Source of the DNA: an uncultured Bacteroidales bacterium
GTDB lineage: Bacteria; Bacteroidota; Bacteroidia; Bacteroidales; P3
Length of the DNA stretch: 37,543 nucleotides
NCBI GenBank assembly: GCA_947165345.1
Contig: CAMVAA010000005.1
Location: 1-37,543 of the forward strand
Direction of reading: 5' to 3'
Position numbers and translations under genes: made by a program. A model generated the notes under the pieces. The model had not been told where the DNA came from, searched no databases, and worked only from the letters and a program-made list of their open reading frames with translations. Of this stretch, positions 1-37,543 are shown piece by piece; the first letter of the stretch is position 1; every line of letters starts with the position of its first letter.

Positions 1-1980
1 CTTAAGATTGCCGAGGACAACGGCTTTGTACACCAGGTGACCAATATCGACGGCGAAGGCAAGATATTCGCCATCTGCAACTGCAATGTCAAGATATGCA
101 ATGCCCTGCGCACATCACAGCTCTTCAACACACCCAACATGAGCCGTAGCGCCTATGTGGCCAAAGTAGAGCCTAAGAATTGCGTAGCCTGCGGCCGCTG
201 TGTGGAATACTGTCCCGCCGGAGCCGTCCGTCTGGGACAAAAGCTTTGCACCAAGCACGGCGAGCAGACTTATCCCAAGCAGGAGCTGCCCGACGCAAAG
301 AAATGGGGGCCGCACAAATGGGATGAGGATTATCGCGACAAGAACCGTATCAACTGCTACCCCACGGGCACTGCGCCATGCAAGACCGCCTGTCCGGCGC
401 ATATCGCCGTGCAGGGTTACCTGAAGAAAGCCGCCGAAGGGAAATACCGCGAGGCATTGGAGCTCATCAAACGTGAGAACCCGTTTCCCGCCGTCTGCGG
501 CCGTGTCTGCAACCGCCGCTGTGAGGATGCCTGTACCCGCGGCACCATTGACAAGCCCATAGCCATCGACGCCGTGAAGAAATTCATCGCCGAACAGGAC
601 CTGCATGCAGAGCACCGCTTCGTGCCGGAAATCAATATTGCGTCAAGCGTCCTCAAACGTTGGGACGAGAAGATTGCCATTATCGGCGGTGGCCCTGCGG
701 GCTTGAGCTGCGCCTATTATCTCGCCACTATGGGCTATCGTCCCACAGTGTTCGAGAAGAACGCCATCCCCGGCGGCATGCTTCAATACGGCATCCCGTC
801 GTACAAACTGGACAAGGCCGTCATCAAGGCCGAGATTGACATCATGCGCGAGATAGGCGTGGAGATACGTACCGGCGTGGAGGTGGGCAAGGACATCACC
901 CTGCAGCAGCTACGCGCGGATGGATATAAAGGCTTCTATGTGGCCATCGGCTGCCAAGGAGGCCGCCTGCCTGGCATCCCGGGAGAGAGCCTCACCGGCG
1001 TTACCACAGCCATCGACTTCCTGCATGCCGCCAACTGCGGAAACACGAAAGTGAGTGGCAAGGTGGTCGTCGTGGGTGGTGGCAACGTAGCCATTGATGC
1101 AGCCCGTGTGGCCAAACGAAGCGGTGCAGCAGAAGTCACCATGCTCTCTCTGGAGACCGAGGATATCATGCCTGCATCCCTGGAGGAGCGCCGCGAAGCC
1201 CGTGAAGACGGTGTGACAATAAACCCTGGCTGGGGTCCCAAAGAGGTGCTCGGCGAAGGTAGTGTCAGCGGCATTGTCTTCAAGAAATGCATCTCCGTGT
1301 TCGACGAGCAGCACCGCTTCGCGCCAAAGTATGACGAGAACGACACCATCACCCTCGACGCCGACGTGGTCATCTTCGCCATCGGCCAGACGGTGGTGCT
1401 GAACGACCTGCTGAAAGGCACCAAGGTGGAGTTTACACGTGGCGTATATCCTGTAGCCGACAAACTCACCTACCAAACGGCCGAACCTGACATCTTCGTG
1501 GGTGGCGACTGCTACAGCGGGCCCAAGTTCGCCATCGATGCCATAGCCGCCGGACATGAGGCCGCCGAAAGCCTGCACCGCTATGTGCAGCACGGACACA
1601 TGACCATCGGGCGCAACCGCCGAGACTTCATTGAGCTGGACAAGGATGACATCCACGTGGAGAGCTACGACAACGCCTCACGTCAGGAGGAAGGCGTGAC
1701 CGAACAGCCCGACAAGTTCAGCGAGTACATGAATACCCTCACAGAGGAGCAGGTGCACATCGAAACCTCACGTTGCCTCTCCTGCGGCGCTTCGGTAGTT
1801 GACGAGAACCGCTGCATAGGCTGCGGCATCTGCACCACCAAATGCGCCTTCGATGCCATCCACCTCTTCCGTGAGCATCCCGAGGCAAGCATCATGCGCA
1901 CCTCGGAGGATAAATTCAGCGGCATACTACCCTACATGATAAAACGCACCGGTAAAATCATCTTCAGCAAGAAAGACTGA
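1..1980 (+). CDS. FAD/NAD(P)-dependent oxidoreductase with ferredoxin-type Fe-S domains (5' partial)
   Basis: The reading frame is open from base 1, so the true start lies before the window; the GTG at 37 is only the first internal start codon. In order the protein has an N-terminal cysteine cluster (CNCNVKIC), a ferredoxin motif CVACGRCVEYCP, a GltD-type Fe-S helical domain (CKTACPAH, CGRVCNRRCEDAC), an FAD Rossmann motif (IIGGGPAGLSCAYYL), an NAD(P) Rossmann motif (VVVVGGGNVAIDAA), the FAD-closing segment IFVGGDCYSGP and a C-terminal ferredoxin motif CIGCGICTTKC. This is the glutamate-synthase-small-subunit/NfnB-like fold, which moves electrons between NAD(P)H, FAD and Fe-S clusters in the cytoplasm. 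Ammonia-side GltB is absent, so I do not call it glutamate synthase. Its TGA overlaps the hypA ATG by one base, suggesting co-translation and perhaps a link with hydrogen or nickel metabolism (inference). Confidence 0.88.
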   Translation, partial: LKIAEDNGFVHQVTNIDGEGKIFAICNCNVKICNALRTSQLFNTPNMSRSAYVAKVEPKNCVACGRCVEYCPAGAVRLGQKLCTKHGEQTYPKQELPDAKKWGPHKWDEDYRDKNRINCYPTGTAPCKTACPAHIAVQGYLKKAAEGKYREALELIKRENPFPAVCGRVCNRRCEDACTRGTIDKPIAIDAVKKFIAEQDLHAEHRFVPEINIASSVLKRWDEKIAIIGGGPAGLSCAYYLATMGYRPTVFEKNAIPGGMLQYGIPSYKLDKAVIKAEIDIMREIGVEIRTGVEVGKDITLQQLRADGYKGFYVAIGCQGGRLPGIPGESLTGVTTAIDFLHAANCGNTKVSGKVVVVGGGNVAIDAARVAKRSGAAEVTMLSLETEDIMPASLEERREAREDGVTINPGWGPKEVLGEGSVSGIVFKKCISVFDEQHRFAPKYDENDTITLDADVVIFAIGQTVVLNDLLKGTKVEFTRGVYPVADKLTYQTAEPDIFVGGDCYSGPKFAIDAIAAGHEAAESLHRYVQHGHMTIGRNRRDFIELDKDDIHVESYDNASRQEEGVTEQPDKFSEYMNTLTEEQVHIETSRCLSCGASVVDENRCIGCGICTTKCAFDAIHLFREHPEASIMRTSEDKFSGILPYMIKRTGKIIFSKKD

Positions 1981-2321
1981 TGCACGAGTTGGGCATAGTG
2001 TTCTACATCATCCGCGATGTGAAGCAGGTGGCGGAAGCCAACCATGTGGAACATGTGGCCTCTGTGGTGATGGACATCGGCGAGGTGTCAACCGTGGTAC
2101 CCCACTTGCTCGGCGACTGCTGGCGCTGGGCTGCCGACAAGGAACCTCTGCTGCAAGGTTGCGAACTGGAGATGAACACTATACCCGCCGTCACCTGGTG
2201 TGACCAATGCAAGAGTGAATATCCCACCGTCGCCCACGGACGCACCTGCCCACATTGCGGCAGCGGCAACACCTGGCTGCTCCGCGGCAACGAAGTGGAA
2301 ATACGCGAGATAAAAGTATAA
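1980..2321 (+). CDS. hypA: HypA-type hydrogenase nickel incorporation protein
   Basis: The 113-residue protein has the usual HypA length and hallmarks: the N-terminal Met-His-Glu whose His2 ligates Ni(II), and a zinc site of two Cys-x2-Cys pairs (Cys74/Cys77 and Cys90/Cys93). HypA delivers nickel to [NiFe]-hydrogenase or urease maturation, working with HypB. No hypB-F or hydrogenase subunit is visible here, so the client enzyme is elsewhere or upstream of the window. The start ATG shares its A with the TGA of the upstream oxidoreductase, which indicates translational coupling. The spacing between the two Cys pairs is short but normal for the family. Confidence 0.92.
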   Translation: MHELGIVFYIIRDVKQVAEANHVEHVASVVMDIGEVSTVVPHLLGDCWRWAADKEPLLQGCELEMNTIPAVTWCDQCKSEYPTVAHGRTCPHCGSGNTWLLRGNEVEIREIKV

Positions 2322-2340
2322 CCTTCAAACTTTAACAACT

Positions 2341-2688
2341 ATGGCTTGCTTTATAGTACCCATGACACAAGCGGTGGCCACCACAATCTACCGCAAATTG
2401 AACACCAAGAAAATCAACACACCGGAGACCTCTCCACTGCTGCGTCATGTGCCGACGCTGGAGAAAATGCTTTGGGGCGGCACCGTGATGCTTGTCGTCG
2501 ACCACATCATCAACGGCGAGGTGACTTGGCGCTACCCCTTCTTCACAGCCCTCACCGAAGTCGGTGGCGCCGAGGTGATGCTTCGCGAGATGCTCACCGT
2601 CGGCGTGCCCATGTCGCTCGTACTCACCGCCGTGTGGGCGGTATATGCCTTCGCCAAAGAAAGAAAAACTCAAACAATCAATCAATAA
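2341..2688 (+). CDS. Small membrane protein of unknown function downstream of hypA
   Basis: This 115-residue protein starts 19 bases after the hypA stop and is probably in the same transcript. A polar N-terminal half is followed by hydrophobic stretches at about residues 45-57 and 84-104, ending in a basic tail (KERKTQ), so one or two membrane spans are likely. I see no catalytic motif and do not recognise the family. Its position between hypA and another small membrane protein suggests a conserved accessory to the oxidoreductase/HypA unit, but that is inference. A second overlapping frame at 2346-2735 looks like a shadow because it is rich in Arg and His. Confidence 0.7.
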   Translation: MACFIVPMTQAVATTIYRKLNTKKINTPETSPLLRHVPTLEKMLWGGTVMLVVDHIINGEVTWRYPFFTALTEVGGAEVMLREMLTVGVPMSLVLTAVWAVYAFAKERKTQTINQ

Positions 2689-2709
2689 CACAAACAAAAA
2701 ACCAACATC

Positions 2710-2907
2710 ATGTTTTTCCAAGTTTATGGGGCTAATGCCCTTATCCAATGGGGAATGCTGCTTGTCGTACTGGCAGGCCTGATTCTCTGGGAATGGAGAA
2801 CATGGCCAAATACGCTGATTTGTTCGAGAAAGAAAAAAATCTCCCAAATGAAAAAAAGTTGTTTCTTTGCACTTGGTTTTGATACTTACAAAGGTCAGAA
2901 GCTGTAA
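2710..2907 (+). pseudogene. Truncated membrane protein (DUF5692-like N-terminus), probably decayed
   Basis: The first ~26 residues (MFFQVYGANALIQWGMLLVV and onward) look like the first transmembrane segment of a Bacteroidales multi-span membrane protein of the DUF5692 type, from memory of the family. After about base 2790 the frame turns into low-complexity polar and basic residues with no further spans. The tail also runs into a promoter-like sequence at 2862-2869 and a structured RNA region, so it is unlikely to be native coding sequence. I read it as a 5' remnant left by a deletion or rearrangement. It could instead be an intact 65-residue single-span peptide. Confidence 0.5.
2862..2869 (+). 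promoter_or_regulatory. Weak Bacteroidota -7 element before structured RNA region
   Basis: TTTCTTTG differs from the consensus TAnnTTTG by one base and is followed by CAC. It sits about 7 bases before the presumed start of the structured region ending at the 3068-3097 terminator. No convincing -33 TTTG is seen at the usual spacing. Confidence 0.35.
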
Positions 2908-3097
2908 CCTAGATGTAACCGAGCAAGTATTAAAAAACGAATCCAACGGAGAAAAACAAACGCAAAAAATGATACATAAGACGCTGATTTATAGTGGGAT
3001 TATTGAAAACTGACACCAAGGGATTCCCTTGGAGAAGGACGGTTCCAGTACCTTCAGGGGGAGCAAGAGAGTACCGCGATGCGGTACTCTTTTTTTT
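2876..3097 (+). ncRNA. Candidate structured non-coding RNA, ~220 nt
   Basis: No credible protein is encoded here. The stretch begins just after a promoter-like TTTCTTTG and ends in a textbook intrinsic terminator. It contains a nested 5' hairpin (GATACTT with AAGTATT, enclosing AGGT with ACCT), a perfect 7-bp hairpin CCAAGGG-ATT-CCCTTGG near 3023-3039, a weaker GAAGG/CCTTC stem after it, then the terminator stem. The length is compatible with a 6S-type regulatory RNA, but I cannot verify the closing stem or a conserved bulge, so no family is assigned. It could also be the 3' UTR of the hypA unit. Confidence 0.4.
3068..3097 (+). terminator. Strong intrinsic terminator
   Basis: A perfect 10-bp inverted repeat, AGAGTACCGC and GCGGTACTCT, with a 3-nt GAT loop is followed directly by seven more T residues. 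It would end the structured RNA and/or the hypA transcript. The last T residues and following G may also serve as the -33 box of the next promoter. Confidence 0.88.
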
Positions 3098-3128
3098 GTG
3101 GCCATGTCGGAAAAAACGTGTATCTTTG
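3095..3128 (+). promoter_or_regulatory. Bacteroidota-type promoter for small membrane protein
   Basis: A perfect -7 element TATCTTTG lies at 3121-3128, with TTTG at 3095-3098, 22 bases upstream. The spacing is slightly longer than the usual 19-21. The gene start follows 26 bases after the -7 box. Confidence 0.72.
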
Positions 3129-3154
3129 CAGCCCGTAATAAGACATCGAGATTG

Positions 3155-3352
3155 ATGAAGACATTCTCTATAGTACTGATACTGGCTGTTGTGGCCGTGG
3201 CCCTGATGATGGGCGGGCTTGGTGTGAAGATGCTCCTGCACAAGGAGAAGGAGTTCCGGCGTCCCTGTGCCAACGCTGATCCAAAAACAGGCCGCTGTGC
3301 ACACTGCACATGCGACCTGAAGAAGGGGAAATCTGCTGGGTCAGTATCCTAA
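3155..3352 (+). CDS. Small single-span membrane protein with cysteine-rich tail
   Basis: I take the ATG at 3155 because a perfect TATCTTTG promoter lies at 3121-3128; the longer frame from 3029 would need translation through the upstream terminator. The 65-residue product has an N-terminal hydrophobic span (residues 4-24), a short basic segment, and a tail with four cysteines (PCANADPKTGRCAHCTCD). Small proteins of this shape, one span plus a Cys-rich motif, are common in Bacteroidales and are usually annotated only as membrane or secreted protein. The cysteines suggest metal or Fe-S binding, which is inference. The 3' end overlaps the convergent decarboxylase gene by 12 bases. Confidence 0.72.
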   Translation: MKTFSIVLILAVVAVALMMGGLGVKMLLHKEKEFRRPCANADPKTGRCAHCTCDLKKGKSAGSVS

Positions 3353-4741
3353 TATTTTCAGCATAGATTTGTAGCTCTGCTCTTTGGCGAAGAGCTTGGT
3401 GGTGTATTCGCCGTTCTGATCCTTGTCGATGATGACATGTTTCGGGGCGGGGATGAGGCAGTGCTGTATGCCGCCGTAGCCGCCGATGCTCTCCTGGTAG
3501 GCGCCGGTGTGGAAGAATCCGATGTAGAGCGGGTTGTCCTTTTGGAGTTTGGGCAGGAATATAGCGTTGGCGTGGCTGTCGGCGTTGTAGTAGTCCTCGC
3601 TGTCGCACGTGAGGCCGCCGAGGAAGACGCGCTGGTATTCGCAGTCCCAGTGGTTGATGGGGAGCATGATGAAGCGCTGGTTGATGCCCCAGGTGTCGGG
3701 CAGGGTGGTGATGAAGCTCGAGTCGATCATGTACCACAGCTCGCGGTCGTTCTGCTGCTTCTGGTCGAGGATGCTATAGAGCGTTGCGCCGCTCTCGCCC
3801 ACGGTGAAGGAGCCGAATTCGGTGAAGATGTTTGGCTCCTCGACGCCACGGTTGGCGCAGATGGCTTTGATCTGGGCCAGTATCTCTTCGGCCATGTATT
3901 CGTAGTCGTAGTTGGTGGCCAGGCTCACTTTGCTGGGGAATCCGCCGCCGATGTTGAGGGAGTCGAGTTCGGGGCAGACGCGCTTGAGGTCGCAGTACAC
4001 ATTGACGCATTTGGCCAGCTCGTTCCAGTAGTAGGCGGTGTCGCGGATGCCGGTGTTGATGAAGAAGTGCAGCATCTTGAAGCGGAACTTGGTGTTCGGC
4101 TTCACCTGTTCCTCATAGAAGGAGACGATGTCGTTGTAGCGGATGCCGAGGCGCGAGGTGTAGAAGTCGAACTTGGGCTCCTCCTCGGAGGCAATGCGGA
4201 TGCCGAGTTGCATGGGTTCCAGGCCGTCGTCGAGGGTGCTGTCGAGGGTGTGGTATTCGTTCTTGTTGTCGAGGATGGGGATGACGTTGTGGAAGCCGTC
4301 GCGGAAGATGCCCACGATGTTTTCTATGTACTGGTCTTTCTTGAAGCCGTTGCAGACGATGACTTTGTCCTTGTCGATGAGGCCTTGCGAGTGCAGCTCC
4401 TGGATGAGGTTGATGTCGAATGCCGACGAGGTTTCGAGGTTGATGTCGTTTTTCAGTGCTTCCTCGAGGACGAAGGCGAAGTGGCTGCTCTTGGTGCAGT
4501 AGCAGTAGTTGTACGTTCCGCAGTAGTCGGTCTTGGCGATGGCTACGTTGAACAGGCGCTTGGCTCGTTGGATCTGTGAACTAATCTTGGGCAGGTAGGT
4601 GATTTTGAGCGGTGTGCCGTACTGTTTGATGATTTCCATCAAGGGGATGTCGTGGAAATAGAGTTCGTTGTCCTCGGTGCGGAATTCGTCCTGTGGAAAG
4701 TCGAACGTCTGGTCGATCAAGTCGTAGTACTTGTTTTTCAT
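3341..4741 (-). CDS. PLP-dependent decarboxylase, alanine-racemase fold (probable biosynthetic arginine decarboxylase)
   Basis: The 466-residue protein starts at MKNKYYDLIDQTF, which matches the N-terminus I recall for Bacteroidota arginine decarboxylases of this length; the frame extends 24 codons upstream but through the promoter. The PLP-binding lysine is probably Lys84 in YCYCTKSSH. Other fold-III features are HFFINTG, the phosphate-binding GGGFPSK loop, EFGSFTVGES and the C-terminal CDSEDYYN segment that supplies the cross-dimer active-site cysteine and aspartate. It would convert arginine to agmatine for polyamine synthesis in the cytoplasm. Diaminopimelate or carboxynorspermidine decarboxylase activity cannot be excluded from sequence alone. 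No agmatine-processing gene is adjacent. Confidence 0.85.
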   Translation of the reverse strand: MKNKYYDLIDQTFDFPQDEFRTEDNELYFHDIPLMEIIKQYGTPLKITYLPKISSQIQRAKRLFNVAIAKTDYCGTYNYCYCTKSSHFAFVLEEALKNDINLETSSAFDINLIQELHSQGLIDKDKVIVCNGFKKDQYIENIVGIFRDGFHNVIPILDNKNEYHTLDSTLDDGLEPMQLGIRIASEEEPKFDFYTSRLGIRYNDIVSFYEEQVKPNTKFRFKMLHFFINTGIRDTAYYWNELAKCVNVYCDLKRVCPELDSLNIGGGFPSKVSLATNYDYEYMAEEILAQIKAICANRGVEEPNIFTEFGSFTVGESGATLYSILDQKQQNDRELWYMIDSSFITTLPDTWGINQRFIMLPINHWDCEYQRVFLGGLTCDSEDYYNADSHANAIFLPKLQKDNPLYIGFFHTGAYQESIGGYGGIQHCLIPAPKHVIIDKDQNGEYTTKLFAKEQSYKSMLKILGY

Positions 4742-4802
4742 TTTGTCCAAATTGATTAGTTTACAATCTATTTTGCAATCCGGGTCACTCGGATGTGTTT
4801 TG

Positions 4803-4810
4803 CAAATATA
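4803..4810 (-). promoter_or_regulatory. -7 element of the decarboxylase promoter
   Basis: Minus-strand TATATTTG followed by CA matches TAnnTTTG exactly and lies about 60 bases before the chosen ATG. This supports the shorter start, because the longer frame would begin at the promoter itself. A clear -33 TTTG is not visible; the region upstream is T-rich. Confidence 0.65.
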
Positions 4811-4892
4811 CAACTAATTTAGTTACATTGTGAAAAAATGTGTGAGAAATGTAAAATAATGGTGTTTTGTGGGGTGGGTTTGTGGGGTTGTG

Positions 4893-4988
4893 GCGTGTCT
4901 TCGACACGCGGTGGGGGAGGGGAGAGTATAACCCCACACGAAACGAAGTTTCGTGTGGGGTTAATGGGGTTACGTGCCGTCGGCACGT
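4893..4988. repeat. Cluster of palindromes with 3-nt loops
   Basis: Three perfect hairpins lie in about 100 bases: GCGTGTC-TTC-GACACGC (4893-4909), a 16-bp stem with loop GAA (4929-4963, arms starting TAACCCCACACG), and ACGTGCC-GTC-GGCACGT (4972-4988). None is followed by a T-run, so simple terminators are unlikely. They resemble dispersed REP-like elements, and the shared 3-nt loop links them with the cluster at 5890-5993. The surrounding 4815-5138 intergenic region holds no gene. Confidence 0.75.
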
Positions 4989-5026
4989 TTGTTGGTGTGA
5001 ACACCCTGCGGTTTTTTTGGTGGGTT

Positions 5027-5104
5027 GCTATTGATATGAAACCCTACGGGGTTTGGGGTGTGTTGATTAGATGGTCGCTATTGATATGAAACCCCTATGG
5101 GGTT
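5027..5104 (+). repeat. Two copies of a 50-bp-period direct repeat ending in a hairpin
   Basis: GCTATTGATATGAAACCC occurs at 5027-5044 and 5077-5094. Each copy leads into a palindrome made from its last bases: AAACCC-TACG-GGGTTT in the first and AACCCC-TAT-GGGGTT in the second. The unit is therefore an invariant 18-base arm plus a variable hairpin. Confidence 0.8.
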
Positions 5105-5138
5105 CTCAAGGGTGGTTCTTTTCGGGAGGGGGAGCGGG

Positions 5139-5840
5139 TCAGTCGAGGAGTTCGTGGAGCTCCACTTCGTAGATGAAGGGGGTGTAGCCGGGGATGTCGC
5201 CGGAGCCGCTCTCGCCGAAGGCGAGCTGGTAGGGGAACCAGAAGCGGTAGATGCTGCCGGCGTTCATGAGCTGGAATCCGTCGATGAGGCCGGGGAACAT
5301 GGGGCTGCCGACCACGTGGTCGATGGGCGGGCGCCGGTCGTAGGTCTGGTCGTAGGGTTTGCCGCTGAGCATGAGGTAGCTGCGATAGTCGAAGCGTACG
5401 CTCTCGGCGTATTTCACCTTAGGGCCGTGGCCTTCGCGCAGCACCTCGTAGTAGAAGCCGCTGGGGTGCTTTTTCACCTTGGGGTTGGAGGCGACGAGGT
5501 TCTTGAAGTATTCGTCCTGGAGCGCGGCCACGTTGGACTGTTGCTGCTTGGACTCTTGGTACTGCTTCATCTGGGCCTGCATCATGATGTACTGGATGGC
5601 CTGGTTGTAGACGGAGTCGGTGATGGGCTGCTGGCGCCCGTCGAGGGTGTGTGCGACGGCCTGTTTGAAAACGTCGTAGTCGAGGTCTACCACTTGGCCC
5701 TGCATCAGGGTGCGGGCCACGTTTTCGCCCATGGCCCAGGAGAGGGTGTCGGTTCGGCTGTCGAGAACAGGCGCGGCGGGGTTGGTGCATGCCGCCAGGA
5801 GGGCTGCGGCCACGAACGGAGTGAAACGAATGATGTTCAT
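5139..5840 (-). CDS. FKBP-type peptidyl-prolyl cis-trans isomerase lipoprotein
   Basis: The 233-residue precursor has a short signal peptide and a lipobox LLAAC with the lipidated cysteine at residue 18, so it should be anchored in an envelope membrane. Residues ~30-105 form the helical FKBP_N-type dimerisation region, including a Gln-rich stretch (MQAQMKQYQESKQQQ). Residues ~120-233 form the FKBP catalytic domain, with FDYRSYLMLSGKPYDQTY, VVGSPMFPGLIDGFQLMNAG and FWFPYQLAFGESG. Proteins of this kind (Mip/FkpA type) speed proline isomerisation during folding of exported proteins. The gene appears monocistronic, between two palindrome-rich regions. Confidence 0.9.
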   Translation of the reverse strand: MNIIRFTPFVAAALLAACTNPAAPVLDSRTDTLSWAMGENVARTLMQGQVVDLDYDVFKQAVAHTLDGRQQPITDSVYNQAIQYIMMQAQMKQYQESKQQQSNVAALQDEYFKNLVASNPKVKKHPSGFYYEVLREGHGPKVKYAESVRFDYRSYLMLSGKPYDQTYDRRPPIDHVVGSPMFPGLIDGFQLMNAGSIYRFWFPYQLAFGESGSGDIPGYTPFIYEVELHELLD

Positions 5841-5889
5841 ATTTGATGTTTTGTGTTATACCTTATTAAATGATTCGTGCGATGAAGTG

Positions 5890-5993
5890 GCGTCTCTCCG
5901 AGACGCGGAGCGGTGGTTGTCTTTATGCCCCAGACTGCGAAAATTGGAGATTTTCTTGTCTGGGGTTATTGAGATTAAGCCTCTCCGAGGCTT
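5890..5993. repeat. Second palindrome cluster
   Basis: GCGTCTC-TCC-GAGACGC (5890-5906) and AAGCCTC-TCC-GAGGCTT (5977-5993) are both 7-bp stems with a TCC loop. Between them, 5928-5965 is an interrupted hairpin in which CCCCAGAC pairs with GTCTGGGG and AAAAT with ATTTT. Together with 4893-5104 these flank the FKBP gene on both sides. The rest of the 5841-6137 gap holds no gene I can support. Confidence 0.72.
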
Positions 5994-6137
5994 TTCTTGC
6001 GGGTGTTGGGTTAAGTTCCATTGTGGTTTTTTCCTGCTGGTGGTGTTGTGAGTAAACCTTGTTGAGTCTTTTTGTGAGTGATTCGGATTGGTATTTTGTT
6101 TTAGTTACATGTCGGTTGTCGGAAGTGGTGGGCTGAC

Positions 6138-7556
6138 TTACTTGCCGCGTCCCTGGAGGATGATGATGACGGTGTAGAGCATTATTTTGAGGTCGGTGGT
6201 GAGGGACATGTTGTCGAGGTAGAGCAGGTCGTAGCGCAGGCGCTCGACCATTTCGTCGACGTTGGAGGCGTAGCCGTACTTCACCTGTCCCCATGATGTG
6301 ATGCCGGGTTTGATGCGTTGGAGGAGCAGGTATTCGGGGGCGCGCTTGACGATTTGGTCGATGTAGAACTGGCGTTCGGGACGTGGACCGACGATGCTCA
6401 TGGTGCCGCGCAGGACGTTGTAGAACTGAGGTATCTCGTCGAGGCGCACTTTGCGCATGAAGCGTCCGAAGGGTGTGATGCGGGGGTCGTTGTCCTTGCT
6501 GAGGGCGGGGCCGCTGTCTTCGGCGTTGACGTACATGGAGCGGAATTTGTGCATGCGGAAGGGTTTGCCGTGGTAGCCGATGCGCTCCTGTGCGTAGAAG
6601 ACGGGTCCTGGGGAGGTGCATTTGACGATGATGGCGGTGACGAGGTAGACGGGAGAGAGGACCACCATGGCGAGCAGTGAGACCACGATGTCGAAGAGTC
6701 GCTTTACGGAGTACTGCCACTCGGCCATGAGGCGGTTATTGATGACGATGAGGGGGGAGTGGAAGATGGAGTCCTGCTTGATGGAGCCCACGATGAGGTC
6801 GCGGGCGTCGGGTGTGATTTTGATGATGAGGTCGCCGCTGGCGTCGAGAGAGCGTAGTATTTCGTTGATTTTGTCCTGTTCGGCGGGTTCGACGGCGATG
6901 ATGGCCTCTTCGATGTTGTGCTGCGCCACGAGGCTGGGTAGGTCGTCGACGGTGCCGAGGCATGGCATGACGCTCAGGAGAGGGGAGGGCTTGTCGGAGG
7001 CGTCGACAGTGACGAAGCCGGCGAACTGCTCGCCGGAGTAGGTCTCCTGGTTTTCGAGGTCGAGGTAGGTCTGGTGTGCGCGTCGGCCGGCGCCGACCAT
7101 GAGGGTAGGGAATCCGAGGCGGCGGCTGTGGACGCGGCGCACGGTCTGGGAGGTGATGAGCACGCGAGGGACGTAGGTCAGGACGAAGTGGACGGCCAGG
7201 AGGAAGAGGAAGGAGGCGTAGTAGTTATGGTAGGTGGTGATGTTGTCGTCGATGAGGAGTGCGAAGAAGATGACCACCACGCCCACGAAGGAGGCCAGAA
7301 GGGTCTCGAGCAGTTCTTTGAGGCGTGCTTTGCGGAGCACGTCGCGGTAGGTGCCGAGCATGGTGTAGAGCATCAGCCATCCGGCCGGGACGAGGACGAG
7401 GCCGAGCCAGAAGTTGGTGTCGCGGAAGACCTGGTTGACATCGTCGAAGCCCATGTGTTCGAGGACGGCCTTGCGGAAGACGAAGAGGGCCGCCCATGCC
7501 AGCATGGCGGAGAGGATGTCGAAGAGTATGTATTTGATTGTCTGTTTGCGTTTCAT
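6138..7556 (-). CDS. Polyprenyl glycosylphosphotransferase (undecaprenyl-phosphate sugar-1-phosphate transferase, WcaJ/WbaP type)
   Basis: The 472-residue protein has the usual layout of this family. About four N-terminal membrane spans (residues ~10-130) are followed by a soluble CoA-binding-like Rossmann region (VGAGRRAHQTYLDL to about residue 270). A further hydrophobic segment (FDIVVSLLAMVVLSPVYLV) leads into the catalytic domain, with PGPVFYAQERIGYHGKPF, KFRSM, DEIPQFYNVLRGTMSIVGPRPE and KPGITSWGQV. It would transfer a sugar-1-phosphate from a nucleotide sugar to undecaprenyl phosphate, priming capsule, exopolysaccharide or O-antigen synthesis on the inner membrane. It lies 9 bases downstream of a lipoprotein gene and is presumably co-transcribed. 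No further glycan genes follow it directly. Confidence 0.93.
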   Translation of the reverse strand: MKRKQTIKYILFDILSAMLAWAALFVFRKAVLEHMGFDDVNQVFRDTNFWLGLVLVPAGWLMLYTMLGTYRDVLRKARLKELLETLLASFVGVVVIFFALLIDDNITTYHNYYASFLFLLAVHFVLTYVPRVLITSQTVRRVHSRRLGFPTLMVGAGRRAHQTYLDLENQETYSGEQFAGFVTVDASDKPSPLLSVMPCLGTVDDLPSLVAQHNIEEAIIAVEPAEQDKINEILRSLDASGDLIIKITPDARDLIVGSIKQDSIFHSPLIVINNRLMAEWQYSVKRLFDIVVSLLAMVVLSPVYLVTAIIVKCTSPGPVFYAQERIGYHGKPFRMHKFRSMYVNAEDSGPALSKDNDPRITPFGRFMRKVRLDEIPQFYNVLRGTMSIVGPRPERQFYIDQIVKRAPEYLLLQRIKPGITSWGQVKYGYASNVDEMVERLRYDLLYLDNMSLTTDLKIMLYTVIIILQGRGK

Positions 7557-7565
7557 GATGTTGGT

Positions 7566-8492
7566 TTAGAGGGTCTTGGCAGTGGTCAGGAGCTTGACGT
7601 TGTCGATGTAGACGTCGCCCCCCACGCCGTCGGCGTTGAGAGCCGAGAAGGAGACGGAGAAGCTCTTGTTGTGGTTGAATACCCTCCACGCGGGTTCGAG
7701 GTTGATATACATGTGTTTCCAGTCGTCGGAGGGGTTTATGACCATCACCTGTTCGGTGGTTTGGTTGATGCCTTCGTAGCGCTGTGAGGTCATGTTGACC
7801 TGCACTTTGAGGTCGGAGCGGATGTCGAGTTCGAGGTAGACGTTTTTCTGAGGGTTGTCGACGTAGAAGTCGAGGCCGTTGAACTTGCGTCCCACGTTGA
7901 TGGCGAATTTGGCGTGTGTGGCGGCGGGGTCGACGTGGACGTGGCCGTAGCCTTCGCCGGTGCAAGCCCCTTCGCGGTCGATGCGGATCCACTCGACGGA
8001 GTCCATCTGAATGTTGGCTTGGGTCGGTTCGAAGGGTTCGAAGATGTGCGGGTAGTCGGTGCGGCTGTCGTAGAGTGTGGTGAGGGTGCCGAGTTTCAGG
8101 GTGTCGCCGGACGTGAGTGTTTGGCCTTCGAGGCGGATGGCCTCGTAGAAGGAGTAGTAGGGGAGGGTGCTCATCACGCCGCTGTGTGCCACTTCGGGGT
8201 AGATGATGATGTAGTCTGGGGTTCCGTTGTAGAGCACGGGTATGGTGAAGGGGAGACGGAAGCTGCCGAGCACGGTTTCCGCCTCGTCGCCCGGGAAGGC
8301 GGCGACCACCTGAGCGGCGACCACGTTGGAGGTGTAGAAGCCGCTGTCGGTAGTGAAGGCGTCCTCGTCGGGGGCTGTTACCTTGAAGGCGTCGACGCTG
8401 ATAAATGCCGGAGCCACAAAGTCTTGGTCGTTGCAGGCCGCCATCAGGGCCAGCAGCGGCAATGCCAGGTATCGGGTCAGTCTTTTCGTCAT
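7566..8492 (-). CDS. Lipoprotein of unknown function, probable carbohydrate-binding-like C-terminus
   Basis: I start at MTKRLTRYLALPLL because it gives a standard lipoprotein signal with lipobox LMAAC (Cys20); the frame extends eight codons further. The mature ~289 residues look β-rich and are acidic. The last third (VGRKFNGLDFYVDNPQKN to GGDVYIDNVKLL) has the cadence of a jelly-roll carbohydrate-binding module, whose final strand often reads Y-I-D-N-V. No catalytic motif is seen. It is directly upstream of the glycosylphosphotransferase with a 9-base gap, so it may act with the surface polysaccharide made from that primer, as a surface anchor or binder (inference). Confidence 0.75.
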   Translation of the reverse strand: MTKRLTRYLALPLLALMAACNDQDFVAPAFISVDAFKVTAPDEDAFTTDSGFYTSNVVAAQVVAAFPGDEAETVLGSFRLPFTIPVLYNGTPDYIIIYPEVAHSGVMSTLPYYSFYEAIRLEGQTLTSGDTLKLGTLTTLYDSRTDYPHIFEPFEPTQANIQMDSVEWIRIDREGACTGEGYGHVHVDPAATHAKFAINVGRKFNGLDFYVDNPQKNVYLELDIRSDLKVQVNMTSQRYEGINQTTEQVMVINPSDDWKHMYINLEPAWRVFNHNKSFSVSFSALNADGVGGDVYIDNVKLLTTAKTL

Positions 8493-8566
8493 CGTATTTA
8501 ATATAGGTGATATCATGAACGACGCGGAGGGGGATTTATTGTTTGAGGGGTGAAAAATAGGGGGGG

Positions 8567-8672
8567 TAAGGTTTAGGGTTTAAGGTTTATGGTTTAAGGT
8601 TTAGGGTGGGTAAGGTTTAAGGTTTAAGGTGGGGGGGTAAGGTTTAGGGTTTAGGGTTTAAGGTTTATGGTG
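8567..8672. repeat. Degenerate GGTTTA-type G-rich tandem repeat
   Basis: About 100 bases are built from variants of GGTTTAG, GGTTTAA and GGTTTAT, interrupted by GGTGGG runs. It resembles TTTAGGG telomeric repeats only by composition. The 8493-8888 interval contains no gene I can support; apparent open frames there are proline-rich artefacts of the C-rich strand. Confidence 0.85.
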
Positions 8673-8705
8673 GGTGGGGTTTGGGGGGTATGGTGGGGGT
8701 ATGGT

Positions 8706-8760
8706 GGGGGTAGAGAGGGGGTAGAGAAGGGGTAGAGAGGGGGTAGAGAGGGGGTAGAGA
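8706..8760. repeat. Minisatellite, 5 x 11 bp, unit GGGGGTAGAGA
   Basis: Five uninterrupted 11-base units run 8706-8716, 8717-8727, 8728-8738 (first base A), 8739-8749 and 8750-8760. They are preceded by two GGTATGGTGGG units. The same 11-bp unit recurs at 24644-24709. The plus strand has closely spaced G-runs able to form a G-quadruplex, while the minus strand is C-rich and G-poor. Confidence 0.92.
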
Positions 8761-8888
8761 GGGTGGGGTGTGGGAAGGGGGGAGGGGGAACGGCATGAGG
8801 GATGGCGGATGCCATCGGTTGGTGGACACGATGGGGTGGGGTGGGCGCTGGCCGGGATGGCGGGTGGCGTCCGGGTGGGTGGCGACGG

Positions 8889-10511
8889 TCAACGGTCTGT
8901 TGTCACCTTTCGGTGTCCCACTTGGATACGCCCCTGCGGGTTGGCGTAGCGGCTGTCGACCGTGCCGTTCAGGTGCCGGACGATATACAGCTCCAGGGCT
9001 TCGGTGTAGTTGCATATATCTTTGAGCACCGTCTTTGCTCCCGCAAAGCGGTATCCGTCGCCCCCGTAGAGAAGCATGTAGTCGCTTCCGGCCACGCGGT
9101 AGGAGCCGTCGGCCCTCAGCGGCACGTAGGCCTGGATGCCGGCGTCCCACACGCGCACGTTCTTCACCCGGCGAGCGCCGTCCACCCGGACGAAGACCCC
9201 GTTCCGGTCGCACACCACCGTGCTCGCGACGGTCGTGTCTATCTCGAACGTCAGGCCCGCCACCTGCGGGAACTCCCCGTCGCAGCGCGGGAACTCGCGG
9301 CAGCCCATCTCCAGCCCGTCCAGCAGCGCCTGTCCGCTCATCTGCACCACGCAAATCTTGTTTTCGAACGGTGCCACAGCGAAGATGTCGCCGTAGCTGA
9401 GCGCTCCCGCCGGCAGGTCGGCCCTGATGCCACCGCTGTTGCACAGCGCAATGTCTGCCGCGGTCAGGGCCCTGTAGGCGTCGCAGACCAGATTGCCCAT
9501 GGGAGAGTCGGCCCGGCTGCCACCGTCGTAGTCGCGCGTCACGGGCTGCAGGCTGCGCCCCACCCGCCGTGCCCCGACGCTGTCGAACGCCCGCCGCACC
9601 GCCACCATCGTGTCGTACACCGCATTGTTCGCCGCACCCATCGTGGCCGTTTCCAGAAGCGTGTTCCATATCGCCCCCTTCTGCGGAATCACGAGCATCC
9701 CTATGTGGCTGAACTTCGTGCCCGTCGACGACCATAGCACCTCCTCTCCGTCCGCGTTGCGCAGCATTGTGTGCGGTATCACGCTGTGGAAGTGGCCGTC
9801 CAGCACCACGTCCACACCCCTCGTTGCCGCTATCAGCGGTGGCACCTCCTTGTCGCCGATGTGCGCCAGCAGCACCACCACTTCGGCGCCTTGACCCCGC
9901 ACCTCGTCCACGCTGGCCTGCAGCACCGAGTCCAGGCTCTCCGCGTAGAACGTGTATCGCCACACCCCGGAGCTGTCCTGGAAGTGCAGAGGCATGCTCG
10001 ACGTCAGCGTCGACGGCGTCGTCAGGCCGATGAAGGCCACCGTCCGCGCGCCGAATTGCCGCGTGGCTGAGCTGGGGTAGACCATTGGCTTCCCTCTGCC
10101 CGTCGGGGCAAAGTTTCCGCAGAGTACCGTTGTGTTCAGCTCCCCCAGCCGTCGGCGCATAGTGTCGACGCCAAAGTCGAACTCATGGTTCCCCGGCACC
10201 ACATAGTCGTACCCCACTGCGCGCATCATGCGCACCGGGTAGCGTCCCCGTGATATGGCCCCTATCGCGCAGCCCGAGCTGAAGTCGCCGCACGAGACCA
10301 CTGCCACGTGGGACGTCTGCCGCTGCATGCTGTCGCGCAGGGCGGCCAGCAGCGGATAGCCCTCGATGGCGCCGTGTGCATCGTTCTCGTATAGAACGAC
10401 GATGTCGTTGGGTCCCACCCGCCTCTCCTGCGCCTCCACAGAGCCTGCCAGACAGAGGCATAGCAACAGGACAATGTGCGTCGCGAAGGACTTGTGCAGA
10501 GGGAGTGTCAT
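8889..10511 (-). CDS. 5'-nucleotidase / UshA-type metallophosphatase
   Basis: A 540-residue secreted protein with a signal peptide ending near VEAQ (residue ~28). The N-terminal calcineurin-like metallophosphatase domain carries the dinuclear-metal motifs in order: NDAHG, GDFSSG, GNHEFD, LLAHIGD and DGHFHS. The C-terminal 5'-nucleotidase domain has GNLVCDAYR, CNSGGIRADLP, GDIFAVAPFENKI and GGDGYRF. The family removes phosphate from nucleotides, and often UDP-sugars, in the periplasm or on the surface. It is the last gene of a unit with two GH97 enzymes and sstT, 12 bases from its neighbour. Such an enzyme would salvage nucleosides and phosphate; a direct link to glycan use is unproven. Confidence 0.92.
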   Translation of the reverse strand: MTLPLHKSFATHIVLLLCLCLAGSVEAQERRVGPNDIVVLYENDAHGAIEGYPLLAALRDSMQRQTSHVAVVSCGDFSSGCAIGAISRGRYPVRMMRAVGYDYVVPGNHEFDFGVDTMRRRLGELNTTVLCGNFAPTGRGKPMVYPSSATRQFGARTVAFIGLTTPSTLTSSMPLHFQDSSGVWRYTFYAESLDSVLQASVDEVRGQGAEVVVLLAHIGDKEVPPLIAATRGVDVVLDGHFHSVIPHTMLRNADGEEVLWSSTGTKFSHIGMLVIPQKGAIWNTLLETATMGAANNAVYDTMVAVRRAFDSVGARRVGRSLQPVTRDYDGGSRADSPMGNLVCDAYRALTAADIALCNSGGIRADLPAGALSYGDIFAVAPFENKICVVQMSGQALLDGLEMGCREFPRCDGEFPQVAGLTFEIDTTVASTVVCDRNGVFVRVDGARRVKNVRVWDAGIQAYVPLRADGSYRVAGSDYMLLYGGDGYRFAGAKTVLKDICNYTEALELYIVRHLNGTVDSRYANPQGRIQVGHRKVTTDR

Positions 10512-10523
10512 GGGGCTTTTCTG

Positions 10524-12557
10524 TTACTTTGAAGTTCGCAGCGTGAGTACGAAGCCGCCACCGGGAGCCATGTGGATTGTCATGACCGGCAAGACCGCTT
10601 TGGGCGTTTCGTGTCGGTAGTCACTACCCCGGCGATGTGCATTGATACCATCGGTGTACAGTTCAATGTCGCTGATGTTAAGGGAGATAAGCGGTAGTAC
10701 AATATCCACATCTCTGGCCGTCCAGTTGGTTATTCCACCTACGTACCAGGTGTCGCCCTTGCGGCGGGCGGTGACGATGTACTCGCCTACCTCGCCCTGC
10801 AGCACACGCGTCTCGTCCCACACCGTGGGTAGCGAGGCCACGAAGCGGGTGTAGTCGGGTTCGCGGTCGTAGTGCGTTGGCGAGTCGCAGAGCATGTTGA
10901 GCGGCGACTCCAGCACGATGTAGAGCGCCAGCTGGTGGCAGCGGGTTCCCTGGCTCATGGGCTCCATCCAGCAGGGGTGGTAGTTCCAGCGGCCGCCGTT
11001 GAGCATGGCGCCCTGCGTGTAGTCCATCGGGCCGGCGGCCTGGCGGATGAAGGGAATCTCGCAGTCGTAGCGCATCTGGTCCACGGTGGTCGGGGCCCAC
11101 TTCATCTGCTCCAGACCGAAGACCCCTTCGAAGTTGAGCACGTTGGGGTAGGTGCGGGTGAAGCCTGCGGGCTTGAAGGCGCCGTGGAAGTCGACCACCA
11201 GATGGTATTTGGCGCAGGTCTCCGCCGCACGGCGGTAGAAGTCGACGGCAAGCTGGTCGTCGCGGTCCATGAAGTCTATCTTGAACCCCTTGACGCCCAT
11301 GTCGCTGTAGTGCTTGCAGACGCGCTCCATGTCACGCTCGAAGGCGTAGTAGCCCGCCCAGAGGATGATGCCGACATTCCTTTCCTTGGCATACTGCACC
11401 AGCATGGGCAGGTCGATTTCGGGCACTACCTTGAAGAGGTCGGGAAGGTCGTTCGCTCCACTTCGGTCGCGTTCGGCCTCGCCGTTGACGGCCCAGCCTT
11501 CGTCGAGGATGACGTATTCGATGCCGTAGCGCGAGGCGAAGTCGATGTAGTGCTTGTAGGTGTCGTTGTTCACTCCGGCGGGGAAGTCGACGCCACTGAT
11601 GTTAAAGCAGTTCCACCATTCCCAAGCTACCTTGCCGGGCTTTATCCAGCTGATATCATTCACCCGCGAAGGCTCGGCCAGTAGGTAGCTCATATTGTTC
11701 ATTGCTATTTCTGTGTCGGTGCCCACCATCATGATGCGCCACGGGAAATGTTTGGTGCGATCCATTTCGGCGATATAGTTCTCGCGTTCCTTGACTATCA
11801 GCTGCAGGTTGTTGTGGCCGCCTTGCTCCACGCGGCGGGGCAGTGGTGCGTGTTCACCCACAAGAATGCCGTTCTCGCCGGTGCCGTGCAGATAGAGTCC
11901 GGGATAGTCGAGCAAGGCCGACTCGGTGATGCACACCTTCACGCCCTTGTCGCAATGCACCATCAGCGGCAGGAAGCAGAGGCGGCGTTTGTCCAACTGC
12001 GAGAGGGTTGTATGGGTGTATTGGTTCTCGAACGAGGTGCTGTACTGCACATCGTGGCGCAGCGAGTCGAATTGGCTGACGTATGGCGCGGTAATGGTCC
12101 AGTCGCCGTAGAATCTGTAATCCACCTTTTCCTTATTCACACGTCCGGGCTTCCCTTCCCACACAAAGCGATAGGCAATGCCCTCGTTGTAGGCGCGGAA
12201 CACGAGCGAGAGACCCTCCTTCAGGTGCAGGGTCAGCTCGTTGCAGTGGTTTCGCATCGTGGCCTGACGTGTGAAGGGCGAAGCCACTGTCTCGTCGATG
12301 GTACGACGGGTCACCTTCCTCACAGTCAGCGCGTCGAATGTCTTGCCACCCTGCGAGTGTTCGATATCTATTAGGGAGGGGCGCAACAGCTGTATGTCGC
12401 CAAGATAAACGTAATAGTGTACGACTACATCGTCAGTCCAGATATGCGCCACCAGCCGCCCGTCGGGCGAGGCAAGGGTGTAGGACTTTGGTTTGGCTGC
12501 GGCGGAGAGTGACAGCAGAAGCAGGAAGCTGAGGAGGATGGGCTTAATGGGTTTCAT
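10524..12557 (-). CDS. Glycoside hydrolase family 97, retaining type (probable α-galactosidase)
   Basis: The 677-residue protein has a signal peptide (residues 1-21) followed by the three GH97 parts: N-terminal β-sandwich, (β/α)8 barrel from about residue 300 to 560, and a C-terminal β-domain. The barrel contains GFKIDFMDRDDQ, with Asp428 as the likely nucleophile, and FEGVFGLEQMKW, with Glu483 as acid/base. From memory, these align with Asp415 and Glu470 of the characterised retaining enzyme BtGH97b, with the same 55-residue spacing. The glutamate bases of SusB-type inverting enzymes are absent. It should remove terminal α-linked sugar, most likely galactose, in the periplasm. It is 21 bases downstream of an inverting GH97. 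Confidence 0.93.
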   Translation of the reverse strand: MKPIKPILLSFLLLLSLSAAAKPKSYTLASPDGRLVAHIWTDDVVVHYYVYLGDIQLLRPSLIDIEHSQGGKTFDALTVRKVTRRTIDETVASPFTRQATMRNHCNELTLHLKEGLSLVFRAYNEGIAYRFVWEGKPGRVNKEKVDYRFYGDWTITAPYVSQFDSLRHDVQYSTSFENQYTHTTLSQLDKRRLCFLPLMVHCDKGVKVCITESALLDYPGLYLHGTGENGILVGEHAPLPRRVEQGGHNNLQLIVKERENYIAEMDRTKHFPWRIMMVGTDTEIAMNNMSYLLAEPSRVNDISWIKPGKVAWEWWNCFNISGVDFPAGVNNDTYKHYIDFASRYGIEYVILDEGWAVNGEAERDRSGANDLPDLFKVVPEIDLPMLVQYAKERNVGIILWAGYYAFERDMERVCKHYSDMGVKGFKIDFMDRDDQLAVDFYRRAAETCAKYHLVVDFHGAFKPAGFTRTYPNVLNFEGVFGLEQMKWAPTTVDQMRYDCEIPFIRQAAGPMDYTQGAMLNGGRWNYHPCWMEPMSQGTRCHQLALYIVLESPLNMLCDSPTHYDREPDYTRFVASLPTVWDETRVLQGEVGEYIVTARRKGDTWYVGGITNWTARDVDIVLPLISLNISDIELYTDGINAHRRGSDYRHETPKAVLPVMTIHMAPGGGFVLTLRTSK

Positions 12558-12578
12558 GGGTCTAATGGGCTGTTTGGG

Positions 12579-14942
12579 TTATTTTATCTCGCGGATGGAA
12601 ACGGCGAAGCCGCCGCAGGGGGCCATGCGGAGCTTCAGTTTGCTTTTGTTGGTGACGGTCTTCTTGGTGATGGTGTAGGCCTTGGGGTTGTAGCCCTCCT
12701 TCTGGGCGGCTTCCCAGCCGATATGCACATCCGACACATAGCCGCTGGCATCCTTGGCGTCGGCGTAGATGGTGGCCTCGTACTTGACGCCGGGCTTCAG
12801 GAAGTCGAGCTTCACCTCCACCTCGCGGGCCTGCTCGTCGGTGACACCGCCGACGTACCAGACATCCAATGGAGTGGAGAGTGGAAAGTGGAGAGTGGAA
12901 AGTGAGTCGGGGATGCCATAGACGAAGCGGGCGGTGTTGCTGATGACGCCTTTCTTGCCGTCGGCGAGGGTGGCGACGCCGTCGGCGGCGAGGTTGAGGG
13001 TGGAGGTCTTCGGGTGGCGGGCGGTGACGATATAGTCGCCCGGCTCAGCGTAGAGGTAGATGCTGGTGTCCCAGTCGACGGCTACGTCCTTGATGAACTG
13101 GAAGGCGTCCATGTGTGGCTCGTAGTGCTCGGGGAAGTCGGCGGCCATCTGCAGGGGTGAGTAGAAGGTAACGTAGAGACCCAGCTGGTTGCAGATGGTG
13201 TGGCGCATCAGGTCGCGGTTCCAGGGGGCGTTCTTCTCCATGTCGGTCTCGAAGATGCCGGGGGTGTAGTCCATGGGGCCGCCCTGCAGACGCGTGAAGG
13301 GCAGGATGGTGGTGTGGCCGGGATTAATCCTCCCGCGGAACTCGGTGCCCATGGCGCTCTCGTTGCCAATCATGTTGGGCCATGTGCGGCAGAGGCCTGT
13401 GGGGCGCACCGCCTCGTGGGCGTTCACCATAATCTTGTGCTTGGCGGCCTCGACGATGGCGCGGTGATAGTGGTTGATGATGGGCTGGCTGTAGTGGTGC
13501 TCGCCGTGGGGCACGATATGGCCCACGTAGCCGCTCTTGACGGCGTCGTAGCCGTAGCGGTTCATCAGGTTGTAGGCCGGCTCCATGAAGCGCTCGTAGT
13601 TGCTCACCGACGAGCTGCTCTCGTGGTGCATGATGAGGCGGATGCCCTTGCGGTGGGCGTACTCGTTCAGCGCCGGCAGGTCGAAGTCGGGGTAGGGCGT
13701 CTGGAAGTCGAACACATAGTCCTTGTCCTTGCCGTACCAGTCCTCCCAGCCGATGTTCCAGCCCTCAATGAGGAGGGCGTCGAAGCCGTGCTCGGCGGCG
13801 AAGTCGATGTAGCGACGCACGTTGGCGTTGTTGGCCCCGTGGCGGCCGTGAGGCTTGGCCCTAGTGGAGTCGGTGATGGTGCCTTGCAGCGACGGCGGCA
13901 GGGAGGGGTCGCCCGGCAGGCGCACCGAGGGGGAGGCGTTGGTGTAGCCCCAGGTGCTGTGGTCGGAAATCATCTCCCACCACACACCCATGTACTTCAC
14001 CGGATGTATCCAGCTGACATCCTCCAAGGCGCAGGGCTCGTTGAGGTTGAGAATGAGGCGCGAACGCAGCACGTCGGTGGCCTTCTCGCACACCTGGATG
14101 GTGCGCCAGGGAGTGTAGCAGGGCGACTGCAGTCGGCCCACATAGCCCGTGGCGTCAGGCGTGAGGTGCACCTTGAGAGAGAATGTGTTCTCGTTAAGGT
14201 CGAGATTCATGGTGGGGAAGTCGAGCACGGCGGCCTCGTGGATGTTGATGTATAGACCGTCGTCGGTCTTCATCTGGAGGGCGGTCTGCAGACCAGTGTC
14301 GGAAAAGCTTTTCCAGGGCCATCCGCCGGTGAGGTGGGGGTTGTTGTGCAGACGGCGCACCTCGGAGAGGCGGCTCTGGGTGTAGTTGAACTCCTGGGTG
14401 TCGTAGTCGCCGGGGATCCACCACGCCGTGTGGTCGTCCGTCATGCGGAACTCCGTCAGCTCGTCGGTCAGCCAGAAGGTCACCAGCGACGAGCCAGACG
14501 GGAACTCGTAGCGGAAGCCGAGGCCGTCGTCGTAGAGACGGAAGCGGATGAGCATAATGGAGGGCTTGTCGATGCGCTTGCCTTCATGGTCGAGGTAGTG
14601 GTCCTGCAGGAGGGTGACACAAAGCTCGTTGTAGTGGTTGCGGATGTTGGCCTCCTCGCCCCATACGGGGTGCCATGTCTCGTCGAAGGTGGTGCGGTGG
14701 GCGTCGGCGAGGCGGAATCCGCTGGCGAGGTCGCTCTTGCGCCATTCGAGCGTGAATCCGAGGCGCGAGTCGCGGACCACCGCCTTGCCTTGGCGCTCGA
14801 GCGAATACATCGGCCGGCCACCGTCGGCCAGCCAGAAGTGCGCCGCCAGCCGCCCGTCGGGGCTGCTGAGAGTCAACGTGTCGGCCCCACGGGCCATTCC
14901 GATAGTGGCCAAGCACGCCACCAAAAAGAGCAACCTTTTCAT
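12579..14942 (-). CDS. Glycoside hydrolase family 97, inverting SusB-type α-glucosidase
   Basis: A 787-residue secreted protein with a signal peptide ending near residue 19. The catalytic glutamates of the SusB group are present: Glu393 (LLIEGWNIGWED), Glu441 (MHHESSSS), Glu510 (VNAHEAVRPTG) and Glu534 (MGTEF). From memory these match SusB E391, E439, E508 and E532 with a constant offset of two. It should release glucose from α-glucans or oligosaccharides with inversion, in the periplasm. The C-terminal domain carries an insertion of about 45 residues (~643-693) compared with the neighbouring GH97, partly made of a 14-bp minisatellite. It starts 9 bases after the sstT stop. SusC/SusD partners are absent, so this is not a standard starch-use locus. 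Confidence 0.94.
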   Translation of the reverse strand: MKRLLFLVACLATIGMARGADTLTLSSPDGRLAAHFWLADGGRPMYSLERQGKAVVRDSRLGFTLEWRKSDLASGFRLADAHRTTFDETWHPVWGEEANIRNHYNELCVTLLQDHYLDHEGKRIDKPSIMLIRFRLYDDGLGFRYEFPSGSSLVTFWLTDELTEFRMTDDHTAWWIPGDYDTQEFNYTQSRLSEVRRLHNNPHLTGGWPWKSFSDTGLQTALQMKTDDGLYINIHEAAVLDFPTMNLDLNENTFSLKVHLTPDATGYVGRLQSPCYTPWRTIQVCEKATDVLRSRLILNLNEPCALEDVSWIHPVKYMGVWWEMISDHSTWGYTNASPSVRLPGDPSLPPSLQGTITDSTRAKPHGRHGANNANVRRYIDFAAEHGFDALLIEGWNIGWEDWYGKDKDYVFDFQTPYPDFDLPALNEYAHRKGIRLIMHHESSSSVSNYERFMEPAYNLMNRYGYDAVKSGYVGHIVPHGEHHYSQPIINHYHRAIVEAAKHKIMVNAHEAVRPTGLCRTWPNMIGNESAMGTEFRGRINPGHTTILPFTRLQGGPMDYTPGIFETDMEKNAPWNRDLMRHTICNQLGLYVTFYSPLQMAADFPEHYEPHMDAFQFIKDVAVDWDTSIYLYAEPGDYIVTARHPKTSTLNLAADGVATLADGKKGVISNTARFVYGIPDSLSTLHFPLSTPLDVWYVGGVTDEQAREVEVKLDFLKPGVKYEATIYADAKDASGYVSDVHIGWEAAQKEGYNPKAYTITKKTVTNKSKLKLRMAPCGGFAVSIREIK
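12874..12901. repeat. In-frame 14-bp tandem repeat inside the SusB-type gene
   Basis: Two exact units of GTGGAGAGTGGAAA (12874-12887 and 12888-12901) lie within the coding sequence and are read on the minus strand as the Leu/Ser/Pro/Phe-rich stretch SLSTLHFPLSTP. Flanking bases hold partial copies. The composition is unlike the surrounding gene. Confidence 0.85.
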
Positions 14943-14951
14943 AATACGAGA

Positions 14952-16193
14952 TTAATTGTTCAATGACTGAGATTTTTTCCGTCGGTCGTGGAATTCGGCG
15001 GTGGCGGTGAAGAAGGCGTCGCCGCTGCTGTTGAGGGCTGTCTCGACGGAGTCCTGTATCACGCCGACGATGAATCCGATGGCGACGGCCTGCATAGCCA
15101 CGTCGTTGCCGATTCCGAAGAAGGAGCAAGCCATGGGGACCAGCAGTAGGCTGCCGCCGGCGACGCCGGAAGCGCCGCAGGCGCCGAGGGTGGCTATCAC
15201 GCCGAGGAAGAGTGCCGAGCCGAAGGAGACGTCGATGCCCAGCGTGTGGGCCACGGCCAGCGAGAAGACGGTGATGGTCACGGCGGCGCCGTCCATGTTG
15301 ATGGTGGCGCCGAGCGGGATGCTCACGGAGTAGAAGTCCTCGTCCAGCCCCATCTTCTTGCACAGGGCCATATTGATGGGTATGTTGGCCGCCGACGAGC
15401 GGGTGAAGAATGCCTGGAGACCACTTTCTTTAAGGCATGTGAACAGCAGAGGGTAGGGGTTGCGGCGGAGCAGGATGAACGAGATGAGGGGGTTGAAGAC
15501 GAAGGTGTTGACCAGCATGCAGCCCACCAGGAGGAGCAGCAGGTGGCCGTAGGTGGAGAACACCGACAGGCCGTTTTCGCTCACCGTGGAGTAGACGAGG
15601 CCCAGGATGCCGAAGGGGGCGAACTGGATGACCCACTTCACCACGCGGGACACCACGTCGCTGAGGTCGTGGACCACCTGGACGGTGGCCTTGGAGGCGG
15701 TGGTCTTCAGTGCCACGCCGAGGATGACGCTCCAGAAGAGGATGGCTATGTAGTTGGCGTTGGCCACGGCGGCGATGGGGTTGCCCACCATGCCGGTAAG
15801 GAGGTTGGTGAAGACATCGCCCAGCGAGCCCGCCGTCTCGCCGACGGTCACGTTGCTGACGTCGCCGAGTTGGAGAGTCACAGGGAAGAGGAAGCTGCCC
15901 ACCACGGCGCAAACGGCGGCGATGAATGTGGAGAGGAGGTAGATAGCAATCAGCAACGAGAAGCGCCGACCCAGACCGCGGCCGGCCTTGGCGATGGAGG
16001 AGATGACCAGCACGGCCACCAGTACGGGAGCGATGCCCTTCAGTGCGCTTACAAAGACGCGGCCCAGGATGGCTATGGCGCTTATTCCCGGCACCGTCAA
16101 GCCCAGTGCCACGCCGATGAGCAGACCTATGAGGATACGGGTTATCAGGCTGATACTCGTGTACTTGTGTAGTAGTAGTTTCAATGTTTTCAT
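14952..16193 (-). CDS. sstT: Serine/threonine:Na+ symporter SstT
   Basis: The 413-residue product matches SstT in length and sequence. It is a dicarboxylate/amino acid:cation symporter family protein with about eight spans and two re-entrant loops. Diagnostic segments are the Ser-rich loop FFTRSSAANIPINMALCKKMG, the sodium/substrate motif SIPLGATINMDGAA, and the C-terminal VGVIQDSVETALNSSGD. It imports L-serine and L-threonine with Na+ across the inner membrane. The ATG at 16193 follows a TATCTTTG promoter; the open frame extends 24 codons upstream through that promoter. It is the first gene of a tightly packed unit with two GH97 genes and a nucleotidase, an unusual partnership. Confidence 0.95.
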   Translation of the reverse strand: MKTLKLLLHKYTSISLITRILIGLLIGVALGLTVPGISAIAILGRVFVSALKGIAPVLVAVLVISSIAKAGRGLGRRFSLLIAIYLLSTFIAAVCAVVGSFLFPVTLQLGDVSNVTVGETAGSLGDVFTNLLTGMVGNPIAAVANANYIAILFWSVILGVALKTTASKATVQVVHDLSDVVSRVVKWVIQFAPFGILGLVYSTVSENGLSVFSTYGHLLLLLVGCMLVNTFVFNPLISFILLRRNPYPLLFTCLKESGLQAFFTRSSAANIPINMALCKKMGLDEDFYSVSIPLGATINMDGAAVTITVFSLAVAHTLGIDVSFGSALFLGVIATLGACGASGVAGGSLLLVPMACSFFGIGNDVAMQAVAIGFIVGVIQDSVETALNSSGDAFFTATAEFHDRRKKSQSLNN

Positions 16194-16221
16194 ATAGTTG
16201 TTGTGCTTTTGTTTCGGTTTG

Positions 16222-16229
16222 CAAAGATA
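16222..16229 (-). promoter_or_regulatory. -7 element of the sstT-GH97-nucleotidase unit
   Basis: Minus-strand TATCTTTG followed by CA is an exact TAnnTTTG match, 28 bases before the sstT ATG. A clear -33 TTTG is not seen at standard distance. It is divergent to the element at 16310-16317. Confidence 0.7.
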
Positions 16230-16309
16230 CGTCAAATTCCCCGATTCTCTAAAACTGATTATCAACCTTGATGTTTATAAATAAATAGTGTTGTTTATGA
16301 AAATATCAC

Positions 16310-16317
16310 TATATTTG
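16310..16317 (+). promoter_or_regulatory. -7 element of the PurF-like gene
   Basis: Plus-strand TATATTTG followed by CAC is an exact TAnnTTTG match, with TTG about 16 bases upstream (16291-16293). It gives a leader of about 70 bases before the ATG at 16394. The sstT and PurF-like genes are thus divergently transcribed from a 200-base AT-rich region. Confidence 0.7.
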
Positions 16318-16393
16318 CACTTTGAAACTTTCACGACAATGTGTCGCAACGTGTATATATTCAACATATTATTAATCATTTAATACAACAAAA

Positions 16394-17803
16394 ATGAGCG
16401 GTTTCTTTGGCGTCGTCAGTGAACGCCCGTGTATCTCCGATCTGTTCTACGGCACAGATTATCATTCGCACCTCGGCACCAAGCGTGCCGGCCTGGCCAC
16501 CTTCGACAACGGGCAGGCCCACCAGAACATCCACAACATCCAGAACTCGCACTTCCGGCCCAAGTTCTCCAAGGACCTCGTCGAGATGACAGGCAATGTC
16601 GGCATCGGAGTGATCAGCGACACCGAGGCCCAGCCCGTCATGGTCAACTCCCACCTTGGCCGCTTTGCCATCTGCACGGTCAGCAAGATCAACAACATCG
16701 ACGAGCTTGAGCAGGACTGCCTCTCGCGCCACCAGCAGTTCACCGACCTCTCGCGCGGCAAGACCAACCCCACGGAGCTTGTGGCCTTGCTCATCTCGCA
16801 GGGCAAGGACTTTGTAGACGGCATAGAGAATGTGTATCGTAGGGTGAAGGGTAGCTGCAATATGCTCATCCTCACGCCGGAAGGTATCATAGCCGCCCGT
16901 GACCGCTATGGCCGCACCCCCATCGTTATAGGTCGTCGCGGCAACGACTATGCCGTCGCCTCCGAGAGCCACTCCTACGTCAACATGGGCTATGAGACCT
17001 GCCGCTTTGTCGGACCTGGCGAGGTGGTGAAGGTCACGGTGGAAGGCGGCATCAAAGTGTTGCGTCCTGCCGAGGAGAAGCTGCAGATTTGCTCCTTCCT
17101 CTGGATTTACTACGGCTACCCCTGCACCGAATATGAAGGCATCAATGCCGAGGAGGTGCGCTACAACCTGGGCCGCATCATGGGTGAACGCGACGACATC
17201 ACGCCCGACTTTGTGAGCCCGATACCCGACTCGGGCATCGGCATGGCTCTGGGCTACAGCAATGGCCGCCAGATACCATACAAGCGCGGCCTCTTGAAAT
17301 ACACGCCCACCTGGAGCCGCTCCTTCATGCCCGTGAGCCAGGAGGACCGCTTCCTCGTGGCCCGCATGAAGCTCATCCCCAGCCGTGCCGTCCTTCAGGG
17401 CAAGGAGGTGGTCTTCTGCGACGACTCCATAGTCCGCGGCACGCAGCTCCGCGACAACGTGAAGATGCTCTACGACTACGGCGCCCGCAAGGTCCATGTC
17501 CGTATCAGCTGTCCGCCGCTGGTGCACGGGTGCACTTTCCTCAACTTCAGCGAGAGCAAGACCGACCGCGAGCTTATCACGCGTCGCGTCATAGAGGAGC
17601 TCGAGGGCGGCACGGTGCGCAACCTCGAGGCTTACCACGACCACACCACCAAGGAGTATGCCCGCATGGTGGAGGTGATACGCCAGCATGTCGGTGTGGA
17701 CACGCTGAAATTCAACACCGTCGACGACGTCTGCCAGGCCATCGGCCTGCCCAAGGAGCGCATCTGCACCCACTGCTTCGATGCGACCTCGTACGGCGAC
17801 TGA
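16394..17803 (+). CDS. Amidophosphoribosyltransferase-like protein (PurF family) lacking the N-terminal catalytic Cys
   Basis: The 469-residue protein has the PurF two-domain plan. The N-terminal Ntn-type glutamine amidotransferase domain covers ~1-230 (YGTDYHSHLGTKRAGLAT, NSHLGRFAI, ARDRYGRTPIVIG). The phosphoribosyltransferase domain follows, with the PRPP-binding motif CDDSIVRGTQ at 342-351 and IPDSGIGMALGY. PurF normally begins Met-Cys-Gly, and the processed Cys1 is the glutaminase nucleophile. Here residue 2 is Ser, followed by Gly-Phe-Phe-Gly. The start is well supported by position and promoter, so the change is not a mis-called start. I recall Bacteroides proteins with the same start, so this looks like a conserved paralogue. 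It may use free ammonia, act in a related reaction, or be regulatory. Confidence 0.88.
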   Translation: MSGFFGVVSERPCISDLFYGTDYHSHLGTKRAGLATFDNGQAHQNIHNIQNSHFRPKFSKDLVEMTGNVGIGVISDTEAQPVMVNSHLGRFAICTVSKINNIDELEQDCLSRHQQFTDLSRGKTNPTELVALLISQGKDFVDGIENVYRRVKGSCNMLILTPEGIIAARDRYGRTPIVIGRRGNDYAVASESHSYVNMGYETCRFVGPGEVVKVTVEGGIKVLRPAEEKLQICSFLWIYYGYPCTEYEGINAEEVRYNLGRIMGERDDITPDFVSPIPDSGIGMALGYSNGRQIPYKRGLLKYTPTWSRSFMPVSQEDRFLVARMKLIPSRAVLQGKEVVFCDDSIVRGTQLRDNVKMLYDYGARKVHVRISCPPLVHGCTFLNFSESKTDRELITRRVIEELEGGTVRNLEAYHDHTTKEYARMVEVIRQHVGVDTLKFNTVDDVCQAIGLPKERICTHCFDATSYGD

Positions 17804-17858
17804 CGGGGAGTGGCGGTGAGCACGAACGAATGTATGACATTTAGACAATAGCAGTACT

Positions 17859-19706
17859 ATGAAACGTCTTATCCTGGCAGCCCTGCTCGTGGCCCTTTGT
17901 GGAGCCGCGGGGGCGCAGAAGCCCAAGAAGAAGCAACAACCCAAGCCGCAGCCTCCGACCGTCCTCTCGGTGGGCGAGATAATGGGCAACTATGACATCG
18001 ACACCGCATGGTTGGGCGACACGGCCGGCATCATGCGCTACCTGGGCGAACAGGAACAGGACTATGTGGCGCTCACCAATCTCTGCGTCAGCATCCGCAC
18101 CCGTGCACAAAAGGCCATCCACTCCATAGAGAACGACTACGAGTTCCGCGACAGCCTCATCTGGCTCGACAGCAACACTGTGCTGGCCGACTTCCCCATC
18201 TATGAGTACCACCTGCGCAACCTGGCCGACCTCATGGGCCGCCTGAGTGTGCAGTACACCCGCATGGAACACCAGCGCATAGAGGCCGAGAAGGAGGCCG
18301 CGCGCCAGAGAGCCATAGAGGAGGCCCGCCGGCAGCAGGAGGAGCGCAACCGCATAGCCTCCGACCTGCGCTCCAACATAGAACTGCACCACCGCGCCAT
18401 AGTCACGGCGTGTGACGGGGCGGGCATCACCGACAAGACCAAGATCAAGGAGCTCAAAGACCTCTATTACAGCTACCTCATGGTCTACAACAAGTACGAC
18501 CTCAGCACCGGCAACGCCACCGACGAGAGCATAGCCCGGTTGGACGAGCTCAACGCTTTCCAGAACGACCTGCTGGAGAATGTGCTTGGGCACAACTCGC
18601 TGCCATACCAGATAGAGAACTTCAAGAATGTGCTGAAGGTGCGGTGCGAGAAGGGCAACAGCGACATCTATCGCAGCTACTCCAAGGTGTTCAAGAATAC
18701 CTCGGTGCCGGTCAACTTTGCCGATATCCGCGAGTACGAGAACTATATCAACAACCTGCACACGGTCATCAATATCCAGCAGCGCTACCTGCAGACGCTG
18801 GAGCTGCGCAGCACCATCGCCGCCAACAGCGAGGCCATAGCCAACCAGTACGGCAAGAAGTACCGCCAGATTGCCTCGTCGTACAAAGATGTGGCCCACG
18901 GCATCAACACGCTTCCCTCGTTCACCACCAATGCGGAGAGCATCCTCTTCATAGACGGGCTGAACAAGTTCGTGGAGGCGCAGCAGCTGTACATGGACTT
19001 CTATCCGCAGATAGAAGAGATCACGCAGCGGTCAGACAGCATCATGCGTCGTGGCATAGCGCGGGGGAAGGTGATGTACGATGTGGTGGTGGCGTACAGG
19101 ACCATCGCCGAGACGCTGCTTCCCATACCCGCCTTCAGCACGCCCGAGGAGGCCCTGCTCTACGAGAACGAGCTCGAAGAGGTGAGGCAGGTGCAGCAGA
19201 GCTACCTGTCGGTGCTGGAACGGCGCGAGACCATCGCCGCCAACGACGACAGCATAGCCTCGGCGCGGAAGCTCGACCGTGTGCTGGCCAACGGGTACAA
19301 GCTGCTGCGCAAGCAGGCCGACCTGGCCCCCAACTTCGCGACCGTGGAGCGAGGCCGCAGCTTCATAGACATGCTCGACGACCACATACAGATGCAGCAG
19401 GTGTGTCTTTCCACCATAGAGAAGTTGCGCGAGATAGAGCGCAACGAGAAGACCCTGACCTCGAAGGACAGCCCCTACCGTAACATCACGAAGGCCTACA
19501 ACCGGATGGCCAAGGCCTACAGGGGCATCGACGAGATTACGAACAACGAGGACCTGCGCCGCTACAACCGCCAGTGCGGCTATATCATCGACATGCAAAA
19601 CACCTTCCTTGAGGTGTTGAGGAGCCAGTCGGCATCCGACATCGACAGCAAGCTCCGCAAGGAGAGCAGCATCGACAAGATAAAGCTTATTATGGGAATT
19701 GACTAA
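17859..19706 (+). CDS. Secreted helical-repeat protein of unknown function
   Basis: The 615-residue protein has a signal peptide (residues 1-20, cleavage after AGAQ) and then a Lys/Pro-rich linker (21-33). Residues ~135-175 form a charged coiled coil (MEHQRIEAEKEAARQRAIEE). From ~216 to the end are about five and a half degenerate α-helical repeats of 67-71 residues, at roughly 216-283, 284-352, 353-423, 424-490, 491-560 and 561-610. Each has a Phe or Asn-rich entry (NFADI, SFTTN, AFSTP, NFATV) and a Q-x-x-Y/C-L/M heptad. I do not recognise a family. It probably acts in the periplasm or at the outer membrane as a scaffold. It follows the PurF-like gene after 55 bases and may be co-transcribed. 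Confidence 0.82.
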   Translation: MKRLILAALLVALCGAAGAQKPKKKQQPKPQPPTVLSVGEIMGNYDIDTAWLGDTAGIMRYLGEQEQDYVALTNLCVSIRTRAQKAIHSIENDYEFRDSLIWLDSNTVLADFPIYEYHLRNLADLMGRLSVQYTRMEHQRIEAEKEAARQRAIEEARRQQEERNRIASDLRSNIELHHRAIVTACDGAGITDKTKIKELKDLYYSYLMVYNKYDLSTGNATDESIARLDELNAFQNDLLENVLGHNSLPYQIENFKNVLKVRCEKGNSDIYRSYSKVFKNTSVPVNFADIREYENYINNLHTVINIQQRYLQTLELRSTIAANSEAIANQYGKKYRQIASSYKDVAHGINTLPSFTTNAESILFIDGLNKFVEAQQLYMDFYPQIEEITQRSDSIMRRGIARGKVMYDVVVAYRTIAETLLPIPAFSTPEEALLYENELEEVRQVQQSYLSVLERRETIAANDDSIASARKLDRVLANGYKLLRKQADLAPNFATVERGRSFIDMLDDHIQMQQVCLSTIEKLREIERNEKTLTSKDSPYRNITKAYNRMAKAYRGIDEITNNEDLRRYNRQCGYIIDMQNTFLEVLRSQSASDIDSKLRKESSIDKIKLIMGID

Positions 19707-19742
19707 CCGTTTCCCGGGCCGTGTCAGCGGCTCAGGAAACGG
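19707..19742. terminator. Stem-loop between convergent genes, possible bidirectional terminator
   Basis: CCGTTTCC (19707-19714) pairs perfectly with GGAAACGG (19735-19742), with a smaller GCCG/CGGC stem inside the loop. It covers the 3' junction of the repeat-protein gene and the MauE/Trx gene and includes that gene's stop. No T-run follows on either strand, so termination here is only a suggestion. Confidence 0.35.
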
Positions 19743-20584
19743 CTTATCTGCCGCTCGTTGATGTTGCGGTAGTGGTAGGTTGTTTGCGGCTTGCCGTCGT
19801 CGACGAGCAGGACCAGGGGGCGCTGGCCGAAGGTCACGCCGATGAAACGTTCCATTCCGATATCAGACGGTTCGAGGTAGACGATGTCCGCGGTGTCGAG
19901 CCCTTTGCGCTGCGCCATGGAGGCCAGTTTGCTGCGCGTCATGCGGCAGTAGGGGCAGCCGGGTGTGACGAAGGCCACCAGCTTGTGGCCCCGGTCGAGA
20001 CCTTGTTCGTGGAGGGTCTGCTGAAGGAGGTCGGCGTCGTAGCGCTGCTGAGCGTCGCCGAACATCCAGCTGTCAGGGACGGACACGACGAAGGGGACGA
20101 CCATGGCGGCCGCCAACACCAGAGGACGTGCAATCTTCAGGAAGAGGCCGCGGCCGAGGGCGCGTGGCACAGGGTCGAGGCGGTAGTAGAGCAGGGTGAG
20201 CACGATGAAGACGGCGTTTTTCAGCAGTGACACCGCGGGCGGCATGTCGACCATGCGTCCGAAGCACTGGCAGCTTTCCTGGCGCCCGATGAGAGCGGCG
20301 TAGCAGAGGAAGAGGGAGAAGAAGAGCAGCATGCCCAGAGTCAGCAGCTTGGTGAAGCGCGGCCACCAGCCCGCCGCGATCAGTGCCGCGGTGGCCAGCT
20401 CGACGCCGATGCAGAGGCGGGTGGCCACGAAGACCACGTCGAGAGGCAGGAAGCCATAGGAATAGACATAGAGCTCGAAGTCGTCGATGGCCATCAGCTT
20501 GGTCACGGCCGACAGGACGAACACGCACGCCAGCACGACGCGCAGGGCTACCGCTGCGGTGCGCCGCCAGAGCTCACTTGCCAT
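19724..20584 (-). CDS. MauE/DoxX-type membrane protein fused to a thioredoxin-like domain
   Basis: The 286-residue protein has four to five membrane spans in residues 10-135 with the MauE/DoxX pattern. A Cys-x-Cys pair sits in SCQCFGR (Cys105, Cys107), just before a further span. After a last hydrophobic segment (~153-168) there is a soluble thioredoxin-like domain with active-site CPYC (Cys210-Cys213). MauE-type proteins help form or shuttle disulfides in the periplasm, and a C-terminal Trx domain would be the partner. The start overlaps the end of the upstream lipoprotein gene by 11 bases. Both neighbouring lipoproteins are rich in conserved cysteines, so they are likely substrates or partners (inference). 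Bacteroides BT_3928-family proteins may be relatives. Confidence 0.82.
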   Translation of the reverse strand: MASELWRRTAAVALRVVLACVFVLSAVTKLMAIDDFELYVYSYGFLPLDVVFVATRLCIGVELATAALIAAGWWPRFTKLLTLGMLLFFSLFLCYAALIGRQESCQCFGRMVDMPPAVSLLKNAVFIVLTLLYYRLDPVPRALGRGLFLKIARPLVLAAAMVVPFVVSVPDSWMFGDAQQRYDADLLQQTLHEQGLDRGHKLVAFVTPGCPYCRMTRSKLASMAQRKGLDTADIVYLEPSDIGMERFIGVTFGQRPLVLLVDDGKPQTTYHYRNINERQISRFLSR

Positions 20585-20834
20585 AGTCGATGCACTTCAC
20601 GCTGTGGACCTCCTCGCGACGGAGCGACTGCACGTTGGAGGCGGTGTCCACGTATTTCACCTCGAAGCCCATCTGGGAGATGGCGTCGCAGCTGAGGCTG
20701 CCGTCGACGGTCATGATTTTCAGGAGCCCGTCGTCGGTGATGTCCGTCGTCTCGCATTTGCACTGGTGGTCTTTGGCGCAAGAGGCCGCGAACAGAGCCA
20801 GCACGGCCAAGGCCGGGAAAAGTATCTTTTTCAT
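20574..20834 (-). CDS. Cysteine-rich mini-lipoprotein B
   Basis: The 86-residue precursor has a lipobox LFAASC (lipidated Cys19). The mature part has four more cysteines: Cys25-x-Cys27, Cys49, and Cys81 in a C-terminal CIDYG motif. The paralogue next to it (20843-21091) has the same order: CxC six residues after the lipid Cys, then a V-D/D-K turn, a Cys, and a terminal Cys-x-Asp-Tyr. I recognise no family. It overlaps the downstream MauE-Trx start by 11 bases, which suggests coupled translation. Four non-lipid cysteines could form two disulfides or bind metal. Confidence 0.75.
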   Translation of the reverse strand: MKKILFPALAVLALFAASCAKDHQCKCETTDITDDGLLKIMTVDGSLSCDAISQMGFEVKYVDTASNVQSLRREEVHSVKCIDYGK

Positions 20835-20842
20835 AGTCTTGC

Positions 20843-21091
20843 TTAATCTTTATAGACAGAATCTATCATAAACTCGTAGTCCATGCAGTAGAGCGTGTCG
20901 GTCACGTTGGCCTCGGTGGGCGTGTGGTAGTCGTAGACCAGGAGCTGAGTGCATTCGCCCTTGTCGATGGTTACGACGCGGACGATGGGCTTGCCCGGGA
21001 TGGCACAGCGGCATGTTTTCTGCTTGCTGCATCCGGTTGCCAAGGCCGCAACGGTCAGGGCGCAGGCTATCGCAATGATACATCTTTTCAT
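20843..21091 (-). CDS. Cysteine-rich mini-lipoprotein A
   Basis: The 82-residue precursor has a lipobox ALATGC (lipidated Cys21), then Cys27-x-Cys29, Cys47 and Cys69 in CMDYEF. The CxC pair is six residues after the lipidated Cys, exactly as in the neighbouring lipoprotein B. A shared VVTIDKGEC/IMTVDGSLSC segment confirms that the two arose by tandem duplication. It begins only 2 bases after the ftsK stop and ends 8 bases before lipoprotein B, so it is part of the ftsK transcript. Function unknown; an envelope redox or metal role is inferred from the cysteines and the downstream MauE-Trx protein. Confidence 0.75.
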   Translation of the reverse strand: MKRCIIAIACALTVAALATGCSKQKTCRCAIPGKPIVRVVTIDKGECTQLLVYDYHTPTEANVTDTLYCMDYEFMIDSVYKD

Positions 21092-21093
21092 AT

Positions 21094-23676
21094 TTACAGG
21101 GATTTAAGTAATTCTTCCAAAGACACCTCGTCGTGGATGAGCACGTCGCGAGGTTTGCTGCCGTTGCTTGGGCCGACGATGCCGGCGGCCTCGAGCTGGT
21201 CGATGATGCGTCCGGCGCGGTTGTAGCCGAGCTGGAGTTTGCGCTGGAGGAGGGAGGTGCTGCCGAACTGGGCGCTCACGACGAGGCGAGCGGCGTCGTT
21301 GAAGAACTCGTCCTTGTTCTTGGCGTCGAATTCTTTGTTGGGCTCCTCGTTCTCGTCGAGGTATTCAGGCAGTTCGAATCCGTCGGGGTAGCCGCGCTGG
21401 TCGCCGATAAACTTCACGAGGCGTTCGATTTCGGGTGTGTCGATGAGCGCGCACTGTAGACGGATCATGTCTTTGCCAGCCAGCAGGATGAGCATGTCGC
21501 CGCGTCCGATGAGCTGCTGAGCGCCGCCGGTGTCGAGGATGGTCTTGCTGTCGATGCCGCTGGTGACGCGGAAGGCGACGCGGGCGGGGAAGTTGGCTTT
21601 GATGGTGCCGGTGATGATGTTGGTGGTGGGGCGCTGAGTGGCGATGATGAGGTGGATGCCGACGGCGCGGGCCAGCTGAGCGAGACGTGCGATGGGCAGT
21701 TCGACTTCCTTGCCGGCGGTCATGATGAGGTCGCCGAACTCGTCGATGACGACCACGATGTAGGGCAGGTAGCGGTGTCCATGCTCGGGGTTGAGCATGC
21801 GCTTGCAGAACTTGTCGTTGTATTCGGTTATCTTGCGCACCTTGGCCTGTTTCAGGAGGTCGTAGCGGGTGTCCATCTCGATGCAGAGGCTGTTGAGAGT
21901 GCGGACCACCTTCTTGACGTCGGTGATGACGGCGTCCTCTTCGTCGGGCATCTTGGCGAGGTAGTGACGTTCGAGTGCGGAGTAGAGGCTGAATTCCACC
22001 TTCTTGGGGTCGACGAGGACGAGTTTGAGCTCGCTGGGGTGCTTGGTGTAGAGGAGGCTGGCGAGGACGGCGTTGAGGCCGACGGACTTACCGGTGCCGG
22101 TGGCGCCGGCCATGAGGAGGTGAGGCATCTTGGCGAGGTCGGTGACGAAGCACTCGTTGGAGATGGTCTTGCCGAAGGCGATGGGGAGTTCCATTTTGGC
22201 CTTGGCTGCCTGGAAGGCGTCGCTGTCGAGCATGGTCTTCATGGCCACAATCTGGGGCTTGGCGTTGGGCACTTCGATGCCCACGTTGCTCTCGCCGGGA
22301 ATGGGAGCTATGATGCGGATGCCGAGAGCGGCGAGAGAGAGTGCGATGTCGTTCTCGAGGCTCTTGATTTTGCTAATGCGCACGCCTGGCGCGGGCTTTA
22401 TCTTGTAGAGTGTCACCGTTGGGCCGGGCTGTGCCGAGATGTCGGTGATTTCGATGCCGTAGTCGCGCAGGGTCTGTACGATGCGGTCTTTGTTGGCGAT
22501 GAGTTCTTCTTTGGTGACGCGGACGTTGGCGGCCTCCCAGTCTTCGAGCAGCGAGGTGTCGGGCATGATGTAGTCGCTGAGGTCGAGGTGAGGGTCGTAG
22601 GGGTCGTCGAGGCCGTAGTGGCGTCGGTAGTCGTCGTCGAGTTCGTCGAGAGAGGGGTCGTCGGCCTCGGCGGGTTCTGCGGGTTCGGGTAGGGGCGAGA
22701 CGGCGGGGACGGGGTCGTCGTCGGTCTCGCCTTCGATGGTGAAGTTGATGTCGTCGGTGGCCGCGGACGGCTGGTCGCCGGCGGTAGCTTTCGCCATGAC
22801 ACGTGCGAACTCGTCGTCGATGCTGAAGGCGGGCTCGTTGTCGACGGGCATGTCAGCTTCGGGCGCTGGGGAGTGGAAGAGTTTCATGGCCTCGTCGTCG
22901 AAGTCGGCGCCGGGGTCAGGGTCGTTGTCGTTGTTGTTGCCGGAGGCTTCGGGCGCCATGCCTGGCGAGAGGCCGAGGCTTGCGTCGTCGACGTCGGTCG
23001 GTTTGTCGTCGGGCTTGGGGGAGTCGTGGTGGTCGGTGGCAACGGCCTCGATGCCTTTCTCGATGCCGAGGGCCACGCGTTTCATGTCGACGTTGGGCAT
23101 GTGAATCTCAGGCAGTTCCATCTTGTGGACGAGCACAAGGAAGAGGACGGCGACGAAGACCAGGAGGACGAGTGTCCACCAGCGGATGAGGTGGTGGAGC
23201 GGTGCGGCGAGCCGGAGGCCGATGCCGGCGTAGGGTTCGAAGGCTGCGTCGCGCACCCATGCGCCGCCGATGTAACCGAGTGTGAGCGAGAGCCATAGCA
23301 TCCAGAAGAGGGTGCTTCCGAAGGTTTTCCACCAGGGCAGGACGGAGACGTTCCAGAGTCGCATGCCGTAGACGAAGAGGAGCAGTGCGACGCCGAAGGA
23401 GCCGATGCCGAAGAGGTTGACAGCCAGCAGTTCGGCCATCCAGTGTCCGAGGCTGCCCAGCCAGTTGCCGCCGGCGCCGCAGCCGGTGGCGAAGTAGCTC
23501 ACCAGGGCGAGGGTGGCGAAGAGGGCCAAGAGAACATAGAAGGCGCCGCGGATGTGAGCGAAGCGGCTGCTTTTGAGGAATGCGACAAAGCCGCCCGACG
23601 GTTTTGAACCCTTCGCGGCAGCCTTGCCTTTTCCCTTGCCCTTGGCGGGTGTTTTTTTCTTTCTTGAATCAGCCAC
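21094..23676 (-). CDS. ftsK: DNA translocase FtsK
   Basis: The 860-residue protein has the full FtsK/SpoIIIE plan. A Lys/Ala/Gly-rich N-terminus is followed by four membrane spans (~44-185) and an acidic, low-complexity linker (~215-375, many Asp/Glu/Pro). The α/β motor has Walker A GATGTGKS (524-531) and Walker B VVVIDEFGD (Asp645-Glu646). A winged-helix γ domain occupies the last ~70 residues and reads KOPS sequences. It pumps chromosomal DNA at the division septum so that dimers and termini are segregated before closure. It is preceded by a DUF4412-like gene (43-base gap) and followed almost without gaps by two Cys-rich lipoproteins and a MauE-Trx gene. Confidence 0.97.
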   Translation of the reverse strand: MADSRKKKTPAKGKGKGKAAAKGSKPSGGFVAFLKSSRFAHIRGAFYVLLALFATLALVSYFATGCGAGGNWLGSLGHWMAELLAVNLFGIGSFGVALLLFVYGMRLWNVSVLPWWKTFGSTLFWMLWLSLTLGYIGGAWVRDAAFEPYAGIGLRLAAPLHHLIRWWTLVLLVFVAVLFLVLVHKMELPEIHMPNVDMKRVALGIEKGIEAVATDHHDSPKPDDKPTDVDDASLGLSPGMAPEASGNNNDNDPDPGADFDDEAMKLFHSPAPEADMPVDNEPAFSIDDEFARVMAKATAGDQPSAATDDINFTIEGETDDDPVPAVSPLPEPAEPAEADDPSLDELDDDYRRHYGLDDPYDPHLDLSDYIMPDTSLLEDWEAANVRVTKEELIANKDRIVQTLRDYGIEITDISAQPGPTVTLYKIKPAPGVRISKIKSLENDIALSLAALGIRIIAPIPGESNVGIEVPNAKPQIVAMKTMLDSDAFQAAKAKMELPIAFGKTISNECFVTDLAKMPHLLMAGATGTGKSVGLNAVLASLLYTKHPSELKLVLVDPKKVEFSLYSALERHYLAKMPDEEDAVITDVKKVVRTLNSLCIEMDTRYDLLKQAKVRKITEYNDKFCKRMLNPEHGHRYLPYIVVVIDEFGDLIMTAGKEVELPIARLAQLARAVGIHLIIATQRPTTNIITGTIKANFPARVAFRVTSGIDSKTILDTGGAQQLIGRGDMLILLAGKDMIRLQCALIDTPEIERLVKFIGDQRGYPDGFELPEYLDENEEPNKEFDAKNKDEFFNDAARLVVSAQFGSTSLLQRKLQLGYNRAGRIIDQLEAAGIVGPSNGSKPRDVLIHDEVSLEELLKSL

Positions 23677-23719
23677 GCCTATAGCTATAACTCACAGTGT
23701 TTTAGTTTGTTCGGATGAA

Positions 23720-24472
23720 TTATTCGCCCTGGAGGAGCTCCATGGCGTCCTGCAGTTCGGTGCCGAGGGTTTCGAGGTCCTCGTTGCTGAGGGTCTCGTA
23801 GCCGTCGGGCAGGAGGAAGTCGGCTTCTTTGACTTTGCCTTTGACGATTTCGGTTGCGGTGTAGGTGATGGCGCGTCCTTCGCCGGCGTCCATGGTGCAC
23901 TCGAGGGGCATGCCTTTGATGCCGCCGAAGAGGATGTTGATTTTGGGGCCGAGCTCGTCGGTGTACCACATGGTCATGAGGTGCTCTTCGCCGTTGTCGT
24001 CGTAGAGGTGGCGGACCATTTTCTTGGCGGTGATGCCGGCTATCTCTTTGGTTTCGCCGTCGATGTACTCATAGTAGAAGTGGCCGGGTTCGGTGTCGGG
24101 CACCTCGATGGTGTCGTAGTCCTCTTTTTTCATTTCCACTTTCTGGAGGAGCTTGCCGTTGCCGGTGTAGGTGAATTCGAAGTCCTGCGAGCGGAGGTAG
24201 TTGAGGAGGGGGCCGTAGTCGACACAGGAGAACTGCTTGTAGCCCTGGACGAGGACGCACTCGGTCATGCCGCCGCAGAAGATGGGGCTCTTGGTGAACA
24301 TGTCTTCGCCGGAGACGCGAATCTCGGCCTGAGCGGCCTCGTCGGGGATCTGCATGGCCACCTGGCCGGTGGATTCGATTTTGTACTTCACGATGCCTTT
24401 GAACTGGTTCTGCGCCTGGATGGCGCCGACAGTCATAAGTGCCACAGCCGCTAAAGCGATGATTTTCTTCAT
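23720..24472 (-). CDS. DUF4412-like secreted protein
   Basis: I start at MKKIIALAAVALM, which gives a clear signal peptide ending at IQAQ (residue ~21); the frame continues 27 codons further up without a signal-like sequence. The 250-residue product is β-rich and acidic. The C-terminal half (IAGITAKKMVRHL, MWYTDELGPKINILFGGIKGMPLE, ATEIVKGKVKEADFLLPDGYETLS) has the order of segments I associate with Bacteroidota DUF4412 proteins, which resemble LolA/LolB-like periplasmic folds. Function unknown. In other Bacteroidota a lolA-type gene often lies next to ftsK, so a role in lipoprotein handling is an attractive inference given the two lipoproteins in the same unit. Confidence 0.8.
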   Translation of the reverse strand: MKKIIALAAVALMTVGAIQAQNQFKGIVKYKIESTGQVAMQIPDEAAQAEIRVSGEDMFTKSPIFCGGMTECVLVQGYKQFSCVDYGPLLNYLRSQDFEFTYTGNGKLLQKVEMKKEDYDTIEVPDTEPGHFYYEYIDGETKEIAGITAKKMVRHLYDDNGEEHLMTMWYTDELGPKINILFGGIKGMPLECTMDAGEGRAITYTATEIVKGKVKEADFLLPDGYETLSNEDLETLGTELQDAMELLQGE

Positions 24473-24588
24473 GTCTTGTATTGTTTGTTTGTTGATTTCA
24501 ATTAGTTTCGTACCATGATATAACACGTTATTGCACCAAAAATTGTGTGACATGAAAAAAAAATAGAAAAAAGGGCGGGGAAGGGGGG

Positions 24589-24623
24589 GAATTGAGAATT
24601 GAAAATTGAAAATTGAAAATTGA
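24589..24623. repeat. AT-rich heptamer repeat, 5 x (R/A)AATTGA
   Basis: Five tandem 7-base units (GAATTGA twice, then AAATTGA three times) run from 24589 to 24623. They lie directly before the G-rich 11-bp minisatellite in the same 418-base intergenic region (24473-24890), which otherwise holds only the pgpH promoter and G-rich sequence. Confidence 0.85.
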
Positions 24624-24643
24624 AATGGGGTGGGGGGTAGAGT

Positions 24644-24709
24644 TGGGGTAGAGAGGGGGTAGAGAGGACCCAGAGAGGGGGTAGAGAGGACCCAGAGAGG
24701 GGGTAGAGA
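24644..24709. repeat. Minisatellite, 6 x 11 bp, units GGGGGTAGAGA and GGACCCAGAGA
   Basis: Six 11-base units alternate two sequence types: TGGGGTAGAGA, GGGGGTAGAGA, GGACCCAGAGA, GGGGGTAGAGA, GGACCCAGAGA, GGGGGTAGAGA. The main unit is identical to that at 8706-8760, 16 kb away. The alternating variant shows that pairs of units were amplified together at this locus. Confidence 0.92.
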
Positions 24710-24862
24710 GGGTGTGGGGTTGGTTATGTTAAATTAACTAATCGGGGTAGGGATGGAGCAGGAGGCGCGGGGAGGGGGCGCGGGGGTGCTCTTGCGATGT
24801 GGTTTTGGGTGGCCTTTGGGCCGTGAGGGGGAAGTTTTTTCCGCCGTTTGACAAAAATAACG

Positions 24863-24870
24863 TATCTTTG
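24863..24870 (+). promoter_or_regulatory. -7 element of the pgpH-YfhO-glycosyltransferase unit
   Basis: An exact TATCTTTG followed by CA lies 20 bases before the pgpH ATG, so the leader is very short. TTTG at 24847-24850 is only 12 bases upstream, and a T-run at 24834-24839 lies about 23 bases upstream; neither is a good -33 box. Confidence 0.7.
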
Positions 24871-24890
24871 CAGCGCTTTAACTATGGCTT

Positions 24891-26942
24891 ATGAGTAAGA
24901 TTTTGACAGGGACGGTGAAGCGGTTATCGCTGATATACAGGGTGCTGGCGTTGCTGGTTACGGCGGCGCTGATAGTGGCCATTTTCCCGCACCGCCAGCA
25001 TGGCGCGCACTTCGACTACAAGGTCGGCGCCGTGTGGCGCGGGTCAGACTTGGTGGCGCCCTACGACTTCGCGGTCCTCAAGACAGCCGACGAGATGCGC
25101 GGCGAGGAGGAGGCTGAGCGTCAGCGAGCTATCCTCTACTATCGTGTCGACTCGACGGCGCGGCGTACCACGCTGGAGCGGATAGCTTCCGCCACGGGCC
25201 TCACGGCCCACGAGCGGACGGTGCTGCGCCGGCGTGTAGACAGTATCTACCGTATTGGTTACATGGCTCTTCCGTCAGATGTGGGAGACCCGGCGTCGCG
25301 CACCATCGTGGTGCTGGAGGGCAATGTGGGCAGTATGCACCAAATGGGCGACTACATCACGAGTGCCGACCTCGATGCGGGTCTGCTGCGCGACAGTGTG
25401 CTGGTTCCCAACCTGGTGCCTGACGAGGCGCGTACCGCCCTCGAGCTGGACAGCCGCTTGTCGCAGATAGGCTACAACAGCCGCATGGTGATGGAGGGCG
25501 AGCATATTGTGAGCCGCGGCGAGGAGGTGAGCGAGGAGACGGCCCAGGTGCTGCGCAGCCTCGAGGCCGAGAGCGACCGCCGCTTCTCGGACCGCTACAA
25601 CGTGTGGGGCGAGATGTGCGGCCAGTTCCTGCTGGCGGTGATAGCCCTGCTGGCACTGTACATCTTCCTGAAAAACACCCGCCACGCCATTCTCGACGAC
25701 GACCGCCGTGTGACGATGGTGCTATCCACAATCTTGCTGATGTCGGCCATCGTGGCGCTGGTGGTGAGGGTGAATTCGGACTGGGTGCTGCTGGTGCCGC
25801 TGTGCATTGTGCCCATCCTGATGCGTGTCTTTTTCGACATGCGGGTGGCGCTGTATGTCCACCTTGCCACGGTGATTGTCCTGTCGAGCCTTGTGCCCAA
25901 CTCCTACGAGTTCATCTTTTACCAGGTGGTGACGGGCATGCTGAGTATAGTGGCTGTGCGCGGGCTGGAGCGCCGGAGCGGATTCTTCCTCCTCTCGCTG
26001 ATTATCTTTGCGAGCTATTCGTCGATTTACACCGCCGGTGTGCTCAGTCAGGACACCAACCTGCTGTCCATCAATCCAGAGCGCTACCTCATCTTCTTCC
26101 TTAATGCGTTGCTGACTCTGCTGGCGTACCCGCTGATTTACCTCTTTGAGCGCATCTTCGGCATGACGACGAGCCTTACGCTCCTCGAGCTCTCGTCGAC
26201 CAACCGGCCGGCCTTGAGAGAACTCTCGAACCGTGCGCCGGGCACCTTCCAGCATTCGATGCAGGTGGCAAATATTGCCGAGGATGTGGTGAGCGAGATT
26301 GGCGGCGACGCCCTGCTGGCACGCGTGGGTGCCCTCTATCATGACATAGGGAAGATGAGCAACCCGCTCTATTTCACGGAGAATCAGGTGTCGGGCTTCA
26401 ATCCCCACGGGGAGCTGGAGTATGCCGAGAGCGCTGAGATTATCACCTCGCATGTCACCGAAGGCCTGAAGCTGGCGCGTAAGTACCACCTGCCGGCCGA
26501 GGTGCAGGACTTCATCCGCACCCACCATGGGACGACCTACACGGGCTACTTCTATGCCAAGGAGTTGGAACTGAAGGGCGAAGGCAATTTCGACGCCAGT
26601 CTCTTCCGCTATCCCGGTCCGCGGCCCTACAGCCGAGAGACGGCCATAGTGATGATTGTGGACTCGGTCGAGGCCGCCTGCCGCAGCCTCAAGCAGCATA
26701 CCAAGGAGGCGTTGGACAAGATGATAGACAGCTTGATAGACGGCAAAATCAAGGCCGGCCAGCTTGACAACTGCGACCTTACCTACGGCGATGTGAGCCA
26801 GATAAGGAAGATGCTGAAGGAACGCATGATCAGCATCTACCATGTCAGGGTGGAATATCCCACGACCAAGCCTGGGAGCACGCCGGCTCAGGCGTCGCCT
26901 GCACAGGGCTCCTCCTCAGGACAGGGAAGCCGGAACCAATGA
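24891..26942 (+). CDS. 7TM-HD cyclic dinucleotide phosphodiesterase, PgpH/YqfF type
   Basis: The 683-residue protein follows the PgpH layout. One N-terminal span (~15-32) precedes an extracytoplasmic 7TMR-HDED region (~40-235). Then comes a cluster of about seven spans (~242-420) and a cytoplasmic HD domain with His455 (TFQHS), His484-Asp485 (ALYHDIGKM), His521 (TSHVTEG) and His545-His546 (RTHHGT). PgpH hydrolyses c-di-AMP in Firmicutes, and homologues are widespread in Bacteroidota. The C-terminus is a low-complexity Ser/Gly/Gln/Pro tail. The next gene starts within or just after its stop, and a YfhO-like protein and glycosyltransferases follow, suggesting coupling of nucleotide signalling with envelope glycan synthesis (inference). 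Confidence 0.92.
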   Translation: MSKILTGTVKRLSLIYRVLALLVTAALIVAIFPHRQHGAHFDYKVGAVWRGSDLVAPYDFAVLKTADEMRGEEEAERQRAILYYRVDSTARRTTLERIASATGLTAHERTVLRRRVDSIYRIGYMALPSDVGDPASRTIVVLEGNVGSMHQMGDYITSADLDAGLLRDSVLVPNLVPDEARTALELDSRLSQIGYNSRMVMEGEHIVSRGEEVSEETAQVLRSLEAESDRRFSDRYNVWGEMCGQFLLAVIALLALYIFLKNTRHAILDDDRRVTMVLSTILLMSAIVALVVRVNSDWVLLVPLCIVPILMRVFFDMRVALYVHLATVIVLSSLVPNSYEFIFYQVVTGMLSIVAVRGLERRSGFFLLSLIIFASYSSIYTAGVLSQDTNLLSINPERYLIFFLNALLTLLAYPLIYLFERIFGMTTSLTLLELSSTNRPALRELSNRAPGTFQHSMQVANIAEDVVSEIGGDALLARVGALYHDIGKMSNPLYFTENQVSGFNPHGELEYAESAEIITSHVTEGLKLARKYHLPAEVQDFIRTHHGTTYTGYFYAKELELKGEGNFDASLFRYPGPRPYSRETAIVMIVDSVEAACRSLKQHTKEALDKMIDSLIDGKIKAGQLDNCDLTYGDVSQIRKMLKERMISIYHVRVEYPTTKPGSTPAQASPAQGSSSGQGSRNQ

Positions 26943-26974
26943 GACAGAACAGTAAACAACAGACATCACATACA

Positions 26975-29461
26975 ATGAAGAAACAGATTTGGATACATGC
27001 AGCCATCGTGGCAGCCCTGTTTGCGGTGGCTTGCATCTATATGTCGCCGGCGCTGAGTGGCAAGACCATCGTGCAGGGCGACATCCAGAAGTACGAGTCG
27101 ATGGCCCACATGCAGAAGCAGGTGCGCGAGCAGACGGGCCACACGCCCAACTGGGCACCGGGCATGTTCGGCGGTATGCCGGGCTACCAAATCACCTCGG
27201 ACCCGCAGCATTCAGCCTTCGAGCCGGTGAAGAATGCCTTGGACCTCAAGTGGCTCGGCCTCTCGAATAATGTGGGCATCATTTTCCTATACTTGCTGGG
27301 CTTCTATGTGGCCCTGCTGGCCTTCGGGGTTTCGCCCTGGCTGGCGGTGGTGGGCGCCTTGGCGTTTGGACTGGGCAGTTATAACATCATCATCATCGAG
27401 GCTGGTCATGTCACCAAGGCCTATGCCATGAGCATGATGGCTCCTATACTGGCCGGCATGGTGCTGGCGCTACGCTCGGCTGTCGACGCCACGCTTGAGA
27501 AGCGGACCCGCAACCGCCGTGTGCTGTGGGGCACGTTGCTCTTCACTGTAGCCCTGACGCTGCAGATAGCATTCAATCACATACAGATTACCTTCTACAC
27601 TGCCATAGGCTGTGTGGCCATAGGAATAGCATACTTGGTGGTGGCCATAGCGAAGAAGCGCGTGCCGCAGCTAGCCCTCAAAGTGGGCTTTCTTGTAGTG
27701 GGAGCGGCGCTGGCTTTCGGTAGCAATACACGTCTGCTGCTGGTTAGCGAGGAGTATGCCCGCTACACTATGCGCGGCGGCAACGAGCTGAGTGTCACCC
27801 CGGCCGACCTTTATGGGGAGAACGAGCGGGCCGACTCGCAGAATACAGCCACAGGCCTTGACATTGGATATGCCTTCAGCTGGAGCTACGGACGCGGCGA
27901 GACCTACACACTGCTGGTGCCGGGCGCCTTCGGAGGTGGCAGCGGCGAGAAGGTCGGCGAGGAGAGTGCCTTCTACAAGACTTTCCGTCAGAAGCGGGCT
28001 CCACTTTATTGGGGCGACCAGCCATTTACCTCGGGTCCCGTATACTTCGGCGCCGTGGTGCTGTTGCTATTCCTCGTGGGAATGTTGGTTACCCGCGGTG
28101 CTGAGCGCTGGTGGGTGCTCGGGACCAGTGTGTTGGCCGTGATGCTGTCGTGGGGCGGCAACCTCATGGGCTTCAACGAATGGGTTTTCAACCACGTGCC
28201 GTTCTATAATAAGTTCCGTACCCCGAGTATGGCACTGGTGCTGGCCAATGTGTGTGTGGCAGTCATGGCTGTGCTGGCACTGAAAGCCGTGCTGGATCCG
28301 CAGCGCGACCGCAAGCGGGTGAACCGCGGCCTGTATATCGCCACCGGTTCGCTTGCCGTGCTGATACTCGGTGTGCTGGTTGCCAGTGGTTCGTTCGAAT
28401 ACAGCGGGCTTTCGGATCGCCAGATGGCTGCGCAGTATGGAAGCCAGTGGGATATGATCAAGTCCGTCCTCACGAGCGACCGCGCCTCGCTGCTGCGCTC
28501 CGACTCATGGCGCTCGCTGGCGTTCATAGCCATAGCAGCCATAATTCTCTGGCTCTATAACAATGACAAGGTCAAGAAGTCGGCTATTGTGGTGGCCGCC
28601 ATCGGCGTGCTCGTGGTTGTCGACCTTTGGGGTGTAGACCGCCGTTATCTGGACAGTGATAGCTTCGTCGACAAGGGCAAGGTAGAGCTGCGCCGCCACC
28701 AGTGGGACTACGACATCGACCAGCAGGCTGCCGCCTATGGCGACCACGACTACCGCGTGCTCAATCTTGCGGTGAATACATTCAACGACTCCGACCCGTC
28801 GGCTTTCCACAAGCAGATAGGCGGTTACAGTGCAGCCAAGCTGAGTCGCTACCAGAACATTATCGACTTCTACCTCTCGCGCCACATAAAGCCCGAGGTA
28901 TTGGCTATGCTCAACACGCGCTATGTGGTGATGCAGGATGGACAGGTGCGCCGGCTGCCCGAGGCGCTGGGCAACGCATGGTTTGTGACTGCGGTCAAGG
29001 AGGTTGACAACGCCAATGACGAGATATTGGCCCTGAATGACATTAACCCAGCAACCACTGCGGTAGTCAACCGGAGCGAGTATCCCATGGAGCGGACCGA
29101 TTTTGCGGCCGACAGCACGGCTACCATAGTCTTTGAGCCGCAACGGCCTTACAACCCCGACTACCTGAAATATCGCAGTCACAGCTCGAGCGAACAGTTG
29201 GCCGTGTTCAGCGAGATTCACTATGCGCCCGACTGGCGTGCCTATATCGATGGACAGCCGGCAGAATACATACGTGCCAACTATGTGCTGCGAGCCATGG
29301 TGGTGCCGGCCGGGGACCACGTCATAGAGTTCCGCAACGAGGCTCCGCGCCTGCACCGTCTCGACAACGTGACCCTTGTCGTATCGCTGCTGTCGCTGCT
29401 GGCCATGGCGGGAGCCATAGTGTTCGTGTACCGCAAGAAGAAAGGCTCCGAGGCATGCTGA
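26975..29461 (+). CDS. YfhO-family multi-span membrane protein (putative GT-C-type glycosyltransferase)
   Basis: About 828 residues from the ATG at 26975 (MKKQIWIHAAIV), which places the first span at the N-terminus as in relatives. A start at 26939 overlapping the pgpH stop as ATGA is also possible and adds 12 polar residues. About twelve spans are visible, with a large extracytoplasmic loop after span 1 containing the conserved IVQGDIQKYESM and WAPGMFGGMPGYQI. The acidic GDIQ segment resembles the acidic motif in the first loop of GT-C enzymes. A C-terminal globular β-rich part (~600-800) ends in a last span and basic tail. Such proteins move lipid-linked sugars onto cell-wall glycans in other bacteria; here the acceptor is unknown. 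Confidence 0.85.
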   Translation: MKKQIWIHAAIVAALFAVACIYMSPALSGKTIVQGDIQKYESMAHMQKQVREQTGHTPNWAPGMFGGMPGYQITSDPQHSAFEPVKNALDLKWLGLSNNVGIIFLYLLGFYVALLAFGVSPWLAVVGALAFGLGSYNIIIIEAGHVTKAYAMSMMAPILAGMVLALRSAVDATLEKRTRNRRVLWGTLLFTVALTLQIAFNHIQITFYTAIGCVAIGIAYLVVAIAKKRVPQLALKVGFLVVGAALAFGSNTRLLLVSEEYARYTMRGGNELSVTPADLYGENERADSQNTATGLDIGYAFSWSYGRGETYTLLVPGAFGGGSGEKVGEESAFYKTFRQKRAPLYWGDQPFTSGPVYFGAVVLLLFLVGMLVTRGAERWWVLGTSVLAVMLSWGGNLMGFNEWVFNHVPFYNKFRTPSMALVLANVCVAVMAVLALKAVLDPQRDRKRVNRGLYIATGSLAVLILGVLVASGSFEYSGLSDRQMAAQYGSQWDMIKSVLTSDRASLLRSDSWRSLAFIAIAAIILWLYNNDKVKKSAIVVAAIGVLVVVDLWGVDRRYLDSDSFVDKGKVELRRHQWDYDIDQQAAAYGDHDYRVLNLAVNTFNDSDPSAFHKQIGGYSAAKLSRYQNIIDFYLSRHIKPEVLAMLNTRYVVMQDGQVRRLPEALGNAWFVTAVKEVDNANDEILALNDINPATTAVVNRSEYPMERTDFAADSTATIVFEPQRPYNPDYLKYRSHSSSEQLAVFSEIHYAPDWRAYIDGQPAEYIRANYVLRAMVVPAGDHVIEFRNEAPRLHRLDNVTLVVSLLSLLAMAGAIVFVYRKKKGSEAC

Positions 29462-30378
29462 GTGTCATAATATGTACATACAACCGTGACAGGTACCTGT
29501 ATAACTTGCTGACGAGCATCTGCGACGGCACGCTCGCGCCCAGTGAATACGAGATAGTACTCGTGGACAACAACAGCACCGACCGAACCGGGGAGGAATG
29601 TCGCCGCTTTGCCGCCGACCACCCGCAGGTGGTGCTACGCTATTGTACCGAGGAACAGCAGGGCCTCTCGCATGCCCGCAACCGCGGCATCATGGAGTCG
29701 AAGGGCGACATACTGGTATATGTGGATGACGACGCGCTGGTGAACCCTGATTACCTCAAGACCTATGCCGACTTCTTCGACCGCCATGCCGACGCCGTGG
29801 CTGCTGGTGGTCCAATAGTGCCGCGGTACGATGGGTGCGAAGAGCCGGAGTGGATGAGCCACTACACACGCCAGCTCGTCACAGGAAGGCTGCATCTCGG
29901 CGACCGCGAGCGCGAATTTCCGCGTGGAGCGTTCCCGGGCGGCGGCAACGCAGCCTACCGCAAGTCGGTGTTCGACGCTGTGGGCCTGTTCAACCCCGAG
30001 CTGGGACGCAAGGGCAACAGCCTGGTAGGAGCCGAGGAGAAGGACCTCTTCGACAAGATGACGACGCGCGGGATGCGCTTCTACTACCTGCCTACGGCAA
30101 TCCTCTACCACCTCATACCGCCGCACAAGCTAACGCAGGACTACTTCAATCGGCTGACATACGGCATCGGCGTCAGCGAACGCTATCGCACACGGAGCAT
30201 CGGGACCGGGAAATACCTGAACCGGATAGTAAAGGAGGGTGTGAAATGGGCAGCCACGCTGGTGCTCTGGACAGGCTTCGCGCTGCGTGGTCAGATGGCC
30301 AAGGGCAACAAACTGGTGACGTTCCGCCGCAATGTGACCAGAGGTCTTAAGGGACTGAACCCGAAAGAAAACCGATGA
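29455..30378 (+). CDS. Glycosyltransferase family 2
   Basis: The 307-residue GT-A fold protein opens with SVIICTYNRDRYL. The nucleotide-sugar site VLVDNNSTD is at 36-43, the metal-binding triplet Asp91-Asp92-Asp93 is in YVDDDALVNPDY, and PRGAFPGGGNAAYRKSVF comes before the acceptor region with GAEEKDLF. A weakly hydrophobic segment near 260-278 may bind the membrane. It would add a sugar from an NDP-sugar to a lipid-linked or surface glycan on the cytoplasmic side. Its start overlaps the end of the YfhO-like gene by 7 bases. Confidence 0.93.
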   Translation: MLSVIICTYNRDRYLYNLLTSICDGTLAPSEYEIVLVDNNSTDRTGEECRRFAADHPQVVLRYCTEEQQGLSHARNRGIMESKGDILVYVDDDALVNPDYLKTYADFFDRHADAVAAGGPIVPRYDGCEEPEWMSHYTRQLVTGRLHLGDREREFPRGAFPGGGNAAYRKSVFDAVGLFNPELGRKGNSLVGAEEKDLFDKMTTRGMRFYYLPTAILYHLIPPHKLTQDYFNRLTYGIGVSERYRTRSIGTGKYLNRIVKEGVKWAATLVLWTGFALRGQMAKGNKLVTFRRNVTRGLKGLNPKENR

Positions 30379-30379
30379 T

Positions 30380-31234
30380 ATGACTATACGACGTATCTTA
30401 TTCCGCTCCACCGTGCGCCTGATGGAAAGAATCATACTGGTGCAGAAGCCGACATCAAAGACTGTGGAGAATCTGTCTCTTGGGAGGTTGCCTGATGGTA
30501 ACCGTCATACCGACATCATCACCATAGCCTTCAACAACAGCCGTATCATACCTCTCCACACAAGACTCCTGGCGGCCAACTTCGAAGGCGAGCACACACA
30601 TATCGTAGCCGACAACTCGACCGACCCGATTGCCTCGCGTGAGATACGCGACTACTGCCGTCGCGAGGGTATAGCCTATGTCCGTCTGCCGAAAAACCGT
30701 CTTGGCAATACTGCGGGACCCAGCTACTCGCACGCTGCGGCGCTCAACTACTGCTACCGCAACATAGTATGCCATAGGCAGCCGTGCTACTTCGGCATCA
30801 CGGACCACGACCTCTTCCTGTTGAAGCCTGTGCAGCTGGCGCCGATCCTTGACCGCCAGAGCGTCTACGGTCCGCAGCGCCGCCGCGACGACTACTGGTA
30901 CCTCTCGGGTATCATGTCGTTCTTCAAATTCGCCTACACCTGCGGGCGCAAGGTGGACTTCATGCCTGTCACCTACAACGGCACATACCTTGATTCCGGC
31001 GGAGGAAACTGGAAAGGGCTTTACCGCGGACTCGATACCTCGGGCATGACCTTCTGTGCCGAGCGCATGGACCACATAGCCGAAGGTGACGACCGCCACC
31101 AGGACATGGTCGAGATATTCGACGAGCGGTGGCTGCACACCATCAACGGAAGTTACTGGAAAAAGGTGGCTATCGAGAAGGAGAATATCCTGGATCAGCT
31201 GATTGAGAAGTACACTTTCGAGCTGAACGCCTAA
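30380..31234 (+). CDS. Putative GT-A-fold glycosyltransferase, divergent
   Basis: This 284-residue protein starts one base after the GT2 stop. It has GT-A-like signs: a first β-strand/loop DIITIAFNNSRII, a second strand THIVADNSTDP, the helix-associated LPKNRLGNTAGPSYSHAAA (103-121) and an Asp-His-Asp triplet in GITDHDLFLLKP (142-144) in place of the usual DxD. The C-terminal third (YNGTYLDSGGGNWKGL, ERWLHTINGSYWKK) does not match a family I know. It probably acts on the same glycan as its neighbour. The last four bases overlap the convergent TagB-like gene. Confidence 0.72.
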   Translation: MTIRRILFRSTVRLMERIILVQKPTSKTVENLSLGRLPDGNRHTDIITIAFNNSRIIPLHTRLLAANFEGEHTHIVADNSTDPIASREIRDYCRREGIAYVRLPKNRLGNTAGPSYSHAAALNYCYRNIVCHRQPCYFGITDHDLFLLKPVQLAPILDRQSVYGPQRRRDDYWYLSGIMSFFKFAYTCGRKVDFMPVTYNGTYLDSGGGNWKGLYRGLDTSGMTFCAERMDHIAEGDDRHQDMVEIFDERWLHTINGSYWKKVAIEKENILDQLIEKYTFELNA

Positions 31235-32439
31235 AGACGGTTCAGCTTGCCTTCGCGCACCCTGTCGACGAGCATCTGCTTGGAGTCGGCCGAGACGCTG
31301 TCGCCCCAAAACTTGGCTGTTATGCGGCGACGTTCGGCGGGGTCGAGGGTGTGGTCGCCGGTTTCGATGCAGCGATACAATTCGTCGAAGGTGTACACCC
31401 TGCGGCCGGCCACGTTTTCGTCGAAGGGGTAGTACAGGTCGCGGTCGTTGAGGTAGGCTTCGTAGTCGTAGAGGTAGAGGATGACGTCTTTGTCCTCCAT
31501 CAGCAGGTAGTCGTAGAGGATGGACGAATAGTCGGTAATAAGCACGTCGGTGTACGGGAGTACGGGGTAGATGTCCATCGTGCCGTCAACCAGTATGATA
31601 TTGGTCAGCTGAGCAAATTCCTTGCGGTCAACAATGACGTTGGCGTGTGGTTTAAGCAGCATCAGGGCCTTCTTCTCGCGCAGCATGGCGTCGAGCCGCG
31701 GCAGGTCGAAACTTTGTGTGAAGACGTTGCGCTGCGAGTCGCGCCAGGTGGGCATATAAATGTATACCTTCGTGTAGGTGCCGGACTCGATGTTGCGGAG
31801 CAGCTCTTTGGTCAGCTCCGACTCGTAGCGGGCAATAAAGGCTTGCCGTTCGCCGTCGCTGCAGGTCAGGATGCCGTTGCGCGGATAGCCATGTTCGAGG
31901 CATCGCCCTTCGGGAATGCGGAACGCGCTGGCGAACATATGGGTCTGGAACGGGGTGGAGGAGAGGAGCCAGTCCGGCCTACGGAAAGACTCCGGGTGGA
32001 AGTAGACCTCACGGAACTTGCGCTGCTGGTAGCGCTCGGCGAGTTTGCCGTGGTTGATGTTGAACTCCGTGCGCTTCAGTCCCACGCCGTGCCACAGGTT
32101 TACGGCCACGACGCCGCCGGAGAGGGCGAAGAGGATGTCAGAGGTGTAGGAGTTGAAGAACCAGTACTTCGAAGTCAGGGCGTGCCAGATTCCGCTGGGG
32201 CTGGCGATGAAATGAGCTTCGAGCCCCAGGCGCCGTACCTCGCGCACGGTCTTCATGCTTTTGCTCAGCCATACGGAGTGGATGTCGGGGCAATGCTCGG
32301 AGCAGTAAATGAAGAGGTACTTGGCATTGTCGTTGAAGGCGCCGCGAAAACTGCCGAAGGCCCACTTGCGGCGGCTTCGAGGGAAGAGGAACGACAGTGG
32401 GTAGACGAGATACAGGGCTGCGAAAAGCAGGGCTTTCAT
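31231..32439 (-). CDS. CDP-glycerol/CDP-ribitol glycerophosphotransferase family protein (TagB/TagF-like)
   Basis: The 402-residue protein has an N-terminal hydrophobic segment (residues ~4-20) and a GT-B-type catalytic region. The family motifs are WHGVGLKRTEF (His117), YIYMPTWRDSQ, LLKPHANV, TDYSSILYDYLL and DVILYLYDYEAY. Members move polyol-phosphate units from CDP-glycerol or CDP-ribitol onto lipid-linked saccharides; in Gram-positives they build teichoic acids. The gene follows the CDP-ribitol synthase by 4 bases, which makes ribitol phosphate the likely donor group. In a Bacteroidota this points to a polyol-phosphate-decorated capsule or lipopolysaccharide. Confidence 0.9.
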   Translation of the reverse strand: MKALLFAALYLVYPLSFLFPRSRRKWAFGSFRGAFNDNAKYLFIYCSEHCPDIHSVWLSKSMKTVREVRRLGLEAHFIASPSGIWHALTSKYWFFNSYTSDILFALSGGVVAVNLWHGVGLKRTEFNINHGKLAERYQQRKFREVYFHPESFRRPDWLLSSTPFQTHMFASAFRIPEGRCLEHGYPRNGILTCSDGERQAFIARYESELTKELLRNIESGTYTKVYIYMPTWRDSQRNVFTQSFDLPRLDAMLREKKALMLLKPHANVIVDRKEFAQLTNIILVDGTMDIYPVLPYTDVLITDYSSILYDYLLMEDKDVILYLYDYEAYLNDRDLYYPFDENVAGRRVYTFDELYRCIETGDHTLDPAERRRITAKFWGDSVSADSKQMLVDRVREGKLNRL

Positions 32440-32443
32440 GCCG

Positions 32444-33814
32444 TCAAATCTTTTTTATCTTTACGTCGATTACCTCGCCGGTGAAATCGGAGAGGAGGGT
32501 TTGGAGAGACACCCGAGCCACCTCGTCGGCTTTGAGCAGAGTGTCGTCGGGCTCGACGCCGAAGTTCTTCACCCTCATGGGGGTCTTGGTGCGTTCGGGG
32601 TTTATGACGTTCACGCGGATGCCGTCGGGTTCCCACTCCTGAGCCACGGCCTGCATGAAGTTGACCACGGCGGCTTTGGTGGACGAATAGATGCTGTAGA
32701 AAGCGCGTCCGCGGGTGTAGGAGCTGGAGGTGTAGAGCAGCAGCTGGCCGGCCGTCGGTTTCAGGTAGGGGTAGGAGGCGAGGGCCACGTTGACCATGCC
32801 GTTGTAGTTGGTGCGGATTATGGTGTCGATTAGGCCGCGGTCCATGGTGGCGAGAGGCTCCTTGGCCAGGATGGCGGCGCTGTTGACCACATAGTCTATA
32901 TGACCCGCCGAAGCGGCGGTGCTCTTCAGAGCCGCCTCGACATGCGCCATCTCGGCGATGTCGGTGCCGGTGGTGCTGCGAGAGAAGGAGTATACCTTTG
33001 CGCCGGCGGCTTCGGCTTGCAGTCTCAGCTCGTGGCCGATGCCCGAATTGCCGCCGAAGACCACCAGGATTTTGCCGCTGAGGGCGCTGAGGTCCTGGGT
33101 CTCGTGCAGCGTGGCGCTCCGCAGCTGGAAGAGTTTGTCCATCAGGAAGGTGTCTTCCTTGTAGGTGAGCTTGATGTTTGACTCGGCCCCGCGGACGACG
33201 GCGATGTTCACCTGAGGCATGTATTTGCGGACTATTCCGCAGTCGTCGGTGCTTTCTATCTTACCTTCGGCGAGTGCACGCCGATAGGCTTCGCGGATGA
33301 CGGAAAGGCGGAAGGCCTGAGGGGTTTGGCCGCGCATGAGCAGACGCCGTTGCGGTATGTCGTCGATGCAGGAGCCGGCCTCGTCGACACGGATAATGGT
33401 GTCGGTGGCTGGGACGGCCACGTCGACGGCCTCGTTGCGGGAGAGGGCATCCACGACATCGTCGATAATCTGTTGGCTCACCAGGGGGCGCACCGCGTCG
33501 TGGAAGAGCAGGTTGACCTCGTCGGTTCCGTCGTAGGCCTGAACGGCCGAGAGGGTGGACATATAGCGTTCGGCACCACCTTTGAGCAGTTTCTTCACCT
33601 TTCGCCAGTTGTTGCGGAGTATGATGCTCTCCATCTGGTCTATGCAGGCGGGGTTCATCACGATGGCAATCTCGTCGATGTGGCGGTTGCGGTCGAAGGC
33701 GTCGATGGTGTGTTCTATGACAGACTTGCCAGCTACTTTGTAGAACTGTTTTGGTGTGGCATAGCCCAAGCGGCTGCCCACACCTCCGGCAAGAATCACG
33801 GCTATGTTTTTCAT
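32444..33814 (-). CDS. Bifunctional CDP-ribitol synthase: IspD-like cytidylyltransferase fused to SDR reductase
   Basis: The 456-residue protein has two domains. Residues 1-235 are an IspD/TarI-like cytidylyltransferase with ILAGGVGSRLG (7-17), Lys22 in PKQF, HDAVRPLV (105-112) and RGQTPQAF. Residues ~240-456 are a short-chain dehydrogenase with the nucleotide loop VFGGNSGIG (252-260), NSAAI and Tyr376-x3-Lys380. This order matches Haemophilus Bcs1/Acs1, which reduces ribulose-5-phosphate to ribitol-5-phosphate and couples it to CTP. The adjacent TagB-like transferase supports CDP-ribitol as product. The cytidylyl domain alone resembles IspD of isoprenoid synthesis, but the fusion and context argue against that role. 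Confidence 0.88.
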   Translation of the reverse strand: MKNIAVILAGGVGSRLGYATPKQFYKVAGKSVIEHTIDAFDRNRHIDEIAIVMNPACIDQMESIILRNNWRKVKKLLKGGAERYMSTLSAVQAYDGTDEVNLLFHDAVRPLVSQQIIDDVVDALSRNEAVDVAVPATDTIIRVDEAGSCIDDIPQRRLLMRGQTPQAFRLSVIREAYRRALAEGKIESTDDCGIVRKYMPQVNIAVVRGAESNIKLTYKEDTFLMDKLFQLRSATLHETQDLSALSGKILVVFGGNSGIGHELRLQAEAAGAKVYSFSRSTTGTDIAEMAHVEAALKSTAASAGHIDYVVNSAAILAKEPLATMDRGLIDTIIRTNYNGMVNVALASYPYLKPTAGQLLLYTSSSYTRGRAFYSIYSSTKAAVVNFMQAVAQEWEPDGIRVNVINPERTKTPMRVKNFGVEPDDTLLKADEVARVSLQTLLSDFTGEVIDVKIKKI

Positions 33815-33847
33815 GTGGAGAATGGGGAGGAAAGAGTTTTACGAAGA

Positions 33848-34408
33848 CTATCGTTTGCCTTTGGCCATCAGTGCGGCGAAGAGGCCGCTCCAGACCAGTG
33901 CGGCGCCCAGCTGCATCTTCCAGTCGGTGCCAACCAAGACCGCCGGGGCTATGACGATGGCCTTGAGGATGTAGTAGACCACCTTGCCGGCAGCTATGGC
34001 GAGGAGAGAGGCCAGCAGCACGCCAAGCTTCGTGTCGGCCACCTGGAACTCGCTGCTGGAGGCCAGAGTGCCGTCCGTTACTTTGGAGAAGTTGATGTTG
34101 AAGGAGCCGAGGAAGTGGAATACGGTCACGACGGTCAGCAATTCGGCCATCATGCAGAACATCTTGTCCGCGACGGGCATGCCCGTCATGATGCTGCTTG
34201 CCAGCGGCATGACGACAGCAAGAACGAGGGCGTTGCGCCAGTCGCGACCAATCAGCAGACCCGCCAGCAGGAGAGCCAGCATGGGGTTGAGCATGTAGAG
34301 CGGCAGAGCCAGCAGATGGGAAGCGGCGGGGATGAGACAGGCCGCGGCCACGAGGATGGTGTCGATGGCGGCAAAGCGCACGATGGATTGTGTTCTTGCT
34401 TGTATCAT
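33848..34408 (-). CDS. Membrane protein resembling an ECF-transporter S component
   Basis: The 186-residue protein is almost entirely hydrophobic, with about five to six spans, a short loop with NPMLALLLAGLLIGRDWRNA, and a polar loop around residues 102-126 (NFSKVTDGTLASSSEF). The size and span count fit the S (substrate-binding) component of an ECF vitamin or metabolite transporter, but I see no ligand-specific motif, and EcfA/EcfT are not nearby. It is the first gene behind a consensus promoter and is 33 bases upstream of the CDP-ribitol synthase, so it belongs to that unit. It might import a precursor or have an unrelated role. Confidence 0.68.
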   Translation of the reverse strand: MIQARTQSIVRFAAIDTILVAAACLIPAASHLLALPLYMLNPMLALLLAGLLIGRDWRNALVLAVVMPLASSIMTGMPVADKMFCMMAELLTVVTVFHFLGSFNINFSKVTDGTLASSSEFQVADTKLGVLLASLLAIAAGKVVYYILKAIVIAPAVLVGTDWKMQLGAALVWSGLFAALMAKGKR

Positions 34409-34440
34409 AATATTGTGTCTTTTTTCGTTGTAAAGCGCTG

Positions 34441-34471
34441 CAAAAGTACACTTTTTTTTCCATCCGCCAAA
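34441..34471 (-). promoter_or_regulatory. Consensus Bacteroidota promoter of the CDP-ribitol unit
   Basis: On the minus strand TTTG (34468-34471) and TACTTTTG (34441-34448) are separated by exactly 19 bases, matching the TTTG-N19-21-TAnnTTTG consensus, with GCA following. It lies 33 bases before the membrane-protein start. No other strong promoter is seen before the two downstream genes. Confidence 0.82.
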
Positions 34472-34525
34472 ATAATTTGTATAAAGCCGCGTTTCTCAAC
34501 CGAATAACATCAAGCTAACAGAGCA

Positions 34526-35557
34526 ATGAGACACAGAATCCTTCTTCTCGCCGCGGCGATGCTGCTTACCGCCGTTGGCGCCACGGCACAGAACAAAATC
34601 GACAAGCAGGGCCGCCGCCAGGGGCACTGGATCCGCACGGACAAGGATGGATCGAAGATCTACGAGGGCGACTTTGTGGATGGGCTGGAGACCGGCACGT
34701 TCACCTACTACTACGCCGACGGCACGGTGCGCATACGCAATACGTACAGCGAGCCCGGGCGTGTGTGCAGCCACGAGGCCTACGACGAGCACGGCCACCT
34801 GCTGGCCCGCGGCCGCTACAACCAGCGCAACCGCGACGGACGCTGGCTTTTCTATGCCGAGGACGGGCGCTTGGTCAAGGAGGCGGACTACAATATGGGC
34901 ATCAAGGAGGGACAGCACGTAATCTACAACGCGCAGGGCGACACCGCCGAGGTGACCAACTGGCGCAACAACAAGCGCCACGGACGCTGGTGGAAGCGCA
35001 TCGGCACCAAGGGATACATCACCGGCAACTACGTGGACGGCGGCCTCGAAGGGCGCCTCGTGGAATACGACGACAACGGGCACATAGTGCGCGAGGGCAA
35101 GTATGCCGGCGGCCTGAAACACGGCGCCAACCGCTACTTCGAGAACGAGGTGCTCACCATCGACGAACGTTGGAACCACGGCATGCTGCTCGACCGCCGC
35201 GTCCGCCTGCTTACCCCCGAAGAGGAGTATGTGTCGGTACACGAGATGGCTTGTCTCGCGCCGCAGGGCAAGAGCCGCGTGGTGGTGGTGCTGAAGGACG
35301 GCACCAAGAAGGTGGCCCGCGAGAGCGCCGACGATGTCTACGACCGTCTTGGCAACGAGTTCTTCGCCTATGCCAACCGCAAGAGCCGCATACTGGTGGC
35401 CACGTCGTGTGTGCAGGGGGTGTCGAAGGACGCCGAAGGACGCGAGGTGCTGCTGCTGGAGCCCCAGCCCGATTTTGCAATATTCCCCGACGAGGACTGT
35501 CTCAAGATGGTCCGCAGCGTGCAGTACCAGGAGGACTCGCCGTTGGACAAGAGGTGA
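34526..35557 (+). CDS. Secreted MORN-like repeat protein
   Basis: The 343-residue protein has a signal peptide ending near TAQ (residue ~22). From ~25 to 215 there are about eight imperfect ~22-residue repeats of the G-x-W/Y-x(n)-G/D pattern (GRRQGHWIRTDKDGSKIYEG, FVDGLETGTFTYYYADG, NRDGRWLFYAEDG, KRHGRWWKRIG, GLEGRLVEYDDNG). This is the MORN variant called YwqK/toxin-antitoxin-like in databases. The C-terminal ~120 residues are non-repetitive and lack catalytic motifs. Repeats of this kind usually mediate binding; the partner is unknown. The gene is divergent from the CDP-ribitol unit, across a 117-base promoter region. Confidence 0.85.
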   Translation: MRHRILLLAAAMLLTAVGATAQNKIDKQGRRQGHWIRTDKDGSKIYEGDFVDGLETGTFTYYYADGTVRIRNTYSEPGRVCSHEAYDEHGHLLARGRYNQRNRDGRWLFYAEDGRLVKEADYNMGIKEGQHVIYNAQGDTAEVTNWRNNKRHGRWWKRIGTKGYITGNYVDGGLEGRLVEYDDNGHIVREGKYAGGLKHGANRYFENEVLTIDERWNHGMLLDRRVRLLTPEEEYVSVHEMACLAPQGKSRVVVVLKDGTKKVARESADDVYDRLGNEFFAYANRKSRILVATSCVQGVSKDAEGREVLLLEPQPDFAIFPDEDCLKMVRSVQYQEDSPLDKR

Positions 35558-35650
35558 GGCTTCGGGACTTCGAGTCATTGAGACAAATAAGCAAGAGGTT
35601 TTATTTTCTTTTGGTATGAAAGACTATGTGTGGGACGGTGCAGACAGATG

Positions 35651-35683
35651 AAAAAAAGACGCGGGGCCAAGACTGGGCCCCGC
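35651..35683 (-). terminator. Intrinsic terminator on the minus strand
   Basis: GCGGGGCC (35661-35668) pairs with GGCCCCGC (35676-35683) through a 7-nt loop, and on the minus strand the stem is followed by GTC and seven T residues (35657-35651). The T-run exists only on the minus strand, where no protein gene is present, so it must end an unannotated minus-strand transcript. Confidence 0.82.
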
Positions 35684-35788
35684 ATCTTCCATTAAACACT
35701 ATTACAAAATCCAAAATTTAGAAGGTATTCTGGCAACCTTATTCGTTAACGCTCAGTAGTTTATTCAGTCTCTCTGTCCTTGTCTCAC
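35651..35788 (-). ncRNA. Candidate small RNA, ~140 nt, with own promoter and terminator
   Basis: A perfect TATCTTTG at 35793-35800 (minus strand) and an intrinsic terminator at 35683-35651 bracket about 140 bases without a credible reading frame. The only ATG frame (from about 35691) runs through the terminator stem. Inside are an AAGGT/ACCTT hairpin with a 9-nt loop (about 35721-35740) and complementary A/T-rich segments. It is antisense to nothing, lying between the MORN-like gene and mtaB. I compared it by eye with SRP RNA, tmRNA and 6S RNA and see no diagnostic motif, so the family is unknown. Confidence 0.55.
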
Positions 35789-35792
35789 GATG

Positions 35793-35800
35793 CAAAGATA
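35793..35800 (-). promoter_or_regulatory. -7 element of the candidate small RNA
   Basis: Minus-strand TATCTTTG followed by GCA is a perfect match to TAnnTTTG. It points away from mtaB, so it cannot serve that gene. No good -33 TTTG is visible 19-21 bases upstream. Confidence 0.65.
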
Positions 35801-35890
35801 CAACCTTTTCTGAAACTGTATAGAATTATTTCATTTTTTTCGATATTTTTTTATCAACAAAGAGGCGTTGCTGCTCATAATCAATAGGTA

Positions 35891-37174
35891 ATGAAAATCG
35901 CTGCACATACACTGGGATGCAAACTCAACTACGCGGAGACGTCGGACCTGCTGCGCCGCATGGCTGCGTTGGGTCACACGATCGTGGATTGGAACACCAA
36001 GGCCGACCTGTATATCATCAACACGTGTACCGTCACCGCCGTGGCCGAGAAGAAATGCCGCACGGCCATCCATCAGGCGCACCGGAAGAATGCGGAGGCC
36101 AGGGTGGCAGTGATAGGCTGCTTTGCGCAGGTTGCCGCCAAAGACATAGAGAGCATTCCCGGAGTCACGCTCGTTCTCGGCAACGACCGCAAACACCTCC
36201 TGCCGGCCATAGTGGAAAGCGAGGGGTGGACGGCGGAAGGCGAGAGCGGCGGAGGTGCGCCGGCGGTGGCTTCAGATGCCAGCGCGTTCCCGCTGCAGTA
36301 CTCGTCGGGCGACCGGACGCGCACCTTCTTCAAGATACAGGACGGGTGCGACTATTTCTGCACCTACTGCGCTATTCCCTTTGCGCGCGGGCGCTCGAAA
36401 TCGGCCACCGTCGAGGAGACCCTCTGCATGGCGCAGCGCATTGTCGACGAGGGGGCGCGCGAGGTGGTGCTGACCGGCGTCAACACCGGCACCTTCGGCC
36501 AGCAGCACGGAGAGCGCTTCGTGGACCTGCTCCGCGGCCTCGACGCCGTAGAGGGCATAGAGCGCTACCGGATTTCCTCCATAGAGCCCAACCTGCTCAC
36601 CGACGACATCATCGACTTCGTGGCCCACAGCCGCGCCTTTCTGCCCCACTTCCACATACCGCTCCAGGCCGGGTCCGACCACGTGCTGCAGCTCATGCAC
36701 CGACGTTACGACACCGCGCTCTACCGCTCCAAGCTGCTTCGTATCAAGGAGGTGATGCCCGACGCCTGTATAGCGGCCGACATCATGGCAGGCTTCAACG
36801 GCGAGAACGAGGAGGAATTTGCCAAGACCCTCAGCTTTGTGGACTCGCTGCCCATTTCGTACCTCCACGTCTTCACCTATAGCGACCGTCCCGGCACTGC
36901 GGCTCTGCGGTTGGGCGAGAAAGTGCCTGTCCCCGTGCGCCACGAGCACACGCACCGACTGCTGGAACTCTCCGAGCGCAAGCACAACGAATTCATCCAG
37001 AGCCAGATCGGCAAGGAACGCCCGGTGCTTTGGGAGAGCAAACATGTGGATATGACGATGGAGGGCTGGACCGACAACTACATACGGGTGAGCCGTCCGT
37101 ACGATGCTTCGATGGTCAACGCCGTTGAACCTGTGCTACTTACCGCTGAGAATATCCTTCGACAGGAAATGTGA
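35891..37174 (+). CDS. mtaB: tRNA (N6-threonylcarbamoyladenosine(37)-C2)-methylthiotransferase MtaB
   Basis: The 427-residue protein is a radical-SAM methylthiotransferase. The N-terminal MTTase domain has the three auxiliary-cluster cysteines Cys10 (TLGCKLNYAE), Cys46 (NTCTVTA) and Cys77 (VIGCFAQ). The radical-SAM site is CDYFCTYC (Cys153, Cys157, Cys160). LGCKLNYAE and NTCTVTAVAEKKC are the signatures that separate MtaB from MiaB and RimO. It adds a methylthio group to t6A37 in ANN-decoding tRNAs. A Gly/Ala-rich linker (~115-132) between the first two domains is somewhat long. It appears monocistronic. Confidence 0.95.
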   Translation: MKIAAHTLGCKLNYAETSDLLRRMAALGHTIVDWNTKADLYIINTCTVTAVAEKKCRTAIHQAHRKNAEARVAVIGCFAQVAAKDIESIPGVTLVLGNDRKHLLPAIVESEGWTAEGESGGGAPAVASDASAFPLQYSSGDRTRTFFKIQDGCDYFCTYCAIPFARGRSKSATVEETLCMAQRIVDEGAREVVLTGVNTGTFGQQHGERFVDLLRGLDAVEGIERYRISSIEPNLLTDDIIDFVAHSRAFLPHFHIPLQAGSDHVLQLMHRRYDTALYRSKLLRIKEVMPDACIAADIMAGFNGENEEEFAKTLSFVDSLPISYLHVFTYSDRPGTAALRLGEKVPVPVRHEHTHRLLELSERKHNEFIQSQIGKERPVLWESKHVDMTMEGWTDNYIRVSRPYDASMVNAVEPVLLTAENILRQEM

Positions 37175-37300
37175 CTGCCGGAGGCTGCCTGATGTTCTAG
37201 GAGGACGATTCGCAGAACAATATGGAGAACTACGAGACCGGCAACGGCTGGACCAGTGGGAGTAACCACTTCTGGGATTGATGGCTGTCCCGATGAGAAC
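37175..37300 (+). other. Intergenic stretch with possible 3' remnant of a lost gene
   Basis: After the mtaB stop, bases 37201-37281 can be read without a stop as a short acidic, aromatic-rich tail (MENYETGNGWTSGSNHFWD from 37222), preceded in frame by a TAG at about 37198. It looks like the C-terminus of a larger protein whose body is missing, just ahead of a strong terminator. The match is by appearance only. Confidence 0.25.
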
Positions 37301-37302
37301 AG

Positions 37303-37339
37303 AAGAGGCCGTCTCTGCAGAGACGGCCTCTTGGTTTTT
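37303..37339 (+). terminator. Strong intrinsic terminator between mtaB and aquaporin gene
   Basis: A perfect 13-bp inverted repeat (arms AAGAGGCCGTCTC and GAGACGGCCTCTT, loop TGCA) is followed by GG and five T residues on the plus strand. It lies 128 bases after the mtaB stop and 17 bases beyond the aquaporin stop on the other strand. The T-run favours the plus strand, but the stem could act in both directions. Confidence 0.85.
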
Positions 37340-37355
37340 AGTATGCTTTGAGCAA

Positions 37356-37543
37356 TCAGTCTTTCTTGCAGTCCTTCTTGCAGCAGCAACCGCCGAGGCA
37401 CTTGTAGGCCAGGCCGGCGAGTGCGGCGCCGACGAGCGGGGCGACGATGAAGAGCCAGAGCTGGCTGCAGGCGCTCCAGCCTTCGGCGTTGCTGAAGAGG
37501 GCCTGGCTCAGCGAGCGGGCGGGGTTGACGCTGGGGTTGGTCA
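37356..37543 (-). CDS. Aquaporin / MIP-family channel, C-terminal fragment
   Basis: The minus-strand frame is open from the window edge to a TGA at 37356-37358 and encodes 61 complete codons. It begins [16 protein letters not shown], the second NPA box of aquaporins followed by the selectivity-filter Arg, then [27 protein letters not shown], the sixth membrane span. This is AqpZ-like (NPARS, QLWLF, APLVGA). It should be a water, or water/glycerol, channel in the inner membrane. The 5' part, including the first NPA box, lies outside the window. The C-terminus is unusual: after the last span it reads [14 protein letters not shown], with five cysteines in the last fourteen residues. Confidence 0.9.

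Follow-up and report, generated by a model that had tools for sequence, protein, structure and literature searches.

Gene arrangement

The window, i.e. the whole stretch of 37,543 nucleotides of an uncultured Bacteroidales bacterium that was analyzed here, belongs to a genome (G000) of 1.75 Mb that is 74% complete. On its minus strand, ftsK (positions 21,094–23,676) is followed by two ORFs for mini-lipoproteins of 82 and 86 amino acids, referred to here as Lp1 (20,843–21,091) and Lp2 (20,574–20,834), and by a gene for a fusion protein of 286 amino acids (19,724–20,584), MauE-Trx, in which a Pfam MauE domain with five predicted transmembrane helices precedes a thioredoxin (Trx)-like domain. According to the ORF calls, lp1 starts 2 bases past the ftsK stop codon, 8 bases separate lp1 from lp2, and the reading frames of lp2 and mauE-trx overlap by 11 bases. 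The arrangement of two small, cysteine-rich lipoprotein genes and mauE-trx behind ftsK described in an earlier note on this DNA is thus borne out, including gaps and overlap. The predicted lipid-bearing cysteine of Lp1 is C21, followed by C27-x-C29, C47 and C69, and the corresponding residues of Lp2 are C19, C25-x-C27, C49 and C81. The shared pattern of a lipid cysteine, a CxC motif, a middle cysteine and a Cys-x-Asp-Tyr motif that had been proposed for the two proteins is present in both. Its strictly terminal position has to be corrected for Lp1, in which ten residues follow C69-M-D-Y; Lp2 ends with C81-I-D-Y-G-K.

Conservation among close relatives

At an E-value of 1e-8, MauE-Trx was detected in 62 of 99 relatives, i.e. 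in 56 of 59 genomes of the same genus, among them that of the window, and in six of 40 from other families. The three genomes of the genus without a match are 68–79% complete. The relatives found are uncultured Bacteroidales, many of them from rumen or hindgut as judged by record title, and include Candidatus Colimorpha species. Synteny was assessed for the best 80 of 258 matched mauE-trx loci. Two lipoprotein genes reside directly upstream of mauE-trx at 79 of these 80 loci, the sole departure being L239 with a single one. A third lipoprotein with the same cysteine pattern, Lp3, is encoded not more than 2.5 kb downstream of mauE-trx at 30 of the best 80 of 258 loci. It is of the CNKRCRC...C...CEW type, occurs in 30 of the loci L219–L257 and was not seen at the window locus. 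Note that the first lipoprotein pattern missed genes and that later scans used looser rules. In one further genome of the genus (G031, locus L041), mauE-trx lies in another setting and no lipoprotein was seen in the fetched stretch. The same genome is the only one of 61 in which VKOR exceeded the cut-off; the matches are two ORFs of 518 and 547 amino acids on contig C125.

Among the best 80 of 258 relatives, ftsK lies directly upstream in 51, further off in 16, and was not found or lies on the other strand in 13. The lipoprotein-MauE-Trx module persists in all relatives without adjacent ftsK, and ftsK was found beside mauE-trx at none of the 63 loci from outside the genus, many of which are covered by stretches reaching 1.5 kb. 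The gene was therefore left outside the module. The activity at the septum that the earlier note had derived from the ftsK linkage lacks support because this linkage is local, and a septal role of the module was rejected.

The mini-lipoprotein family

Lp1 and Lp2 of the window share 19% identity, and their paralogy was confirmed by comparing the profiles of their mature parts with hhalign (97.4%, E 1e-11). In alignments of the best 80 of 258 relatives, the five cysteine columns are kept in 79–80 of 80 rows for Lp1 (window included) and in 80 of 80 rows for Lp2; those of Lp3 are kept in 30 of 30 rows. Mean pairwise identities in the same alignments amount to 0.46, 0.33 and 0.40 for Lp1, Lp2 and Lp3, respectively. 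The cysteine columns are thus essentially invariant, a point on which the earlier note had made its proposal depend. While the lipoprotein scan itself required cysteines, such selection hardly explains the conservation in Lp1 and Lp2 because both genes were found at 79 of 80 loci. The CxC motif is present in every Lp1 and Lp2 row of the alignments for the best 80 of 258 relatives; the automatic flag reported it for both upstream genes at 75 of 80 loci, the script having sometimes taken the wrong cysteine as the lipid-bearing one. An alignment that combined the window pair with nine lipoproteins of other origin has as invariant columns M1, the lipid cysteine, a lysine two positions after it and four further cysteines. 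A lipid cysteine plus exactly four others in the mature part was counted in 72 of 79 Lp1, 73 of 79 Lp2, 22 of 30 Lp3 and 26 of 27 other sequences.

In profile comparisons of mature parts, Lp2 matched the set from outside the genus with 95.6%, compared with at most 0.8% for 20 column-shuffled decoys. The mature part of Lp3 reached 64.5% against Lp1, 47% against Lp2 and 5% against the outside set. Its kinship is suggested by cysteine pattern and gene position, its mature part being weakly related to the others. No Pfam or NCBIfam model exceeded its cut-off in a scan of ten members of the lipoprotein family. The PG1828 family (NF050142) likewise consists of short lipoproteins and matches weakly in the N-terminal part. 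However, the best score among the ten members was 21 bits compared with a cut-off of 50. Lp2 itself scored 16.8 bits and no match was listed for Lp1, such that membership in this family was rejected. A search for related solved structures found none (best E-value 0.46). The AF2 model of Lp2 (pLDDT 86.8) consists mostly of beta strands after the signal peptide and does not follow a Trx-like order.

Surface export signals have been described as C-x-K-(D/E)2, C-Q-A-(D/E)2 or C-S-(D/E)2 following the lipid cysteine (PMC5080379). None of these signals, as given in the part of that source drawn upon here, occurs in the 79 Lp1, 79 Lp2, 30 Lp3 or 27 other sequences. As C-x-K is followed by one acidic residue in 47 of 79 Lp1, 47 of 79 Lp2, none of 30 Lp3 and 16 of 27 others, a weak export signal is conceivable. 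A surface export signal of the published kind is absent, and for this reason we consider it likely, judging from the sequences, that the lipoproteins reside in the outer membrane and face the periplasm.

The MauE-Trx protein

MauE-Trx matches the Pfam family PF07291 over residues 9–133 with 77.2 bits (cut-off 27, E 1.9e-21). Matches to the Pfam thioredoxin and glutaredoxin models are weak and all below cut-off, and among solved structures weak matches were obtained for the Trx half (best E-value 0.001). The AF2 model (pLDDT 94.9) shows long helices at residues 2–31, 48–71, 75–98, 116–136 and 147–167. From about residue 184 onwards, strands and helices follow a Trx-like order, as read from the model itself. 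Two cysteine pairs stand out. The codons for C105-Q-C107 (20,264–20,272, minus strand) specify a part of the loop that connects the third and fourth transmembrane helices in the AF2 model and is predicted to be periplasmic; both cysteines are invariant in alignments of 20 and 52 rows. The second pair, C210-P-Y-C213 (19,946–19,957, minus strand), forms the predicted active site of the Trx domain and is invariant in the 20-row alignment together with P256, the expected cis-proline. According to the model, C105/C107 and the Trx-like domain are on the same side of the membrane whatever the orientation. Both pairs are probably periplasmic, because the first loop is acidic and the N terminus positive, a charge bias that is modest.

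CPYC is the motif of glutaredoxins, while CPHC, which occurs in some of the MauE-Trx relatives, is the motif of E. coli DsbA. As it is of the glutaredoxin type, the CPYC motif in the window protein says little about the direction of electron flow. Membership in the BT_3928 family (NF045576) was rejected. This family has a MauE-type N-terminal half and a weak match is present at residues 13–135, but MauE-Trx scored 33.4 bits in its N-terminal half compared with a cut-off of 250. Moreover, 20 control loci with MauE alone, presumed to be of this kind, have neither a C-terminal CxxC nor a nearby CxC lipoprotein.

Adjacency beyond the genus

From a sample of 393 Bacteroidales genomes, 63 mauE-trx loci outside the genus were considered, originating from 60 genomes. 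A CxC lipoprotein is encoded next to 29 of them, 25 times on the same and four times on the other strand. These cases are spread over 18 of 28 family groups outside the genus, when the remaining genus of the family to which the window belongs is treated as a group of its own. L127 was dropped from the counts, which would otherwise be 30 and 19, because the ORF in question is antisense and lies inside the mauE reading frame. Beside genes for MauE proteins without a Trx CxxC, no CxC lipoprotein was detected (0 of 20 control loci), and the same rule produced a single call in 283 kb at distances of more than 1.6 kb from mauE. Together with its recurrence in 79 of 80 relatives, this argues that the layout is not due to chance. 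A broader rule accepting any small, exported, cysteine-rich ORF was positive for 38 of 63 loci compared with one of 20 controls; it includes false calls, e.g., at L140 and L158, and the conclusions do not draw on it.

In the five f136 genomes and in five of six f2 genomes, the lipoprotein genes reside at a distance from mauE-trx next to unrelated genes, with tandem arrays of up to four. At the f136 loci L290, L291, L292 and L293, two to four tandem mini-lipoprotein genes reside next to a gene for an exported protein of about 700 amino acids, flanked by uvrB-like and aminotransferase-like genes (named by eye). The window genome itself contains further mini-lipoproteins matching the profile from outside the genus at a distance from mauE-trx (L303:282–509 on G000:C78 and L304:4448–4660 on G000:C81).

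In a second sample comprising 392 genomes of the phylum, lipoproteins were detected at an E-value of 1e-5 in three genomes, i.e. the window genome, G143 and G115, and the same three, and no others, have MauE-Trx at 1e-60 or better. G143 had served as a profile source. G115 contributed no query, belongs to another family of the class and encodes its lipoproteins in trans, none of them being adjacent. At 25 other full-length mauE-trx loci of this sample (E 1e-54 or weaker), no CxC lipoprotein was found within approximately 1.5 kb. The proteins from these loci, along with two from the order, form a single clade of 27 rows with a support of 100/100 that stems mostly from other classes.

On the MauE-Trx tree, the label for an adjacent CxC lipoprotein changes at least ten times. 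A separate clade of 17 rows contains seven members (L064, L143, L145, L146, L147, L151 and L154) with a small downstream protein that has many more cysteines. These partners are small lipoproteins or secreted proteins, and in six cases (L143, L145, L146, L147, L151 and L154) their genes start 5–26 bases downstream. In the same clade, a CxC lipoprotein accompanies L148, L150, L159 and L063, and six rows have neither kind of partner. MauE-Trx may thus be associated more generally with small, cysteine-rich exported proteins.

Genome-wide co-occurrence

A reverse search was performed with a profile (A3) of 27 lipoproteins from outside the genus against the same 393 Bacteroidales genomes. Genomes counted as lipoprotein-positive when the E-value was 1e-6 or better and the best match reached position 61 of the 75 profile positions, and as MauE-Trx-positive when a match extended into the Trx half or was confirmed at the locus. 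The 63 genomes with MauE-Trx in this sample are the 60 from outside the genus plus G000, G754 and G810, and are not to be confused with the 63 loci outside the genus. Among the matches listed, a strong lipoprotein match was obtained for 40 of the 63 genomes that have MauE-Trx and for one of the 330 that do not (Fisher 4e-37). Without the 23 genomes from which the query was built, the proportions are 17 of 40 and one of 330, again among the matches listed (Fisher 2e-17). In both statistics the related genomes are not independent of each other. Of the 23 MauE-Trx genomes without a strong match among those listed, at least four (G810, G526, G693 and G830) nevertheless encode adjacent lipoproteins, whose scores were too low; others may have none.

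The single genome on the other side is G571 (90% complete), which encodes a true CxC...C...C lipoprotein of 112 amino acids (L332, G571:C66:36800–37400) and in which MauE-Trx was not found even at an E-value of 0.01. The same genome encodes a CxxC protein (L309). For weaker matches, 20 stretches from 15 genomes without MauE-Trx were fetched, which represent a part of the near-threshold set among the matches listed. Eleven of these 20 stretches, from eight genomes without MauE-Trx among the matches listed, encode mini-lipoproteins in which CxxC replaces CxC; for most of the remaining near-threshold stretches, the match extends little beyond the signal peptide. Including G571, CxxC look-alikes are present in at least nine genomes without MauE-Trx (L325–L329, L331, L333, L334, L336, L341, L342 and L309). 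They resemble the CxC proteins with regard to size, lipid cysteine, four or more further cysteines and a weak profile match, but differ from them in the CxxC motif and in hosts that do without MauE-Trx. Small four-cysteine lipoproteins in general therefore do not need MauE-Trx, while the CxC kind tracks it closely. The co-occurrence asked for in the earlier note was found at the level of genomes, since 40 of 41 genomes of the order sample with CxC lipoproteins by strong match, among the matches listed, have MauE-Trx. As regards the neighborhood, homologs indeed reside mainly in MauE-Trx genomes, but in several of these they lie elsewhere, and in G571 the enzyme was not found.

Co-occurrence of this kind might simply reflect shared ancestry or a common niche, with other enzymes serving the lipoproteins and no direct biochemical link. 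The relatedness of the sampled genomes would fit, as would G571 and the CxxC look-alikes. This explanation appears very improbable to us in the face of an adjacency that recurs in 18 of 28 family groups with at least ten label changes on the tree, of G115, which has both partners in another family without having provided a query, and of MauE-only controls that are free of CxC lipoproteins (0 of 20).

Proposed function and direction of electron flow

Searches for the established envelope systems were conducted in 61 genomes, 37 of which belong to the genus; each of the Dsb and VKOR searches was positive in three to ten of 14 control genomes. DsbA was detected in two of the 61 genomes (one of 37 in the genus), DsbB in none, and VKOR exceeded the cut-off in one (one of 37). 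The DsbD membrane domain is present in 58 (36 of 37). In the window genome, with its completeness of 74%, the VKOR and DsbB profiles had no match. Oxidation is favored over reduction because DsbA, DsbB and VKOR are nearly missing, while the reductive DsbD domain is widespread. The CPHC motif of some MauE-Trx relatives points in the same direction.

From the gene and protein sequences we consider it reasonably probable that MauE-Trx is an inner-membrane thiol-disulfide oxidoreductase that makes disulfides in a dedicated manner for the family of small lipoproteins and passes electrons out to menaquinone. We infer both the direction of electron flow and the function of the lipoproteins themselves. 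The CxxC site of the Trx domain would take electrons from the four lipoprotein thiols and thereby introduce two disulfides. The CxC of the MauE domain would then re-oxidize the Trx site and the electrons would leave to menaquinone; MauE-Trx is probably quinone-linked. In this respect, the protein would correspond to DsbA and DsbB combined, or to VKOR fused with Trx, although its membrane part is unrelated to theirs. Afterwards, the lipoproteins would be passed on to the outer membrane, where they probably face the periplasm. Findings that weigh against this reading are the CxC lipoprotein of G571, the CxxC look-alikes, the MauE-Trx genomes without a strong lipoprotein match and the clade of 27 rows that lacks a nearby CxC lipoprotein.

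Alternatively, MauE-Trx could work as a reductase that either maintains the four lipoprotein cysteines as thiols, e.g., to form a zinc, copper or iron site, or resolves wrong disulfides. A metal site would be compatible with four cysteines that include an invariant CxC, the rumen or hindgut origin of many relatives by record title presumably means anoxic conditions, and the CPYC motif of the window protein resembles that of glutaredoxins. On the other hand, DoxX relatives have been linked to quinones. In addition, a DsbD-type reductive domain already exists in 58 of the 61 genomes whereas oxidases are nearly missing, and MauE has been connected with a disulfide-rich protein, as far as the relevant part of the source goes (PMC7794033). 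We therefore regard a reducing enzyme as unlikely.

In the earlier note, the lipoproteins had been proposed as substrates or electron relays of MauE-Trx. A thiol-disulfide partnership is in agreement with co-occurrence and conserved cysteines; of the two roles, that of a substrate is favored because the lipoproteins form a multi-copy, diverse family that often has unrelated neighbors. As relays, they would be redox partners that connect MauE-Trx with outer-membrane or periplasmic targets and not end products. In favor of relays, a CxC pair is capable of redox chemistry, electrons could travel outwards by way of a lipid anchor, and the two upstream copies are retained in 79 of the best 80 of 258 relatives. 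However, sequence and copy number differ widely, and several genomes have copies next to unrelated genes (uvrB-like and aminotransferase-like by eye), which is more client-like, and beta strands without a Trx-like order, as in the Lp2 model, do not speak for a relay either. This possibility appears quite improbable.

Taking the disulfide-forming reading further, MauE-Trx may constitute a third, unrelated quinone-linked generator in Bacteroidales devoid of DsbA, DsbB and VKOR. It would not be a general one but private for an expanding family of CxC mini-lipoproteins, with a separate clade serving a many-cysteine client encoded 5–26 bases downstream. We offer this extension tentatively and consider it rather doubtful.

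Relation to known systems and implications

VKOR-Trx fusions and DsbA-DsbB couple a membrane helix bundle with a cysteine pair to a CxxC domain of the Trx fold. MauE-Trx resembles them in this combination of a membrane cysteine pair and Trx-like CxxC, but MauE represents a different membrane family, and no match to the VKOR or DsbB profile was obtained in G000. For the methylamine utilization cluster, it has been speculated that MauE acts in the formation of disulfides in the beta subunit of methylamine dehydrogenase (PMC7794033, citing van der Palen 1997). Similarities to MauE and MauD of that cluster, as portrayed in the relevant part of the source, comprise the MauE membrane domain (PF07291) and one small disulfide client. 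In contrast, a single fused polypeptide is present here and the putative clients are lipoproteins. Genes for methylamine dehydrogenase were not recognized by eye among the ORFs of the window. Candidate RiPP clusters found with decRiPPter in Streptomyces combine a mauE homolog with a small predicted precursor containing at least eight cysteines (PMC7794033). As in the cases described here, a mauE homolog is located beside a small, cysteine-rich product. These clusters belong to another phylum, however, and the section of the report concerned mentions no lipoproteins, whereas here MauE is fused with Trx and co-occurrence supports the pairing.

Among the titles listed, nothing relevant was found in the open-licence literature on a pairing of MauE-Trx with lipoproteins or on the combination of DoxX, thioredoxin and cysteine-rich lipoproteins. 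The proximity of MauE to cysteine-rich products was already known or suspected, as indicated by the part of the literature cited (PMC7794033). New, as far as open-licence literature shows, are the fused enzyme with its putative lipoprotein clients, the lipoprotein family and the evidence for co-occurrence.

Since hardly any of the 61 genomes encode DsbA, DsbB or VKOR, these proteins do not explain how, or indeed whether, envelope disulfides arise in anaerobic gut Bacteroidales. MauE-Trx would offer one enzyme with a defined client family, and leads to the prediction that lipoproteins carry free thiols upon loss of MauE-Trx. At the same time, it hints at a function for lipoproteins that no Pfam or NCBIfam model covers, and it yields a candidate rule, according to which mauE-trx genes may point to small, cysteine-rich exported partners.
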